Origin: a virus
Reading direction: 5' to 3' (one strand)
DNA: 61,010 nt
Virus record (IMG/VR): IMGVR_UViG_3300042465_004246
Coordinates: 1-61,010 of that record
A model generated the notes under the pieces. The model ran no database searches and was not told the DNA's origin. It saw nothing but the letters and a program-made list of their open reading frames with translations. Below are positions 1 through 61,010 of the stretch, one piece after another. Each line of letters begins with the position of its first letter. The first letter of the stretch is position 1. The position numbers and the translations under genes were made by a program.

Positions 1-400
1 TCAACCTTGAGCAAATTTTAGTCGTTATCTCAGATATCTCACGGATCACCTCTGTAATATTGTCGGCACTGTCGATAATATTGTCAGCGTTGTCAATTAT
101 AGACTCAGCCAACACAATTGCCGTTGTGGTTCCGTCTCCAGCAACAACAGCAGTGCGATCAGCTGCCTGTCGCATCATCATTACAGCTAAATTTTCAGTG
201 GGATCGTACAGATTGATCGACCTAGCGACCGTTACACCGTCCTTTGTGACAGTTATGCCGCCAATGTGGTTCTCGGACTCTATTAGTACCGTCCTGCCTC
301 TTGCACCCATGGTGCTCTTGACCGCCCCAGCAATCTTTTTGATGCCAGACTTTAGTTTTTTTTGGCCGTCATCGCCAAAGTGAATCTCTTTTACTATCAT
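1..400 (-). CDS. groEL: Chaperonin GroEL, N-terminal part (gene crosses the window join)
   Basis: This is the start of a phage-encoded 60-kDa chaperonin; the remainder lies at 59608-60776. Joined across the 234-base overlap it would be about 522 residues, slightly shorter than E. coli GroEL (548). The N-terminus shows the equatorial-domain signatures of the family: a GARGR-type segment (MGARGRTVLIE), TKDGVTVA, and the nucleotide-binding GDGTTTA motif with the catalytic aspartate. The start is the ATG at 398-400, behind a TATATTTG -7 box. It is first in a groEL-groES pair and likely folds capsid or large tail proteins. Identification is secure; the substrate is inferred. Confidence 0.95.
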   Translation of the reverse strand, partial: MIVKEIHFGDDGQKKLKSGIKKIAGAVKSTMGARGRTVLIESENHIGGITVTKDGVTVARSINLYDPTENLAVMMMRQAADRTAVVAGDGTTTAIVLAESIIDNADNIIDSADNITEVIREISEITTKICSRL

Positions 401-417
401 TTAATTTAATTTTAATA

Positions 418-425
418 CAAATATA
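418..425 (-). promoter_or_regulatory. Bacteroidota -7 box (TATATTTG) upstream of groEL
   Basis: The leftward strand reads TATATTTG, an exact TAnnTTTG match, 17 bases before the groEL ATG. No strong -33 TTG is obvious at the usual spacing, so this is a -7-only call. Confidence 0.55.
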
Positions 426-437
426 GCAATAATCGTG

Positions 438-1397
438 CTACGGTTTCTTTAACTTTGAAATTTGAGACTCAATTGTGTTACGATTCGCTGCATTATTGAA
501 CATACTTGAGTAAGCCTTCATCTCGTCTTGTTTCGCCTGATACTTATCAAATTCCTTGTTGTATTTTTTTTGTGCCTTAAGTTCTTTAAATCCGCTTGCC
601 CCTTGAAAAATAATTCTTCCGCTTTCGTCTTTATCTAATTCGTCTGTTTTACTGTAACCAGTCAGTTTTTGTACAATTTTTGCTCCAATAGGTGTAACCT
701 CATTACGCCTAATTCCAAACATTTTTGCATTGCTTGTGCCAACAGTTACTCCTAAATCCCTTCCCTTGTTATACTTAATTACAGGACGTGAAGCTATAGG
801 AGTAGATGATGTATATTCAGGAGATTTCTCTAACTCACCTTGAATCTCTTGCTTCTCTGTCTTTATTAGTCCTGCTTTTTTAATAGGCATTTTTGAAAGA
901 GTCATATCCTCCTTTGGCTTAGTAACTACAGTAGTTTTTGCTATAGTTTCTTTTGGTGTTACTGCAACAACTTTAGGGGTCACGCTTTTTTTAGTTTTAG
1001 AAGGATCGATTACCTGCTTTGGCTTAACTGGCTTTTTTAAGATTGCACCAGGTCTTCCAGAACCACTTGTCCAGTTTTGAGAGGTGGGATCTGTCATGTT
1101 TGTAAATCGCTCCATGAATTGAGCGTCCGTCTCATACGATCCAACATGCGTTATACTGTCCTTTAATTGGTTAGATGCAAACTTATCCTGTAATGCGTAA
1201 ACCTTTTTTTGATCTGCTGGGTTTAATCTTCTAAGCTTACCAAATCCACCCTCACCAAAATATTTATTTTTATTTGGTAATTCTTTAAACTCTTTGTTTA
1301 ATCTTTCGTATTGAGTAGAGTCAGCCTGATACTTTTTATAATCACTAGGTGGTGGTGTTGTGATAGAAGTCGTTCTACCTGTTTTCATCTTTGCCAT
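438..1397 (-). CDS. Hypothetical Lys/Thr-rich phage protein (319 aa)
   Basis: I do not recognise a family. The protein is basic and low in hydrophobics, with a Lys/Thr/Pro-rich centre (about residues 120-190) that looks disordered, and charged ends. There is no signal peptide or membrane segment. It starts inside the end of the 46-codon gene to its right (13-base overlap) and ends 12 bases before the groEL -7 box, so it sits in the same leftward group. Its position beside structural and chaperone genes suggests a minor virion or assembly protein, but this is inference only. Confidence 0.75.
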   Translation of the reverse strand: MAKMKTGRTTSITTPPPSDYKKYQADSTQYERLNKEFKELPNKNKYFGEGGFGKLRRLNPADQKKVYALQDKFASNQLKDSITHVGSYETDAQFMERFTNMTDPTSQNWTSGSGRPGAILKKPVKPKQVIDPSKTKKSVTPKVVAVTPKETIAKTTVVTKPKEDMTLSKMPIKKAGLIKTEKQEIQGELEKSPEYTSSTPIASRPVIKYNKGRDLGVTVGTSNAKMFGIRRNEVTPIGAKIVQKLTGYSKTDELDKDESGRIIFQGASGFKELKAQKKYNKEFDKYQAKQDEMKAYSSMFNNAANRNTIESQISKLKKP

Positions 1398-1525
1398 AAT
1401 ACTGTTATTTTTATTATTAATATGTTAATCTCTAACTGATACTCGTCAAACATTTCGTCTGGTTGGAATAACTCAAACCCTAAATTAATGCCGTACCAAA
1501 ATCTATTTTCAAATAGTATACTCAT
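1385..1525 (-). CDS. Small hypothetical protein (46 aa)
   Basis: A 46-codon frame begins at ATG 1525, five bases after a perfect TATATTTG -7 box, and overlaps the start of the next gene by 13 bases. The product is aromatic and hydrophobic in its first half (FWYGINLGFELF) and resembles short proteins often seen in phages of this group. Function unknown. Confidence 0.6.
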   Translation of the reverse strand: MSILFENRFWYGINLGFELFQPDEMFDEYQLEINILIIKITVLWQR

Positions 1526-1529
1526 GATG

Positions 1530-1537
1530 CAAATATA
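1530..1537 (-). promoter_or_regulatory. Near-leaderless -7 box (TATATTTG)
   Basis: TATATTTG on the leftward strand ends only four bases before the ATG at 1525. A transcript starting at the expected distance would have almost no leader. Confidence 0.55.
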
Positions 1538-1556
1538 CTAATTACTTTTAATATGT

Positions 1557-1955
1557 TTATTGTTTCCAAGGATCAAAATTGCTCCAATCTCTTGGGGGGT
1601 TTTGTTTCTTCCATTTTCTGTTCTGGATTTCACCATTTATTATCGCTCCAGCTACGCCTACAACAGCACCTGCATTTGCAGCGATTAGAGCATTATCCGC
1701 AGTCAACCATTTTTTCTTTTCCTTCACAGCCTTCTTTGGCAGCTGCTTAGGATAGATTCGTTTACCCATTTGGTTGGCCCGTAGCAAATCCTTTCCAGTT
1801 TGTGAAGGAGAAACAGTCTTTAATGATAATGGTTTAGCATTAGCCCTAACAGTAACCTCAGGTAGATCCTTAAACATAGTAATTTTAGGCTCTGGAGTTC
1901 TAGATAGCGGTGTGTCACGATGTGTTGTTGTGTTTATTGTTCTTCCGTAGTTCAT
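1557..1955 (-). CDS. Hypothetical phage protein with C-terminal hydrophobic segment (132 aa)
   Basis: The N-terminus (MNYGRTINTTTHRDTPLS) is polar and Thr-rich. A stretch of Ala/Val/Gly near residues 87-108 could be one membrane segment or a packing helix, followed by a basic tail. It overlaps the upstream gene by the four bases ATGA, so the two are translationally coupled. No function is recognised; a small virion or membrane protein is possible. Confidence 0.7.
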   Translation of the reverse strand: MNYGRTINTTTHRDTPLSRTPEPKITMFKDLPEVTVRANAKPLSLKTVSPSQTGKDLLRANQMGKRIYPKQLPKKAVKEKKKWLTADNALIAANAGAVVGVAGAIINGEIQNRKWKKQNPPRDWSNFDPWKQ

Positions 1956-2194
1956 AACTTTGATTTTAACTTTTCTTTGGGATCTGGGCGAGGTGGCATT
2001 TTTGGGGTAAGTCTTTCAGCTTTTTCTTTAGCAAGTCTTTCAGCTTCACGTTTAGCATCATTCTCTGCTTTGAATTGTTCTGCTGACTTTCCTTTTAAAC
2101 GATCAATGTCCTTATTTTTAAATGGTATAGAATCATAGTTTGGCCGATTCAATCGATCGTCTGTTGTTTTTGTTGTTAAACGGTTATTTCTCAT
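1952..2194 (-). CDS. Hypothetical charged coiled-coil protein (80 aa)
   Basis: The product is highly charged, with an uninterrupted Lys/Glu/Ala-rich helix (about residues 38-65, KAENDAKREAERLAKEKAE) predicted by eye to form a coiled coil, then a Pro-rich tail. It is the first gene of the leftward group that borders the divergent region and is preceded by a TATATTTG box at 2214-2221. Function unknown. Confidence 0.7.
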   Translation of the reverse strand: MRNNRLTTKTTDDRLNRPNYDSIPFKNKDIDRLKGKSAEQFKAENDAKREAERLAKEKAERLTPKMPPRPDPKEKLKSKL

Positions 2195-2213
2195 GGTTTA
2201 TATATTTATATTG

Positions 2214-2221
2214 CAAATATA
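2214..2221 (-). promoter_or_regulatory. Bacteroidota -7 box (TATATTTG) for leftward genes 2194-438
   Basis: Exact TAnnTTTG match on the leftward strand about 19 bases before the ATG at 2194. It faces away from the rightward early block and marks the left edge of the divergent regulatory region. Confidence 0.5.
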
Positions 2222-2700
2222 CTAAATATTTAGAACTTGTGGGTAATATATACGTTTGACGATGAGCTGGCCAAAAGGAAAACGATTTAAAAATCGATGG
2301 GGGGGGTCTGCTTTTCAAACTTTTGGTCGGGGATTTCTAGCTTTTCATAGGCAACCCCCTCACACCCTTGCTACCTATTGGCCGATAGGTCGGCACGTCA
2401 GCTACACGTCACCTCAGCCGACAGAACGACATATTAATCTGCTACCAAATATGCGTGTAGTATAATTTACATTATGTTAAATAGAACGACCAATCGGTCG
2501 GCTGATCGGCTGATCATCTGACCCGAAAATCTGCACGGAAATTTCATCAGCTAGACTTACTGACTAAGGAGGCTAACCCAATCCAACATAAAAAACAACA
2601 AATATTAATAATTTAATGAAAAAAAAATAAACTACTTAACTATCAAACAATCAATACTTTACGAGCATATATTGGTGGGTTTAGATAAAGAAAATGAAAA
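2222..2700. other. Divergent non-coding region with GC-rich inverted and tandem repeats
   Basis: No convincing gene lies here. Visible elements: a CGATTT/AAATCG inverted repeat at 2283-2296 followed by eight G residues (2299-2306); ACCTAT/ATAGGT at 2373-2390; CGACC/GGTCG at 2487-2500; tandem CGGCTGAT at 2499-2506 and 2507-2514; and GAACGAC at 2424 and 2484, exactly 60 bases apart. These GC-rich islands stand out from the AT-rich genome. The region separates divergent transcription units, so it could hold operators, an origin or a packaging site; the sequence does not decide between them. Confidence 0.5.
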
Positions 2701-2739
2701 AAAATGAAAAAAAATGCAACTTTATTGTAACATTATATA

Positions 2740-2747
2740 TATATTTG
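2740..2747 (+). promoter_or_regulatory. Candidate early promoter -7 box (TATATTTG)
   Basis: An exact TAnnTTTG match on the rightward strand. A TTG lies at 2725-2727 but the spacing of 12 bases is shorter than the usual 19 or so. It is the only good -7 box between the divergent region and the first rightward gene, implying a leader of more than 300 bases. Confidence 0.45.
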
Positions 2748-2759
2748 CGTTATAGTATT

Positions 2760-3075
2760 CAGAGAGGCAAGAGAGCCTTGATTGATTAAAGACTTATTGG
2801 AAAGGTACACGATGCAAAAGAGTATATGTAGAGGGTATGAATGTCGTTAGGTTATGGGTAGACATAAATAGATGTTCAGAGAGTGTTACATAAAGGGTGA
2901 TTGCAAGACAAAAACGATAGGGGAGAAAGGTGTTAACGCTTCCGCCAAAACAAAACAAATAACCTACTTGTGAGGGTTCGATTCCCTCTATATAAATGTG
3001 GTGCAAGTAACAACAATAAGGTGCAGTTAGAATGACTATTAATAGGAGCGATACCTACTGCACCACTAACCAATA
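2760..3075 (+). ncRNA. Structured 5' leader of the early operon, with T-arm-like hairpin and switching hairpins
   Basis: No gene is visible in this stretch between the candidate promoter and the first early gene. A perfect 5-bp/7-nt hairpin at 2972-2988 (GAGGG TTCGATT CCCTC) has the exact form of a tRNA T-arm. Next, GTGGTGCA (2998-3005) can pair with TGCACCAC (3059-3066), while GGTGCAG (3020-3026) can pair with CTGCACC (3058-3064); these two stems exclude each other. TAGG/CCTA (3043-3046 with 3054-3057) would stack on the second stem. I could not fold a complete tRNA or tmRNA around the T-arm. A regulatory leader RNA is inferred. Confidence 0.4.
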
Positions 3076-3089
3076 AAAACCTAGAAACC

Positions 3090-3200
3090 ATGATTGAAAG
3101 TAAAATCATCAGAATCGAGAACGGCTATGAAATAATCGGCTATTTCTTAAACAAAGTATTAATCAAAACATCCCGAATGAAAGTAAGGGGATGGAAATAA
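3090..3200 (+). CDS. First early gene, small hypothetical protein (36 aa)
   Basis: The frame opens at ATG 3090 right after a copy of the early leader element (CCTAGAAACC). The product alternates charged and hydrophobic residues (MIESKIIRIENGYEIIGYF) and ends basic. It is too short for a family assignment. It lies directly downstream of the switching hairpins, so it is the gene they would control. Confidence 0.6.
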   Translation: MIESKIIRIENGYEIIGYFLNKVLIKTSRMKVRGWK

Positions 3201-3212
3201 ACAAATAACAAT

Positions 3213-3356
3213 ATGAATGCAACAATCCAATTCACAACTGCATACGGGAAGTATGTTGTTATGACTCGTAATTTTAACGATGAAAATCATATGAATAATT
3301 TTATATCTTATGTAAGTAAGAAGTATAGCTACACCTTTGACGAGGTTTGGTATTAA
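3213..3356 (+). CDS. Small hypothetical early protein (47 aa)
   Basis: A 47-codon frame 12 bases after the previous stop. Aromatic residues are frequent (six Tyr, four Phe, one Trp). No family recognised. Consistent with the short host-interaction proteins that early phage operons carry. Confidence 0.55.
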   Translation: MNATIQFTTAYGKYVVMTRNFNDENHMNNFISYVSKKYSYTFDEVWY

Positions 3357-3379
3357 CAACAATTTAAACCCTAGAAATT

Positions 3380-3547
3380 ATGAAAACTCACGAAAACAAA
3401 AACAAAACAAAACGCATTTGGTATGATACACGTTTAAGACTTTGGACTCTTCAAGATTTAGATAGTCAAGAAAATCAAATTGGAAACGTGGACTATTCCG
3501 TTGATAGAAAAAATGCTTTTGAATGGCTGAAAGAAGAAAGTAAATAA
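3380..3547 (+). CDS. Small hypothetical early protein (55 aa)
   Basis: Starts behind the leader element ACCCTAGAAATT. Basic N-terminus followed by a small domain with several Trp residues (KRIWYDTRLRLWTLQDLD) and an acidic end. No family recognised. Confidence 0.6.
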   Translation: MKTHENKNKTKRIWYDTRLRLWTLQDLDSQENQIGNVDYSVDRKNAFEWLKEESK

Positions 3548-3573
3548 ATTAACCAACCTAAACCCTAGAAATT

Positions 3574-3756
3574 ATGAACGATAAAATGTATAATGTATAT
3601 TACATAGACCAATTATATGGTGGTAAAGATGAGTATGAAATTACAACAAGTAATTTTAATCAATGGCTACAAAAAATAAATGCCGATAGAGAGGCAGATG
3701 GAGAAATTCCATACACTGAATGTGAATTTAGATTAGAAGAAATATTAACCAACTAA
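3574..3756 (+). CDS. Small acidic early protein (60 aa)
   Basis: Starts behind ACCCTAGAAATT. Acidic, Tyr-rich product with the start MNDKMYNVYYIDQLYGGKDE. The two genes at 3380 and 3574 share both the leader and the size class, suggesting paralogous or cassette-like origin, although their sequences are not obviously similar. Confidence 0.65.
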   Translation: MNDKMYNVYYIDQLYGGKDEYEITTSNFNQWLQKINADREADGEIPYTECEFRLEEILTN

Positions 3757-3768
3757 ACCATAGAAAAA

Positions 3769-3963
3769 ATGAACGGAACAATCAGAACAACAACAATCAC
3801 TGAGCAATTAAAACGCAATCAAAACTTTGTCGGCATCAACGATTTTAAACATCCTGTAACACAGGAAATAATACCTGTTGATAGAGACAAGCTAACAGAC
3901 CTATTAAAGTACGAGGAGGGTCACTTGATTCGATTCAAGAAAGAAATGTTTCACAAAGGTTAA
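3769..3963 (+). CDS. Small early protein whose stop codon lies in a hammerhead ribozyme (64 aa)
   Basis: Starts behind AACCATAGAAAAA. The product has a Thr-rich N-terminus (TIRTTTITEQLKRN) and a basic C-terminus; no family recognised. Its last codons GGT TAA (3958-3963) form the 5' strand of ribozyme stem I, so translating ribosomes would have to clear this region before the RNA can fold and cleave. That couples translation of this gene with self-cleavage in principle. Confidence 0.7.
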   Translation: MNGTIRTTTITEQLKRNQNFVGINDFKHPVTQEIIPVDRDKLTDLLKYEEGHLIRFKKEMFHKG

Positions 3964-4013
3964 CTGACGAGTCTTAACTAGACGAAACGGCATCACAAGG
4001 TGCCGTCTTAACC
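3958..4013 (+). ncRNA. Hammerhead ribozyme, stem-I-open (type I)
   Basis: The whole hammerhead core is visible. CTGACGA (3964-3970) matches the CUGANGA box. Stem II is GTCT/AGAC (3971-3974 with 3980-3983), loop TAACT. The GAA of the second core box is 3984-3986. Stem III is ACGGCA/TGCCGT (3987-3992 with 4001-4006), an unbroken 6 bp, loop 3993-4000. C4007 is position 17, so cleavage would fall between 4007 and 4008. Stem I is GGTTAA/TTAACC (3958-3963 with 4008-4013), also perfect. All invariant core residues are present. It would cut the early transcript between the genes ending at 3963 and starting at 4031. Hammerheads are known from some phages; activity here is inferred from complete conservation. 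Confidence 0.93.
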
Positions 4014-4030
4014 AATTAAAACCTTACACA

Positions 4031-4144
4031 ATGGAAAAATTAATGTTTGGCTTGGCTATTTTCTTAGGAGGTGGCCTTGCAATTACTTTGCTATCTACGA
4101 TAGTGATTCTTGTTATTGACGGATTCCCAACTCTATCAATATGA
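4031..4144 (+). CDS. Single-pass membrane protein (37 aa)
   Basis: Almost the entire product is one hydrophobic helix (FGLAIFLGGGLAITLLSTIV), predicting an inner-membrane microprotein. It starts 24 bases downstream of the predicted ribozyme cleavage site, so the processed RNA would give it a short leader with a 5' hydroxyl. Its stop overlaps the next start as ATGA. Function unknown. Confidence 0.6.
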   Translation: MEKLMFGLAIFLGGGLAITLLSTIVILVIDGFPTLSI

Positions 4145-4407
4145 AAGTACTAATCAGCAGTAGCTACGGCTTCGACCACAACTGGACGTTGTGTGTTGAC
4201 GAAAAAGAATTCTACCTTGGGCAAGACGTAAAGTTTTGCTCAAGGGTATTGGGCATGTCTCCATCCTATATCGTACAACAAATAGGAAGCGGTGAACTTG
4301 AAGACCCAAAAATAAACACGAGACTTGCAAAATTTATTGTGAAGTCATTAGGATTAACCAAGAAAAAATTATTAACCATGAACACGTGGGAATTATGTTC
4401 CCAATAA
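4141..4407 (+). CDS. Small early protein, possible helix-turn-helix (88 aa)
   Basis: Coupled to the membrane microprotein through an ATGA overlap. The segment LGMSPSYIVQQIGSGEL (about residues 38-54) resembles a recognition helix-turn-helix, and the C-terminus is basic. A transcriptional regulator is possible but unproven. A GGGAA/TTCCC hairpin covers the end of the gene. Confidence 0.65.
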   Translation: MKVLISSSYGFDHNWTLCVDEKEFYLGQDVKFCSRVLGMSPSYIVQQIGSGELEDPKINTRLAKFIVKSLGLTKKKLLTMNTWELCSQ

Positions 4408-4421
4408 AAACCTTAGAACTT

Positions 4422-4676
4422 ATGTCAAAAGAAAAATTGTATCGAAATAAAAATGGAGAGTATCTATACCTATTCAATTGGATAGGTGGTGGATTCAACG
4501 ATGAGTGGGGACTTAACAAAAGAGAGGCCATTAAAAAAGTAATGAAAGAACGAAGAGAGGGCGAATTAAAATACCCTAGCCACGTGAAATTAAGAATCAA
4601 TTTAAAAACAATGAGGCGTTGTACCTATAGCGAATACCAAGCCCAAAATAGAATGGGATGGATGTTAACAATGTAA
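4422..4676 (+). CDS. Small basic early protein (84 aa)
   Basis: I place the start at ATG 4422, directly after the leader element CCTTAGAACTT; a longer in-frame version from GTG 4386 would overlap the previous gene. The protein is basic (many Lys and Arg), with a WIGGGFNDEWG turn and a KREAIKKVMKERREGEL helix. No family recognised; a nucleic-acid or host-protein binder is plausible. Confidence 0.7.
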   Translation: MSKEKLYRNKNGEYLYLFNWIGGGFNDEWGLNKREAIKKVMKERREGELKYPSHVKLRINLKTMRRCTYSEYQAQNRMGWMLTM

Positions 4677-4688
4677 AACCTAGAACTT

Positions 4689-4907
4689 ATGAAAACAATT
4701 ATTTTTATGTGGTACTTAATGACAGGTACTATTGTCCCTCAAAAAGAGGTTGACGGCCGTATGACCTACCGAGTAGAGTTTAATTCTCTTACAGAAATAA
4801 CGGAGGGGAATCAAACCTTTATCGGAACAAATGTAGATTATGCATACAAAGGAGAAATTCTACAATGGATAGAAACAAATGAATTTAAGTATAACGAAGA
4901 ACTTTAA
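4689..4907 (+). CDS. Small early protein (72 aa)
   Basis: Starts behind the canonical leader CCTAGAACTT. The N-terminus (TIIFMWYLMTG) is hydrophobic but short. The rest is a mixed alpha/beta pattern with an acidic C-terminus. No family recognised. Confidence 0.65.
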   Translation: MKTIIFMWYLMTGTIVPQKEVDGRMTYRVEFNSLTEITEGNQTFIGTNVDYAYKGEILQWIETNEFKYNEEL

Positions 4908-4920
4908 AAACCTAGAACTT

Positions 4921-5178
4921 ATGGAAAGATATGCAAGAAAATGTGATGCTACGGGACGTGGTATGAACGAGGGTTATGTTGTTGGTGATGGAGAATTATA
5001 TTTCTCTGAGGAGCAACACGTAATAGATTGGATAAGAAGTCGTGGTGGTACTCACGGCCTATCTAACGAGTACATACTTAACGAAGCGTATAACTTAGAG
5101 GAGTACTACTACACGGAGTGGGAAGAGATTGACGAGGACCTATATTATGACGAGGATGGAAACGAATATGAACTTTAA
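4921..5178 (+). CDS. Acidic Tyr-rich early protein (85 aa)
   Basis: The ATG at 4921 follows CCTAGAACTT exactly; the longer frame from 4879 would run through the upstream gene. The C-terminal third is strongly acidic and aromatic (NLEEYYYTEWEEIDEDLYYD), as in DNA-mimic or anti-restriction proteins, though charge alone is weak evidence. Function unknown. Confidence 0.7.
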   Translation: MERYARKCDATGRGMNEGYVVGDGELYFSEEQHVIDWIRSRGGTHGLSNEYILNEAYNLEEYYYTEWEEIDEDLYYDEDGNEYEL

Positions 5179-5190
5179 AACTTAGAACTT

Positions 5191-5397
5191 ATGAGAACAA
5201 TAAAAATAGGAGACTTCCTAACATTAAACAGAGATGTAATAATAGCTTACGACCATTCTGTAAAGTCTGAAAAAATTAACAAGGGCGACAAGCTAGAAGT
5301 AATATCAATCAGTCCTAACAACAATGAATTTTTAAGATTGAAAAAGGATGGCGTGTCTAACAACATTGGATTAACAACAGATTATTTTAACCTATAA
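5191..5397 (+). CDS. Small early protein, SH3-like barrel possible (68 aa)
   Basis: Starts behind ACTTAGAACTT. The alternating pattern with KINKGDKLEVISISP and repeated short beta strands resembles a small KOW/SH3-type barrel. No definite family. It is one of the leader-linked cassettes in 4400-5640. Confidence 0.65.
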   Translation: MRTIKIGDFLTLNRDVIIAYDHSVKSEKINKGDKLEVISISPNNNEFLRLKKDGVSNNIGLTTDYFNL

Positions 5398-5409
5398 AAC
5401 CTAGAACTT

Positions 5410-5634
5410 ATGAGAGTAATTAGAATCAACACATCAGCTTGGTCAGAAGAGGACTTCTACCTAGTAACAACACTTGACGACCAAGATATCGTTGAGGTAA
5501 TAAACCCACTTGTAAACGCAGAGAGGGACGGATACGAGCAGTACGACAACGATAGCTTGTTACAAGCACTGAAAGACAGATTTCCTTGTGACCATGTGGA
5601 CATGTACACTGAATTTGACAAGCTAACATTTTAG
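5410..5634 (+). CDS. Small acidic early protein (74 aa)
   Basis: Starts behind CCTAGAACTT. Acidic, with an N-terminal VIRINTSAWSEEDFYLVTTL pattern that recurs in form among early phage proteins. No family recognised. The next gene follows after five bases. Confidence 0.65.
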   Translation: MRVIRINTSAWSEEDFYLVTTLDDQDIVEVINPLVNAERDGYEQYDNDSLLQALKDRFPCDHVDMYTEFDKLTF

Positions 5635-5639
5635 AACTT

Positions 5640-5861
5640 ATGAAAATGTATAAACTAATGGAGAGTGATGGAATGGGATATTTCAATACTCACACAGAAT
5701 GGCTAACTTGGGAAGAGGCTGTATCAATGCGTGAAGAACACGTCAAGGATTTCCCCGACTCAGATTGGATTATAGAGGATGATGATTGTGAACCACAACA
5801 AGAAGAACGTTATTACGATGAGAATGCGTGCGATGGATGGGAGGACATCTACCCACTATGA
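5640..5861 (+). CDS. Small acidic early protein (73 aa)
   Basis: Starts after the truncated leader TTAGAACTT. Trp- and acid-rich (HTEWLTWEEAVSMREE, then WIIEDDDCEPQQEE). Its stop overlaps the next gene's ATG as ATGA. Function unknown. Confidence 0.65.
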   Translation: MKMYKLMESDGMGYFNTHTEWLTWEEAVSMREEHVKDFPDSDWIIEDDDCEPQQEERYYDENACDGWEDIYPL

Positions 5862-6034
5862 GAACAACTAGACAAATGACCCTAGACTTTTTAGAAAAGC
5901 AGAGGGACTTAGACGACAGGTCGACATTCCAACTATACCTAATAATAGAGACGATGACCTCGTTGATAGAAGACAAAGACCTACAAGAAATACAAACCAC
6001 ATTTAAAAACCTAAAACCATGTACAGAACAATAG
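5858..6034 (+). CDS. Small helical early protein (58 aa)
   Basis: I choose ATG 5858, which overlaps the preceding stop as ATGA, rather than the longer start at 5828. The product looks all-helical and amphipathic (LDFLEKQRDLDDRSTFQLYL). No family recognised. Confidence 0.6.
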   Translation: MRTTRQMTLDFLEKQRDLDDRSTFQLYLIIETMTSLIEDKDLQEIQTTFKNLKPCTEQ

Positions 6035-6156
6035 ACCAATTGACCGAAGACGAGTTGCTTGAATTATCCGACAGAGAGGGTATGACAATCGACCAATTAA
6101 AAGATGAATTCAGCTCGACAATATTTGTTGAGGAAGATTTTTTTTGTAACCTATAA
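6019..6156 (+). CDS. Small acidic early protein (45 aa)
   Basis: Starts behind ACCTAAAACC, the most diverged leader copy, and overlaps the previous gene by 16 bases. Acidic, with a repeated DQL-x-D/E pattern (IDQLTEDELLELS and IDQLKDEF), possibly two turns of similar helices. Function unknown. Confidence 0.55.
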   Translation: MYRTIDQLTEDELLELSDREGMTIDQLKDEFSSTIFVEEDFFCNL

Positions 6157-6167
6157 ACCAACATAAA

Positions 6168-6407
6168 ATGACAAGAGAACAAATAATGCAAACGGGAGGA
6201 AAGTTCTTCTCATTGACGTTCATCAAGAAAGATGGAACAGCCAGAAAAATTACTGCGAGAATCGGAGTAAGAAAAAACATCAAGGGTGTAGGACTATCGT
6301 TCAATCCATCAGACCACGGGTTGATTGTCGTGTACGACATCCACAAGAGAGCCTACAGAATGATAAACCTAAACACTATTGTGCTAACAAATGTTGGTTT
6401 ATGTTGA
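6168..6407 (+). CDS. Small basic early protein (79 aa)
   Basis: Basic, beta-rich product (FFSLTFIKKDGTARKITARI then GVGLSFNPSDHGLIVVYDI); this pattern matches small early phage proteins that copy a single SH3-like fold, but no family name is secure. Its final codons run into the first AATGTT repeats of the putative origin. Confidence 0.7.
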   Translation: MTREQIMQTGGKFFSLTFIKKDGTARKITARIGVRKNIKGVGLSFNPSDHGLIVVYDIHKRAYRMINLNTIVLTNVGLC

Positions 6408-6660
6408 TTTAATGTTGATTTTTTTCACTTAAAAAACTATTTATCAATATGTTATGTTGGAATGTTGATTTTTCACCCAAAACTAGCGTAGAAAAAATAA
6501 CCATAGTATATGTACTATTATATATATATATATTTTTTTTTCATTCTATAGAGTAAAAATTAACATTCTAACATTAACCTAGCTACCATAAGGGATTCAA
6601 CTATGTTGATTTCATTTCAACTTAACATTTTTTATTCATTTCTAACATTCTTAACATTAT
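6391..6660. repeat. AATGTT/AACATT iteron cluster, putative replication origin
   Basis: This 250-base gap has no gene. ATGTTGATT or close variants occur at 6391, 6401, 6412, 6454, 6462 and 6603; the inverted core AACATT occurs at 6562, 6570, 6624, 6644 and 6653. Between the two orientation clusters lies a very AT-rich stretch (6500-6550) with a TATATATATATA run followed by ten T residues. Oriented short repeats flanking an easily melted segment are typical of replication origins. A transcription regulator binding array is the alternative. Confidence 0.5.
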
Positions 6661-6919
6661 GAAAGCAACAATCTATCCAACCTTGAGGTGCGTAGACATT
6701 ACGCACGGGGTTGAAACGCAGACAATTTATTTTAATCAGTTAGACGAATGGTCGTCAGTAACAATCAACGGCCAAGATATCGACCTACACTTCGACTATG
6801 AGTTACGCTCAGATTTCGGAACGAAGTTACAATGGCTGAGTCACATCATCCAAGCCTATAGTTCGACAGACTCAGAATACACGAAACAATTAATAACTAA
6901 AACAGAAGTAGAAATATGA
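6659..6919 (+). CDS. Small early protein (86 aa)
   Basis: Starts two bases after the last AACATT of the iteron cluster, so its promoter must lie in that cluster. The protein has mixed alpha/beta character (TIYFNQLDEWSSVTINGQDI) and no recognised family. Its stop overlaps the next ATG (ATATGA). Confidence 0.65.
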   Translation: MKATIYPTLRCVDITHGVETQTIYFNQLDEWSSVTINGQDIDLHFDYELRSDFGTKLQWLSHIIQAYSSTDSEYTKQLITKTEVEI

Positions 6920-7071
6920 AGCAATACCACATATGCTACTACATAAGCGACATCTTGTGTACGGGCATAACAATTGAAGCGTCAAGTATCCGTGACGCAT
7001 TACGAAAGGTCGGAACGAATATTAACAACATAATTTACATACATGCTAAAGACCAAAGTTACGAGGGATGA
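6916..7071 (+). CDS. Small early protein (51 aa)
   Basis: Opens within the stop of the preceding gene and runs 29 bases into the next. Contains three Cys and a ISDILCTGITIEASSIRDAL core reminiscent of a beta-alpha unit. Function unknown. Confidence 0.55.
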   Translation: MKQYHICYYISDILCTGITIEASSIRDALRKVGTNINNIIYIHAKDQSYEG

Positions 7072-7306
7072 GTACATCCAATCGTTAGACGTTGTCGAAA
7101 AATACCACAGACAAATCAAGAAGCGTATGCTAGTAAATGAATGGCTGTGCAAGAATGCAGTAAGCAGAAGACTTCACAACGTATTAATGAGGCTACCTCA
7201 CCTATACATTGATGACGTGACACCTGACGACATAATCAAGTCAAAGGGTGGCGGAATAAAGTCATTCAATGAATTCAAGTCTATATATGCAAGCGGTGTA
7301 AGATAA
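7043..7306 (+). CDS. Small basic early protein (87 aa)
   Basis: Basic helical product (KYHRQIKKRMLVNEWLCKN) with a possible DNA-binding character. It overlaps the upstream gene by 29 bases. No family recognised. Confidence 0.65.
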   Translation: MLKTKVTRDEYIQSLDVVEKYHRQIKKRMLVNEWLCKNAVSRRLHNVLMRLPHLYIDDVTPDDIIKSKGGGIKSFNEFKSIYASGVR

Positions 7307-7314
7307 TAACGCCT

Positions 7315-7464
7315 ATGATACCAATAGCAATTCTCGTAGTAATAATTTTATTACTCAGAGCAGATTTAATTTACTCAACACTTAGTGCGATAATATTATT
7401 TCCGATAACATTATTCTGCTGTGCTTGGGCTTTTTTTAACTTACTAAAACTTTTTTACGAATGA
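7315..7464 (+). CDS. Two-helix membrane protein (49 aa)
   Basis: Two hydrophobic stretches (residues 2-14, IPIAILVVIILLL, and 24-41) separated by a short polar turn predict a small membrane hairpin. It overlaps the next gene as ATGA. A membrane role such as superinfection control is possible; nothing proves it. Confidence 0.6.
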   Translation: MIPIAILVVIILLLRADLIYSTLSAIILFPITLFCCAWAFFNLLKLFYE

Positions 7465-7856
7465 AAAAAATAATCTTTACGATAGCTGTGATGCTATCGA
7501 TCAACGCAAATTCTCAGACCCTTGGACTAGAAAGATTCAAGAGATCGGAGGGCAACATGAAGTACATCTTGTTTAATAATTTACAAGACGCACTAGACAC
7601 CTACAAGCAAGTAGTTGAGGACAACGGGTTCTTTTACAAGGACGCTATGTACGAGCTCACGTATGACGAGGAGGTGCTATTGTCTTATACAATTACAAAT
7701 GAGAACGATGCGTGCATGTTTTTTATTGCAACCCGTCCCACGGGAGGTTACATCTTAGAGGTGTACACCATACCAAACGACAAACAAATTGATGTTAGGG
7801 ACAGCAAAAGAAGTAACGGGGAATTTTTTACGTACCAATTTGACCCAGAAAAATGA
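7461..7856 (+). CDS. Exported hypothetical protein (131 aa)
   Basis: The N-terminus (MKKIIFTIAVMLSINANSQ) is a clear Sec signal peptide with likely cleavage after ANS, giving a mature periplasmic protein of about 112 residues with mixed beta structure and a central acidic stretch. It is coupled to both neighbours by ATGA overlaps. A periplasmic protein within an early phage operon could block superinfection, by inference. Confidence 0.7.
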   Translation: MKKIIFTIAVMLSINANSQTLGLERFKRSEGNMKYILFNNLQDALDTYKQVVEDNGFFYKDAMYELTYDEEVLLSYTITNENDACMFFIATRPTGGYILEVYTIPNDKQIDVRDSKRSNGEFFTYQFDPEK

Positions 7857-8245
7857 AAGCTTGGGAAGACGTAAGCAAGCCAAGTAGGTCTTTGTACCGC
7901 ACAGCATATAGCGAGTGGTACATCGACCGAGGGGTGAAGATAGAGAGATTCACCAAAGACGAAAGTGTTGTTGTCAAGAACACGATGACATACACGGACA
8001 GCTACGATGACATAACCCCTGAACAGCTACACATATTTGAAAATATGGGATGGGAAGCAGGGGTTGTCATGGTAAACATCCAAACCAACGACAATAGGAT
8101 TGAGTACTACAACGGCCTAATGAGACATGCAATAATAGACAATGACACTACACAGATAGACAATGTTCTACGAAAAAGAGAGGAATTGTTGAAAAAAAAT
8201 GTAGATTTTCGCTTGGAATTCAATAAATTATTATCAACTTTGTAA
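7853..8245 (+). CDS. Hypothetical phage protein (130 aa)
   Basis: Acidic, helical in the C-terminal half (RKREELLKKNVDFRLEFNK). No family recognised. It ends inside the -7 box of the next gene's promoter, so it closes the tiny-gene block ahead of the recombination module. Confidence 0.65.
   Translation: MKAWEDVSKPSRSLYRTAYSEWYIDRGVKIERFTKDESVVVKNTMTYTDSYDDITPEQLHIFENMGWEAGVVMVNIQTNDNRIEYYNGLMRHAIIDNDTTQIDNVLRKREELLKKNVDFRLEFNKLLSTL
8213..8242 (+). promoter_or_regulatory. Promoter for the recombination module (TTG-N19-CAACTTTG)
   Basis: TTG at 8213-8215 and CAACTTTG at 8235-8242 are separated by 19 bases, the expected Bacteroidota spacing; the -7 box departs from TAnnTTTG at one position. 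It lies inside the end of the preceding gene, 14 bases before ATG 8257. Confidence 0.6.
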
Positions 8246-8256
8246 AAAAATCAAAT

Positions 8257-8739
8257 ATGTCACACTGGAGAAATTTAATGAAGGACAACAAGTACCTAGG
8301 AAGTTGGGACTTAGAAGTCAACGGGAAGTACGAGCCCACTATCGTAACAATTGAGAAGATATACCAAGACGTAATGTTTGGTGAGATGGGCAAGGAGGAC
8401 AAGGTGTTCATCAAGCTAAAGGAATTTGAGAAGAGCATGGTCTCTAACAGAACGAATTTCAAGAGGTTGGAGACATTCTTCAATTCATTCAACCCTGACG
8501 ACTACACCTCCAAGCAGATAGTATTGTCTGTCGAAAAGGTAAAGAGTCCTCAAGGCATGGTTGACGCACTGAGATTCAGCACACGACCACTACCAAAAAA
8601 GGAGCTACCATCACTACCTGATGAGAAGCTACCCGTAGCTGTTGAGTCTGTGAAGTCTGGTCGTACTACCATCGAGAAGATTCAGAAGCAGTACACACTG
8701 ACGGCTGATCAAATTAAAATGTTTACAAATGAAGATTAG
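8257..8739 (+). CDS. Conserved recombination-module protein (160 aa)
   Basis: The start (LMKDNKYLGSWDLEVNGKYE) followed by a valine-rich beta segment and the LVKSPQGMVDALRFSTRPL-like end resembles a protein that sits before exonuclease genes in many phages of low-GC and Bacteroidota hosts. An OB-like DNA-binding fold is suspected but not demonstrable by eye. The C-terminal 40 residues form a separate helical unit. It overlaps the exonuclease by 11 bases and is probably co-translated with it. Confidence 0.7.
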   Translation: MSHWRNLMKDNKYLGSWDLEVNGKYEPTIVTIEKIYQDVMFGEMGKEDKVFIKLKEFEKSMVSNRTNFKRLETFFNSFNPDDYTSKQIVLSVEKVKSPQGMVDALRFSTRPLPKKELPSLPDEKLPVAVESVKSGRTTIEKIQKQYTLTADQIKMFTNED

Positions 8740-9493
8740 GTCATCATCGTGCTCCCCGTTATTTATGGGGGACGATGGGTTGACTGACATACAGCAAGCC
8801 CAACTTGACGAACTGCTATCAAAGATTAAACTTACTGACGCTCAAGCAATTAAGCGTGACCACCTACAGCAAAAGTCTAACACTATTGAGCTGAGTAGGG
8901 GTGCAAAGACTCTTATCGAGGAGTACATCAATAGGGAGTACTACGGGTACACTGAATCATTTTCAAACCCTAAGACTCAAAAGGGATGGGACGTTGAGCA
9001 GGAGTCTATTGACATATACAATAGGATTTTCTTTACTAACTACCACAAACAAGCTGAGTTTGACAAGTACTACCACATATCTCATGGTATATCGGTTGGT
9101 CATCCTGACATTGTTGATTGTGAGAATAAGAAGATAATCGACATAAAGTCCTCTTGGTCGAAAAAGACTTTTCCCAAGACTATTGAGCAGGCCTACGACC
9201 CAAACTATGAGTGGCAGGTAAAACATTATCTCTATATTATGACTAAGATGACGGGAGATGACTGGAGACATGGCGAGGTAGCATTTATTCTTACCACTAC
9301 TCCTGAGGAGTTAAAGCCTGATTATGAGGACGATAGCCTACACTACATGGAGCACCTAGACGATAACTTGAGGGCCACTGTGTTTAGCGTTGAACTTACA
9401 GATAAAGATATTGTCAAGATGGACAAACGGTTAGCTACTGCCGAGAAGTATGCAATTTTTTATTCTAATTTATTAAAAAACAAAAATGTTTAA
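8729..9493 (+). CDS. PD-(D/E)XK exonuclease, lambda-exonuclease/YqaJ type (254 aa)
   Basis: The centre of the protein carries the nuclease signature: GHPDIVD (near residue 130) and, after the next strand, IIDIKSSWSKK (near residue 141), giving the D...(D/E)XK triad, followed by a Gln-bearing helix (YEWQVKHYLYIM) that is typical of the recombination exonucleases. This family degrades one strand of duplex DNA for annealing-based recombination or end processing. Neighbours fit: an SSB-like gene follows with an 8-base overlap and a conserved recombination protein precedes. Family assignment is strong; exact subfamily is not. Confidence 0.85.
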   Translation: MKIRSSSCSPLFMGDDGLTDIQQAQLDELLSKIKLTDAQAIKRDHLQQKSNTIELSRGAKTLIEEYINREYYGYTESFSNPKTQKGWDVEQESIDIYNRIFFTNYHKQAEFDKYYHISHGISVGHPDIVDCENKKIIDIKSSWSKKTFPKTIEQAYDPNYEWQVKHYLYIMTKMTGDDWRHGEVAFILTTTPEELKPDYEDDSLHYMEHLDDNLRATVFSVELTDKDIVKMDKRLATAEKYAIFYSNLLKNKNV

Positions 9494-9821
9494 AATTAAA
9501 GGAACAATTAAGATGATTGGCGAGACGAATGTTATCAATGACAAGTTTCGCAAGCGTGATTTTGTACTAACATCTGAGGATGACATGTACCCACAACAAA
9601 TTTCATTTCAAGTGATGCAAGACAAGTGTGACGATTTGAATAACTTTAAGGGGGGTATGTCAGTCGAGGTGTCATTTAATTTGCGTGGTAGAGAGTGGAC
9701 AAGTCCAACTGGTGATGTGAAGTATTTCAATACACTTGAGGCTTGGAGAATTGAGACTGCACAAGAGAGTCCAACAGCTGTTGCACCAGAAGAGAAGGTC
9801 GAGGAGGACTTACCATTCTAA
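9486..9821 (+). CDS. DUF3127 single-stranded DNA-binding-like protein (111 aa)
   Basis: Matches the DUF3127 pattern common in Bacteroidota and their phages: a compact OB-fold-like domain with RDFVLTSED and YPQQISFQVMQDKCD strands, then a disordered tail ending EEDLPF, very like the acidic DDDIPF tip of bacterial SSB that recruits partner proteins. It lies directly after the exonuclease with overlapping ends, so it probably coats the single strands that enzyme exposes. The next gene's ATG overlaps its TAA. Confidence 0.88.
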   Translation: MFKIKGTIKMIGETNVINDKFRKRDFVLTSEDDMYPQQISFQVMQDKCDDLNNFKGGMSVEVSFNLRGREWTSPTGDVKYFNTLEAWRIETAQESPTAVAPEEKVEEDLPF

Positions 9822-9997
9822 TGGAGTGGCTAGTATTTTACCTTTTGTTTTCAGGGATGTATACAATGGGTGTGTCATTTAAAAACCAAGCAAATTTATT
9901 TGAGTTCTTTATGCTTTTAGTCTTATCTATTATTACGGGTTGGATTTTAATGCCAGTACACATAGGAATGTGGATGGACTTAAACGATAAGTCATAG
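9821..9997 (+). CDS. Small membrane protein (58 aa)
   Basis: Starts on the last base of the SSB-like gene's stop (TAATG). Two hydrophobic stretches (about residues 3-15 and 29-47) predict two membrane passes. It ends just before the terminator at 10047. Function unknown. Confidence 0.6.
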   Translation: MEWLVFYLLFSGMYTMGVSFKNQANLFEFFMLLVLSIITGWILMPVHIGMWMDLNDKS

Positions 9998-10046
9998 GTT
10001 CAGTTAGAGTTTCTGAGGTTAACCAACCATAATTGGAAAAAACTCT

Positions 10047-10081
10047 GGGTAGGTATCTTATGGGGTAGCCTACCCTTTTTT
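10047..10081 (+). terminator. Rho-independent terminator (GGGTAGG/CCTACCC)
   Basis: A 7-bp stem, GGGTAGG at 10047-10053 with CCTACCC at 10069-10075, is followed by six T residues. It closes the early/recombination operon. An upstream AGAGTTT (10007-10013) could pair with AAACTCT (10040-10046), an arrangement that might compete with the terminator. Confidence 0.8.
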
Positions 10082-10102
10082 AAAAATCTAAAATTTAATT
10101 AT

Positions 10103-10315
10103 ATGAAATGGGAATCAAGCTTTAGCCATGGCCAAGATAGTATTGTACATTCAGTAATAGAATCATTCAAAGAAAGATCGACATCTGGAATCAAAAAATA
10201 CAATACCACACTTGACAGAACAGACCTAAGTCCATTAGATTGGCTTACACACTTACAGGAGGAGCTGATGGATGCGACTCTTTACGTTGAACGTTTAAAA
10301 AAAGAAATCAAATGA
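10103..10315 (+). CDS. Conserved phage protein, MazG-like helical fold possible (70 aa)
   Basis: The segment GIKKYNTTLDRTDLSPLDWL followed by LQEELMDATLYVERLKKE is a widespread small phage protein. The EELMD helix recalls the metal-binding EExxD of all-alpha NTP pyrophosphatases (MazG/dUTPase-like), but the chain is only half the usual length. A role in nucleotide metabolism is a reasonable guess. Overlaps the next gene as ATGA. Confidence 0.8.
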   Translation: MKWESSFSHGQDSIVHSVIESFKERSTSGIKKYNTTLDRTDLSPLDWLTHLQEELMDATLYVERLKKEIK

Positions 10316-10515
10316 AAGAAATAATGAAGGGAAGAATTACTCAAGAGGTAAAAAGAAAAGAAAGAAGACAGGAGTATATTTCAGCCTTAATAGGAATAAT
10401 AATAGGATTATCATTTGGTCTAGTTGCTAGTGTTTTCATGTACAAGGACGCTGAGTCGTGCCATGAATTGCTAGAAGAAAATAGACTTTTAAAAGAATTA
10501 TTGTATAACAATTAA
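10312..10515 (+). CDS. Single-pass membrane protein with coiled tail (67 aa)
   Basis: A basic N-terminus (EVKRKERRQEY) is followed by one membrane helix (about residues 24-42, ALIGIIIGLSFGLVASVF) and an acidic Leu-rich tail that may form a coiled coil. Coupled to the preceding gene. Function unknown. Confidence 0.7.
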   Translation: MKEIMKGRITQEVKRKERRQEYISALIGIIIGLSFGLVASVFMYKDAESCHELLEENRLLKELLYNN

Positions 10516-10526
10516 AACAAAACAAA

Positions 10527-10775
10527 ATGAAAAAAATAATGATGATTGTGGTAATAATAATTGCCACTTTAAGTTCTTGCACTAAGGAGGACATCACGTG
10601 TAACCCTACAACTTGTGGAGCTATAGTTAACGATGGTATAACAGATGGTTGTTATTGGTTAGAGATAGAGAATGATTGCTCAGGCAACAAGAAGAAGTTC
10701 TGCTTTGATCAAAGTGTATGGATGAATGCATACGTTGGCACTAACTTTTGTGTTACGGGTGTACAACCTTGGTAA
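10527..10775 (+). CDS. Small Cys-rich lipoprotein (82 aa)
   Basis: The N-terminus MKKIMMIVVIIIATLSSC is a lipoprotein signal peptide with lipobox LSSC. The mature part has six further Cys within about 60 residues, suggesting disulfides in the periplasm. Small phage lipoproteins often block superinfection at the receptor; that role here is inferred. It ends just before a strong terminator, so it may be an independently regulated unit. Confidence 0.75.
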   Translation: MKKIMMIVVIIIATLSSCTKEDITCNPTTCGAIVNDGITDGCYWLEIENDCSGNKKKFCFDQSVWMNAYVGTNFCVTGVQPW

Positions 10776-10784
10776 ATTCTTATT

Positions 10785-10819
10785 GGTATGGATAAGCCAG
10801 AACTTGTCCATACCTTTTT
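10785..10819 (+). terminator. Rho-independent terminator after the lipoprotein gene
   Basis: A 12-bp stem, GGTATGGATAAG (10785-10796) with CTTGTCCATACC (10803-10814), has one wobble pair and a six-base loop and is followed by five T residues. Confidence 0.85.
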
Positions 10820-11046
10820 GGATGGTAGGTCATGTACATCTTTCAACAAATGTATATGCTGATATCCATGAGATACTAATGTCCTGTGGCATGAATATTA
10901 TTGTAGCCATTGGATTTATAATAGACTACAAAAATTCCACCACTAAATAGCATAATGCTAAATAAAGTTTACAAAACCCATCATTTTTGTTAGTTATGCT
11001 TTACATAATAGGAATATTTCCGATTAACCTTTAAAAATTTAACAAC
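10820..11046 (+). other. Non-coding spacer with a short doubtful frame
   Basis: A 42-codon frame (10822-10950) is possible but begins directly after the terminator without any leader, so I do not call it. A palindrome TAGCATAATGCTA sits at 10948-10960 and could be an operator. The promoter of the gene at 11047 should lie in 10960-11040, but no exact TAnnTTTG box is present. Confidence 0.35.
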
Positions 11047-11424
11047 ATGAAACTAGAAGTATTTACAGAAATCTTAAATAGACTTAGGAAACAATCAGAC
11101 AAGGAACATGCATTGTATGTATTAGATATAGATACTATTAATTTCTCAGACAATTATACTTCAGTGATAAACATTTTATTAGAGGTGTACTATGGTAAAG
11201 ATGGAGCAGATTGGATTGGTTGGTATCTATGGGAGAGAGATCCTCTTGGAACAATTGACCAAGCAACTACTAATGACGGAAAGCCTATTTGTTATGATAT
11301 TCAGTCATTATGGGAAGAGGTAGAGCAGTGTAGGTTGGACAATACAAAAGAGTATGAGCTACCTGTCAAACTAACAGATGAGGAGAGGTTAGAAGTGCTA
11401 AAGATAATTGCAAAAGGAATGTAA
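11047..11424 (+). CDS. Hypothetical phage protein (125 aa)
   Basis: The central part (DGADWIGWYLWERDPLGTID) and the helical C-terminus (EERLEVLKIIAKGM) resemble a small protein seen in phages of many hosts, but I cannot give a family name. Soluble and acidic. It stands alone between a terminator-bounded spacer and an imperfect inverted repeat at 11432-11500. Confidence 0.75.
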   Translation: MKLEVFTEILNRLRKQSDKEHALYVLDIDTINFSDNYTSVINILLEVYYGKDGADWIGWYLWERDPLGTIDQATTNDGKPICYDIQSLWEEVEQCRLDNTKEYELPVKLTDEERLEVLKIIAKGM

Positions 11425-11431
11425 TGTTTTT

Positions 11432-11500
11432 AACGGTTACAGCTATACATCAGTTTTTGTTTTTCACAAAACTTGCGTATAGGTGGTGTTATAAGCCGTT
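11432..11500. repeat. Imperfect long inverted repeat, attC-like in form
   Basis: AACGG (11432-11436) pairs with CCGTT (11496-11500), and GCTATAC (11442-11448) pairs with GTATAG (11477-11482), giving two stems separated by a bulge, the two-box layout of integron attC sites. The canonical RYYYAAC and GTTRRRY core sites are not present, so it is not a proper attC. Confidence 0.35.
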
Positions 11501-11536
11501 TTAATTAAAATAATTTAATAAATAAAAATAAATAAT

Positions 11537-11908
11537 ATGCACACAATTAATGATTGTCCAAGATGCGGAAAAGATTTTATGTATCACCAAACTGACACAC
11601 ATCTTTTCAGAGATCTTAAATCAAATGAAGAAATTAAAAATGAATACCCGATACAAGATGAACAATGGGCGAGCCGAAGATGGAGTGCAGATAGAACTGA
11701 AAGTTGTGACCTATCTGGGGGATATGATGTAATTTGTCAAGACTGCGATGAAATAGAAAATATTGCCGAGTTTATCAAAGAAAAAGCTGAACATCGTGGA
11801 TGGGAAAATGCAGAGTATATGGCTGGTGATAAGTTTGGTGTTGATAAAACTTTAGAGGCTATTCACTGGCTCGATAAGAACGATGCATCTTCTCAAAATG
11901 GCTTATAA
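11537..11908 (+). CDS. Zinc-ribbon-like hypothetical protein (123 aa)
   Basis: Two Cys pairs, CPRC near the N-terminus (residues 8-11) and CQDC near residue 69, could bind one zinc. The rest is acidic with a final helical part. It is flanked by inverted repeats on both sides, in a spacer-rich, lower-density part of the genome, suggesting an inserted accessory gene. Function unknown. Confidence 0.7.
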   Translation: MHTINDCPRCGKDFMYHQTDTHLFRDLKSNEEIKNEYPIQDEQWASRRWSADRTESCDLSGGYDVICQDCDEIENIAEFIKEKAEHRGWENAEYMAGDKFGVDKTLEAIHWLDKNDASSQNGL

Positions 11909-12027
11909 CTAATGGCTAACCCTCATAACAACAAATAAATATAAATATAACTAATATGTTAGCTATTAATACCTATTTGCCCCAATTCTAGCTAATATAT
12001 GGGACAGTTTAATTAAATAAAAATGAT
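11909..12027 (+). other. Spacer with inverted repeat
   Basis: TGGCTAAC (11912-11919) can pair with GTTAGCTA (11959-11966) apart from one wobble. No gene or clear promoter is visible. Confidence 0.35.
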
Positions 12028-12240
12028 ATGAAACCAAAAAATAATTCTTCAGCCAGAATTGCTATGAAGGACATTTCAGAATATTTACATAATCAAGACA
12101 TAAAGATAGTTGATGAAAATCAAGATGTATGGATTGTAACGCCTTCAAGAATGCAAAATAAAGAAACAAGAAAATTAAATTCAAAATTGGGGTTGCACAA
12201 AATAAATAAATTTTGGATCAGGGCATCTCGTAATAAATAA
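12028..12240 (+). CDS. Small basic hypothetical protein (70 aa)
   Basis: Lys/Asn-rich, with a VDENQDVWIVTPSRMQNK beta unit and basic ends. No family recognised. The composition is markedly A-rich compared with the replication genes downstream, which fits an accessory gene. Confidence 0.6.
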   Translation: MKPKNNSSARIAMKDISEYLHNQDIKIVDENQDVWIVTPSRMQNKETRKLNSKLGLHKINKFWIRASRNK

Positions 12241-12284
12241 ACTTATACTGTAAAACTAATAATTAACAAGTAAAACTTATAAAA

Positions 12285-12680
12285 ATGAGACAGATAGTAT
12301 ATAATTCAGTAAAATGCCTTGAGTGTAATGAGGTATTAGTAAGTAGACATAGGCATGACTATGTAACGTGTAGTTGCCCTAATGATGCTATGGCAGATGG
12401 TGGTAACGAGTATGGCAGGTATGGTGCAATGGACATGGAAAAGATTAAACTTTATTATGTTTATGAAGATGATGACTTTGAGGTTGTAAGACAACATGCA
12501 ACGAGAGGTAGCAGAGGTAAGGATGGTAAAGACCCACTAACTTGGATAGCTATTGCTGATATGGACGATGACTACCTAGAGGCAGTACTTGACTATGGTG
12601 GTGTTGATTGGCACCTTGATTTAATTAGGAAAGAGATAGCATATAGAGATAGTTTATTAACTAAAAAACTGGACAAATGA
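12285..12680 (+). CDS. DUF7695-like zinc-ribbon phage protein (131 aa)
   Basis: Recognisable conserved phage protein: VKCLECNEVLVSRHRHDY, then CSCPNDAMADGGNEYGRYG, giving four Cys in a CxxC...CxC arrangement plus His, likely one zinc site. A second half (GKDPLTWIAIADMDDDYLEA) follows. These proteins are widespread in phages without a known function. Overlaps the next gene as ATGA. Confidence 0.8.
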   Translation: MRQIVYNSVKCLECNEVLVSRHRHDYVTCSCPNDAMADGGNEYGRYGAMDMEKIKLYYVYEDDDFEVVRQHATRGSRGKDGKDPLTWIAIADMDDDYLEAVLDYGGVDWHLDLIRKEIAYRDSLLTKKLDK

Positions 12681-12910
12681 AGATGATACTAGAGTATGAT
12701 TGTGAAGAAGAGTCAGACGATGCAAGGACGGCCTTAGATGGATACAAGTGGAAAATGGCCATGTGGGAATTAGACCAACTTCTTAGAAGTGCAACAAAGC
12801 ATGGTTCCTTTGAAAGAAGAGAAGCTACATCTGAAGAGATGGACATGGCTGATAAGATAAGAGATGCTATAAGAGATATATTAAATGAACATAACTTAAA
12901 TTTAGACTAA
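12677..12910 (+). CDS. Conserved small phage protein (77 aa)
   Basis: The order of an acidic N-terminus, the KWKMAMWELDQLLRSATKHG helix and an IRDAIRDILNEHNLNLD end matches a family found in many phages of Firmicutes and Bacteroidota. All-helical, soluble. Function not known. Translationally coupled to the zinc-ribbon gene. Confidence 0.75.
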   Translation: MKMILEYDCEEESDDARTALDGYKWKMAMWELDQLLRSATKHGSFERREATSEEMDMADKIRDAIRDILNEHNLNLD

Positions 12911-12911
12911 G

Positions 12912-13103
12912 ATGACACAAGAAAAAGCAAATAATATTTTTGAAACAGAAATAGGGCAACAACTTTTATCTATATACTGCACCTCTGATGATAGAGCATT
13001 TATTAGATATGAAGAGGCACAAATACACACAAACAATATGATTAATTCAGTTGGTTCACAAGAATTTATAGATACAACCATAACAGAATGGTTTCCAGAA
13101 TAA
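12912..13103 (+). CDS. Small acidic hypothetical protein (63 aa)
   Basis: Follows the preceding stop by one base. Helical, acidic, ending TITEWFPE. No family recognised. Confidence 0.6.
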   Translation: MTQEKANNIFETEIGQQLLSIYCTSDDRAFIRYEEAQIHTNNMINSVGSQEFIDTTITEWFPE

Positions 13104-13121
13104 ACACTAAAATAAAATAAC

Positions 13122-13373
13122 ATGAAGAAAGTAGTTTGTATTAATGACAGAAAATTGCCAGAGGGGGCAGAGGTTGTGAATGGTAGGGAGTACCGGGTCA
13201 TCAATGAATTTATAAATTCTTATGACCAGAGGGTGTTTATTATATCTGGAATAAGGAACAAAGGAACTACTAAAAATGGTTTAATGTGGCATGGATACTC
13301 CTCAAGCCGATTTGCCGATTTGGATTTACTATCGATTGGTATTGGAGAATATAGTGAAGAATTGTCTAATTAA
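13122..13373 (+). CDS. Conserved small phage protein (83 aa)
   Basis: The start MKKVVCINDRKLPEGAEVVN followed by GREYRV is typical of a small SH3-like phage family often located near replication genes. It ends 13 bases before the primase-helicase. Function unknown. Confidence 0.75.
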   Translation: MKKVVCINDRKLPEGAEVVNGREYRVINEFINSYDQRVFIISGIRNKGTTKNGLMWHGYSSSRFADLDLLSIGIGEYSEELSN

Positions 13374-13386
13374 TAAAATATAATAA

Positions 13387-15711
13387 ATGATAACATACTT
13401 TAAATCAATCAGTGATACATCTTCTCCATTCTACCGTGACATCAATGTTGCATTAGACAGGATAAGATCTGGCAAGTCAAAGGACATAGTTGAGTTAGTA
13501 AGGTCTGAGACAAACAAAGACATGCGTAACGAGAAGAAGAAGTTGTTGCCAGCGATATGTTTTTCTGGCACCTTCTCTAAGAGAGCAGACAACTCTATCG
13601 TTGATCATAGTGGATTTATTTGTTTAGACTTCGATGGCTTTGATGGAAACATAGAGGACAAAAGATTAGAGTTAATAAACGATAAGTATGTATACTCTGT
13701 CTTTACCTCTCCATCTGGTGATGGATTGAAGGCGTTGGTCCGCATACCAAAAGACCCTATGAACCATAAGAAATATTTTCTGTCACTACAGAAGCATTTC
13801 TTTTGTAAGGAGTTTGATGTGTCTTGCAAGAACATAAGCAGGGTGTGTTATGAATCCTATGACCCTGATATCCATGTTAATGAATTGTCTTTGGTTTGGT
13901 GTGAGATGGAGAAGGACCCAGAATACAAAAAGCCATTAGTAAAAACAATAACTATCGTAAACGAGGACGACATCACAAAGAGGCTGTCTATTTGGTGGGA
14001 GAAGAACTATGGCATGGTCAGTGGGTCGAGAAATAATAATCTATACATACTGGCCTCTGCACACAACGAGTATGGAATTTCAGAGTCGTTATCAACACTA
14101 GTCCTCATGTCTTATGACACTGCTGGTGATATGGCTAGAGAGATACCACAGATAGTATCTAGTGCATATCGGAACAAGGCATCATTCAATACTAAGTTCT
14201 TTGAGGATTCTGAAAAGATTTCCACTATTAAGAATAAGATACTAAATGGTACCCCAGCATCTGAGGTAGATGGGTCGGAATTCGTGACCATTGATGAAGA
14301 TGAATTTTGGACAAAATCTAGCAAGGGCAAGGTTGACTTGGTTCCACATTTATTTAGGCTGTACTTACAAAACAATGGATTCTATAAGTACTATCCAGTT
14401 GGATCAAACAACTTTGTCTTTGTTAGAGTTGTCAACAATACCATCAGCGATGTTAACGAGGACATGATAAAGGACTTTGTACTAGAGAAGTTGTTAGCTA
14501 TAGACGACATGTCTATATATAATTTCTTTGCTATGAACACGAAGTTTTTTCAAGAGACTTTCTTAAACTATGTTGCAAAGATTGAGCCTGAGTTTATGGT
14601 TGACACTCCTGACGAGGCTTACCTGTACTATCAGAACTGTGCAGTTAAGGTTACACGAGATGAGATATTTAGTATTGACTACAAAAAACTTACGGGCCAC
14701 GTTTGGGAGAAGCAAAAGATAAACAGGGACTTTAGTAAGTCAAGCGTTGTTGATTGTGAGTTTAGGGTGTTTATTAAAAATATTTCTGGCGACAACAATG
14801 AGCGTCTAAAGTCTATGGAGTCAACACTTGGCTACCTTATGCACAGCCACAAGCCAGCCAGCTACTCACCAGCGGTTATATTAAATGACGAGGTGATCAG
14901 CGATAATCCAGAGGGCGGTACTGGTAAGGGTATCTTTGTAAAGTCTATAAGCCACATGAAAAAGATGGTTATTATAGATGGCAAGGGATTCAGTTTTCAG
15001 AAGTCATTCCCATACCAAAGGGTGCAGGTAGACACGCAAACACTTGTCTTTGATGACGTTGCACGTAACTTTGACTTCGAGAAGTTGTTCTCTATCATTA
15101 CTGAGGGGATAACACTTGAGAAGAAGAACAAGGACGAGATACACATCCCATTTGAATATTCCCCAAAGATTGTTATAACGACAAACTATGCGATCAAGGG
15201 TGCAGGAAATTCATTTGAAAGAAGGAAGTGGGACCTTGAGTTCAAGCAGTACTACACCAAGTCCTTCACTCCTGAGAGTGAGTTTGGCCACATGCTATTC
15301 ACTGGATGGTCTGACGAGGAGTGGAACAATTTTGATAACTACATGATCCAAAACCTACAGTTCTATCTGTCTAGTGGACTATCTAGAAGCGAGTTTAAGA
15401 ATCTTGCTACAAGAAAGTTTATCGCTGAAACGTCTGGTGATTTCTGGGAATGGTGTACTGGTACTGACAACTACATGACAAGGCTAAACGCTGTGTCTTT
15501 AGGTCAGGAGCTTTACAATGACTTCTCTATGCAGTACCCAGACTGGGGTCAGTATGGAAAGTACAAGATATCCCACAACAAATTTTATAGGTGGATAGAC
15601 TGCTACGGAGATTTTGCGTTTGGTACCAAGCCTAACATATCAAGAAATGCACTTGGTAAGACGATAGAATTTATATTAAAGAAAGATGAAAATTTACTCT
15701 TAAACTTTTAA
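13387..15711 (+). CDS. Primase-helicase: BT4734/VirE-type N-terminal domain fused to SF3 helicase (774 aa)
   Basis: The N-terminal 170 residues carry the BT4734/VirE-N pattern, including ICLDFDGFD (about residues 78-86) and SPSGDGLKALVRI, related to archaeo-eukaryotic primases. The C-terminal half is a DUF5906-type SF3 helicase: Walker A EGGTGKG (about 509-515), Walker B LVFDDVARN (about 553-561), sensor KIVITTNYAI. This fusion both primes and unwinds DNA and is the central replication protein in many Bacteroidota phages. No DNA polymerase is visible in the window, so the phage must use the host's. It heads the replication gene group. Confidence 0.9.
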   Translation: MITYFKSISDTSSPFYRDINVALDRIRSGKSKDIVELVRSETNKDMRNEKKKLLPAICFSGTFSKRADNSIVDHSGFICLDFDGFDGNIEDKRLELINDKYVYSVFTSPSGDGLKALVRIPKDPMNHKKYFLSLQKHFFCKEFDVSCKNISRVCYESYDPDIHVNELSLVWCEMEKDPEYKKPLVKTITIVNEDDITKRLSIWWEKNYGMVSGSRNNNLYILASAHNEYGISESLSTLVLMSYDTAGDMAREIPQIVSSAYRNKASFNTKFFEDSEKISTIKNKILNGTPASEVDGSEFVTIDEDEFWTKSSKGKVDLVPHLFRLYLQNNGFYKYYPVGSNNFVFVRVVNNTISDVNEDMIKDFVLEKLLAIDDMSIYNFFAMNTKFFQETFLNYVAKIEPEFMVDTPDEAYLYYQNCAVKVTRDEIFSIDYKKLTGHVWEKQKINRDFSKSSVVDCEFRVFIKNISGDNNERLKSMESTLGYLMHSHKPASYSPAVILNDEVISDNPEGGTGKGIFVKSISHMKKMVIIDGKGFSFQKSFPYQRVQVDTQTLVFDDVARNFDFEKLFSIITEGITLEKKNKDEIHIPFEYSPKIVITTNYAIKGAGNSFERRKWDLEFKQYYTKSFTPESEFGHMLFTGWSDEEWNNFDNYMIQNLQFYLSSGLSRSEFKNLATRKFIAETSGDFWEWCTGTDNYMTRLNAVSLGQELYNDFSMQYPDWGQYGKYKISHNKFYRWIDCYGDFAFGTKPNISRNALGKTIEFILKKDENLLLNF

Positions 15712-15713
15712 CT

Positions 15714-16001
15714 ATGGAATACTCAAGTTTTATTATCAAGGAAAGATGGGAGATAACAAAGAAGTTATTTCAATTGTCTAGAAAAGATTCTAGACGCAGT
15801 AATGAATTGTCAAGTAGCTGTGACGACTATCGTGTTGCTTACGACTACATAACTGGAGCCTCTGATGTATTGCCCTACGTTCCATTAGACAGCCTTAGAG
15901 TTCTTAGAAGGAGCCTGTTAAAGCTGGACGAAAAGATCAACGCAGACACAATAGTTGAGGTAAAATACTGGATTCAAAAACTACAGGATGATGCTTCGTG
16001 A
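15714..16001 (+). CDS. Hypothetical protein in replication module (95 aa)
   Basis: Begins two bases after the primase-helicase stop and overlaps the SF2 helicase start by 14 bases, so it is almost certainly co-translated. Helical and basic in its first half (KERWEITKKLFQLSRKDSRR). No family recognised; an accessory to either helicase is likely by position. Confidence 0.7.
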   Translation: MEYSSFIIKERWEITKKLFQLSRKDSRRSNELSSSCDDYRVAYDYITGASDVLPYVPLDSLRVLRRSLLKLDEKINADTIVEVKYWIQKLQDDAS

Positions 16002-17220
16002 ATATCAAATAGACATAGCGAATAGGGCGGTAGAGATACTAAGACTAAAGAAAATAGTCTACCTAAGCATGGAGGTTAGAACTGGAAAGACTCTGACCTC
16101 ATTTGAAACAGCAAAATTATATGGTGCGTTGAGGGTTCTCTTTATGACAAAGAAAAAAGCTATAAAGAGCATCCAAGACGACTACGATAACTTTGGATAC
16201 TCTAAGTACTTTGAGCTAGTAGTAGCAAACAACGAGTCAATACATAAGATTGACGGTAGCTTTGACTTAGTGGTGCACGATGAGTCACATAGGTTTGGAT
16301 CTTTTCCTAAGCCATCACTTGGTGCCAAACAATTTAAGTATAGGTACTCAAGCATACCACTTATTTTATTGTCAGGTACACCAACACCAGAGAGCTTCTC
16401 TCAGATGTACCATCAGTTTTGGATAAGCATATACTCACCATTTAGGGGATATGCAAACTTTTATAGGTGGGCAGACGACTACGTGATGAAGTATCAAAGA
16501 AAGATAAACAGCATGCTAGTCAATGACTATTCAAAGGGAATAGAGTCAAAGATTATGTCTGTTGTTTCTCAGTACATGATAACATTCACTCAGAGTGATG
16601 CTGGATTTTCTTCAGAGATAGAGGAGGAGGTCATACACCTAAAGATGAAGCCCGTTACCTACAGCATATGTAAAAAGCTGAAGTCAGACTTAGTTGTCGA
16701 GGGTAACAACGAGGTCATACTGGGAGACACCCCTGCAAAGTTAATGCAGAAGCTACATCAACTATACAGTGGAACCTGTAAGTTTGAGACTGGCAACTCT
16801 ATGGTACTTGATCTGACTAAGGCTGAGTTTATCAAGTCGCAATTTGCGACCGCAAAGATTGGTATATTCTACAAGTTTAAAGAAGAACTGAATGCACTAA
16901 TTCAAGTTTATGGTGCAGAAAACTTGACATCAGACATCGAGGAGTTCAACTCTAGCAACAAGTCTATAGCCCTACAGATCGTTAGTGGCAGGGAGGGTAT
17001 ATCTTTAAAGAACGCAGAGTACTTGGTTTTTTACAACATCGACTTTTCTGCTACATCATTCTGGCAGGCGAGAGACCGTATGACCACCATGGATCGTTTA
17101 TTCAATAAGATATACTGGATATTTGCTGAGGGTGGAATTGAAGATAAGATATATAAGGCCGTGAAGGCAAAGAAAAAATACACCGTAAACATTTTTAAAA
17201 AGGACTATGAAAGAGAATAA
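15988..17220 (+). CDS. SF2 DNA/RNA helicase (410 aa)
   Basis: Classic superfamily 2 motifs are in order: Q-like LREYQ at the N-terminus, motif I EVRTGKT (about residues 29-35), motif II HDESH (97-101, a DExH variant), motif III SGTPT (near 129), and motif VI QARDR (360-364). The length equals one helicase core with no accessory domains. Phage proteins of this kind assist replication or recombination, as UvsW and similar helicases do. It sits between an unknown small gene and a VRR-NUC nuclease group, with 14-base overlaps on each side. Confidence 0.88.
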   Translation: MMLREYQIDIANRAVEILRLKKIVYLSMEVRTGKTLTSFETAKLYGALRVLFMTKKKAIKSIQDDYDNFGYSKYFELVVANNESIHKIDGSFDLVVHDESHRFGSFPKPSLGAKQFKYRYSSIPLILLSGTPTPESFSQMYHQFWISIYSPFRGYANFYRWADDYVMKYQRKINSMLVNDYSKGIESKIMSVVSQYMITFTQSDAGFSSEIEEEVIHLKMKPVTYSICKKLKSDLVVEGNNEVILGDTPAKLMQKLHQLYSGTCKFETGNSMVLDLTKAEFIKSQFATAKIGIFYKFKEELNALIQVYGAENLTSDIEEFNSSNKSIALQIVSGREGISLKNAEYLVFYNIDFSATSFWQARDRMTTMDRLFNKIYWIFAEGGIEDKIYKAVKAKKKYTVNIFKKDYERE

Positions 17221-17404
17221 ACTAAAAGGACCACCTAATCCATCGGAGAGGGCAAATCGATTATTGTTTTATATTGGCATAGACGCTGGTATAAAAGACG
17301 TAGTGCAAAACATAAGCGAGGCGTTGAAAGAAGGAAATAAAGAAAGAACGCTTTATTGCTATGAAGTCTTGTATCATTTAACAGTATTTAAAGTAGGACT
17401 ATGA
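17207..17404 (+). CDS. Small hypothetical protein (65 aa)
   Basis: Overlaps the helicase by 14 bases and the next gene by ATGA. The segment NPSERANRLLFYIGIDAGIK suggests a small helical unit. No family recognised. Confidence 0.6.
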   Translation: MKENKLKGPPNPSERANRLLFYIGIDAGIKDVVQNISEALKEGNKERTLYCYEVLYHLTVFKVGL

Positions 17405-17661
17405 AATTACTTAACGACCCAATGGTCAAGCTTTTAATAGATAAGTTTGACCTAGAAACTCCTCCAATAAATGTATTGGAGATATCAAAGTATGAACTTG
17501 ATGGAGACTGTATAAAAATAAAAGAGATAAAAGTTTTGGATATTGACATGAACTTTGTTAGATTTGCAAACATTAATAAAGTTCTACCATATTTAAGTAG
17601 CTATTATACAGTATTTAATGACCGAGCAACAGATCCAGTCGAAACTAATAAAGAAACTTGA
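17401..17661 (+). CDS. Hypothetical protein in replication module (86 aa)
   Basis: Overlaps the previous gene as ATGA and the VRR-NUC gene by 44 bases. Mixed alpha/beta with a clear beta pair (CIKIKEIKVLDIDMNFVRF). No family recognised. Confidence 0.65.
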   Translation: MKLLNDPMVKLLIDKFDLETPPINVLEISKYELDGDCIKIKEIKVLDIDMNFVRFANINKVLPYLSSYYTVFNDRATDPVETNKET

Positions 17662-17887
17662 GACCGAGGGTTACTATGTCATAAAACTATCTGTAACAAA
17701 TAAGCCAGGGATACCCGATCTACTAGCGATACCTAAAGATTCTAACGTTGAATTCATTGAGGTTAAAAAGAAAGGGCAGAAACCAAGACCACTACAAATA
17801 TATAGGATGAATGAAATTAAAAAACACGGAGCCAAGGCCTGTTGGTATAATGGTGAGGCATACTTTGACGTTAACGAGGGAGAGTGA
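17618..17887 (+). CDS. VRR-NUC nuclease (89 aa)
   Basis: A complete minimal VRR-NUC domain: KPGIPDLLAIP (PD motif near residues 30-40), FIEVKKKGQKPRPLQ (E-x-K near 48-50 and the conserved Gln), and a terminal WYNGEAYFDV strand. Stand-alone phage and bacterial VRR-NUC proteins cut branched DNA such as Holliday junctions, sometimes as dimers, and often lie beside SF2 helicases, as here. It probably resolves recombination or replication branches before packaging. Confidence 0.9.
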   Translation: MTEQQIQSKLIKKLETEGYYVIKLSVTNKPGIPDLLAIPKDSNVEFIEVKKKGQKPRPLQIYRMNEIKKHGAKACWYNGEAYFDVNEGE

Positions 17888-18236
17888 GAACATTAGAAAA
17901 CTTGTAGAGAATGGATGGACCTTAAAACAGATTGGTAAAAAATACAATATCCCCGAGGTCACGGTACACCTAAACCTTTATAATATAATAAAACTAAGTG
18001 TTAGCAGGGGTGAGTTTGGATACAAGAAAGAGGAAGACTTTCAGAGTGAAGAAGAAATGTTAAAACCAATAAAATATACTTTTAATAACTTAAGCGATGA
18101 CGAAAAAAAAATCTATAACGAGCGAAAAAAAACTGGCTGCCTTGGTAGGTATTTTACCAGTGATGATGGACTTCATGGAGGACATCAGGGACACGTACCC
18201 CCAACTATACAGGCAACTTATCAAAAAATCTGGTAA
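17850..18236 (+). CDS. Helix-turn-helix protein with long out-of-frame overlap (about 128 aa)
   Basis: The segment IRKLVENGWTLKQIGKKYNI followed by PEVTVHLNL is a clear helix-turn-helix, like small terminase or resolvase-type DNA-binding domains. Start is uncertain: ATG 17811, ATG 17850 or TTG 17865 are all inside the VRR-NUC gene. Its last 47 codons overlap the following gene by 140 bases in another frame, and that tail (GHQGHVPPTIQATYQ) looks like read-through of the other gene rather than a folded domain. Runs of nine and eight A residues at 18104-18112 and 18126-18133 lie in the overlap. Confidence 0.6.
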   Translation: MVRHTLTLTRESENIRKLVENGWTLKQIGKKYNIPEVTVHLNLYNIIKLSVSRGEFGYKKEEDFQSEEEMLKPIKYTFNNLSDDEKKIYNERKKTGCLGRYFTSDDGLHGGHQGHVPPTIQATYQKIW

Positions 18237-18378
18237 TGAATTTATTGCAGAGGTAGAGAAGCTTGGCAACACTATTTACTCAAAAATTGAGCAGGAAAAT
18301 GATAAAGAAGTAGAAGATTTCTATCAGGAGGTTGTCCATATGGGCAACACCTTTAGATCTTGGCTTACAAATTTATAA
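18097..18378 (+). CDS. Helical hypothetical phage protein (93 aa)
   Basis: All-helical product with a basic start (MTKKKSITSEKKLAALVGIL) and an acidic amphipathic centre (IEQENDKEVEDFYQEVVHMG). It resembles small proteins next to HTH genes in Bacteroidota phages, without a known function. It starts deep inside the HTH gene. It ends just before a promoter. Confidence 0.65.
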   Translation: MTKKKSITSEKKLAALVGILPVMMDFMEDIRDTYPQLYRQLIKKSGNEFIAEVEKLGNTIYSKIEQENDKEVEDFYQEVVHMGNTFRSWLTNL

Positions 18379-18383
18379 TTTTT

Positions 18384-18416
18384 TTGTGTTTTGAATAGAA
18401 AAAATACATAACTTTG
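18384..18416 (+). promoter_or_regulatory. Near-leaderless promoter (TTG-N22-TAACTTTG)
   Basis: A perfect -7 box TAACTTTG at 18409-18416 lies five bases before the ATG at 18422; TTG elements are at 18384-18386 (22-base spacing) and 18391-18393 (15). Transcription would begin at or within a few bases of the start codon. Confidence 0.65.
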
Positions 18417-18421
18417 TACCT

Positions 18422-18589
18422 ATGAGCAATGTAAATTACGTTAACGGAGTAATGAATGAAATCAACGACCTAAGTTGTTGCATTTACGAAGCGTTAATGG
18501 ACAACGAAAATGAAGAATTGAAATCTAATATTTTAAATTTAATTAAAGTCCTGAAGGACCTCCAAAAAACTCATGAATACATTCCATAA
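18422..18589 (+). CDS. Small acidic protein behind a leaderless-type promoter (55 aa)
   Basis: A 55-codon frame starting right after the TAACTTTG box and overlapping the phosphoesterase gene by 17 bases. Helical, acidic, with a Cys pair (LSCC). Function unknown. Confidence 0.65.
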   Translation: MSNVNYVNGVMNEINDLSCCIYEALMDNENEELKSNILNLIKVLKDLQKTHEYIP

Positions 18590-19727
18590 CAGAGCACTTG
18601 AGCTGTATGATAATACAACTCAAAACATTACCGAGATATCTCGAATAATAAAAAAAGAATTTCCATCAAACGATCAAGAACCAGAAGCCCTAAGGATGCA
18701 AATCTCTAGGCTTATTAAAAAGAGAGGTCTTCGTGATGCATGTGAATCTTTAAACATTGATCAATCAACCGTACCATACATGTGGTTGAAGTCTAAGGAG
18801 GCATCACTGTTTATTAGAAACCCTAACTTTAATGTTACTGAGATAAACTTTGATAAGATTATATCTGAGTGTATGGCAGATCATGTTCCAGTTAAAAAAA
18901 TTAAGGCTCCTAAGTCTTATGACTTTGATAGGGTAATATGGACCGATGTTCACGTTGGTATGGACGCAAGCCGTAAGGGTCTTGCCTTGTATCCAGCAGA
19001 ATGGAATCCTGTTGTGTTAAACAATAGAATTGACGAGATGATTGACTTCATACTAGAGAATAAAACTAGCGATATACTGATCTTAGATGAGCTCGGTGAC
19101 TATATGGATGGTTGGGATGGAGAAACGACACGTAAGGGTCACAAACTACCCCAGAACATGACCAACGAAGAGTCATTCGAGGCTGGTCTAAAAGCAAAGG
19201 TTAGACTAATAGACGAACTATCTAAACACTACAAGCACATAACGTGTAACAACATCTGTGAGGACAATCACGCTGGAGCATTTGGGTACATAGTTAACTC
19301 AGCATTTAAACAAATTGTTGACTTTAAACATTCAAACGTTGAAGTTATCAACCACCAGAAGTTCATAAATTTTTATATCATAGGAGACCATGGATTTATC
19401 ATAAGTCATGGAAAAGATTCTAGAAATTTAAAGTTTGGATTTAAACCACAGCTGGACCCAAGGTCTGCTGAGAAAATATCTCAGTACATCAGACACAACA
19501 ATGACTTGAGGTCTTGTAAGTACATTGAGTTCAGCAAGGGAGACTCACACCAGTGTCTGTTTGACATGTGTACCTCTGATGAGTTTGACTACTTTAATTA
19601 TCCAGCATTCTCACCTAGCTCAGAGTGGGTACAGACAAACTTCAAGAAGGGTAGGTCTGGCTTTGTTGTTCAAAATATCAGTAAGTTTTCAGATAGAAAA
19701 AATATTAAGCCCTACTTTTTTGAGTAG
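18573..19727 (+). CDS. Calcineurin-like metallophosphoesterase with N-terminal helical domain (384 aa)
   Basis: Residues 1-100 are helical, with a HTH-like part (ITEISRIIKKEF). From about residue 120 the metallophosphoesterase motifs appear in order: DVHVG (125-129), GDYMDG (175-180), NHAG (232-235, replacing GNHE), SHGKD (278-282) and GDSHQ near 324-328. These bind two metals and make a phosphoesterase of the SbcD/Mre11-like fold; nuclease activity on DNA is likely. No SbcC partner is visible. Its last 16 bases overlap the convergent 3800-residue gene tail to tail. Confidence 0.85.
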   Translation: MNTFHNRALELYDNTTQNITEISRIIKKEFPSNDQEPEALRMQISRLIKKRGLRDACESLNIDQSTVPYMWLKSKEASLFIRNPNFNVTEINFDKIISECMADHVPVKKIKAPKSYDFDRVIWTDVHVGMDASRKGLALYPAEWNPVVLNNRIDEMIDFILENKTSDILILDELGDYMDGWDGETTRKGHKLPQNMTNEESFEAGLKAKVRLIDELSKHYKHITCNNICEDNHAGAFGYIVNSAFKQIVDFKHSNVEVINHQKFINFYIIGDHGFIISHGKDSRNLKFGFKPQLDPRSAEKISQYIRHNNDLRSCKYIEFSKGDSHQCLFDMCTSDEFDYFNYPAFSPSSEWVQTNFKKGRSGFVVQNISKFSDRKNIKPYFFE

Positions 19728-22700
19728 GAGTTAATTATCTGATCAGCTGTTTTTCCAGATTGAATTTTTTGGAGCTCTCTATATGAAACCTCATCAACTA
19801 CTGATGAAAGTTTTACATATTCTTTGCCTTGCTTTTCAGTTAGGCCTCCATGTTCTTCAATCCATTCAATCTCGGAAACTGTTGTCTCTAATTTTGATTT
19901 TGATTTAGTTAGATCCATCTTCCATCCAGTAACTTTAGTGCCAGTCTCTTTCCCAACAGCCTTATATTTTTCATATTGTTTTTCTGTTAAGGAGTTCTTC
20001 TTTGATAACTTTATTATATTATTTGTTACGGTATTTACGTCACGTGGAACTATTCCTAATGCAAACAAAGCTTCAAATATAACGGCATTCTTAATATTAT
20101 CTTGATCTTTTGGTAGCAAATATCTTTCTGACTTATTTCCCATGTAGTCTTGAGTATATTTTCCTGTATACGCTGTGTTCATGTTATCAATTAGTTCCTT
20201 GTATGTGTCATACCCAATACCAATTGTACCATATGACTTTTTTTCATCATTAAACAATTGATACTCACGATCTTGTTTGTATTTTTCAATAAAACTTTGC
20301 TTTTCTTTATCATTCATTTTTTCTTTACCTGAAACTTCAAGCATTAGATTTTTCTTAGACACAGCTTCATCTATCATATCCTGATCTACTGACAATTGAC
20401 TAAGCAATAAGTTTGCACCTCCGACAACAGTATTATCAGCTATTGGTATTGGAGAAAGAAAATCTGTCACTATAGATCTTAACGGATATTTTGTTGCGTT
20501 CTTCATCTCCTTAGATATCTCCACACCCAATAATTTTTCTTTTTCCTCATCGTCATCATCTGCAACTGCTCCAATTATTCCCTTTGCAATAGCAAGGTAT
20601 CCAATACGAATTGATAGACCTATTGATTGATATAACGCCATTTCAAGTGGAAGAGATAATAATGACCTAGCAGCTATTATTTTGTCCTGTTTTGATGCAC
20701 CACTATTAATTCCTAGAACCTTAATATCTGATACCATTCTCGATTTTTGATTTAATGAGAATGATGCAAAAGGCAAGAATAATTTTCTCATAATCTTAGT
20801 TGTAGAATTTTGAGAGTTGAATACCTTACCAGCCATTTTAGCGTCAGATACATTTTGCTGTCTGTCTACCATAAGCATAGCATAGTCTGCCGCATCTTGG
20901 TTTACATTATGTGTAGCCCAATCAATATCTGTTCTTTGATTATTATCTGACAGGTACTGCTTATAGTAAGAAATAAATGAAGACTTAGCGATGAATACAT
21001 CTGGCTTAGATAGGCACCACTTCAACCATATTTGCTGTGCGTCTACAATAAAATTTGAAACTACCCTCGCACCAGAATTTGCTTTGTCTAATCTTCTATC
21101 AATGGACTCAATTGTTGATTGTGATTCTTGACCACGGTTGGATATTGCCATCCCTAATGAATCGATCCACGCATTTGAAGCTGGTGTCAATATATCTATT
21201 CTACTAGAGTTTGCAAATGTACTTAGTGCAATTGGAAATGTTTGCTTTACAATTTGATCTATTCCACCTAGTGCCTTTCCTACACCAATACCACCAAGAA
21301 AATTGGTTAATTGATCAAGGTAGTGCATTGTGTCAGATGGTCCAACTCTTTTATTTTTAGCGGCCTGTATATATTCAGCTATTCTTTTTCTAAATATATC
21401 TCTGTCCTCTTTTGTTGGTATTAACTTGTTAAAGTTTTTTGAGTTTATAAAACCATCTATCCTTCTTATTGCAGCTGCTGTATTCACATCAATAAGTGCT
21501 GCCTTATATGCAGATGAGTTATTAACATCAAAATCTAGGCTAACATATCTATTTGCCTTTGATACTTTTGATGCAGATGGTCTGTTTGATTCCATTAACA
21601 CCCCTGTCTTATTCTTATCTAGAAATTCTATATCCCTACCAAATGCACCAATATTTTTAGGTTCAATTATTTCTTCTAGATTTGCTTTGTCTAGTAATTT
21701 ATATCTGTCTGTACTGTATGAAGTATCACTACTAAGCATCGTATTATAAACAGAAAGACTTATGTCTGATAGGTCATTATATGTAGTCCCCCATTGATTT
21801 ATCCACCAACCAACAGCAGATCTATTAATTTTATCTACGTTAGCACTTATAACATCAATATCTCCAGAATCTACGTTAAGCTTGTCGTATATCTTTTGGT
21901 ATAGTTCACCCATTTTTTGCTCCTTAGTGGATCCTTCTAATAGACTTTTAACGCTTTCTTTTAGTACCTCTACTCTTCTTTTAAGCTCTTCTGCTTGTTG
22001 CATTGCAGTTCCTGATACATTTCTACTTAAGAATGCAAGCATCCCTCTTTCATAAACATTTTCAGAATCGTTAAAACTTTTACCATTTGGCTTTGTCTTT
22101 GCATATTGCTTAAAGTATACATCAACAGTAGTATTAAACATTTTTTCTGCTTTGTTTACTCCATTTATTAATGCAGTCCAGCCCATTTTTTTAGCTACCA
22201 TAAGTCCTTTCTTTGCACCTACAAATAGTTTTTCAAATAGTATTGGCATTGATGCAATTTGTTCAGACATGTATTGCCCTACCTTAGGACTAAAATATTT
22301 TCTAAGTGGACTAGCGACAACCTTGTCATCTATTAAGTTTTCTAGCTCAGTTTCACCTTCCTGTTTTTCTATTACCGCCTCAACAGAGCTTGTTATGTTA
22401 TTGTTTATAAAGTTATCCATTGCCTCAGCAATAAATATTGCCTCTTTAATAGACACATTATTTATATCAATGTTAAGCATTCTAGATATAATGTCAATAT
22501 TTTTCTCAGTTAGAGCTACATCTTCACCAGTCATTGGATTAATCTTATATGTAAGAATGTCTTTCATTATTGCAGACATTGTATCTATACGTCTTGACAA
22601 AAATGTTAGTATATCTGCCTCATAATCAGCATCATCTGCTTCTTCTTTTAGTGAGTTTATAATTAATTCTATATCGCTTAACGACATTTTATCATCTATT

Positions 22701-25700
22701 ACTCCAGCATCAACTAATTCACTGTGCACAGCAAGTAGTTCTTCTTTTAATATTCTTTCTTGATTTTCTATTGCATCATTTGTAAATTCTGATACTGAAT
22801 CAATATTCATTGACTCTCTCATGTTTACATCAAGATCTTTTCTATTTACTCTAGACGGCTTAATTGCATTCTTAACAATTTCTGCCATCTCTAGGTATTT
22901 ATCAATATCATCTACCATTGATGGGTCTATCTTGCTAAACTTCTTAGCCATACCAACCACCTCAGCCTGTATATCTCCCTTAAGTAATTTTCTAATTCCT
23001 TTTCTAAATGAAAAAGCTCTAGACAATCTTTCTTGATAGTCTGCCTTTTCAAATACTCTAGCAGCATAGTCTGCAAGTCTATTAACCATAACTTGGTTGT
23101 CAAGGTTTACTACACTCACTCTATTTATTATTGTTGCTGCTTGCTTTGCAGTTAATCTTCCAAGTTTTACTAGACCCTTTATTGCAGTTGATAGCAACTT
23201 TCTTTTTTGGTTAAGGTCACCCTTAGCCTCCCTAGCAGCTCTTGCTTCAAGTCTAATCTGATCTTTTAGTGCAGTCTTTTCTGTTACTGTTACTGTGCTT
23301 GGCTTAGGTGTTCCCATTATCTTAGCTACAGATGGAGCCTTCTTTAGTTTCTGTTTTTTAGATTGTCTAAAGTCTCTTATTTTTTGCTCTCTGTCTATGT
23401 CGCTTGCATCTTCATACCACTTTGATATTTGTATGTAGTCTATTACATTCTGAATAGCGGTATTCCAAGCTACTCCACGGTCTAATGATTTTTTAAATAT
23501 AGCATCTGCCTCACTGTCCATCCTTGTTTCTTGTGTAGTCTTCTGGAATTTAATGCTTGGCTGAGTAGCGTCAAACGTAGTGTTGGTACCATCTGCAAGT
23601 TTTACTTGGTTTGATTTTAATGTATAATAAACATTTTGTGGATCACCTTCTTCATCATCAAACCAATTATCGTTTATATTATTAAATACAACTCCATCAT
23701 TATTTTTATCATCTAAATTTGATGCTATTTCTCTTGTAGATGAACCATATTTATTTTTTAAGTTATCCCATTTTCTTCCTTTTGCATCAATTATTAATGG
23801 ATTCTTTATATTTAAAAAAGTTTCTAAAACAATTTCTCCAGATGCGTAACCATCTGCGTTCATATAATCATCAGTAAAATATGAACCACCCATAAAAATT
23901 TCAAAATCTTCAGTTGTCCCATGGTAAACAGGCATAGGTTCTCCGTTAGAATCAACGATTTTACTAGCGTTCTGTGGATCGTTCTCCCAGTCACCAAACC
24001 ATTTCTTAAATGCAGGTGTTCTTACCTGCTCCCATTGTACATCATTGAGATTAGACGGCTTACCGTTTGGAGCGGTCTTCTGGAACTTAATATTACTACC
24101 AGACTTATCTAACAATGGCTCATCAGATTTAACTACTTTATTTGTAGCCTCATCATATTTACCATATACAGTAAATCTATCTGAATTTGGAGATGCTTCT
24201 ATTGCATTTTTTGCGTAAACCAAACCACCAACTTGAATAACTTCATCTGCCGAAATAACTGGTGCACCATTTGCTCTATTCCAAAAGAAGCTATGTCTAA
24301 ATGGATTCATACCTACCTGTACCCAGCTTGGATCGTTCATAATTTCTTCAATCATAGCCTGAGCATTTAATCCCTGCTCTTCAGCTGTCTCTCCTGGTAT
24401 GTCTACCATCTCACCTTCCATTCTAGCAAATGTGCCTTTTGAATTAAATCCAGCTGCAATATTTAATGCTACTTTAGGGTCTGTTGTAAACTCAACATTC
24501 TTTAACCTTGCAGCATTTCTATAAGAAATTACATTTCCATTCTTTACTCTTCCATCATGTACAGTTACAATCCATGCATTATGATGCAAGTAAGATGGTA
24601 TGTCAAGTCTAAGTCCAACTCTTTTTATTTTTTTACCAAGTTCATCTACAACTGGAGCCATTAATTTGCTTGCCTTTTTGCCTAGTGCTGTAATCATGTG
24701 CGATAATGTTGATGGTGCAAATAAGGTACCAATTGATCCAATTGGAGAATATTTTTTTACTGCATCCACATATTCCCCTTGATTAATTTTACCCTTAGCT
24801 AAATCAATTGCAACAGATCTAAGGTTATCGCTATTTTTTGCGATTGGACTGTTCATCATACTTTTAACAGGAGTAGCAACCCAATTTTGTGTTAACTGTT
24901 TTTTAATCTTAGAAGGAGATCCCTCTTCGACTGCAAAGCTAGGCAACAGACCAATCTTTTGATCTGCAAACTTCATCTCATCGTACACCTCTCCAACCAT
25001 CTGATTGGCCTGATCTATCTTGCCTTCTTTACGAAGCTGTCTAGCTTTCTCTCTCTTCTTAAATGCAGCGTCATTAACACCACTAAAATTAACCCAGCTA
25101 TTTTGACCTCTTGTTTCAGATGTCATAGCTTTTTTAGCTTCTGGTGAATACATCTCAGAGTGAACTCTCCATGCATTTTCTTCTCCTATTGGTCCAAAAC
25201 TATTACCTAGTTTAGCGTGACCAAAGAAGTCATGTACAAATCTAAAGACATCATTTACTAGCAATGTCTCTCCATTTGCGTCCTTTCTACCAGAGTCTTT
25301 TAATAATATATTTTCTTCTCTTTGTTTGTCAGTAATTGGCTCTTCACCAAATCCAGACTCTGTTGAGAATATCTTCATTCTATTGTTGTCTCTAAGATCA
25401 TTTATCATGTCCTCAGAAGAAGAGTATGGCTCGTTGTTATTTATCTCTAACTTGTATCCCTTTGCTGTTATAGCGTCATATTGATCTAAGGTCTCCTTTG
25501 CCATTGCCTCATAAGCGGCCTTTACTTCAGGGATATTAGGATCATCTTTCATCTTATCGTAAGCGTCAGATATTCTTTTAGATAGGCCTTCGTCTAGCTT
25601 TGTTATCTTTTCAACAGGTGTGTATTCCATTCCTATTGACTTCATGTACGACTTTGCTATGTCAAGTGCCTGTTTTAATGGCTCGTTAAATAGCTTGTTA

Positions 25701-28700
25701 CCAGCTACTGGTGCTGTAAGTTTATCGGTCTTATTTTTTCGGAATTTTATTTTTGATGATTCTTTAAACTCCGCTACTTTTGGTATAGCTCCTGCACTAG
25801 ATGAAACATTTTTTTGTTCAAATTTAGGCTCTTCTGATTTTCTTGATACCTCTTCACCACCTTTATTATACTTTGTGTATGTCTCAGTAATATCACTTGA
25901 TTTATATAGTTCTGTCGGTTGATAAATACCATTTATTTTTGCTAAAAGAGTCCATCCAAATGACGGATGATTATCTATATCACTTTCTTTTGTTTGAACT
26001 ATTTTAAAAGTATTAGGATCAAACTTAACAATATTCATAATCTCACCACCAGTCATTCCTTGATTTAATGGATCCATTATTCTATTGTAGAACTCTTGTT
26101 TGTTTTTTATTCCAATTGCTTTTTGAAATTCTTTATTTGCAGATATTGCATTGTTTAAAGCCTTTCTTAAGTTAGGAGAATAATTATTCTTTATATCTAA
26201 TAGCTCAATAATTTTTTTAGGATCTGACTTAAATGAATCAAAGTTTTTAATATTTTCTCCATATTTTTCTGCAAATTGATTAAACTCTTTTTGATTTGAT
26301 TTATTAGTTTTTATTGCATCATTAAATACATCTATTAATTTATCTTTAGTAAGTATTTCATTATCTAATACTAAAGAAGATAATTCAGCAAAGGTATGTT
26401 GTTGAAACTGCCAAGAGTTACTTAATGTTCCAGAATGAGGTGCAAATATTTTAGCTCCACTCATTTCAGCATTTCTAACAAAAGTTTCAGCTTGTGCTTT
26501 TGTATTAAATGCTGCAAGGTTTGATACTTCACCAATTTTTTTATTATTTAATGACATCATTAATGGAACATAATTTTTTCCTCCTAACATGTTTATTTCA
26601 AATCCATTACCTAAATCAGTTTTACCTGCGTTTGTAAAATCATACATATTAGTAATAAACTTTTCACCATTAAGTTCTCGTATATCTAAGTCTTCAACAA
26701 ACTCTATAATAAAATCCCTTGAATCTTCAGATACACTTTTTGCTTTTTTAAATTTTACTTTAGGGATATTAAATGTTCCAACTTCACCACCGTCTCCTGG
26801 ATCATTTATCTCAATCTCATCCCCAGTCCTAAGTTTCTTAGACATGGTATTAATAAAGTCAGCAGCGTCTTGTGCAGTTGCTGATGCAGAAAATATAACT
26901 GGCAAACCTAGCTTCTTAGCGATATTATTTATCAATGTTTTGAATTGCTGTAGCTTTGTTGTAGTTAATTCTTGCTCTGCCTCAGATAGTATTCCACCAA
27001 GCTCTGATATGTATTCTTCTGCCTTTTCATCTTCATTGTATTGAGATACAAAATCATCTAATCTTTGTTTAATACCTTTGTCAGATATAATATTTTTAAG
27101 GCCCTTTGCCATCAATAATATTGACCCAGACTTCATTCCGTTTTTTTCAATCAACGCATGAAATGCTTCATGATACACCGTACCAATAGTTGCAGATTCT
27201 AGGTTAATATGAATATCACCGTCTACATATAGACCGCTTGATTCTGTAAGCCCAGTCTTTTCTTCTTTTGTTAATTGTTTCTTTGATGCCTCAATAGCAC
27301 TAGCCATTTCTTGGCCATTGTTGTGCATGTATATCTTAACTCCAGGGATCGCATTTAAAACCATTTTAGCGGCTTTCACAATCAACTTATTTTTAGGCGT
27401 AGTTTGTTTTGATGCAAACTCCCTGACATTTTCTTTTGTCAGTAAGTTGTTTGTTGTCTCAGTTGTAGCTCCAAATACATTGGGCATTCTTCCTTCCTTT
27501 AAGGCTTTAGAGATTTCTCTGTGCTGCTCTGGAGTAAAACTCATAGGGTTCTCACCAGTTGCTCCAGTCTTAATATTTTCAAATGTTGCTAGATCAAATA
27601 ATGATTCCTGACCAGCAAGTCTTGCAAATTCAAGTGCTTGTTCTCTTGATGTTTCAGGAACTACTACACTAAGGTCAATTGATACTTGATTGCTATTAGG
27701 AAACTTATATATTCCAGCCTTAACGACACCAGCATCACCTATCATTTTTTGACGCTCTGCAACAAAGTCGGCAACCATTTCTGGAGTCAATTCTTCTGTT
27801 GTAGTGTTCATGCTATCAACTGGAACAACTAAACCAACACCCTCATACTTAGTACCATCAATATTGAATGTAGCACCGTCTTCAGACTCAGGTGTAAGAG
27901 ATTTAACTCTATCTACCTCAGCTGTTGTATTGGTTGTTATAACAGGCTTATCGATTACTACTTCACCTGTAGGCTCTAATAGAGGGCTTATTAAGTTGTC
28001 ATACTTATTGTATATACTATTATACTTAGCCAATACAGTTTTTGGCATGATAGTTTTATCTATCTTACCATTTACTTTGTATTTTTCTATTTTAGGTATG
28101 GCCTTAAGAAGTTCAGCCTGTTCTTGTTCTCTGTAGGCTGCTACTTGCTCTTCTTGCTGTATTTTGCTTGCGACAGTGCTATCGCTACGATCTGCTTCAT
28201 TGACCGTGGTTTCCCGTTGTCCCCCTTCGCTGACCCCGACTTCTGGTTGTCCTTCACCAGTTCCCTGATATTCGCTGATACCGCCTTCTGCTGTACCTTC
28301 TTGTTGCTTGATGTTGTCTTCTTTAGTGGCATTTTCTGATGTTGTTTTTAGTGCTTCGTTTATTTCTTTTATTCTATTTGTTTCTTTTACTACTAGATTA
28401 GGTTCTTTATCTTTTATTTCGTTTTGTATTATTTCTCTTTCTTGTAGTAAAGAAAAAGCTTCTCTTTGAGACTGTGTAGTTAATGAAGCTGGTATTTTTG
28501 TTAAGACAGAATATGATTTATTCAATTCGTCTATCTTCTTGTTCATTTCTTCAGACGAAATTTTTCCATTCTTTTCATCCTCCTTTATACTAGCTATCCA
28601 TCCATTTCTTGATTCAGTATTTAAAACAAAATTTTTATATATATCAAACTTATTGTTTGATGATATATCTACAATATTATCTTTTACTGAAGCACCAGCA

Positions 28701-31114
28701 GATGTCATTCCACCAGCCAAGAAACCTAGCTTAAATGCATCAACTCCTTGGCCCATTAATTCAGCCCATCCACCAGCTTTTGATAGGTCTGGTGCGTCTT
28801 TAAAGTACTCCTCGTTGAAGTTATCGTTCTTTAATATTTCGTTAACAGCAAACTTTTGAATACCCTCAAATTCTTGTTGCATAAATTCAACATTTCCCTC
28901 AGAAACACCAGCACCTGTAATTTTAATTAGACCTTTAGCTATTGATGCACCTATGTTTTTTTGTATTGCTGAATTTAATTCAATTAAACCAGCATTCTTA
29001 GGTAAGTTCTTAAATGTTTTTGTTACTATATAGTTAGCAAATTTATTGAATAATGGATTTTTTCCAGCACCAACGGCAACATCAAACCCCCACTTTTCCA
29101 TTTGACCTATAACAAGACCATATGGAACTGATATTAATTTCTTTTCGTTTTCGTTTAAATGATCAAAATCTGGGCCTCTCATTTGATCCTCCATTGCATT
29201 GTATGACATGGAGAAGAATGCAGCTGTACTTCCAACCTTTCCCAGTGCACCACCTGTTGCAGCGGTACCAAAACTTTCTGCTACAGCATTTAAGGCTTGA
29301 GGAATCATACCTCTGTTTTCTGATCTTATGTATTCTTTATTTGTTCCAGTTATATTTTCCCAACCTAAATCATATTTTTCTTTAGCAAAATCTTTTACTG
29401 TAGCCTGTGCAGCATTAGCAATTTGAGCATCGGTTAATCCTTTTACTTTTTTTTCACCGTAATTCCCATCTATTAATTTTGAAAACTTTTCATCTCCCAT
29501 TATAAGATTTCCAGCAGCTAAACTATAATCTAATCCAGTTAATGCTAAATTAGACATGCCAGATGCAAAAGACTTTACAAGTGCCCCTACAGTACTTCCC
29601 TTTTCTTCTGGGGTACCCTTTGTTTGAATCAACTCTTCAGCAGAGATAAGTTTTTGAGCTCTGTTAGATAGTTCTTGTGCTCTTTTTTGTTTTATATTAA
29701 TGTCTTTATATAGTTTTGATAAATCATCGTTCTCTTTATCAAATTCTTGTTGGGTCATCTTGCCACTAGCTACTCTTTTTTTAAATAGCTTTGTTTTTTC
29801 TTCGTATGACTTAATGTCTTTATCAATAACATCTACTTCATTTCGTTTGATATCATTTTCAACAGCCATTGCCTCTGTTCTGGCCCATTCTGAAATTACG
29901 TCTACCCTATCGCTGGTCATTTTAATTTTACCATTAGAGTTAATCATTGCGTCAATATAACTTTCAGTATCTTTTATATTTTCAAGACCTTCTTTTTCTC
30001 TTTTTGTAAATAAATTATAACGAAGAAATTCTTTTGCTATGCTTGATGAGTTTGATTTAGATAGGTCAATTGTTATTGAGTTTTCAAGCCCTTCATCATC
30101 ACCATTCATTCCTGGAAAATACGAGTTAATGGTTAGCTCGTTTCCCTCTTGATTAAAACCAAAGTTTGAACCATATAATTCTTTTTTTAAAAATTTATCT
30201 ACATCCCTTTTATTAAAGTCTATCTTGTCTATCTTATTTATTTTTGATAGTTGTTTCATCTGAGACTCACCAATAATATTAGCGGCCATATCAACAGCTT
30301 CTTGTGATTTTATTGGGTCTAATCTCTCTTTTGGTTTTCCATTATTATCTAACCAATATAAATATGTTTCCTCTGTTACGGGATTTTTATAGAAATTCTC
30401 ATTGTCCTTTCCCTCTTGTAGCATGTAAAGCTTTCCTTCAAAAGTTGCAGGCTCTATTTTTTCTTCAGGAAGTATAGAATCCTTAGCTTCTTCTTGCTCA
30501 AATGCTCGTGTTTTTTCTGTAGGTATTGTTTGGTCAATTGGTGTAACAGTGGCACCTTTCCAGCGTTCTTTTGGTAAATCTGGATACGCCTTGTTTACTT
30601 GTTCTTTAGTTGCATATTCTGATTCAGGAATTTCTTTAGCTTGATTTGAATACCAGTCAGCTTGAAAATCGCTTGCCAATACGGCCTGCTTGTCTAGTAT
30701 CTTTTCTCTTGCTCTAACGTCACCCTTTGATAGTGGAATATAATTCTCTCCAATTTTTTTTAGCCAAGAGTCACCTTCTTTTCTGTATAGTGCCCCAGGA
30801 TTACTTGGAAGAATGTATATAGAAGGCTCCAACTGCCTTGTAGTCGTTGTGGATAACCGCTCCGATGAACCAACTTCCAAATTTGATTCCGTACTTTCGA
30901 CTTGGCTTTTTTTTTTAATGATTGGAGTTTCAAAATACTCTAGCTTAAAAGTCTCTGGATCTAGATCAGTCAGCTCATTAGAATCTAGATATGAATATAG
31001 CTCTGAGAATTTATTATCATTCTGAGAGTATTCATTATAAAAAGAATTCTCATCAAGGTCTGTCATTTCTCTTGATACTAGCTCTTGGTATAAGTTTTTA
31101 TATTTAGCGTTCAT
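19712..31114 (-). CDS. Giant polyvalent virion protein: zincin metallopeptidase, ART-like and several LPD domains (3800 aa)
   Basis: At 3800 residues it takes up 19 percent of the genome. Visible parts: a coiled-coil-rich N-terminus; a zincin metallopeptidase site HEAFH (about 1315-1319, TIGTVYHEAFHALIE); a conserved domain with FVHDFFGHAK (near 1960) found in polyvalent phage proteins; a YLHHNAWIVTVHDGR domain (about 2170-2320); an ART-PolyVal-like domain with FKKWFGDWE and PVYHGT (about 2360-2520); a long helical part; and a hydrophobic stretch near 3490-3515 followed by an acidic run. This set matches the polyvalent proteins that phages eject with their DNA. It lies last in the late block after two internal virion proteins, so ejection with the genome is likely. 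The zinc and ART activities are inferred from motifs. Confidence 0.85.
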   Translation of the reverse strand: MNAKYKNLYQELVSREMTDLDENSFYNEYSQNDNKFSELYSYLDSNELTDLDPETFKLEYFETPIIKKKSQVESTESNLEVGSSERLSTTTTRQLEPSIYILPSNPGALYRKEGDSWLKKIGENYIPLSKGDVRAREKILDKQAVLASDFQADWYSNQAKEIPESEYATKEQVNKAYPDLPKERWKGATVTPIDQTIPTEKTRAFEQEEAKDSILPEEKIEPATFEGKLYMLQEGKDNENFYKNPVTEETYLYWLDNNGKPKERLDPIKSQEAVDMAANIIGESQMKQLSKINKIDKIDFNKRDVDKFLKKELYGSNFGFNQEGNELTINSYFPGMNGDDEGLENSITIDLSKSNSSSIAKEFLRYNLFTKREKEGLENIKDTESYIDAMINSNGKIKMTSDRVDVISEWARTEAMAVENDIKRNEVDVIDKDIKSYEEKTKLFKKRVASGKMTQQEFDKENDDLSKLYKDINIKQKRAQELSNRAQKLISAEELIQTKGTPEEKGSTVGALVKSFASGMSNLALTGLDYSLAAGNLIMGDEKFSKLIDGNYGEKKVKGLTDAQIANAAQATVKDFAKEKYDLGWENITGTNKEYIRSENRGMIPQALNAVAESFGTAATGGALGKVGSTAAFFSMSYNAMEDQMRGPDFDHLNENEKKLISVPYGLVIGQMEKWGFDVAVGAGKNPLFNKFANYIVTKTFKNLPKNAGLIELNSAIQKNIGASIAKGLIKITGAGVSEGNVEFMQQEFEGIQKFAVNEILKNDNFNEEYFKDAPDLSKAGGWAELMGQGVDAFKLGFLAGGMTSAGASVKDNIVDISSNNKFDIYKNFVLNTESRNGWIASIKEDEKNGKISSEEMNKKIDELNKSYSVLTKIPASLTTQSQREAFSLLQEREIIQNEIKDKEPNLVVKETNRIKEINEALKTTSENATKEDNIKQQEGTAEGGISEYQGTGEGQPEVGVSEGGQRETTVNEADRSDSTVASKIQQEEQVAAYREQEQAELLKAIPKIEKYKVNGKIDKTIMPKTVLAKYNSIYNKYDNLISPLLEPTGEVVIDKPVITTNTTAEVDRVKSLTPESEDGATFNIDGTKYEGVGLVVPVDSMNTTTEELTPEMVADFVAERQKMIGDAGVVKAGIYKFPNSNQVSIDLSVVVPETSREQALEFARLAGQESLFDLATFENIKTGATGENPMSFTPEQHREISKALKEGRMPNVFGATTETTNNLLTKENVREFASKQTTPKNKLIVKAAKMVLNAIPGVKIYMHNNGQEMASAIEASKKQLTKEEKTGLTESSGLYVDGDIHINLESATIGTVYHEAFHALIEKNGMKSGSILLMAKGLKNIISDKGIKQRLDDFVSQYNEDEKAEEYISELGGILSEAEQELTTTKLQQFKTLINNIAKKLGLPVIFSASATAQDAADFINTMSKKLRTGDEIEINDPGDGGEVGTFNIPKVKFKKAKSVSEDSRDFIIEFVEDLDIRELNGEKFITNMYDFTNAGKTDLGNGFEINMLGGKNYVPLMMSLNNKKIGEVSNLAAFNTKAQAETFVRNAEMSGAKIFAPHSGTLSNSWQFQQHTFAELSSLVLDNEILTKDKLIDVFNDAIKTNKSNQKEFNQFAEKYGENIKNFDSFKSDPKKIIELLDIKNNYSPNLRKALNNAISANKEFQKAIGIKNKQEFYNRIMDPLNQGMTGGEIMNIVKFDPNTFKIVQTKESDIDNHPSFGWTLLAKINGIYQPTELYKSSDITETYTKYNKGGEEVSRKSEEPKFEQKNVSSSAGAIPKVAEFKESSKIKFRKNKTDKLTAPVAGNKLFNEPLKQALDIAKSYMKSIGMEYTPVEKITKLDEGLSKRISDAYDKMKDDPNIPEVKAAYEAMAKETLDQYDAITAKGYKLEINNNEPYSSSEDMINDLRDNNRMKIFSTESGFGEEPITDKQREENILLKDSGRKDANGETLLVNDVFRFVHDFFGHAKLGNSFGPIGEENAWRVHSEMYSPEAKKAMTSETRGQNSWVNFSGVNDAAFKKREKARQLRKEGKIDQANQMVGEVYDEMKFADQKIGLLPSFAVEEGSPSKIKKQLTQNWVATPVKSMMNSPIAKNSDNLRSVAIDLAKGKINQGEYVDAVKKYSPIGSIGTLFAPSTLSHMITALGKKASKLMAPVVDELGKKIKRVGLRLDIPSYLHHNAWIVTVHDGRVKNGNVISYRNAARLKNVEFTTDPKVALNIAAGFNSKGTFARMEGEMVDIPGETAEEQGLNAQAMIEEIMNDPSWVQVGMNPFRHSFFWNRANGAPVISADEVIQVGGLVYAKNAIEASPNSDRFTVYGKYDEATNKVVKSDEPLLDKSGSNIKFQKTAPNGKPSNLNDVQWEQVRTPAFKKWFGDWENDPQNASKIVDSNGEPMPVYHGTTEDFEIFMGGSYFTDDYMNADGYASGEIVLETFLNIKNPLIIDAKGRKWDNLKNKYGSSTREIASNLDDKNNDGVVFNNINDNWFDDEEGDPQNVYYTLKSNQVKLADGTNTTFDATQPSIKFQKTTQETRMDSEADAIFKKSLDRGVAWNTAIQNVIDYIQISKWYEDASDIDREQKIRDFRQSKKQKLKKAPSVAKIMGTPKPSTVTVTEKTALKDQIRLEARAAREAKGDLNQKRKLLSTAIKGLVKLGRLTAKQAATIINRVSVVNLDNQVMVNRLADYAARVFEKADYQERLSRAFSFRKGIRKLLKGDIQAEVVGMAKKFSKIDPSMVDDIDKYLEMAEIVKNAIKPSRVNRKDLDVNMRESMNIDSVSEFTNDAIENQERILKEELLAVHSELVDAGVIDDKMSLSDIELIINSLKEEADDADYEADILTFLSRRIDTMSAIMKDILTYKINPMTGEDVALTEKNIDIISRMLNIDINNVSIKEAIFIAEAMDNFINNNITSSVEAVIEKQEGETELENLIDDKVVASPLRKYFSPKVGQYMSEQIASMPILFEKLFVGAKKGLMVAKKMGWTALINGVNKAEKMFNTTVDVYFKQYAKTKPNGKSFNDSENVYERGMLAFLSRNVSGTAMQQAEELKRRVEVLKESVKSLLEGSTKEQKMGELYQKIYDKLNVDSGDIDVISANVDKINRSAVGWWINQWGTTYNDLSDISLSVYNTMLSSDTSYSTDRYKLLDKANLEEIIEPKNIGAFGRDIEFLDKNKTGVLMESNRPSASKVSKANRYVSLDFDVNNSSAYKAALIDVNTAAAIRRIDGFINSKNFNKLIPTKEDRDIFRKRIAEYIQAAKNKRVGPSDTMHYLDQLTNFLGGIGVGKALGGIDQIVKQTFPIALSTFANSSRIDILTPASNAWIDSLGMAISNRGQESQSTIESIDRRLDKANSGARVVSNFIVDAQQIWLKWCLSKPDVFIAKSSFISYYKQYLSDNNQRTDIDWATHNVNQDAADYAMLMVDRQQNVSDAKMAGKVFNSQNSTTKIMRKLFLPFASFSLNQKSRMVSDIKVLGINSGASKQDKIIAARSLLSLPLEMALYQSIGLSIRIGYLAIAKGIIGAVADDDDEEKEKLLGVEISKEMKNATKYPLRSIVTDFLSPIPIADNTVVGGANLLLSQLSVDQDMIDEAVSKKNLMLEVSGKEKMNDKEKQSFIEKYKQDREYQLFNDEKKSYGTIGIGYDTYKELIDNMNTAYTGKYTQDYMGNKSERYLLPKDQDNIKNAVIFEALFALGIVPRDVNTVTNNIIKLSKKNSLTEKQYEKYKAVGKETGTKVTGWKMDLTKSKSKLETTVSEIEWIEEHGGLTEKQGKEYVKLSSVVDEVSYRELQKIQSGKTADQIINSYSKK

Positions 31115-32529
31115 TAATTTAATTTTTTTATTGTTGTACCCTGCTTGTAGTATTGTTCTTGTGCTTTAGTGCTGAATATTTTATACATATCAGCTGAAGT
31201 TTTTAGTCCTGTATATTTTGGTGTTGCTCCTCGATTTCCTGGATCTTCATCATATGCACTCCATCCATTGTTTTCCCATTTAAAAAAATAATCACCACCA
31301 GAAGCATCTTTTAATTTTTGTGCTATAACCTTACCATCTTCACCAGATGACATTATTTTTTTTATTTCAGTACCTTTTTTCTGAGCATTAATTTGAGCAT
31401 CAGTAAGTCCACCTTCACTAGGGCTAGAAGTAGTTGAGGCTTTTGATGGTTCGTCTTGAGTTATCTTCTGGCCTAGTTGGTAATCTATTTGGTTCATAAT
31501 TTCCTGTCTAGCTTTTTCTGTCTGTTCTGGAGTCAACACAGGACGCATTACACCATTTCCATCTCTTGCCATCTGAATCATCATCCAACTATTTTCATCA
31601 ATATACTTTTGAGACTCTTCATCTGTCATTGGATCTTGATCCATATCTCTACGAGCTTCATTTTCTAATTTAAGCATATTGTTTATTAGTGCATTTCTTT
31701 CACTATTTCCACTATAGTAACCAATATCATAACTTGTATTATCATCAAGAACGCTTGCAGTACTAGATGGATTATTCATAATTACTCCAATAAGAGAGGC
31801 TTTTGCTTTTGCAAGCTGAGGGTTTAATCCCTTTCCACTAGTAGTTGTCAGTCCTTCTTCTTTAGTAAAATCACCCCAATTTTTTACATTATTTGCAATA
31901 ATTTTATTAAGGTCTACTTTATTTGACTGTATATTTTCAACATTATTCATAGCAACACCAGTTACAAGGGTGCTAGGATCTACCTGTCCTGTTGCTGGGT
32001 CAAGTACGCCAGTCATTAGATTACCAGTTTGTGGATCTATAAATACTTTTTTATTTTTTAGGTCTCCAAATTCTGCAAGCTTACCTATCTTCCACAACTC
32101 CTCGCCACTTGCTACAACATTTCCGTTCTCATCTGGCTCTTGTCTTTTTAATGCCTCCTGTATCTTTGCGTTAAATGTTTTTGCTGTCGTTCCAACGGCA
32201 GCCCAGTTTGTCATTAGATTATTGTTTCTACTTTTATATTCAGCAGGTGTAATAGATCTATCCTTAAGTTGTCTATTCCATTCGCCAATCATTGACCTAG
32301 CGTCTACAGCAGCAGATTGAACAAATCCGTTAAGGGTCTGGTCAGAATAACTATCTACAGTTGAAACTATTCTCTGATTGTCAACGTTTATTTTGTCTAG
32401 CTCTTCTTTTTGTTTCGCTCTTTCTTCTGAAATTCCAGTTATTGTGTCGACAAGACCACCCGTCAACTTAGCCCAGTCTAGGGTGTTATCAGGTGGAACA
32501 TATCCAAAATAGGGATTATTTCTTCTCAT
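31114..32529 (-). CDS. Internal virion or cargo protein (471 aa)
   Basis: Long, mostly helical, polar and rich in Gln/Asn/Lys, without signal peptide, with a first segment NPYFGYVPPDNTLDWAKLTG that is typical of cargo proteins in podoviruses of Bacteroidota. It touches both neighbours: four bases from the preceding gene, and its stop abuts the start of the giant protein. By position it corresponds to an ejected internal protein (T7 gp15/gp16-like role). Assignment rests on context and composition. Confidence 0.65.
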   Translation of the reverse strand: MRRNNPYFGYVPPDNTLDWAKLTGGLVDTITGISEERAKQKEELDKINVDNQRIVSTVDSYSDQTLNGFVQSAAVDARSMIGEWNRQLKDRSITPAEYKSRNNNLMTNWAAVGTTAKTFNAKIQEALKRQEPDENGNVVASGEELWKIGKLAEFGDLKNKKVFIDPQTGNLMTGVLDPATGQVDPSTLVTGVAMNNVENIQSNKVDLNKIIANNVKNWGDFTKEEGLTTTSGKGLNPQLAKAKASLIGVIMNNPSSTASVLDDNTSYDIGYYSGNSERNALINNMLKLENEARRDMDQDPMTDEESQKYIDENSWMMIQMARDGNGVMRPVLTPEQTEKARQEIMNQIDYQLGQKITQDEPSKASTTSSPSEGGLTDAQINAQKKGTEIKKIMSSGEDGKVIAQKLKDASGGDYFFKWENNGWSAYDEDPGNRGATPKYTGLKTSADMYKIFSTKAQEQYYKQGTTIKKLN

Positions 32530-32532
32530 AAT

Positions 32533-33168
32533 TTAATTATTTTCAATATATTGTCCTCTATAGGCGTAATCGCTTGCATCTGTATAACCATCTTTATTAT
32601 AATCTCCAGCTTCAAATGTTTTTCCTTTCCCTTTAATCTTACTTCCAGCTGTAATAGCTGCCCCAGCCGAGGTAAACATTCCCTCTATCGCTGCATTTCT
32701 ATTGGTCTCTGCCTGACTCCTTCTAGCTTCTTGAGAAGCGACTTCGTTAGTTCCAATCATAAATTCTCTCTCTTGCTTTCTAGCACTTATGCCCATCTCA
32801 GCCTCTGCCTGCATGGCATCTCTTCTGAATTTTGCCTCGTCTGCCTGTGCTGCTAGCTGTAGGTCTTGCTCGTTTCCTGCTTGCATAATCTGTCCAACTC
32901 CACCAATAACTCCTTCAGCACCAGCACTTTGTACTGCTGATAATGCTGACGCACTTCTTTGTGCTTGAGATTGTTGTGCTAAATTAAATCCAAGCGTTGG
33001 AACTTGAACCTGCTTGAATGCGTTTGTTTCGCTTATTTTTGCTAGATCATTCTTAGCTGCTTGAGCAGCATTAGATGCCGTCTTCATATCTTTATTGGCC
33101 TTAATAGCCTGTGCTGCACTCATTCCAAGTCCTGCTACTGCTATTGCTGCTCCTGTTACTGCTGCCAT
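32533..33168 (-). CDS. Internal virion protein, T7 gp14-like, with calcium-loop C-terminus (211 aa)
   Basis: The Ala/Gly-rich N-terminal helix (AAVTGAAIAVAGLGMSAAQA) followed by long Ala/Gln coiled coils is the usual form of the gp14-like internal proteins that line the ejection channel. The C-terminus carries DYNKDGYTDASDYAY, an exact dockerin/EF-hand-like calcium loop (D-x-N-x-D-G-x-x-D-x-x-D). A TAACTTTG box at 33180-33187 precedes it, so it starts its own transcript with the giant gene. Confidence 0.7.
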   Translation of the reverse strand: MAAVTGAAIAVAGLGMSAAQAIKANKDMKTASNAAQAAKNDLAKISETNAFKQVQVPTLGFNLAQQSQAQRSASALSAVQSAGAEGVIGGVGQIMQAGNEQDLQLAAQADEAKFRRDAMQAEAEMGISARKQEREFMIGTNEVASQEARRSQAETNRNAAIEGMFTSAGAAITAGSKIKGKGKTFEAGDYNKDGYTDASDYAYRGQYIENN

Positions 33169-33179
33169 TTTTTTTTATT

Positions 33180-33187
33180 CAAAGTTA
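33180..33187 (-). promoter_or_regulatory. -7 box TAACTTTG for the internal virion genes
   Basis: Exact TAnnTTTG match on the leftward strand 11 bases before the ATG at 33168. Would drive the two cargo proteins and the 3800-residue gene. Confidence 0.55.
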
Positions 33188-33199
33188 CTAAAAAAAATC

Positions 33200-33601
33200 C
33201 TATAATGTCTTAATCATTTCTGTACACTTAGTACTTCCCTTTACAAATCCACAACTTGCGTATGTGTTTATAAGGCTTTCATTCTTCAATGATGTGTATA
33301 TGTACTTGTAGTCTCCAGAATCTTTAACCAATTCTATCAATACATTTATCAGGTATAGTATAGCCTCCTGCCTGTCTTTCTCTCTGTACTTAAAGTCTGA
33401 TACTATAAATTCAATCCAAGCTGTTTTTGAGTTTGTTAGGTAAACAAATCCCCCACAAACTTCAACGCCATTGCTTGATACCATTACCCCACCTAAACCA
33501 TTTTCAGGTAGCGAGTCTACACTAGGAGGTGTCCATCTCCAGTCCTTCCACCATGAACAAAATGTGTCATAGTCTGATTCATTTAACATTCTAAATTCCA
33601 T
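33200..33601 (-). CDS. GNAT-type N-acetyltransferase-like protein (133 aa)
   Basis: Length and strand order fit the GNAT fold: an N-terminal MLNESDYDTFCSWWKDWRW unit as in many phage acetyltransferases, a central beta strand (AWIEFIVSDFKYREKDRQ) preceding the acetyl-CoA loop, and a terminal YASCGFVKGSTKCTEMIK strand. The RQEA helix stands where the Q/RxxGxG/A loop would be, so the loop is degenerate. Similar genes lie next to internal virion genes in other podoviruses. Starts in a TAATG overlap with the upstream gene. Confidence 0.7.
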   Translation of the reverse strand: MEFRMLNESDYDTFCSWWKDWRWTPPSVDSLPENGLGGVMVSSNGVEVCGGFVYLTNSKTAWIEFIVSDFKYREKDRQEAILYLINVLIELVKDSGDYKYIYTSLKNESLINTYASCGFVKGSTKCTEMIKTL

Positions 33602-34323
33602 TACATATAACTTTTAAATAAAGAGCTAGATATTGAATATAATTCTACTTCAGAGCCTTGCTGTATTGATAGTTCAACCTCCATGTAATACCCACGCAAA
33701 CCAAACGACTCAGCAATTGAATTTTTTACAATATAAACGTATCCAACACCAGCTGGGAATGTACCACCTGTTATTGTTATTGTAGTTGTAGTTGCAGATA
33801 CTATGGTTCCTCTAAAAATATTACTAAAAAACACTCTATCACCAACCCCTAATTTTGTACCTATAACAAAAGGAAATGTAGCCGTTGTTCCAGCTGCACT
33901 AGTAGGGCTTGTATTTCCAACACCTTGAGTTGACAGAAGATTGTTGCTATTTGATGTTGCATTAGATGCCCTCATATAAGCATACCATCCGCCTTCTTTC
34001 TCAAGGTACTCATTGCTTTGTATGCTTCCATTATCTAGGTCAGTAAGCATAGTTGCAGTCCAAGGACTAGTAGAGTCTAAACTTAAAGTTTTAAACATTT
34101 TAGTGCTTCCTGAGTCCTCATTAAATATTGTTTTAATTGTAGATGGAAAAGAAGTACTATAAAAATTTACTCTAGGAACCTGATCGGAATTTTGTTTCCA
34201 TAAGCTTCCATCCTTCCAGCTATAAAATACATTACTCATACCAATCATCCAATCTGGATAGTAATCCCAAAAAGAAGTCCATCCGTCAGCGTTGTCTGAA
34301 TACGTTATTGTTTCTAAAGCCAT
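33601..34323 (-). CDS. Beta-rich virion protein (240 aa)
   Basis: Ser/Thr/Gly-rich with many beta strands and paired aromatic motifs (WTSFWDYYPDWMIGMSNVFY). A similar beginning (TITYSDNADGWTSFWDY) occurs in tail-associated proteins of Bacteroidota podoviruses. It has its own -7 box immediately upstream and lies between a glycosyltransferase and the GNAT gene. A tail or receptor-binding accessory is likely. Confidence 0.65.
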   Translation of the reverse strand: MALETITYSDNADGWTSFWDYYPDWMIGMSNVFYSWKDGSLWKQNSDQVPRVNFYSTSFPSTIKTIFNEDSGSTKMFKTLSLDSTSPWTATMLTDLDNGSIQSNEYLEKEGGWYAYMRASNATSNSNNLLSTQGVGNTSPTSAAGTTATFPFVIGTKLGVGDRVFFSNIFRGTIVSATTTTITITGGTFPAGVGYVYIVKNSIAESFGLRGYYMEVELSIQQGSEVELYSISSSLFKSYM

Positions 34324-34327
34324 ACAG

Positions 34328-34335
34328 CAAATTTA
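34328..34335 (-). promoter_or_regulatory. Near-leaderless -7 box TAAATTTG
   Basis: Exact TAnnTTTG on the leftward strand, four bases before the ATG at 34323. Confidence 0.55.
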
Positions 34336-34341
34336 CGAAAA

Positions 34342-35262
34342 TTAAATCAAACAACTATCGACAGACTCAATAAGTTTATAGTAATTATATGAGCACCTAG
34401 AATCAGATAGCTCTAATTTTTCATTAAATGGATATTTTTCCATGTAGTTGGCCTTATAAAACATCCCCTGATCAGAAGATGGAACTCCAGCATTATGGAA
34501 GAAACTTACATCATCCCACCTTGACATTGGACATGTAGCCCAGCAAAAATCAAACTCTGGTGGCACAACAACATGATGACCTAACTTCCAGCCAGTCCAT
34601 AGCTCTGCCCACATGCTTGCCGTCCAGGCTTGTATTCCATATGGATCACCGTCTGTCTTTACGTGCTGTAAGCTCAATAGCTTGTCGTATAGCTTAATTG
34701 AATAGTCTTCAACCATGGTCCAGTATTCGTGGTCAATATTCTTAAATAACTTTTGTGCTCCACCACTGTTTAATTGGTTGGACTTAACTACCGACTTGTC
34801 TATCCCTATAACGTCACACATTGCGTCTAAGACCTCTTCACCCTTGCTCATTATATATTCGTAGCCTAGGTATGAAACAGTGTCTGAGAAGTACCAATTG
34901 TCATCATTTAAAAATTTTGAGAAGTCCATGTACCTTGTAAAAATAAAGTCAGCATCATGAAAGAATATAGCATCATCCTTTAGGTATGGGTGCTCCTTAA
35001 AATGTTTTTTTAATATGTGTGCCTGAATTGCTGGTAAGTACTTACACACTCCCATTGTATCTTCGTAAAAGAAGAACCTTACGTATGGAAATTTTTGCTG
35101 TATCTTTCTCCAAGACTCAGGTACAGATTCTTGATATCCAGCTACCACATCAATATTATTTCCGTTGTAACCTAGACCAATAAAATTTGTAAGGTATACC
35201 TCAACCTGCCACGCATAATAGTCTATTGCAGGTTGTGCAGACATCATCCTTAAGTTCATCAT
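34342..35262 (-). CDS. Glycosyltransferase-like protein (306 aa)
   Basis: The FFHDADFIF segment (about residues 96-104) gives a DxD metal/nucleotide-sugar motif, and LNSGGAQKLF (near 165) matches the acceptor-site NxGG(A/G)Q block of phage glycosyltransferases. The start is ATG 35262, which overlaps the fibre gene's stop as ATGA. Position within the tail gene group suggests that it decorates a virion protein or is itself packaged; the Thr-linker fibre just upstream is an attractive substrate. The transferase assignment is good; the substrate is guesswork. Confidence 0.75.
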   Translation of the reverse strand: MMNLRMMSAQPAIDYYAWQVEVYLTNFIGLGYNGNNIDVVAGYQESVPESWRKIQQKFPYVRFFFYEDTMGVCKYLPAIQAHILKKHFKEHPYLKDDAIFFHDADFIFTRYMDFSKFLNDDNWYFSDTVSYLGYEYIMSKGEEVLDAMCDVIGIDKSVVKSNQLNSGGAQKLFKNIDHEYWTMVEDYSIKLYDKLLSLQHVKTDGDPYGIQAWTASMWAELWTGWKLGHHVVVPPEFDFCWATCPMSRWDDVSFFHNAGVPSSDQGMFYKANYMEKYPFNEKLELSDSRCSYNYYKLIESVDSCLI

Positions 35263-37889
35263 TCGCAAGTAAATGGACTAGACCAAGTTGACACACCATT
35301 CCAAATAGCACCCTTATTATTAATCACAAATTTATAATAACCAGGAGGAGCTATTATGGTAAGTTCTTTATCAGCGTATAATATGTCAACAAAAAATACA
35401 CCCTTGGTGTAGTATTCAGCGATAACTCCTTTGCCACATTTACCTTTATCACCAGCTTTTAAATCTACAAAAGAAAGTACATTCTCATATTTTGGAGGGC
35501 TTGTTGTGGTACTGGTACTCGTAGTAGTAGTACTAGTAGTAGTACTAGTAGTTGTGCTCGTAGTCGTAGTTTGAGACAAGCAATCAGAGCACTTATTATA
35601 CAAAAACTTAACACTAGAAAACACTGTTCCAGTAGTAGTAGCAGTTGTTATTGTGTAGCACAATCCATACTGATCATTTAATACTGTACCTACAGGTAAA
35701 ATACTTATAGCAGTGTATGATACTATTTGAGTAATTGCATTATTGTCACACCTAGTTGCTATACACTTTCTTAATGGTATAGTTGTAGTCGTTGTTGTAG
35801 TTGTCGCAGTTGAGCACGCAATAACATTTATTACCTGACCAGTGTTTGATATATTTACAGCAAACTTTACAACGTTTAACATTATGTACCACTTAAACTG
35901 ACCATCAAATGGTGTCGTCCCAGTGTTATTTGTGTACACAAAATCACCAACTACTGGAAGCGTTGACCCTCCATTATGATAATGAGTGATGTAAGTTGGA
36001 GATGCAAAGACACAGCTATTGTAAGCACTACTTGATATTGCATTTGTGGCTAATGAAAAAGATGTAAATGTCGGTGCAGTTGTCGTTGTAGTAGTAGTTG
36101 TTGTAGTGCTAATAGTAGTACACGCACTACAGCTAGCATAATTTACAGCCGACCCTACGATTAATCTATATGGATATCTAGCAGATACAACAGAAAGTAT
36201 GGTCCAACAATTTAAGTCAACAGCCGTCTTAATTATATTTCCAACAACTATACCCTGACTAGCTGTGTCTAATAGAGTGATCTCTACCGATGGGTCAATA
36301 CATGATCTGGCATTGTAATAAGTTCCTGCTGGTACAGTAGTAGTTGTAGTAGTAGTTGTAGTGGTCCCCCCACACGTATGAGTATCTATTACAGAACCAA
36401 TATCACTTATCCTTAACGCCACCTCGTGTTGATGGTACCAAAAACCTCCACCATTAAATGGTCTTAATCCTTCATTATCGTAATAAATAAAGCTGCCCTT
36501 ACTTGGTAATTGTTGAAATTTATCTGTACCTATAAAAAACATGGTAGTAATAACTTTTCCAGAAGAACTGCATATTCCAGTAGTATCGTAATGAATATCT
36601 TTTATATCTATCTCAACTGGTCTAGTAACTGTTGATTCAAGAACACTTACATTAATTGTCTTGTTTGGACTCGTACCAAAAGAATTGGTTGCATTTATTG
36701 TTATTACATATTGTCCCTTTGCTGTATTTTTATCTATATTCCAGTTTCCATTAGAATATATTGATTGTGAAACTGGACTACTTGAAACTAAAGTCCAAGA
36801 GGTTGGTCCTCCTATTGCGTTTACAGGTCTTTTAATCTCCCCTTCAGTAGAATATACAATATTACTCTCATATATATACGGAACTGCAAACGGTCCATTT
36901 GAAAAACAGTCGTCTATATTTGTAACTAAGCCATCATTATCTATATTTATAAATATATTGTTTCCAATGTAATAATTTAAGTTCTCCCCAATAAATAATA
37001 CATTGCTTGCAGAATAAATAAAATCTCCAACAACTGGTGTCAGATTTGATCCATTATGATAATAAGTAGTAGTTGTAGACTTACCACAAGGTGCATTATC
37101 TTTTGTTGGATTTATACTAAAAGATGTTGTGTATGGGTTTATTTTTTTTATTGACCATGATGACGTACTAAATGGTGATGACACAACTACAGAGCCATCT
37201 AAAATTCCTGTATTTTTTACGGTAATTATATTTCCTTTTCCATTATTTACCAATCCATTATATGGTGATGAAAGAGATATCTCACTAGGCAATACTCCAG
37301 CAGCAATTAAGTCATCATAATTTTGTAGTGTATTTAGTCCTACATAACCAGTATCATTTTGAACCTCTCCATTTACTAAAAACTGAAATCTAGTTGGTTT
37401 AGAAGTTACATTATAATCAATACCACACCTACCAGCATTATTATTAAAACTGATTGACATATCCCTATTACTAGTCGCTCCAATGTATGACGCAGAGTTT
37501 AGTATTTTATCTGAATAGTCCCATAAAAAGTATGCATTTTCATAGTTATTTGGATTTAAAAATGTAAACTCACCAATAAATATTCCGCTAGTCAAAACAA
37601 CAGGTATCTCAGTAGCCAAAGATATTATTTCATCTGTCTGTGATTCATTATATGATACATTTGACACAAGATAGTAAAGCTTATTATTTAATGAAGGAGC
37701 CAACTCTTTTGTAGTTCCAGTTCCTCCACTTTTAATTGTCACTACCTGCCCATGAGACGGTGCTAGATTAACAATTTTCTGTCCAGTGTAAGAATCGAAT
37801 AATGCAATGCTTGAATCTGTAGAGATTACATTATTTATTTCTTTTATTGGTTGCCCAGAAAGTTCAATTGATTGATTTAATGTATTCAT
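35259..37889 (-). CDS. Modular tail fibre with poly-threonine linkers (876 aa)
   Basis: The first 500 residues form beta-rich Ig-like parts. After that, domains of about 65-85 residues alternate, separated by four Thr/Ser-only linkers (about residues 509-520, 590-603, 693-702 and 771-795). Two module types recur: type A with HYHNGGSTLPVVGDFVY, W and a terminal Cys; type B with paired Cys such as CSAC and CSDC. The linkers are encoded by imperfect ACT/ACA triplet runs. Such bead-on-string surface proteins usually bind carbohydrates. It follows the muzzle-like protein by one base and is coupled to the glycosyltransferase. Confidence 0.8.
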   Translation of the reverse strand: MNTLNQSIELSGQPIKEINNVISTDSSIALFDSYTGQKIVNLAPSHGQVVTIKSGGTGTTKELAPSLNNKLYYLVSNVSYNESQTDEIISLATEIPVVLTSGIFIGEFTFLNPNNYENAYFLWDYSDKILNSASYIGATSNRDMSISFNNNAGRCGIDYNVTSKPTRFQFLVNGEVQNDTGYVGLNTLQNYDDLIAAGVLPSEISLSSPYNGLVNNGKGNIITVKNTGILDGSVVVSSPFSTSSWSIKKINPYTTSFSINPTKDNAPCGKSTTTTYYHNGSNLTPVVGDFIYSASNVLFIGENLNYYIGNNIFINIDNDGLVTNIDDCFSNGPFAVPYIYESNIVYSTEGEIKRPVNAIGGPTSWTLVSSSPVSQSIYSNGNWNIDKNTAKGQYVITINATNSFGTSPNKTINVSVLESTVTRPVEIDIKDIHYDTTGICSSSGKVITTMFFIGTDKFQQLPSKGSFIYYDNEGLRPFNGGGFWYHQHEVALRISDIGSVIDTHTCGGTTTTTTTTTTVPAGTYYNARSCIDPSVEITLLDTASQGIVVGNIIKTAVDLNCWTILSVVSARYPYRLIVGSAVNYASCSACTTISTTTTTTTTTTAPTFTSFSLATNAISSSAYNSCVFASPTYITHYHNGGSTLPVVGDFVYTNNTGTTPFDGQFKWYIMLNVVKFAVNISNTGQVINVIACSTATTTTTTTTIPLRKCIATRCDNNAITQIVSYTAISILPVGTVLNDQYGLCYTITTATTTGTVFSSVKFLYNKCSDCLSQTTTTSTTTSTTTSTTTTSTSTTTSPPKYENVLSFVDLKAGDKGKCGKGVIAEYYTKGVFFVDILYADKELTIIAPPGYYKFVINNKGAIWNGVSTWSSPFTCE

Positions 37890-37890
37890 T

Positions 37891-40800
37891 TTATCCTGGT
37901 TTTATAACTAATCTTGTGTCCACAACATAGCCGTATTTTATTTCTCTAATTAAATGGTCAACATAACTCCCACAATAATGAACTCTAATTGTCATTTCTC
38001 TTGGAAGTATTCCAGACGTATTTATTTGTGGACTTCCAGTTATATCAGAATTATTGTTTCCTTGATCAAAGTTTAATGACAACCAATTATTTCCGTATCC
38101 TGTATCAATTAATTCGATATTCCATTCAGCGTTTGAATTAATACTAAATAAGGAAATATTAATTATATTTCCAGGATTTGAAAAAATTGTTAATGGCTTG
38201 CTTATTGATAAATAACATTTACGATTACTTGTATTATTAGTACTTAGAGAGTACATATTGTAGTATGGATCATATCCACCTATTTTTTGATTATTAAGGT
38301 TTGAAGTTAAAATATCTCTAAAATAATTTTTCATTCCTTTTGATGATATCTCCATGATACCTTGATTTCCTATCATCTCTATTACAACACCCCTCTTAGC
38401 ATCAGTAAAGTATATATTATCAGAATTGACTGCAAAGCTTGATGGGTCATTGCTGATTCCATTGTCTAGTTTATATGGAACCTGATTACCAAGAACCTCA
38501 GGAATTGAAGCAACCTGTCCCCCACCAACCGCATCGACCAATAAATTTTTTCCAAATAAAACAGATGTTATCTTGTCTTCATGCAAAACTAATAAGTCAG
38601 AGTCTCTTGCGTATATTTTTTGTATAGATCCATAGTCCTTATCAAGATTCTTAAAATTAGCTATAGATAAATTAAATTCATTTAATCTATTAATAGATGA
38701 ATCTCCACGAAATATTCCACTATAACATAATGATGCAAACTTATCTTCTTCTTCATAATCTTCAATAACAGTACTCGCCCTTATGCTGTACTTCATTGTT
38801 GAGTTATTAAATGAATCTCTAATTCTATATGACTCTAATCCATTGCCATAACAGAACGCATTACAGTCAGTGTTTTCAGATAGGTTATTTAATATTACAC
38901 TTGCATCTGATGAGACATCCTGGTCTACCTCTCCTGGCGTTAAAACTATACCAGAACCAACAGGAAGTGTGGACGGCATAGAAACGGTTATAGTTTTGCC
39001 ATCTATTATACTATATACAATTCCAGCCAATCCATTGATAAGTATTTCCTGATTTAGTTCAAAATAATGAAAATAACTTGAATTAAGTTGAATCTGAAAA
39101 TAAGGACCAATTGATGCTAAGCTAGTGTTTGATGAGTATTGCCATCCAACCTTATGAAAACCTCCAATTATAGGGTATGTCTTCATTGTCTCATGGAATA
39201 TAGGTGTCTCAACATCAAGTGGCACTGTCTCAACTATATATGTTGGGGACTCGGCTTGTTGTAGTGAACCACTTATATAATTGCTTGTTCTGTCGCAATT
39301 TCCATCTCTATCACAAAATGCTGAAATAAATAAAGCAGACATATATGGGCTTGTAGCTGGAAGCATTCCATTTATAGAATTAGGGGCACTTACTACATAA
39401 GATTGACCATTAGGTCCTCCTGCTATGGAATTTTGACTAGATGCAGTAACCCATCTAAAAACAGCTGAAGTTCCAGATGTCGTCCCATCTGCTTTTATAG
39501 TAATTGGAAAGTTGCCATTACATTCCTCATACCAATACTCCTCGAATGATGGATAGAATCTAGAAGATGTCGGCAATGTATTATAATTAACAGTACCATT
39601 TCTATCTGTAACATTTATTTTTATAATTGCTCCAGGATATATAGGACCTTTAAATCCAACCATCAATTTTCCGTAATACATTAAATGTGTAACACTTGCA
39701 TCTAAACTAAGATTACAGGCTTGTGGATTTGAACTATTTGGTGTTGGCTGAGTTGAACTAGCAGGAATACCGTCACCCCCAATTGGATTTTTAATTGCAA
39801 AACCTGATTGTGTAGCTCGAAAACCTCTAACGTTAAGTACATATTCATCTCCCAAAACATAAGCACCAGGACCAAAAGTAAGGTATGTAGTTCCTCCACC
39901 ATAAGAAACAACAGTCGAAGATACACTATAACCTGGCCCTATAGCAGTAGGTTGAGTCCAAGTACTTTCATTGAGTGGGTCACTATTTATTATAAAGTGT
40001 GTTGGAGAGTTACCATTAGGATCACTTGGATTATTAACTATTCTTATCTTTAACCTTACATCACTTGTATAACAATAAAAATTACTTGCACCAATTGTAG
40101 ACAGGGTTATATCTGGAGCACCATTCCCCCCAGCACTAAAAATGTTTGAACCAGCTCTATAGTGTATTCTATCATAAAAAAAACTAACATTTGGAAAACA
40201 AAAAGGGTATTTAGTGGTATCGCCAGGACCATTCAAACAAGTAGAATATGGAAATTGCCCCATGGTTACCCAACTTGGACTATTAGTAGTAATTAATACT
40301 GGTGCAGCTAAAAAAGATGCTGCACTTATAGCGTCTGGCTTTATTTTTAAATATAGACCAGCAAGTGAATTGGTGTTTAAAGCATTAGCTGCCTTAAGTT
40401 CAACTTCAAGAACCTTAAACTTCCTGTTTGTATGAGTTGGTAATGCGTTAGCTGTTTTAAATATTATGTATTCACCAACAGAAACTTTGTCTCTGTCAGA
40501 CTCTGATATCTGTATGTATCGATATTCTCCTTTTACTTGAAAAGATATAGGAAATAAGTTGTAGTAATCCTTTTTTGATTGTTTTATATACAACCTATAG
40601 TTTGTAGCCCAGCTTGGAGGTAAACTTTTTATTGTTGTTTTTAATGAGTTTGCTGTACTTGATTTTGTTGGGGGTATAAAAACTGAGTTTGAACTATTGT
40701 TAGCTGTATTTCCTGAGTTAGAGGTTAGCACAGTTGTTAACCTTCCGTATTCATCACTATAAACAATACCTACCTCGTAGTCACGGTCACTTCTAAAGGT

Positions 40801-41916
40801 TCTTTTAGGACTAGCTATGGTAGCAATATTAGTCAAAGATAGATTAATATAATCAACATCATACCTTAAATCAATCACGTCTCTAAACTGAGTGTAGTTT
40901 CCATATATCAACCTATTTCCAACAATGTCTTGTGCTAGTGCTTTTAGTGGCACATTGTCAAACATCCTAGTTACCTGATCAGATGTTAGCGTGGCATATA
41001 TTTTATTATTTCTAAAATCAAATGTACGACTTGAATTATTTGGAATATTTAATTCAACCTTGTTTAGATTCTCGATTATCACTACATTTAATGATCTTGT
41101 ATCTCTAGCTAAAATTTGAATTTCTTTTACAAACTGATTTCCAGTTTCAAATCCAATCGTGACTATATTGTTTTTATTTAACATTCCAATATTGTCACCA
41201 GTATTTGGATCAAACGAAAGCATCTTTGCATTAAAGGCCACAGATGAAAATGGTGACATCGAGCTAAACTCATTGTCAATGTATTTGTATCTATAGCTAA
41301 AATAAAGAAATTTTTCTTCTAAGTTGTTTGATAAAATAACATCATCATTATCCAGAAGTATTGATGGACTATTTAGTGGTGGTCTTAACACCACATCAAT
41401 GTCTATATTTATTCTTGAGTCATTAATTGAATAAGACCTAACTCTAGAAATATTTACCCTTCTTGGTGGGTTTAGGTTATCCGTCCAAAACAAATAACTG
41501 CCACTATCAGAATATATGTAATTTACTCCTGTTATAAGTGATAGTGGGTCAAAATTTAACTGATTAGTAGTGCTACCTAAAATCAAAGACGTTATACCAC
41601 TGTTTTGATTATATTCAAATATGCCGTCAAATTGATCAGATGTGACAAACCAATACAACAAGCTAAGAGGCTCGTATTTTACTGCACCGATTGTCTTTGC
41701 CCCCGTAACTACAATCCCCTTATACCTAAATAAAAAATCTGCTAAGTCAAATAAATTTTCATTGCCCATTGCATTTTGAGCGGCTCCCATATTAGATCCT
41801 CCAGTAGCCTCTATCGTTAAATTACTGGCAGATCGGTATTGACCATCAGGAAGCATCCTTTCGTCAATATCCATATTCATCTTACCAGCGACAAATGTTC
41901 TCTTACTTTCTGCCAT
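37891..41916 (-). CDS. Tail muzzle/stabilization-like protein (1341 aa)
   Basis: The N-terminus (KRTFVAGKMNMDIDERMLPD, then GQYRSASNLTIEATGGSNMG) is the recognisable start of the large tail-tip protein of crAss-like and related podoviruses, there called muzzle or stabilization protein. Its first 450 residues are beta-propeller-like; later parts are beta-rich with inserted Ig-like segments, and the C-terminus again resembles a propeller blade (YKLDNGISNDPSSFAVNSDN). It follows two ring/adaptor proteins, matching the order portal, rings, muzzle. It should form the end of a short tail. Confidence 0.82.
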   Translation of the reverse strand: MAESKRTFVAGKMNMDIDERMLPDGQYRSASNLTIEATGGSNMGAAQNAMGNENLFDLADFLFRYKGIVVTGAKTIGAVKYEPLSLLYWFVTSDQFDGIFEYNQNSGITSLILGSTTNQLNFDPLSLITGVNYIYSDSGSYLFWTDNLNPPRRVNISRVRSYSINDSRINIDIDVVLRPPLNSPSILLDNDDVILSNNLEEKFLYFSYRYKYIDNEFSSMSPFSSVAFNAKMLSFDPNTGDNIGMLNKNNIVTIGFETGNQFVKEIQILARDTRSLNVVIIENLNKVELNIPNNSSRTFDFRNNKIYATLTSDQVTRMFDNVPLKALAQDIVGNRLIYGNYTQFRDVIDLRYDVDYINLSLTNIATIASPKRTFRSDRDYEVGIVYSDEYGRLTTVLTSNSGNTANNSSNSVFIPPTKSSTANSLKTTIKSLPPSWATNYRLYIKQSKKDYYNLFPISFQVKGEYRYIQISESDRDKVSVGEYIIFKTANALPTHTNRKFKVLEVELKAANALNTNSLAGLYLKIKPDAISAASFLAAPVLITTNSPSWVTMGQFPYSTCLNGPGDTTKYPFCFPNVSFFYDRIHYRAGSNIFSAGGNGAPDITLSTIGASNFYCYTSDVRLKIRIVNNPSDPNGNSPTHFIINSDPLNESTWTQPTAIGPGYSVSSTVVSYGGGTTYLTFGPGAYVLGDEYVLNVRGFRATQSGFAIKNPIGGDGIPASSTQPTPNSSNPQACNLSLDASVTHLMYYGKLMVGFKGPIYPGAIIKINVTDRNGTVNYNTLPTSSRFYPSFEEYWYEECNGNFPITIKADGTTSGTSAVFRWVTASSQNSIAGGPNGQSYVVSAPNSINGMLPATSPYMSALFISAFCDRDGNCDRTSNYISGSLQQAESPTYIVETVPLDVETPIFHETMKTYPIIGGFHKVGWQYSSNTSLASIGPYFQIQLNSSYFHYFELNQEILINGLAGIVYSIIDGKTITVSMPSTLPVGSGIVLTPGEVDQDVSSDASVILNNLSENTDCNAFCYGNGLESYRIRDSFNNSTMKYSIRASTVIEDYEEEDKFASLCYSGIFRGDSSINRLNEFNLSIANFKNLDKDYGSIQKIYARDSDLLVLHEDKITSVLFGKNLLVDAVGGGQVASIPEVLGNQVPYKLDNGISNDPSSFAVNSDNIYFTDAKRGVVIEMIGNQGIMEISSKGMKNYFRDILTSNLNNQKIGGYDPYYNMYSLSTNNTSNRKCYLSISKPLTIFSNPGNIINISLFSINSNAEWNIELIDTGYGNNWLSLNFDQGNNNSDITGSPQINTSGILPREMTIRVHYCGSYVDHLIREIKYGYVVDTRLVIKPG

Positions 41917-41918
41917 GA

Positions 41919-42827
41919 TTACTTAATCCATTTATCTTTCCCTCTCAAGCTCATTAATATTCTTGATGGGTGCATGTTACTTAATCTAATTTTCGTATTT
42001 CTTAGTGTTGCGGTCTTTTCTTTTTTAGCTCTTGCTACTATGTACTCCTGAACGCCAAATTTATTGTTTAATACAGCCCACTTTAAGTAGTTGTATACGT
42101 ACTCTTCTGCTAACTTGTTTATAGATATTTTTGTTGAGTCTCCATTCTCCATTCCGTCTGAAATATACTCAAGAACAATAAATGCATTCTCAACTCCAGA
42201 TGAAAAATCAATAACACCAGACTCCTTATTGATTGTGAACTTAGGGTTTTGGTTTGCGTCTTCAGTGTTCATGCCATACCTTGATCCAATACTATAATTA
42301 AAGTACCATTGACCATCACAGCAGTATCCCATCTGATTATTGTATATTCCTCCACCAGTGTACAACATGTTTTCACCCCTAAGAATGTCAAGCTTTGATG
42401 TACCTGTTACAACCTCTCCGTTAGAGTCAAATACAATGTCTAAGTTATTGTCCTGCAAGTAAGCCGTAGCTGACATAACGGTTCTGTTCTCAACCAGTGG
42501 AACAAGAACACCATTATTTAACATTGACATTCTAACGTAGCTGACATAGTCTGGAGGCATGATCATCTTTAGATCAGTTCCAAGCTGTAATTCTAGAACC
42601 TTTATGTTGCGTAGTGCATCATAGTTAAGCTCCTGTATAGCTCTCTTTGCATGGAAAATAATTGTATATCTATCAACATTGTTGACTAGCTTATCATTAC
42701 CAACATACATTAGTATGAAGTTATTTACTATGTCAGATAGAGTAACGTACTGATATGAACCCCAATTTTCATCTTCAGGGATAGTTCCGTTATTTTTATA
42801 GTACTGGTAATTAGTTATATATGACAT
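41919..42827 (-). CDS. Ring/tail adaptor protein, crAss-like (302 aa)
   Basis: The aromatic N-terminus followed by YVTLSDIVNNFILMYVG and the IIFHAKRAIQELNYDALR helix are typical of a ring protein below the portal in crAss-like tails; the middle holds a Cys-rich insertion (MGYCCDGQWYFNY). It lies between the smaller ring protein and the muzzle-like protein, three bases from each. Helical N-terminus plus beta C-terminus fits a connector ring subunit. Confidence 0.75.
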   Translation of the reverse strand: MSYITNYQYYKNNGTIPEDENWGSYQYVTLSDIVNNFILMYVGNDKLVNNVDRYTIIFHAKRAIQELNYDALRNIKVLELQLGTDLKMIMPPDYVSYVRMSMLNNGVLVPLVENRTVMSATAYLQDNNLDIVFDSNGEVVTGTSKLDILRGENMLYTGGGIYNNQMGYCCDGQWYFNYSIGSRYGMNTEDANQNPKFTINKESGVIDFSSGVENAFIVLEYISDGMENGDSTKISINKLAEEYVYNYLKWAVLNNKFGVQEYIVARAKKEKTATLRNTKIRLSNMHPSRILMSLRGKDKWIK

Positions 42828-42830
42828 CTA

Positions 42831-43523
42831 CTATTGTTTTTGTTGTGAGTCTTGTATCTCTTCTGACTTAGCCGCCTGTACAACTTCCATCTCTCTAATT
42901 GAAACTCCAGCGTACTGTAATATCTTAACTACCAAACCTGAAAAATCACTTAATGGTAGCTCAAAGTCTTGATAAAATACATCACTTGGATTAAAGACTG
43001 GTTGACCAGCTGTGATTGAGCCATAAGTCCACACTGGATCTTTTGGATATCTTAGGTACTGAGTTGTAATATTCGTTAAAATTGTTGTTGGATATACAAC
43101 TAGACCAGGAACGCTCATTGTGTATACTGGATTATTTACGTCAGGAGCTGTTAGGTTTGAATTTAATAAGGCCTGAATTTTTCTTTGGCTAACTTTTTCT
43201 ACCTCAATAGTGTTATTATACATTACCCTCTCTAGGTAATAAAAATCTACAGGTAAAAGAAAATTTGGGTTAGAAAAAGTTAATGCTACAAGCGTAGAGA
43301 ATGAGTCAAGCACCTCACCCATATTCTTTGGAACATCTGTGTATCCCTCTCCAAACATTCTAGCGTTCTGCTTAACAATTGAGTTGGAGTAAGAGTATAT
43401 GTATTGTTCAAATATTTCAAGCTGTGCCTGCTTTGCAAATAAGTTGAATTCCTCTGGAGTAATGTAACCCCGATTGTCTTTACTTATTATTGACAGAACA
43501 GTATTTCTAACATCATTTATCAT
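42831..43523 (-). CDS. Head-tail adaptor/ring protein (230 aa)
   Basis: I use ATG 43523 rather than the upstream TTG 43550, which lies beyond the -7 box. The segment NRGYITPEEFNLFAKQAQLE is a common start for phage connector proteins of this type (mostly helical, about 230 residues). It begins its own transcript after a terminator and is followed by the larger ring protein. Ends in a Gln/Lys tail. Confidence 0.75.
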   Translation of the reverse strand: MINDVRNTVLSIISKDNRGYITPEEFNLFAKQAQLEIFEQYIYSYSNSIVKQNARMFGEGYTDVPKNMGEVLDSFSTLVALTFSNPNFLLPVDFYYLERVMYNNTIEVEKVSQRKIQALLNSNLTAPDVNNPVYTMSVPGLVVYPTTILTNITTQYLRYPKDPVWTYGSITAGQPVFNPSDVFYQDFELPLSDFSGLVVKILQYAGVSIREMEVVQAAKSEEIQDSQQKQ

Positions 43524-43537
43524 TGCAAGTATTTTTA

Positions 43538-43545
43538 CAAAGATA
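43538..43545 (-). promoter_or_regulatory. -7 box TATCTTTG for the tail gene group
   Basis: Exact TAnnTTTG on the leftward strand 14 bases before ATG 43523, right after the terminator at 43547-43578. It restarts transcription for the connector and tail genes. Confidence 0.55.
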
Positions 43546-43546
43546 A

Positions 43547-43578
43547 ACAAAAAAAGGCACTCTAATTAAAAAGTGCCT
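43547..43578 (-). terminator. Rho-independent terminator after the 94-residue structural gene
   Basis: On the leftward strand AGGCACT (43578-43572) pairs with AGTGCCT (43561-43555) around a ten-base loop and is followed by seven T residues. It separates the head genes from the tail genes. Confidence 0.9.
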
Positions 43579-43601
43579 CTTAGGTTTTAGATTGATTGCT
43601 A

Positions 43602-43886
43602 TTAAGCTACGTCTATATCACTAACAGCTTGTGGTACTGTAACATCATAGACAACATTAGTCCAAGAAGTTTGCAAAGCAGCCATGATTGCGTTTTGAAT
43701 AGCATCACGCATACTAAAAGCAACTTGAGCTGCATGTGTAAGCGTAACTACTTTGCCACCTTGATAAGTTACTAGTGTTGTTACAGCTGTTGCTGAATCA
43801 GCCGCTGCTTCAACCATAACTACATTAGTAGCAGAGATCAATATGTTACCTGAACTTGTAACGGGGATACTTAAAAATTTTTCCAT
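43602..43886 (-). CDS. Conserved small structural protein (94 aa)
   Basis: The pattern KFLSIPVTSSGNILISATNV, VTTLVTYQGGKVVTLTHA and QNAIMAALQTSWTNVVYDVT belongs to a small phage protein found just after capsid genes in podoviruses of Bacteroidota, likely a head decoration or vertex protein. It sits alone between its own -7 box and a strong terminator, so it is made as an independent, probably abundant transcript. Confidence 0.75.
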   Translation of the reverse strand: MEKFLSIPVTSSGNILISATNVVMVEAAADSATAVTTLVTYQGGKVVTLTHAAQVAFSMRDAIQNAIMAALQTSWTNVVYDVTVPQAVSDIDVA

Positions 43887-43918
43887 TGTTTAAAAAGTTT
43901 AAATGGGTTAGTAAAGTA

Positions 43919-43926
43919 CAAATATA
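43919..43926 (-). promoter_or_regulatory. -7 box TATATTTG for the small structural gene
   Basis: Exact match on the leftward strand, immediately after the stop of the preceding gene and 32 bases before the next ATG at 43886. A TTG lies 23 bases upstream. Confidence 0.55.
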
Positions 43927-44691
43927 CTAATTTTCTGACAACTTATCTTCAAGGTGTTTGTACAACTCTAAACCTTCATCTGACTGAAAGTATGAAGACA
44001 GTACATAAAGTGCATCCTCTCCAAATGGAACGGTAAGCAACTTCTTTTTATTGTCCTTGAAATTAAAGTATATCTCTTTTTTATTGTTCTTGTAAATCAA
44101 ATAGCCATCAGATATTGCTCTTGCAGCTATATTGTTGATTCTTAGTGATGGGTCATTAACAGCCTCCATAAATTCTTGAGGATAACGCTTTGCAAATAAC
44201 ATTACGTCTCTCTTTAATTCAGTAGTCTTCATTGACTCAACATTTGATCCCATTAACAAACGAGCGACAGACTCTAGTACTGATATATCTAAATCTCTAG
44301 CTGCTATCTGTGCGTCAAGTTGATCGTATAACATAGTCACGTCTTCCTGTGCGTCTTTTTCATTGTCAAACTCATAGAATTCACTTCCATTTCCTGGATG
44401 ATAATATAAGAATTCCTGTAAGACAGGATTTGTCTTTGGTACATTTAAAACACCGTCCTCAAATACAACTGGCTCTAATATAACGTTTTGATCTTGATCA
44501 TCCTGAAAAGGAGTCTTTGAATTTCTTGCGTATCTAAGCGGATAGTTTATGTTTGTCTCTTCATCAAAATAAAGGAGCCTCTTTCTTGGGCTGTCTTTTG
44601 ATGCTATGTAATAACTTAAGGGAGTTGTATCACTCTTTAATAAATAGATTCTGTCCTTAGACTCTAATTTTACTCTTTTAATTGTTTCCAT
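43927..44691 (-). CDS. Conserved virion-associated protein (254 aa)
   Basis: The N-terminal KRVKLESKDRIYLLKSDTTP strand group and the central helical part (SVARLLMGSNVESMKTTELK) match a protein that directly follows the capsid gene in Bacteroidota podoviruses. No enzymatic motif. It starts after the capsid terminator. A head-completion or minor capsid role fits its position. Confidence 0.7.
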   Translation of the reverse strand: METIKRVKLESKDRIYLLKSDTTPLSYYIASKDSPRKRLLYFDEETNINYPLRYARNSKTPFQDDQDQNVILEPVVFEDGVLNVPKTNPVLQEFLYYHPGNGSEFYEFDNEKDAQEDVTMLYDQLDAQIAARDLDISVLESVARLLMGSNVESMKTTELKRDVMLFAKRYPQEFMEAVNDPSLRINNIAARAISDGYLIYKNNKKEIYFNFKDNKKKLLTVPFGEDALYVLSSYFQSDEGLELYKHLEDKLSEN

Positions 44692-44712
44692 TTTATATAA
44701 TTTAATTTATTT

Positions 44713-44748
44713 TAAAAAAAATAGAGAGGGACACTGATGTCCCTCTCT
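44713..44748 (-). terminator. Rho-independent terminator after the capsid gene
   Basis: A 10-bp stem on the leftward strand, AGAGAGGGAC (44748-44739) with GTCCCTCTCT (44732-44723), closes on a six-base loop and is followed by an AT step and eight T residues. It would stop most transcripts right after the capsid gene. Confidence 0.92.
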
Positions 44749-44761
44749 TGATTTAATCCTA

Positions 44762-46177
44762 TTACTTGAATAAGAAGAAGTTGTTTGCACCTAGTGTACA
44801 CAAAGCTCTTTCAGACAAGAAGTGAACCTCCATTGCATCTAAATCGCTTGTTGCAGCACCACCTGCTGAACCTGTCATCCAAGTCTTGTAACGTCTGTCT
44901 TCAGTTTCAGATGCACGGTAACGCACGTGTAAGAACGGTCGTCTTGCATTTTTACCTAGAACTTGATCGTATACATTCATCGTACCAGCTGGAACTAAAA
45001 CACCATTGATGTTACCAGCAACAAGACCACCACGAAGTGTAGCATCGTTTAAGTATTTCCAGTCAGTCTTGTAAAACTCATAACCTCTCTTGAATCCAGA
45101 GAAACCTAAGTTTAACGCCATCTCCTCAGAATTATCAAACAAACCGAAAGAAGTTCCACCTGCTCCATAAGCATTTTGTGAAGCTAACATATCATCGATG
45201 TCGAATGAGAATTGACGATTTAAGAACAATGCGTTTTCAGCAATAGCTCCTTGCTTGTCAAGACGTTGTACAATTGAATCAAAATCAGACAATGCAGTTG
45301 GATTACCTCCAGACCATACATTACCACGACTTTCAATAGCACTGAACATACCTTGAGTACCAGCAGCTACAGCTAAAGTAGATCCACCTGGGTAAGCAGC
45401 ACCATTAAGTGCAGTAGCAGCTCCAGAACCTGATTCAGCAGGAACTCCTTCAACCATTGCCATCTCTAGATAATCTTCAAAACGTAGACGAGTCTCATGC
45501 TCTGACTTGATGTACCATAAGTATCCAGTTGCTCCATTTTCCGTAGTTACTTCAACCCATCCAACTTGTGCCATATCAGAACCTGAAACAGCATACTTAT
45601 CTTTAATGATAATTGGCTTATTGTCAAAGAATAAATCTTGTGATTCGTTGCTTCCTGCCATTCCACCTTCACCTTTTCTAAATTCAGAACCATATACAAA
45701 AGCAATGACATCAGTGGTAGGGTTAGCAAATCCAGGACTTGTTGCTGAGTAATAAGCAACAGTAAACTGATCTGCGTTAGGTATTGCAGTAATAATACCT
45801 TTTTCTAACTTATTATTAGAAGCTGAAGATAATATAACTGTTTGACCAAGACGGAATACATGTGTACCAGTACCAATGTCAAATGTTTGCAATCCTGTTG
45901 CAACAGCTCCTGTTACAGATACACCAGTATATTTTGTATGTAAACGACCTTGTTCTGCCCACTTGATCATGTCAGAGTTAGAAGGAAGTTCTGCACCAAC
46001 CATACGTAAGAATGATGCGATTGATCTATTACCGTAACGCTCAAATTCTTGCTCATATGTATCAGGTAGATACTGATTCAAGAATTGAAAGTTTGTAATA
46101 TAATTTGTAGGCAATGTTGCCTTTACTGAGCTAGGAGTAATCGCTACCCCTGGACTCGCTGCTATTGATCCAGCCAT
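44762..46177 (-). CDS. Major capsid protein, HK97 fold, crAss-like (471 aa)
   Basis: Length, position after the scaffold gene and segments such as TYEQEFERYGNRSIASFLRM (N-arm), a beta-rich insertion domain (GTHVFRLGQTVILSS) and an end with SERALCTLGANNFFLF match the capsid proteins of crAss-like and related podoviruses. G/C content and codon use look higher and more regular than in neighbours, as expected for the most highly expressed gene. It has no delta-domain protease next to it, so scaffold removal may not use a separate protease. Followed by a strong terminator. Confidence 0.9.
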   Translation of the reverse strand: MAGSIAASPGVAITPSSVKATLPTNYITNFQFLNQYLPDTYEQEFERYGNRSIASFLRMVGAELPSNSDMIKWAEQGRLHTKYTGVSVTGAVATGLQTFDIGTGTHVFRLGQTVILSSASNNKLEKGIITAIPNADQFTVAYYSATSPGFANPTTDVIAFVYGSEFRKGEGGMAGSNESQDLFFDNKPIIIKDKYAVSGSDMAQVGWVEVTTENGATGYLWYIKSEHETRLRFEDYLEMAMVEGVPAESGSGAATALNGAAYPGGSTLAVAAGTQGMFSAIESRGNVWSGGNPTALSDFDSIVQRLDKQGAIAENALFLNRQFSFDIDDMLASQNAYGAGGTSFGLFDNSEEMALNLGFSGFKRGYEFYKTDWKYLNDATLRGGLVAGNINGVLVPAGTMNVYDQVLGKNARRPFLHVRYRASETEDRRYKTWMTGSAGGAATSDLDAMEVHFLSERALCTLGANNFFLFK

Positions 46178-46182
46178 AATTT

Positions 46183-47262
46183 CTAAGTTTTATTGTTTCT
46201 AATTACTAATCTATTTCCACGATCCGCTTCTACCGATCTTACCTGAAACCCTTGAGGAGGTGTTATAGACGTTGCATTACGAGTCATATCTATATTTTTA
46301 GACTCTCTTGCAACACCTTCTACCGCTTCAGACTTACCTTTTTCATAAAAGAATTTGGCAAACTTCTCTGGGTTAGAGGCAACAGCTATAGAACGATGGA
46401 ACATCTCAGCGTCTTGTAGGTAGCCATCATCATTTAAAAACTTGTTTATAAAGTTCTTTAATGTAGACTGCTCCTTCAATAGTTCTTGCGATTCAGCTGG
46501 CTTGTAAACTAACTTCTTATCTTCGTCTATACTAAACTTGAAACCTTCAAATTTGTCAGAAAATAATTCATTTGTTTTATCAGCAAAATACTTAGATCTA
46601 CGCTCCTGATCCTGCTCGCTTGCAGTTGTGGTTTCTCTATATTCCTTGTAAGCTCTATAAGCATCTTTTTCTTCTTGTGGAACAAAAGAATCACCTGACT
46701 CAAGTGGCACTTTGTACTGTTCTTTTAAGTTGTTAAAATACTCTTTAGCTTTGGCAAGCTCTTTTTTCTTTGCTACTTGTTTTCTTTTTATGTCTTTTTC
46801 ATCATCAAAGTCCTCATCAAAAGAGAACTTGTTTTGAATCTCCCAACGAACATCATCAGAGTCTAGCTCTTTATTTTGTTCTTTATAAAAATCAAAAAGC
46901 AAAGAGTCTTGGTCCATTGAATTATAATCTTTACTAAGATTAATAAAATCATTTATCCCTCGACCTGTTTCTTTTTTATACTTCAAGAATGCTGAAACAT
47001 CTTCAGGTAGTTCTTCATTTTCCTGTCTCTGTTCCCATATATCATCAAGAGATGATATCTCCTTGTTGTATCTTTTTCCTAAGTAAGATATGATTTTATT
47101 TTCATCAATATCTGCCTCAGGAACTTCTGCAATATTCACTTGCTCTTGTGGTTCACTTGTAGGGTTTAATTTCTCTTCGTGTTCCTTGAGCAATTTTTCT
47201 TCAATCTCAACTGCTGACTTTTCTTCAAACTCAACAGCTCTTACTTTAAATTCACCTTCCAT
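46183..47262 (-). CDS. Scaffolding protein (359 aa)
   Basis: Glu/Lys-rich, almost entirely charged coiled coil (KSAVEIEEKLLKEHEEKLN; KKKELAKAKEYFNNLKEQY) with a basic C-terminal end (RSVEADRGNRLVIRNNK), the expected form of a capsid scaffold whose C-terminus binds the capsid shell. It lies between portal and capsid genes, with five bases to the capsid start, and has its own -7 box. Confidence 0.8.
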   Translation of the reverse strand: MEGEFKVRAVEFEEKSAVEIEEKLLKEHEEKLNPTSEPQEQVNIAEVPEADIDENKIISYLGKRYNKEISSLDDIWEQRQENEELPEDVSAFLKYKKETGRGINDFINLSKDYNSMDQDSLLFDFYKEQNKELDSDDVRWEIQNKFSFDEDFDDEKDIKRKQVAKKKELAKAKEYFNNLKEQYKVPLESGDSFVPQEEKDAYRAYKEYRETTTASEQDQERRSKYFADKTNELFSDKFEGFKFSIDEDKKLVYKPAESQELLKEQSTLKNFINKFLNDDGYLQDAEMFHRSIAVASNPEKFAKFFYEKGKSEAVEGVARESKNIDMTRNATSITPPQGFQVRSVEADRGNRLVIRNNKT

Positions 47263-47283
47263 TTTATTTAATTTAATATTTTA

Positions 47284-47317
47284 CAAAGTTACAATTTTTT
47301 TCATATGTACTTTTCAA
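47284..47317 (-). promoter_or_regulatory. Promoter of the scaffold-capsid pair (TTG-N23-TAACTTTG)
   Basis: A perfect -7 box TAACTTTG (47291-47284) lies 21 bases before the scaffold ATG; TTG is at 47317-47315. The spacing of 23 bases is at the long end. Confidence 0.55.
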
Positions 47318-47334
47318 TGGTACACAACCTAAAT

Positions 47335-49764
47335 CTATCTAGGATTAAAGGATTCTAAATCAAATCCATCCAACGAATCTTCAGTGCTCTCAAAATCAAT
47401 TGGAGGTAAGTTATTTTTTCTTTGGTTAATCAATTCAGACTGTCTAGTCGCTTGAAGATCAACTCTTTTGTCCTTAGCCTTCTCTTTATCTTTGTCTCTA
47501 TTCAACATACCATCAACCTCAATTCCTTTTAGTTGCATGTTATACTGAAATTCTAACTCCATCAAGCTTCTCTTAGCTTCAACCTCAGCCTGCATTGTTT
47601 TTATAGCGTAGTTTGCTTCAGCCTCTTTTAATTGCATCTTAGCTTGTGCCTCAATCTGGAATAGCTGTGCCTTCTGTTCAGCCGCCATTTGTTGTGACTG
47701 CATGTTCATCTGGCTTTGCATCTGCATCTCTTGTTGTTTCTGCTGCTGCTGTGCTTCCATTCTTTTTCTACGCTTAACCTTAAGCATCTCATTTGCTAGT
47801 TTCATGTTATTGATCATTCTAATATCAATAGCATCTTCTAAATCAATTGTTTGCTGCTGTAGTGCAATCTGTATGTTTTTCTCTAGGTTTAGTTTTTGCT
47901 CTTCGTCTGGAGATATCTCTATAAATATTCCAAAGTCATGTAGATATAAATCTTTTATCTCATCAAGAATTCCAACGTTATACTTTCCTATCTGCATAGA
48001 GAACTCCTCAACAAAGTCAGAGTACTCAAGTATGTCACCAATTCTTAATGATATACACGTTGCCAATCTTTTTGTTATAGATAGACCAGCCTCTAGTATG
48101 TGTCTTGTTGCGGTATTGGAACTTAGTGCTGCCATCTTCTGTATTCCAACTAGTGCATCTGGATTAGGTGTTGACCCATCCCTAGCCTCATTTATTCCAG
48201 TAACGTCACGAATCATGCTTAAGTTATGATTGTAGTTACCAATAAGTGCAGCCATCTTAGACTGACCACTATTTGTATTTAACTCCTGAATAGGGATTCT
48301 AGCATTATTGAAATCACCATCCTGCGTATAACTTCTTCCTATTACACTACCAGTTTGGAAGTACATCTTTAATGCATCTTCTGGATTGTATGCTGCACCT
48401 GTACCCAAGTCAACTTCATTTATTCCGTCAGCGTCAATAAAGACTCCATCTGGAACAATTCTAGCCATTACCTGTTGTAGCTTAAGGTGCGTTAGTTGTA
48501 TCTGATCTGCAAAGGGTATCATTCTCTTAACAAGAGACTCAACATTACCCTTATACATTCTAGGTGCGTATGCAATATAATTAGGCATTGCGTTCTGTGA
48601 AGCTGACTTTGGTCGGACCATGTTTTTCATCATCTCCCACTTTATCATCTTGTTAGACCCACCAACTAATATACCATCGTACCACACATCCTTAACAGAC
48701 TCTATCTTCTCGTACATCATCCCTTCCTCAACTGGAGGATTAAATGATGAATCTTTTCTTATTACCTTTTCGCCACCGTTCTCTAATATTTTTTTCTTCC
48801 AAACAAACTTCATGTCTGTCTTGTAGTTAACATAAAGAAGTGTTACTACTTCATTTAAAAAAGCATCGTCCTGATACGTTTTTATTATTGGAAAATAATC
48901 ATACCAAGCAGAACTAGCGTTTCTTATCTCAGTTAATTCTTCATCTGTTAAGTTTGGATTAATCTTTCTTAGTTCAGTATAATGAACCATCTTTACCTCT
49001 CCGAAATAGTAACAGTCAGAAAAATCAGGTCTTTCAGTGTAGCTATGTATCCAATTAGCAGGGTCTACATACTCAACGTTTACGCCATCATTAATCAAAA
49101 ATGAATGCTTTACTACGCCAAGTCCAATTGTAGTCATGTCGTAGTCAATAAGGCTTCTTGTTTCTGAATACTCGTTCATCTTAAGTATAGTATCTATCGC
49201 CATTTCTTCCGCAATTTCAATGCTAGGCTTATACTTAAGTTGCATGTACAACGATAATTCCTCATCGTTTTCTGGTAATTCATTTGGGTCAACATTAAAT
49301 GCATCAACTCCAAATTCAGACTTAGTTAGATTAAGGAAGTCTTTTGCGATCATGTCTGACTCGATCATGTCCTGAAACATATTCTTGTGTTCAGCAGACA
49401 TAACATCCTGAGCCTCAGCCTTAATTGTAAACAGTCTGTCAGACATTCCGTTGACAACAATATCAACAAACTTCGGTATAATAGGTATTGGCGACCAGTC
49501 AAGATTTAAGTGAGACAGGTCTCCATCTATAGATAGCTCGTTTTTATATTTTTGAATTGGTTGTTCACCCCTAGCGTATAATCTAAGTGAATGATAATTA
49601 CCCCATTGATTGTAGAACCTACAACTATTTGTATTTTTTTTAAACCACTCCCCCTCAATCGCCTTTGCTACCTTTAAGCCATATTCAATTGTTGCTTTTT
49701 CTTCATCGGTTGCGTTCTGATTTGGGAATGATCGTTGTTGTATTAAAACTGATGGTTTATCCAT
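47335..49764 (-). CDS. Portal protein, crAss-like (809 aa)
   Basis: The size of about 800 residues, the clip/wing-like central part (PKFVDIVVNGMSDRLFTIKA), a long insertion and an extreme Gln/Met-rich C-terminal coiled coil (QQQQKQQEMQMQSQMNMQSQ, about residues 675-770) are characteristic of portals of crAss-like phages. The portal is the dodecameric ring for DNA entry and exit. It is directly coupled to the terminase gene (they share one base). Confidence 0.88.
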   Translation of the reverse strand: MDKPSVLIQQRSFPNQNATDEEKATIEYGLKVAKAIEGEWFKKNTNSCRFYNQWGNYHSLRLYARGEQPIQKYKNELSIDGDLSHLNLDWSPIPIIPKFVDIVVNGMSDRLFTIKAEAQDVMSAEHKNMFQDMIESDMIAKDFLNLTKSEFGVDAFNVDPNELPENDEELSLYMQLKYKPSIEIAEEMAIDTILKMNEYSETRSLIDYDMTTIGLGVVKHSFLINDGVNVEYVDPANWIHSYTERPDFSDCYYFGEVKMVHYTELRKINPNLTDEELTEIRNASSAWYDYFPIIKTYQDDAFLNEVVTLLYVNYKTDMKFVWKKKILENGGEKVIRKDSSFNPPVEEGMMYEKIESVKDVWYDGILVGGSNKMIKWEMMKNMVRPKSASQNAMPNYIAYAPRMYKGNVESLVKRMIPFADQIQLTHLKLQQVMARIVPDGVFIDADGINEVDLGTGAAYNPEDALKMYFQTGSVIGRSYTQDGDFNNARIPIQELNTNSGQSKMAALIGNYNHNLSMIRDVTGINEARDGSTPNPDALVGIQKMAALSSNTATRHILEAGLSITKRLATCISLRIGDILEYSDFVEEFSMQIGKYNVGILDEIKDLYLHDFGIFIEISPDEEQKLNLEKNIQIALQQQTIDLEDAIDIRMINNMKLANEMLKVKRRKRMEAQQQQKQQEMQMQSQMNMQSQQMAAEQKAQLFQIEAQAKMQLKEAEANYAIKTMQAEVEAKRSLMELEFQYNMQLKGIEVDGMLNRDKDKEKAKDKRVDLQATRQSELINQRKNNLPPIDFESTEDSLDGFDLESFNPR

Positions 49765-51983
49765 TATTTTTTTATTTCGCTTCGGTTGCCTGTATTATCG
49801 TATCTTGCAAATTTAATACTTATTTTTGTATTTGTTTTCTCTTGATTAACGATGTACTTTTTTGTAGACATAATTGCAAGACCAGAACTAATTGAGGCAT
49901 CGTGCTTTGTTCTGTTGTTTATATCAAACCTAGCCCAGTCTTCAAGAGTCTTTGTAAAATACATCGACCCCATAGAATCTTGGTCACGGTATGTACCCTC
50001 AATGTCCATGCCCACGTACTCTTCAATGTAAGAGCCAATAGCTGACGCATGAGCTTGTTTTACATCCTCAGATGAGTTAGGTATACCACCGAGCTCTATC
50101 TCTGTCTTAGAGAGCTTGCTGTAGTGTTTATCTGGACGATTAATAGAGAATGGTCTGTATCCTCTATTTTTAAAGTGATACAGTAGTCGTTGCTTATTGT
50201 TCTCAATTAGTATTGGCATACCATAAAATACACAGGCCATAAGAACATCCTCAAAGAATATCTCCGCTGTCTGAGGCCGTGCTATATACTCTAAAAAAAA
50301 TTCATTTGTTGGTGCGTTTTCCATGTGAAACTTAGTCATTCCATGAAGTGCACCATTCGATCCACCACCACCTACGACACCAGATATGTCATACGGGTCA
50401 CACCCAAACGATCCAATGTTTTCATTTCCAGGATACTTTAATCCCCTCCTGTCTATTACATTGTTTCTTTTGTTCTGCTCTGGTATCCATGACACAAGAA
50501 ATCTACCCTTCTGATCTGGAGTCCATACAACAGTTGTGTCTGGCTTACCATCCCTCCAGTGAAAGTAACCCCTAGTTAAAACTCTATCCTTTATTAATGA
50601 GTCGTTATAGTCAATCTGCTGGTATATCTTTGTCAAGTTAAATAATGACTGCTTTGACTCATCCCTAAATGCATGAGACTCAGTTCTTGGAAACTGACGA
50701 TAAAATTCATTTAGTGCATCAGCATCAGACTTCAATGCAGTAACCTCGTTTGTCCACCAAGTAATAACACCATTAGTTATTTTTTCTCCGTCCATTCCAA
50801 TAACTGGTGTTTTTGGATCTTCAAAAACGGGCCATCCATACCTATCAATGTACCCCTCAATATTCCATTCCATTGGGATAAATAATGAATACAATCCCTG
50901 CTTAGTTTGACCATTGGCAGATCGTGATGCAGGGTTACTATCGTTAAATAGTTTCTTAAAATTATCACCACCCTTAGACAATGCATTTGACGTTGATCCC
51001 ATCATACACTTACCAACAATCTTTGATCCCAACCTAAGACAGGTCTTTGTTACACGCCAATTGTTTAAAATGTTTTCAGGCTTCTCCCACTTTCCAGATT
51101 CGTCATGAACTAGCAATAGTAATTTTTCACCGTCATAACTGTTGTCAGCAGTATTCTTCCAGTCAATCGTAGTATCAAGACCATCAATCTCTTCAGTTTT
51201 TTCATCGTCCATGTTCCTTCTTGTAATCTTTGAAGCTGGAACCCTAAACGCAAGCTCGGTCTTTGGATTGTCCATACCGTCTTGAATAGGCTTGAAGAAG
51301 AATGGGTAGTTACGTATTATCGGAACAACCTTATCGGTAAACATTTTTTTTGCGTCAGAACCTGTTTTAGATAGTATACCAATTCTAGAGTCACGCACTA
51401 TTGTTCCAGTGCTACAAGATTCAGACGAGCTCATGAAAGAAAATCCAGAACGTCTATTCTTTAGGTAGCACATACCAAAAGATCTGGCATCAGCCTTGCA
51501 AGCCTCCCAGAAAATATAAAATATCCTGTTTGACTCACGAAAATCAGGAAGCCCAACGTCTATCTTTGTCCACTGTAAGTACATGTAATGACTGCCAGTT
51601 ACGTAGGTAGGGGTGTTATTATTCATAAACCAATAACCATACTCCCTCTTGTCAAACTCGCCCTCGACTAAGTCTATATACCGTGACTTAAAAACATTGT
51701 CTCTCCTATTCCAATCAAAAATAGTTTTTATTTTTTGTAGTTCTTCAGGGTATTGTTTTGGAGTCCAAACATTGTTAAAGTTGTCTACCTTGGTTGGGGT
51801 GCTTGGGAGTGCAACCTTTAGACCTCCTATTTCGTATATATCACCTATAGTGCCATCCTTAGATATTACGACAAAGTCATAGTCACTGCTGTATCCGTAA
51901 GACCATGCTTTCTTTTTATTCCTAGTAGTTACAACACTTTTAGGAACTTGATCTAAAACAACCCTGTATAAGTTATTTTCCAT
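49764..51983 (-). CDS. terL: Terminase large subunit (739 aa)
   Basis: Contains an ATPase and an RNase-H-like nuclease: a Walker-A-like NRRSGFSFMSSSE (near residue 170), Walker B LLLLVHDESG (near 290), then the nuclease aspartate in GCDPYDISG (near 526) with further acidic motifs in the last third. The unusually long chain is typical of crAss-like phages. I choose ATG 51983 (MENNLYRVVLDQVPK); upstream in-frame starts overlap the preceding gene further. It is followed by the portal gene with a one-base overlap. Confidence 0.9.
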   Translation of the reverse strand: MENNLYRVVLDQVPKSVVTTRNKKKAWSYGYSSDYDFVVISKDGTIGDIYEIGGLKVALPSTPTKVDNFNNVWTPKQYPEELQKIKTIFDWNRRDNVFKSRYIDLVEGEFDKREYGYWFMNNNTPTYVTGSHYMYLQWTKIDVGLPDFRESNRIFYIFWEACKADARSFGMCYLKNRRSGFSFMSSSESCSTGTIVRDSRIGILSKTGSDAKKMFTDKVVPIIRNYPFFFKPIQDGMDNPKTELAFRVPASKITRRNMDDEKTEEIDGLDTTIDWKNTADNSYDGEKLLLLVHDESGKWEKPENILNNWRVTKTCLRLGSKIVGKCMMGSTSNALSKGGDNFKKLFNDSNPASRSANGQTKQGLYSLFIPMEWNIEGYIDRYGWPVFEDPKTPVIGMDGEKITNGVITWWTNEVTALKSDADALNEFYRQFPRTESHAFRDESKQSLFNLTKIYQQIDYNDSLIKDRVLTRGYFHWRDGKPDTTVVWTPDQKGRFLVSWIPEQNKRNNVIDRRGLKYPGNENIGSFGCDPYDISGVVGGGGSNGALHGMTKFHMENAPTNEFFLEYIARPQTAEIFFEDVLMACVFYGMPILIENNKQRLLYHFKNRGYRPFSINRPDKHYSKLSKTEIELGGIPNSSEDVKQAHASAIGSYIEEYVGMDIEGTYRDQDSMGSMYFTKTLEDWARFDINNRTKHDASISSGLAIMSTKKYIVNQEKTNTKISIKFARYDNTGNRSEIKK

Positions 51984-52248
51984 TCTTAGCTCTTCCTTCG
52001 GCAAATCCTTGCCTTCCATGATCAATCTTAACGATGTCTACATTTTTATCTTTGTTCTCCTCCTCCTCAATCTTATGTAGCATAGATAGTGCATCATCAA
52101 ATGCTAACTTTTTAGCAGATGCTGCATTTTTTAATTTATCGGCTGTAAGGTCATCCTCAGCATGAGTAATAATTGGCTCCATTAGAACCTTAATAAGTTC
52201 GTCAATAGCCTTCTTACCAGCCTCGAGTATTTCTATTTTTTTAGACAT
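51973..52248 (-). CDS. Small helical protein upstream of terminase (91 aa)
   Basis: Helical throughout (EILEAGKKAIDELIKVLMEP) with a basic C-terminus, in the place where a terminase small subunit is often found. No DNA-binding motif is clear, so a small-terminase role is only suggested by position. Overlaps both neighbours by 11-16 bases. Confidence 0.65.
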   Translation of the reverse strand: MSKKIEILEAGKKAIDELIKVLMEPIITHAEDDLTADKLKNAASAKKLAFDDALSMLHKIEEEENKDKNVDIVKIDHGRQGFAEGRAKNGK

Positions 52249-52793
52249 ATGTTCCTGTTGTACATTCTGTAAACTAAATCACCGTTTATTTTAAACTCAT
52301 ACTCGCTGTCTGGAGTAAATGAAACTACATCTCCAACAGAAACACCCTCTAATTCATTATTGGTAAATATTAGTTCACCCCACAATTCCTCAAGGCTACC
52401 CAAAGATGAGAACACCTTATCCTCAGATGGGATTGGCTTCACAAAACAAAATGGTGATGGTGCCATCCATTCAGATTCACCTGACTTGTAAAGGTACAGT
52501 TGATCGTCCTGAACAATAAAGAAGTCATCAAACAAGTAGTTCCAGCTACTCTTTTGTCTACCCTTCATGTCGTAGTAAAACTTAAATGTGTTATGATGAA
52601 CAACCACTATGTCTCCTGGCATTATTGGTCCAGTGTAGTACATTGGTGTGCATATTACCTCAGCAAACCTATTTGTAGATTTGTGGTCCTCCTGTGATGA
52701 GCTTATGACAAATGGCTTACCTCCGTAAGTTCTTATATTATCGTACCGCTTTCCATCAACTGGCTTGATGATAAAACAGTATGGTGACTTCAT
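52233..52793 (-). CDS. Conserved beta-rich phage protein (186 aa)
   Basis: The segments IMPGDIVVVHHNTFKFYYDM and LYLYKSGESEWMAPSPFCFV give a small beta-barrel form that occurs upstream of terminases in several podoviruses, often compared with GroES-like barrels. I cannot name a family with confidence. It overlaps the next gene by 16 bases and shares one base with the gene upstream. Confidence 0.65.
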   Translation of the reverse strand: MKSPYCFIIKPVDGKRYDNIRTYGGKPFVISSSQEDHKSTNRFAEVICTPMYYTGPIMPGDIVVVHHNTFKFYYDMKGRQKSSWNYLFDDFFIVQDDQLYLYKSGESEWMAPSPFCFVKPIPSEDKVFSSLGSLEELWGELIFTNNELEGVSVGDVVSFTPDSEYEFKINGDLVYRMYNRNICLKK

Positions 52794-53014
52794 TAAAAAT
52801 CTATTTTAAACTCTATTGATGTTGGAACGTTACTAGAAAAAGTTTTCCACTTAATTATTTCTCCAGATTTAATTATCCATATAGATATTGATCCAGAGTC
52901 ATCCTTTAGTATGGAATCTATTACCCAAGTTCTATCAAGAACTTCTTGCCCTAACATATAGTGCATGCACTTCATGTAGTCAGGGCCAATAGACACTTTT
53001 CTAATTATATTCAC
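52793..53014 (-). CDS. Conserved small phage protein (73 aa)
   Basis: The arrangement RKVSIGPDYMKCMHYMLGQ, ISIWIIKSGEIIKWKTFSSN and the ending SIEFKIDF matches a conserved small phage family seen near packaging genes. Function unknown. Overlaps its upstream neighbour by 14 bases. Confidence 0.75.
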   Translation of the reverse strand: MNIIRKVSIGPDYMKCMHYMLGQEVLDRTWVIDSILKDDSGSISIWIIKSGEIIKWKTFSSNVPTSIEFKIDF

Positions 53015-53237
53015 CTGTCTGTAGATTTACTTTAATGTCTCCATACTCCTTAATTATCTCATCCTGATAAGACGATAGATCAAAGGCTGCTGTTTCAAGA
53101 TTTGAAAGTGTAGCGATTTTTTGGCTTTTTAGTCTATTGAAGGTAACCTCAATGTCTGCCAATTGGAACTTTAATTCCCGAAAATTTGTGTTAAGCTCAA
53201 CTAACTTAGAGAGCTCCTCTTTTTTTATTTTTTTCAT
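53001..53237 (-). CDS. Coiled-coil protein (78 aa)
   Basis: I use ATG 53237 because the upstream alternative (TTG 53258) lies inside the -7 box. Heptad-like helix (ELSKLVELNTNFRELKFQLA, then VTFNRLKSQKIATLSNLE) predicts a coiled coil. It resembles small proteins that accompany packaging genes. Function unknown. Confidence 0.7.
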   Translation of the reverse strand: MKKIKKEELSKLVELNTNFRELKFQLADIEVTFNRLKSQKIATLSNLETAAFDLSSYQDEIIKEYGDIKVNLQTGEYN

Positions 53238-53255
53238 TTTATTAAATTTATTATG

Positions 53256-53263
53256 CAAATATA
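53256..53263 (-). promoter_or_regulatory. -7 box TATATTTG for the packaging gene group
   Basis: Exact TAnnTTTG on the leftward strand 18 bases before ATG 53237; it would drive the group that includes terminase and portal. Confidence 0.55.
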
Positions 53264-53267
53264 CTAA

Positions 53268-53687
53268 TTATAATGATATATACCAAGTAGTATTAGAATG
53301 GTTATACTGAAAACATACTGGAGTAAATGCTACTAATGCAGTAGGTGCACCAACAAATGTAGCACCAGTAGATATCCATGTTGTAGTAGCTCTTGCAGCT
53401 GTGGACATTACTGTGTACTTTATACCATTTAAGTTGGAATTTGCCGCTGGAAAAGTTATTGCAAAACTAGCTCCAGTCGTACCAGTAAAGTATGTGTTTG
53501 TGCTAGTAATTGTGGTAGATGTTAGTGCATTTGTTGTAACAACTGAAGGATTAACATCTACTATACCACTGTATATTAAGTCAAAAATTGATTGAACAGT
53601 AAAATTAAATGTCTCTCCTGTACCGTTTGATCCAATTAATGAAGTACTTGTTGTTGGCGTTGAATTGTTATAGCTATTTATTTTCAT
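53268..53687 (-). CDS. Beta-rich virion or tail protein (139 aa)
   Basis: Thr/Ser/Ala-rich with TSLIGSNGTGETFNFTVQSI and a repeated beta pattern, similar to short tail-tip or fibre-knob proteins. It is coupled to the upstream small gene by an ATGA overlap. A receptor-binding or decoration role is possible. Confidence 0.65.
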   Translation of the reverse strand: MKINSYNNSTPTTSTSLIGSNGTGETFNFTVQSIFDLIYSGIVDVNPSVVTTNALTSTTITSTNTYFTGTTGASFAITFPAANSNLNGIKYTVMSTAARATTTWISTGATFVGAPTALVAFTPVCFQYNHSNTTWYISL

Positions 53688-53818
53688 TTTCCTTGTCCTT
53701 TATATTTTTTTTTATAATTCTTTGATGTCTTTAATTGTGATGTCTTGCTCTTAGCGTGAACGCCAGGTCGACTGATAAATCGAACTATTCTTTTGCTGGA
53801 CTCTAATTGCTTTTTCAT
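53684..53818 (-). CDS. Conserved tiny basic phage protein (44 aa)
   Basis: Very basic (SRPGVHAKSKTSQLKTSKNY then KKKYKGQGK). This RPGVHAK-KTS-NYKK-GQG pattern recurs as a stand-alone tiny protein in Bacteroidota phages, usually near lysis or packaging genes. Starts six bases after a TAACTTTG box. Function unknown; nucleic-acid binding is plausible from charge. Confidence 0.75.
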   Translation of the reverse strand: MKKQLESSKRIVRFISRPGVHAKSKTSQLKTSKNYKKKYKGQGK

Positions 53819-53823
53819 TATTA

Positions 53824-53831
53824 CAAAGTTA
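53824..53831 (-). promoter_or_regulatory. Near-leaderless -7 box TAACTTTG
   Basis: Exact TAnnTTTG on the leftward strand, five bases before the ATG at 53818. Confidence 0.6.
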
Positions 53832-53844
53832 CATATTTTTTTTA

Positions 53845-54309
53845 TTACTCTTTTATCTCAAAGTGCATGTAGTCGTAGTTCTTTTCACGACCTAAAGATA
53901 TAAAGCCATGCTTGTAGAAAATATCTATCATCTGCTTGTATTCAGGTCTAGCAAATCTTGCTGTCTTTGATGACTCCTTAAGTAAGTTTCTAGCAGGGTC
54001 TAAGTCAATGGCTATTCCCCATGAATGCATAGACAAAGCATTTCCTCCCCTCATCTTCCTGTAGTTAAAACAGCCACCAAATAAGTCTATTCCTAACTCC
54101 TTAATCTTATCGTATCCATATACAGATAGTAGTTCATTAAATACAGCTGTGAAATTATCAGCTACTAACTTATGACACATCATAGAATTTACTGAGCTGT
54201 CTAAATCCCAAGCAATACGCATAGGATATGGTAGCTTAATCTTCACCAAGTAACCTGACCCTGTTACATTAGCTGTACCATATTTTTTTGTTACCTGTTG
54301 TGTTGTCAT
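53845..54309 (-). CDS. Endolysin, M15-family peptidase (154 aa)
   Basis: A complete M15 D-Ala-D-Ala peptidase domain: [13 protein letters not shown] carries the zinc ligands His and Asp (HxxxxxxD), and the terminal YDYMHFEI carries the third ligand His. The family cleaves peptidoglycan stem peptides. No signal peptide is present, so it needs the holin next to it, whose gene overlaps by ATGA. Last gene of the lysis cassette. Confidence 0.92.
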
Positions 54310-54767
54310 TTCAGTTTATTTATATCGTCTTTGATATCCTTAGCTCTAGCAAACAGTAGCTTCATTGACTGCCACAGGTCCAGATGGTAGACTTGCTTGT
54401 ATGACTCATTGATCGACATTACTTCGATACTAGATAATACTAGTGCAACTACCTTAGTCAACATAAATGGTACACTGAAAAAAGTAAGGATGATATCATT
54501 TAGAATAAATCTATCAATTAAGAAAAACATTATTACCGTTAATTCGTATAAGGCCAACTTACTTATAATGGCAGATAGTCTTCTAGATGTAATCTTCTCT
54601 CCTAGCTTCTTAGCCTTCCAAATCCCTGCAACAGTATCAAAAATAATCAATACTCCAATCATCAAAAGTATCCCTGATATCGGTAAAAAGAATGCAAGGC
54701 ATATAGATATAAGTGTCAAAATTTCTTGTTGTATAGATAGTATTAATAAAGATAACTGTGTTTTCAT
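54306..54767 (-). CDS. Holin (153 aa)
   Basis: Four hydrophobic segments (about residues 15-33, 34-52, 75-90 and 98-116), a charged loop [20 protein letters not shown] between them, and a charged C-terminus fit the class of larger phage holins in Bacteroidota. It makes the inner-membrane hole that releases the M15 endolysin, whose gene it overlaps. It also overlaps the spanin gene by four bases. Confidence 0.82.
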
Positions 54768-55246
54768 AATAAATAAAGTTTAATCAACTTGTAACCAAAA
54801 TATACAAGTAGTATTATAAATAGTATTACACCTAACACAGCAAAGAAATTAACCCACCACGGTATGTACTTAATTTTCTCTGGCTTTAAAGTTTTGGTAA
54901 CAACTTTAGTATGGTAAACATCATTACCCTTAATCGTCCTATATATTGTTTGGACTTTAGCCTTAGATGTGTATATGTTGTTTTGTAGTTTTGTTTGTAG
55001 ACTTATTAGCTTGCCGTCCTTGTCTCTAAGGTCTCCGTTTAGTTGAGATATTACATTTCCTAATGAGTCACAATAAAGTGTGTCCATTAGCGTTATTGTT
55101 TCACCTGGGATTGTTATTGTAGTATCTTTAAGCTGGATTACAGTTACTGTACTATCTTTTTGTACACACAACGGGCAATACTTTGCCAATCTTTTTTCTA
55201 AAGAACATGACGACAATAATAAAAGTAATATAACTAAGTATTTCAT
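54764..55246 (-). CDS. Unimolecular spanin (160 aa)
   Basis: The N-terminus MKYLVILLLLLSSC is a lipoprotein signal with lipobox and Cys14, giving an outer-membrane anchor. The middle is a periplasmic polar part with coiled-coil segments, and the C-terminus has one transmembrane helix (WWVNFFAVLGVILFIILLVY, about 131-150) followed by a basic end. Outer-membrane lipid plus inner-membrane helix in one chain is the definition of a u-spanin, as in phage T1 gp11. It fuses both membranes at lysis. It is located beside holin and endolysin. Confidence 0.85.
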   Translation of the reverse strand: MKYLVILLLLLSSCSLEKRLAKYCPLCVQKDSTVTVIQLKDTTITIPGETITLMDTLYCDSLGNVISQLNGDLRDKDGKLISLQTKLQNNIYTSKAKVQTIYRTIKGNDVYHTKVVTKTLKPEKIKYIPWWVNFFAVLGVILFIILLVYFGYKLIKLYLL

Positions 55247-55255
55247 GTTAAATAA

Positions 55256-55378
55256 TTACTTTTCATTTTTTTCTTTTAAACTATTCAAAGCATTAACTAT
55301 CAGCTTAGCATCCTCTAAACTATAACACCCTTTTAAAAAGGCTGCATTTAAAGCCTCCTCTATTATTTTAAAATCCAT
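55256..55378 (-). CDS. Small helical protein (40 aa)
   Basis: A 40-codon frame between the spanin gene and the next gene, overlapping the latter's end by 16 bases. Predicted helical (MDFKIIEEALNAAFLKG). Function unknown. Confidence 0.55.
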   Translation of the reverse strand: MDFKIIEEALNAAFLKGCYSLEDAKLIVNALNSLKEKNEK

Positions 55379-55683
55379 GGTAATGGTGTATCAATTGGTT
55401 TTTTTGGTGGATTCTCTTTTGTGTAAATATCAGTATCTATAAAATCTATAATATCTGCAATATTTACTAAATTCTTTATCCAATCTACAACTAAGTCATT
55501 AGTTAAATCTTCATAAGGAATAAATACTTTTTCATCTACAACAAAAGTTTGACTTCCTGCTATAGTAGATATATAACTTCCCTCTGTGCCTACTACATTG
55601 TAATCTGCTACTATTACACAATTCTCTTTATCGCCTACAGTTTCTGTATACAATCCTGTTACTGTCCATTTATATCTTACCAT
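55363..55683 (-). CDS. Conserved tail-associated small protein (106 aa)
   Basis: The start VRYKWTVTGLYTE with ENCVIVADYNVVGTEGSYIS occurs as a small protein after fibre genes in many cyanophage-like and Bacteroidota phages. Acidic, beta-rich N-terminus. Function unknown; perhaps a fibre-associated factor. Confidence 0.75.
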   Translation of the reverse strand: MVRYKWTVTGLYTETVGDKENCVIVADYNVVGTEGSYISTIAGSQTFVVDEKVFIPYEDLTNDLVVDWIKNLVNIADIIDFIDTDIYTKENPPKKPIDTPLPWILK

Positions 55684-55695
55684 TGTTTATGTTTT

Positions 55696-56697
55696 TTATG
55701 CTAAAAGAATTTTTCTTGCTACTCCATTTATTCTTACATTCCATACATTTGCTGAAGTGTTTATCTCTGCTGCTACTGTTCCTGCATTAATCGATGTGCT
55801 ACCTACAACAAATTGATTATTTGCTGTTGCTGTTGCTAAAAACCCTAAGATAACACTTCCTGAAAAATTACCTGAAGATGTACTTACACCAATACTTGTA
55901 TTTTCAGATCCTATCGAATTGCCAGATAAACAAGATGACCCAATAGCTGTGTTATTTCCACCTGAAGAATTACTTTGTAAAGCACCATGACCAACAGCTG
56001 TGTTATTTGTTGAGAGTGCGGCATTTAGTGCAAAATTTCCAACAGCTGTGTTTTGGAAGCCACTTGTATTAGTTTCCAAGGCACCTGATCCAATAGCTGT
56101 ATTTGATTCTCCTGATGTATTTGTTTTTAAAGCATTTGCCCCAATAGCTGTATTATTTACGTGTGTCCCTGATGTAACACCTTGATAAGCTCCTCTACCA
56201 AAAATAGTATTTGTACTTTGACCTCCCTTGCCATGATTAAATACACTAAGGTCATCTGTACATTGTAGGCTTGATGTTCCATTTGAATTTTGTACTAATA
56301 GTGAAGTAGTAGCACTTGTCGCTGCTGTTCCTTTTATATGCATTCTTGCTGTAGGTACATTCTGCCCTACTCCTAATCTATTATTAGTATCATCAAAAAA
56401 TAAGTTTGAGGCATCTGAACTAAATGCTGAGCCATTTGAAAACTGAATAGCACCTGCCACTCCACTTGGAGATGCACTTACTACTAAGTCTCCACTGCCT
56501 AAAATTGTAGTGCTGTTAATGGTCTTTATGTTAGTTCCACTTACTAGAGTAGCTTGTAACCCACTCTTTATGTTTGCACCTGTTACTGACTTACTAACAT
56601 ACCCACCTAAACCGTCACTTTCGCTAATCTCTACTAAATCTGTAGCAGCTAATGCTGCACCCTTTGCTGTTAATTGACTAATCTTTTTATCTGCCAT
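55696..56697 (-). CDS. Trimeric tail fibre with YadA-like repeats (333 aa)
   Basis: The N-terminus (KKISQLTAKGAALAATDLVE) is a common virion-attachment segment of Bacteroidota phage fibres. Residues about 180-285 contain six repeats of about 19 residues, of the type NTAIGSGALETNTSGFQ, the left-handed beta-roll of YadA/Hia heads. A conserved C-terminal part (WNVRINGVARKILLA) ends the chain. Trimeric receptor-binding fibre is the likely role. Confidence 0.85.
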   Translation of the reverse strand: MADKKISQLTAKGAALAATDLVEISESDGLGGYVSKSVTGANIKSGLQATLVSGTNIKTINSTTILGSGDLVVSASPSGVAGAIQFSNGSAFSSDASNLFFDDTNNRLGVGQNVPTARMHIKGTAATSATTSLLVQNSNGTSSLQCTDDLSVFNHGKGGQSTNTIFGRGAYQGVTSGTHVNNTAIGANALKTNTSGESNTAIGSGALETNTSGFQNTAVGNFALNAALSTNNTAVGHGALQSNSSGGNNTAIGSSCLSGNSIGSENTSIGVSTSSGNFSGSVILGFLATATANNQFVVGSTSINAGTVAAEINTSANVWNVRINGVARKILLA

Positions 56698-56708
56698 TGT
56701 TTATGTTT

Positions 56709-56837
56709 TTATTCTATTATTCTTTTATCTCCTGTCTCGGTTATTCTATTATCATTATTCTCAGTTACTCTGAAATCAAACAAAGAACTAATAATTGATA
56801 ACCCTTTTACAGCTATATTTATACCTATTTGTATCAT
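56709..56837 (-). CDS. Small hypothetical protein (42 aa)
   Basis: Begins directly on the base after the upstream gene's stop. Hydrophobic N-terminus (MIQIGINIAVKGLSIISSLF) and a charged C-terminus with the near-repeats NDNRITETGDKRIIE. Function unknown. Confidence 0.5.
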   Translation of the reverse strand: MIQIGINIAVKGLSIISSLFDFRVTENNDNRITETGDKRIIE

Positions 56838-57113
56838 TTACCAAAGGGCTAAAATATTTGTAGCTGTTGTGTTTGTACTATAAACTCTAACAACCTGAAT
56901 AGGAACAAATGTTCCAGCAGCAACGCTAGACAATGTAACATCGTTACCACCAGCAGTAAGAACCCTTAAATCTCCTGCTCCACCTACATAAAGGACACAA
57001 GGCCACGCTGATGTATTTGGTGATGCAGTATTGTCTCCAGGATATGGTATGTTAACAGTATCGCTTTTTGTAACAGCCGCTGCTACACTAACTTGTAATT
57101 TTAAATTTGCCAT
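56838..57113 (-). CDS. Conserved small structural protein (91 aa)
   Basis: The pattern TKSDTVNIPYPGDNTAS with CVLYVGGAGDLRVLTAGGND and FVPIQVVRVYSTNTTATNIL is a small beta-sandwich protein present in very many phages, usually beside fibre or head genes. Likely a decoration or spike-base component. Immediately followed by the 42-codon gene. Confidence 0.82.
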   Translation of the reverse strand: MANLKLQVSVAAAVTKSDTVNIPYPGDNTASPNTSAWPCVLYVGGAGDLRVLTAGGNDVTLSSVAAGTFVPIQVVRVYSTNTTATNILALW

Positions 57114-57119
57114 GTCTAT

Positions 57120-57380
57120 TTATTTTTTAGTACTTTTTCCATTTGCCCCATTTCGAGCTCTGTTTTTCGATGGGCTTTCCTTTACAAAGGTACCATTTTT
57201 TTTCTTACTTACATCAGGACCTCCCTTGCCGTCAATACCAAGCTTCCTACGTTCCTTAACGTGTTCTGATCGGTACTTAATCTGCTCTTCCTTCTTGTTT
57301 AATTCTCGCTGGTACTCCCTATGCTTCTCCGCTGCCTTCGGGTTCTTCTCGTAGTACTTCGATGTTTTGCTCTGTCCCAT
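57120..57380 (-). CDS. Conserved basic phage protein (86 aa)
   Basis: Extremely Lys/Arg-rich with the common start GQSKTSKYYEKNPKAAEKHR. Such proteins occur widely in aquatic phages; the charge suggests DNA or RNA binding inside the virion. It overlaps the next gene by 62 bases in a different frame. Confidence 0.8.
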   Translation of the reverse strand: MGQSKTSKYYEKNPKAAEKHREYQRELNKKEEQIKYRSEHVKERRKLGIDGKGGPDVSKKKNGTFVKESPSKNRARNGANGKSTKK

Positions 57381-57531
57381 AAAATATTTTGTTTATTAGT
57401 AAATCTGGATTATTTAACATTTCCTGTCGCTGCTTACAGCCACAGTCTTCCCCGACTAGCTTGTCTAGACCAGTCGCCTTCGTTATTGAGGCAATCGTGT
57501 CACCAAGCCCCTTGTTTTTTAGTATTAACAT
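57319..57531 (-). CDS. Conserved small phage protein with CGC motif (70 aa)
   Basis: The pattern KGLGDTIASITKATGLDKLV followed by GEDCGCKQRQEMLNN is a well-spread phage motif, with a CGC pair that may bind metal. Function unknown. It overlaps the downstream basic protein by 62 bases. Confidence 0.8.
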   Translation of the reverse strand: MLILKNKGLGDTIASITKATGLDKLVGEDCGCKQRQEMLNNPDLLINKIFYGTEQNIEVLREEPEGSGEA

Positions 57532-57538
57532 ATATCTT

Positions 57539-58105
57539 TTATTTATAAAACATTACATAAACCATTCTTCCAGCTGCCCATCCGATATTCGGGTACTTGC
57601 TGTGAAAGTAATTGCATGGGTAACACACCGCCCTGTTGATCTTATATCCAACGACAGACTGTAAGTCCCACTTTGACAAATCATTTGAGTCATTTAAAAG
57701 CATTCCGTCAAAATCTTCAAATGATACCCCATCGTGTAGGCTATCACCATACTCTCTGTGGCTCCAAAATGCGGTGCCATGTAAACCCGTCATTTTGCTT
57801 GGTGAAATATTTAGGACAAGTGCCCTGGTTGGTCTCTCACCATTTATTATAGAGTCAGCGTGTATTCTCCAGTCAGTGTCTAACTCATCTGTAGCTAATC
57901 TAAAAAAACTGAGCACAGACTTTCTTTCTACACCCTCTATCGAACTAACCCTGTCAAGGACAATCTTGTTAAACTCTGGAGTGCTAAATTGTACCCAAAA
58001 ACTTTTGTCTCCAACAACTACCTCCTCAAAATCATTCTCTAATAACTTATTATAAGTATTAAATAAAGTTAAGTCATCTAAGAAATTATCAACTATGTTT
58101 ATCAT
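57539..58105 (-). CDS. 2OG-Fe(II) oxygenase-like protein (188 aa)
   Basis: The order RIHAD (HxD, near residues 79-83), then FHSKYPN (near 167) and GRMVYVMF (near 179) matches the iron-binding HxD...H triad and the oxoglutarate-binding Arg of 2-oxoglutarate dioxygenases. Similar enzymes are common in aquatic phages. The substrate is not indicated; hydroxylation of host or virion protein is possible. Overlaps its upstream neighbour as ATGA. Confidence 0.75.
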   Translation of the reverse strand: MINIVDNFLDDLTLFNTYNKLLENDFEEVVVGDKSFWVQFSTPEFNKIVLDRVSSIEGVERKSVLSFFRLATDELDTDWRIHADSIINGERPTRALVLNISPSKMTGLHGTAFWSHREYGDSLHDGVSFEDFDGMLLNDSNDLSKWDLQSVVGYKINRAVCYPCNYFHSKYPNIGWAAGRMVYVMFYK

Positions 58106-58401
58106 CCCTTAATCCATTTTTTGCTAGGGCTCTTTGTGTCACTTGGTGACCACTTAACCTTGTCTGCCCAATATGCAGCACTCATCTTTCCCTTAGCAAT
58201 ATTCTTTGCATGACGGCTCTTAAACGCCTCACGCTGACCAGTCGTCTGATTGGTCTTTACTCCCTGCTGACCAAAACGAATGAGCTTTACCTGATCACCC
58301 GACTTAGCAACCACGATATGGCTCTTAGTCGGATGACTTGGTGTTTTCTTAGGCTTATTAAAACCTTCGACTCCAGCTCGCTCTAATCTAGGGTCTTTCA
58401 T
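58102..58401 (-). CDS. Conserved phage protein (DUF5872-like, 99 aa)
   Basis: The block KLIRFGQQG with RHAKNIAKGKMSAAYWADKV near the C-terminus is highly conserved in phages from many aquatic hosts. Basic; function unknown. Overlaps the upstream gene as ATGA. The family label is from memory and may not be exact. Confidence 0.78.
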   Translation of the reverse strand: MKDPRLERAGVEGFNKPKKTPSHPTKSHIVVAKSGDQVKLIRFGQQGVKTNQTTGQREAFKSRHAKNIAKGKMSAAYWADKVKWSPSDTKSPSKKWIKG

Positions 58402-58868
58402 TTTTTATTTATTTTTTTATCTTTTACAACTCTTCTAACAGGTTGTCCCTTATCGTTCATTCTAGTTCTTGACATACTTGTTCCGCCTCCAGGCATATTA
58501 AACCTCTCAGTCTCAACAGTTCCGCCAGAAATAGTAGGTCTAATAGTTAGTGTACCAGGTACCTCTTGTCCGTCAAATTCTCTAGAAATACCGTAACGTT
58601 TCTTGTTAAATATATCAATAGCCGAATTCTTCATTGGCATATTGTCTTTTTCTTCTAAATTAATTATACGGTTCTCAAGGTTCACTGCTCTTCCTGATAA
58701 TCCTTCTGCATATGGATTCATTAACTCATCGTCATTTACTTTTTTGTAGCCTGACTCTATTTTTTGTTGTCTCAAAAGAGAATTTAATTTATCAATAGCC
58801 GCATTTTTTATTGGCATTGCATCCTTCTCTTCTTGAGAAAATCCTTTTGATTCTCCGTTTTTTCTCAT
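58398..58868 (-). CDS. Hypothetical protein with internal repeat (156 aa)
   Basis: I use ATG 58868 rather than TTG 58898, which lies in the -7 box. Two copies of EEKDxMPxKNxAIDxxN occur: EEKDAMPIKNAAIDKLN near residue 12 and EEKDNMPMKNSAIDIFN near 69. The C-terminus is basic (GQPVRRVVKDKKINKK). Function unknown. Confidence 0.7.
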   Translation of the reverse strand: MRKNGESKGFSQEEKDAMPIKNAAIDKLNSLLRQQKIESGYKKVNDDELMNPYAEGLSGRAVNLENRIINLEEKDNMPMKNSAIDIFNKKRYGISREFDGQEVPGTLTIRPTISGGTVETERFNMPGGGTSMSRTRMNDKGQPVRRVVKDKKINKK

Positions 58869-58876
58869 TTTTTTAT

Positions 58877-58903
58877 TATCTTTGATATTATAATGCAAAT
58901 ATA
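58877..58903. promoter_or_regulatory. Overlapping divergent promoters
   Basis: TATCTTTG on the rightward strand (58877-58884) and TATATTTG on the leftward strand (58903-58896) face opposite ways within 27 bases, in front of ATG 58910 (+) and ATG 58868 (-). RNA polymerases on the two could exclude each other, a simple switch. Confidence 0.55.
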
Positions 58904-58909
58904 ATCAAA

Positions 58910-59425
58910 ATGATTCAAAGAAGAGTAAGAAAACAAAAAAAAGAAATCGTAGTTAGGTCAGAGGTTAAGCATGACTTCCTTAAGAATTGGGGACTGGTAC
59001 GAAAGTTTACAATGTACGAGTACGACATAAAAAAGGTAAACGACCTTGAGATGATACTCTACCTATATGGTGAGCACCTATTCAACAGGACAACATTTAG
59101 AGAGTACGCCAACTTCATGCCATGGGACAAGGATAGATTTAATAGGCTGTATAGATATGGATTCATATCAAAGTGGAGGACAAAGGGATTTGGTGAGGCT
59201 GAACTATTCGAGCTGTCACCAATGGCTAAAAAGATGGTGTCTGGGATGCATAAAAAGCTGCTCGGTATAGATATGTTCCCTGAGACAAACTTACGAATCT
59301 ATAATCAGACAGCCACCTTTTCACAAAAAACAGTGGCAATAGCCGTCAAAAGATTTAACAATAAACTTAAAGAACGCAAACAACGTCCTTCTCCTGAATC
59401 ACCGACATCCTTTGGTCGCCTATAA
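58910..59425 (+). CDS. Lone rightward gene: winged-helix-like regulator candidate (171 aa)
   Basis: The only rightward gene inside the late block. Basic N-terminus (IQRRVRKQKKEIVVRSEVKH); the centre LEMILYLYGEHLFNRTTFRE, FMPWDKDRFNRLYRYGFISK and a wing-like beta hairpin (GEAELFELSPMAKKM) resemble a MarR-like winged helix. Its 3' end overlaps the groES gene by 59 bases in antisense. Regulator role is inferred from fold impression and placement. Confidence 0.7.
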   Translation: MIQRRVRKQKKEIVVRSEVKHDFLKNWGLVRKFTMYEYDIKKVNDLEMILYLYGEHLFNRTTFREYANFMPWDKDRFNRLYRYGFISKWRTKGFGEAELFELSPMAKKMVSGMHKKLLGIDMFPETNLRIYNQTATFSQKTVAIAVKRFNNKLKERKQRPSPESPTSFGRL

Positions 59426-59624
59426 GCACATCGTGCCCAGATACCTTGTCAAATAGTATAACGTCACCACTAGATATTCCATCTATATTAGCACCAGTCT
59501 CTATGACTGTTGCCTTGTGGTAACGCATGTCCTTGGAGTCGTCACCGCTGAGTATTAATCCACTCTTGGACTCTCTCTGCTCGAATACCCTCTCTATTAA
59601 TATAAATCTATTTAGAACCTTCAT
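59367..59624 (-). CDS. groES: Co-chaperonin GroES-like protein (85 aa)
   Basis: The start KVLNRFILIERVFEQRESKS, mobile loop SGLILSGDDSKDM, ATVIETGANIDGISSGDVIL and the final strand VIQEKDVVCVL follow the GroES fold in order; the length (85) is slightly under E. coli GroES (97). The loop keeps the GLIL hydrophobic contact to GroEL. It starts 17 bases before the end of groEL, so the order is groEL-groES, opposite to bacteria. It presumably caps the phage GroEL. Confidence 0.92.
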   Translation of the reverse strand: MKVLNRFILIERVFEQRESKSGLILSGDDSKDMRYHKATVIETGANIDGISSGDVILFDKVSGHDVLIGDQRMSVIQEKDVVCVL

Positions 59625-61010
59625 AGTCTCTTATGTTTGTTATTATTGCGTCTGTACTCATTATTGTGGTTGCAACAGACACAGCATTCATCAATGCATT
59701 TCTTGTCACCTTAGTTGGGTCAATAATACCCATACCGATCATGTCACCGTAGCACTCGTTCTTCACGTCATACCCGATATTTCTACCGATTGGCATTTCA
59801 GATAAAATTAGTTCAGGATTCTTTCCAGAGTTCAACACGATCTGCTTGAATGGAGACGCAACAGCGTTTAACATTATCTTTTCAGCCGTAGTACTTACAT
59901 CTGGAAACTCAAGGTCAAATGCATCTATCAATGCAATCCCTCCGCCAGGAAGGATTCCGTCCTCTAGTGCAGCCTTTACAGCACACACAGCATCGTCAAT
60001 ACGGTCCTTCTTTTCTTTTTGCTCAATGTCGCTAAGTGCACCAACATATATGATACCAATTCCACCAGACATGTTTGCGATTCTCTCGTTTATAAAGTTT
60101 ACCTCGTTAACGTCTGTAGTCTCAGCAATTGATTCCTTTAACACCTGAATGTTCTTGTCTATCGCATCAGTCATAGCTGGTAACGGCATAAATAAGGTCA
60201 TGTCCTTGTTGACAATAACCCTAGAAGCACGACCAAGGTCCTCAACCTCAATAACAGATAGATCGTCACCAGTGTCCTCAGAGAAGTATGTTCCTCCCAA
60301 CGAAACAGATAAGTCAAACAACAGGTCCTTGCTCCTGTATCCAAATGATGGTGGGATTATGTTGCAGGCCTTTATCTTGCCCTGTGCAACGTTCAAGTTT
60401 AACGTGTTTAGTGCAGATGCACTCAGCTGACCGATGATTAGTAACGACTTATTAGATGATATAACATGAGCGATAACCTTCTCTATGTTTAGTATGTTGG
60501 ATATCTCGTGGTCCGTGATCAATACATACGGATTGTCAAGTACACACTCCTGCTTTTTTTGATCAGTGATGAAGTACTTAGAAGAGAACCCCCGATCTAT
60601 CTTCATTCCACTGATTATCTCTACATGTGTGCTTGGAGTCTGACTGTTCTCAACAGTAACAACGTTAACCTTGCCAAATGTGTCAGCGATCATCTTGCCA
60701 ACCTCCCTGTCGTTATTCGCAGAGATGGTAGCAACGTCAAGTAGCTTCTTTCCACTTAATTTCTTGGACATCTTACTCAACCTTGAGCAAATTTTAGTCG
60801 TTATCTCAGATATCTCACGTATCACCTCTGTAATATTGTCGGCACTGTCGATAATATTGTCAGCGTTGTCAATTATAGACTCTGCCAACACAATTGCCGT
60901 TGTGGTTCCGTCTCCAGCAACAACAGCAGTGCGATCAGCTGCCTGTCGCATCATCATTACAGCTAAATTTTCAGTGGGATCGTACAGATTGATCGACCTA
61001 GCGACCGTTA
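59608..61010 (-). CDS. groEL: Chaperonin GroEL, main part (continues at window start)
   Basis: Covers all but the first residues of the gene begun at 400. AGDGTTTAIVLAESI (ATP-binding Asp), an apical domain with DRGFSSKYFITD, and RIDDAVCAVKAALEDGILPG then GGGIALID (catalytic Asp region of the intermediate domain and the VEEGxxxGGG signature) are conserved, so ATPase function should be intact. The GGM tail of bacterial GroEL is absent, as is common in phage versions. Two bases differ from the copy at 1-234; both are synonymous. Confidence 0.95.
   Translation of the reverse strand, partial: TVARSINLYDPTENLAVMMMRQAADRTAVVAGDGTTTAIVLAESIIDNADNIIDSADNITEVIREISEITTKICSRLSKMSKKLSGKKLLDVATISANNDREVGKMIADTFGKVNVVTVENSQTPSTHVEIISGMKIDRGFSSKYFITDQKKQECVLDNPYVLITDHEISNILNIEKVIAHVISSNKSLLIIGQLSASALNTLNLNVAQGKIKACNIIPPSFGYRSKDLLFDLSVSLGGTYFSEDTGDDLSVIEVEDLGRASRVIVNKDMTLFMPLPAMTDAIDKNIQVLKESIAETTDVNEVNFINERIANMSGGIGIIYVGALSDIEQKEKKDRIDDAVCAVKAALEDGILPGGGIALIDAFDLEFPDVSTTAEKIMLNAVASPFKQIVLNSGKNPELILSEMPIGRNIGYDVKNECYGDMIGMGIIDPTKVTRNALMNAVSVATTIMSTDAIITNIRDYEGSK
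60777..61010. repeat. 234-base terminal overlap with window start
   Basis: Identical to 1-234 except G44/T60820 and A107/T60883. It marks the closure of a circular or circularly permuted 60,776-bp sequence, or a genuine terminal redundancy. Confidence 0.9.

Follow-up and report, generated by a model that had tools for sequence, protein, structure and literature searches.

A predicted type I hammerhead ribozyme at the border of two small phage genes and its counterparts at gene borders in other phages

On the plus strand of the window, by which we mean the whole 61,010-nt stretch of DNA that was analyzed, 56 bases between two small genes (3958-4013) form a canonical type I hammerhead with its core intact. 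The features of the locus are as follows, R1 being a covariance model described below and percentages referring to surveyed hammerheads of this group.

3067, 3550, 3746 and 4355 (+): further copies of the leader element (T)TAACCAA, 22-24 nt before an ATG
3769-3963 (+): upstream gene, 64 aa (P0001), no known family; stop codon TAA at 3961-3963, inside stem I
3957 (+): conserved A directly 5' of stem I (97-100%)
3958-3963 (+): stem I 5' arm GGUUAA, pairing with 4008-4013
3964-3970 (+): core box CUGACGA (C3-A9), from sequence, scan and R1
3971-3983 (+): stem II GUCU/AGAC, arms 3971-3974 and 3980-3983, from fold and covariation
3975-3979 (+): loop II, pentaloop UAACU, fitting the conserved UNANU
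3984-3987 (+): core box GAAA (G12-A15.1), from sequence and R1
3987-4006 (+): stem III, 8 bp with an ACAA loop, closing pair A15.1-U16.1, from fold and covariation
4007 (+): C17, with the predicted cut at 4007/4008 (2',3'-cyclic phosphate and 5'-OH), from the family consensus position
4008-4013 (+): stem I 3' arm UUAACC, with which the downstream leader begins
4008-4030 (+): 23-nt leader of the downstream mRNA after the predicted cut
4014-4015 (+): conserved AA directly 3' of stem I (first A 97%, second A 75-84%)
4031-4144 (+): downstream gene, 37 aa (P0002), with one hydrophobic stretch, starting at ATG 4031

Read 5' to 3', the element runs GGUUAA-CUGACGA-GUCU-UAACU-AGAC-GAA-ACGGCAUC-ACAA-GGUGCCGU-C/UUAACC, the slash marking the predicted cut. 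Every position of the core consensus is present (C3UGANGA9, G12AAA15.1, U16.1 and H17), stem I is open while stems II and III are closed by loops, as in type I, and the three-stem junction has covariation support that for stem I comes from a wider set of sequences only. The isolated RNA adopts the hammerhead structure (folding z = -3.4). A geometric scan for all three hammerhead topologies on both strands of the 61,010 bases returned 3958-4013 as the sole hammerhead, none of 150 dinucleotide shuffles gave one with stems of at least 6/4/6, and any hammerhead-like match arose at a rate of 0.04 per shuffle. Model R1, built from 26 hammerheads of other contigs with the window phage and its near relatives left out, scored the element at 63.9 bits (E 1.2e-16) and found no second site in the window up to E 5. 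With all core positions, the stems and this score in place, the identification made in a preliminary description is borne out, as are the coordinates it gave for CTGACGA, GAAA, U4006, C4007 and the arms of stems I and II, the stop codon seen within stem I at this site, and the ATG at 4031 behind a 23-nt leader; the predicted cleavage between 4007 and 4008 agrees with the family consensus. Its stem lengths of 6, 4 and 6 bp hold for stems I and II, but stem III had been undercounted and comprises 8 bp (A3987-C3994 paired with G3999-U4006, U4006 being U16.1). Judged from these letters, RNA of the 56-base stretch would almost certainly cut itself between the two small genes.

The Rfam covariance search that had been proposed as a check gave no hammerhead in the window at gathering scores; the independent model R1 recognized the element clearly. 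The best Rfam model below gathering was RF03152 (RAGATH-1-hammerhead, 28.5 bits against a required 56.3), which has the same core as the window element. It differs from that element in the sequence and length of stem I and in possessing a 5' hairpin with an AGGAG loop; we rejected membership on the score, the mismatched pairs of the 5' hairpin and the missing AGGAG loop. Membership in RF00008 (hammerhead type III) was likewise rejected, at 16.5 against 48.5 bits, with a wrong fold and without a closed stem I. The catalytic core is the same as in RF00163 and RF00008 (hammerhead type I and type III), from which the window type is set apart by an open, compact stem I that has exactly 6 bp and is closed by A/A. 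In 13 related loci, too, no hammerhead reached an Rfam gathering score, while R1 or the geometric scan found dozens of them in those same loci, and the Rfam miss therefore reflects a limit of the models and not an absence. Standard RNA annotation thus misses this group of hammerheads. Matches to SNORA25, lncRNA and HOTAIRM1 models were attributed to chance.

The window terminase is 69% identical to that of the uncultured phage MW202828, 43% to those of Flavobacterium phages (Elemovirus) and 36-38% to those of Cellulophaga phages, and from these identities we infer a Flavobacterium-type phage infecting Bacteroidota. That agrees with the earlier description of an intergenic site among tiny genes in a phage of this kind. 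Among GenBank phages there were no nucleotide relatives. Single hammerheads occur in five Elemovirus species and in Cellulophaga phage phi19:3; R1 found none in phi38:1, Calle_1, Gundel_1 or MW202828. Hundreds of related viral sequences carry such a hammerhead at gene borders, and related and unrelated phages have from one to nine each, the window having one.

Broken stems in related phages had been named in advance as the observation that would speak against a ribozyme. To locate the orthologous site independently of the ribozyme sequence, we used the neighboring proteins, with the product of a neighboring 88-aa gene as the query because the 37-aa downstream protein is too short. Across five distinct sequences at this site, 80 of 80 cells were paired and no pair was broken; three pairs, in stems II and III, had changed on both sides, stem I was invariant, and the core was invariant except at N7. 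In four of six orthologues, stem II is preceded by an additional U. The hammerhead stays with the downstream gene in these relatives, and the end of the upstream gene moves: in L009, after a 1-nt deletion, the core UGA serves as the upstream stop, and in L004 another gene has been inserted and the stop lies upstream of stem I. A stop codon within stem I is thus recurrent among hammerheads of this group, yet at this particular site it is not conserved.

A pattern search that fixed only stem I and the core boxes widened the comparison to 181 distinct matches, 158 of which have U16.1 and a stem III of at least 4 bp. Stem II paired fully over 4 bp in 90 of 134 sequences, against 11.5 (maximum 20) after its arms were exchanged between sequences, and stem III in 103 of 129, against 7.2 (maximum 15); a choice between several possible boxes was made in favor of the one that paired better, and nearly all the failures listed had a single candidate. 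In alignments of members, which were chosen by pairing, covariation reached 0.66-0.68, compared with 0.14 when shuffled and 0.03-0.10 when slid. These alignments were gap-free, as MAFFT placed gaps wrongly at the variable stem III. As a rough negative set, bacterial genomes yielded 22 places with the GGTTAA pattern, most of them lacking stems II and III and so attributable to chance. Comparison shows the predicted hammerhead fold to be under selection as RNA: stems II and III vary in a compensatory manner while the core letters stay fixed, which argues for selection on folding and catalysis and not on the DNA sequence.

Hammerheads working at full speed need a tertiary contact between stem I and loop II. 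Positions that had played no part in selecting members were surveyed in 141 members with GGTTAA and 36 with other stems I. Most have a loop II of the form U-N-A-N-U, and together with the A and AA that flank stem I this suggests that the two could dock. In about 20 members, A9 and stem II are separated by one additional base, a U in nearly every case; the stems of these members are intact and covary. Such extra-U hammerheads recur in L002, L003, L004, L009, L016, L084 and others as a natural variant at the border of the core. The text of Perreault et al. 2011 (PMC3088659) treats insertions after A6 and at 13a, not an extra base before stem II.

The preliminary description had found the placement of the element unusual. 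This part of it was not supported, since location at a gene border is the rule both in this group and in unrelated phages, and clustered cases had already been published in 2011 (PMC3088659). The hammerheads sit at gene borders on the coding strand. Among 137 GGTTAA members, an upstream open reading frame stops from -17 to +1 of the core in 85% and a start lies 15-30 nt past the cut in 88%; both are so placed in 75%, against 1.1% of random nearby places and 0.4% on the antisense strand. The leader between cut and ATG has a median of 22 nt (interquartile range, 20-24). The stop is the TAA of stem I in 44 of 251 cases and the UGA of the core in 47 of 251, and in a further arrangement the stop codon has its last letter on the first base of stem I (36 of 251, at -8). 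By this comparison, the predicted cut is held about 22 nt before the next start, at a place beside the upstream gene's end or inside it. Relatives and unrelated phages can have several such hammerheads (two to nine per record) flanking their genes on the coding strand, and arrays of four to nine per phage delimit blocks of one to a few genes. One metagenomic phage has nine over about 4.3 kb, between blocks of one to four genes, and in most of these the stop falls exactly before C3.

Within the window operon, the element (T)TAACCAA stands 22-24 nt before the ATG of five early genes, one of which has the hammerhead. The 3' arm of stem I is therefore a leader element that several genes of the operon share, an identity that would account for the constancy of stem I beside variable stems II and III. 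Where the window border at 3067-3090 has neither, L008 and L009 have a whole gene plus a hammerhead between two copies of the leader, and at the place where the window genes overlap (ATGA), a second hammerhead is present in L002 and L006. From these sequences, gene-plus-hammerhead cassettes appear to be gained and lost between leader repeats. At most junctions in the window operon a hammerhead is absent, so not every gene can depend on processing; in the first leader (2990-3095) we looked for a further hammerhead or other ribozyme and found none. Just ahead of the first early gene leader is a tRNA-like element (2886-2996) with a good T-arm, GUGAGGGUUCGAUUCCCUC, a score of 17.6 bits against the tRNA model and a large insert. 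L074 has, at 6569-6705, a tRNA that passes the Rfam gathering score (35.6 bits) and spans 137 nt, with an insert of about 65 nt. Window positions 2998-3067 contain a possible pseudoknot (GGTGCAG 3020 with CTGCACC 3057, along with TTAG/CTAA) immediately ahead of the leader element CTAACCAA, and this stretch is kept in L008 and L009.

We consider it probable that the element acts in cis, as a type I hammerhead that cuts the polycistronic early mRNA co-transcriptionally between the two small genes. The fold would be complete as the polymerase leaves stem I (the probability of stem I is 0.93 in transcripts ending at 4016-4020), and the cut would most likely come before or between ribosomes. The upstream mRNA would then have the stem III hairpin and a 2',3'-cyclic phosphate at its 3' end and resist 3' exonucleases, and the downstream mRNA would begin with a 5'-hydroxyl and a leader barely long enough for an initiating ribosome, insulated from the ribosome traffic and decay of its upstream neighbor; this protection and insulation are what general knowledge of RNA decay would lead one to expect. 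With the 3' arm of stem I serving as the shared leader element, gain or loss of a cassette would leave the leaders of neighboring genes unchanged. Folding would be blocked for a time by ribosomes that end translation at the stop codon in stem I or start it at 4031, and a competition between translation and folding, as the preliminary description had it, is plausible from the layout of these signals.

A cut at this position might instead destabilize the mRNA or time the shut-off of the upstream or downstream gene, removing the native 5' end so that one half decays. The position of cleavage is equally compatible with such a role, and with the stop and the start leader flanking the cut, ribosome occupancy could set its rate. 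We regard it as unlikely, however, as the tightly kept leader of 20-24 nt preserves the translation start region, and a cut upstream of the ribosome-binding region leaves the downstream gene translatable.

Still less support exists for a regulated switch controlled by co-transcriptional timing or by ribosomes. An alternative stem of equal energy, AAGGUU (3956-3961) with AACCUU (4020-4025), would hide the leader and disable stem I, and similar alternatives occur in L371 and L373. It competes with stem I only after leader synthesis: with the complete leader the probability of stem I drops from 0.93 to 0.30-0.54, and there is no competition before the ribozyme is complete. The motif AACC also belongs to the ordinary leader of genes without a hammerhead, and the AACC partner is absent in L369 and most other members, so that the alternative fold looks incidental and a switch very improbable. 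Slightly more improbable again is a recombination site or relic, kept as a border of DNA cassettes with an inactive ribozyme. Cassettes of gene and hammerhead do come and go between leader repeats, and the extra-U variants may be slow, but compensatory variation in stems II and III beside fixed core letters points to selection on RNA. Chance resemblance, to which the unreached Rfam gathering scores might lend some color, is virtually eliminated by the absence of strong matches in 150 shuffles, an E value of 1e-16 and conservation at the orthologous site.

Processing between genes, the reading we prefer, has a clear precedent. Perreault et al. 2011 (PMC3088659) described multiple hammerheads of types I, II and III flanking genes or short gene blocks in prophages, and proposed that long transcripts are processed to operon- or gene-length mRNAs. 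Phage hammerheads in that study cleaved in vitro and one array cleaved in Escherichia coli, while 4 of 18 consensus hammerheads tested were inactive. The same paper reports, for the haloviruses HF1 and HF2, a hammerhead that precedes an early gene by 13 nt, where a mapped 5' transcript end lies near the cleavage site of this HHphage variant; these are archaeal viruses with a variant core, whereas the window core is canonical. As in the prophage arrays described there, several hammerheads per region can lie between phage genes in the group studied here. Both this idea and such a kind of placement are hence already known, and the window element is another member of a published type. Relative to the text of that article, the present analysis puts numbers on the positional rule and adds the cassettes, the flank and loop motif, the variant with an extra U, the blind spot of Rfam and orthologues in flavobacterial phages that are in culture; the sequence data set of Perreault et al. 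may hold some of this.

The biological role of phage hammerheads has been open since their discovery, and through the fixed relation of stop, cut and start it takes on a concrete shape that can be put in numbers, namely, the dicing of transcripts into mRNAs with a minimal leader. Tentatively, phages could share a standard gene-border module in the form of a large subfamily of compact type I hammerheads that Rfam does not see, with A/A closing a 6-bp stem I, a UNANU loop II and, optionally, an extra U before stem II. Such a module would bring the stop of the upstream gene with it, cleave at a constant 20-24 nt ahead of the next start and come in swappable cassettes, each an independent mRNA unit. 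The role can be tested directly in infected cells, as Elemovirus, on Flavobacterium sp. BAL314, and Cellulophaga phage phi19:3 are cultured and have orthologues.

Several minor observations concern the same phages. In Elemovirus elemoE (NC_055854), the hammerhead lies between gp64 and gp66. The annotated open reading frame gp65 (16289-16396; L349) runs antisense over it and is probably a false gene, and an unannotated short open reading frame ends at stem I. Elsewhere in the window, the minus strand carries a GroEL-like protein (phrog_5725) at 59608-60957, also annotated in Elemovirus and MW202828, and a single open reading frame of 3800 aa at 19712-31114, with counterparts of similar size in MW202828 and Elemovirus.
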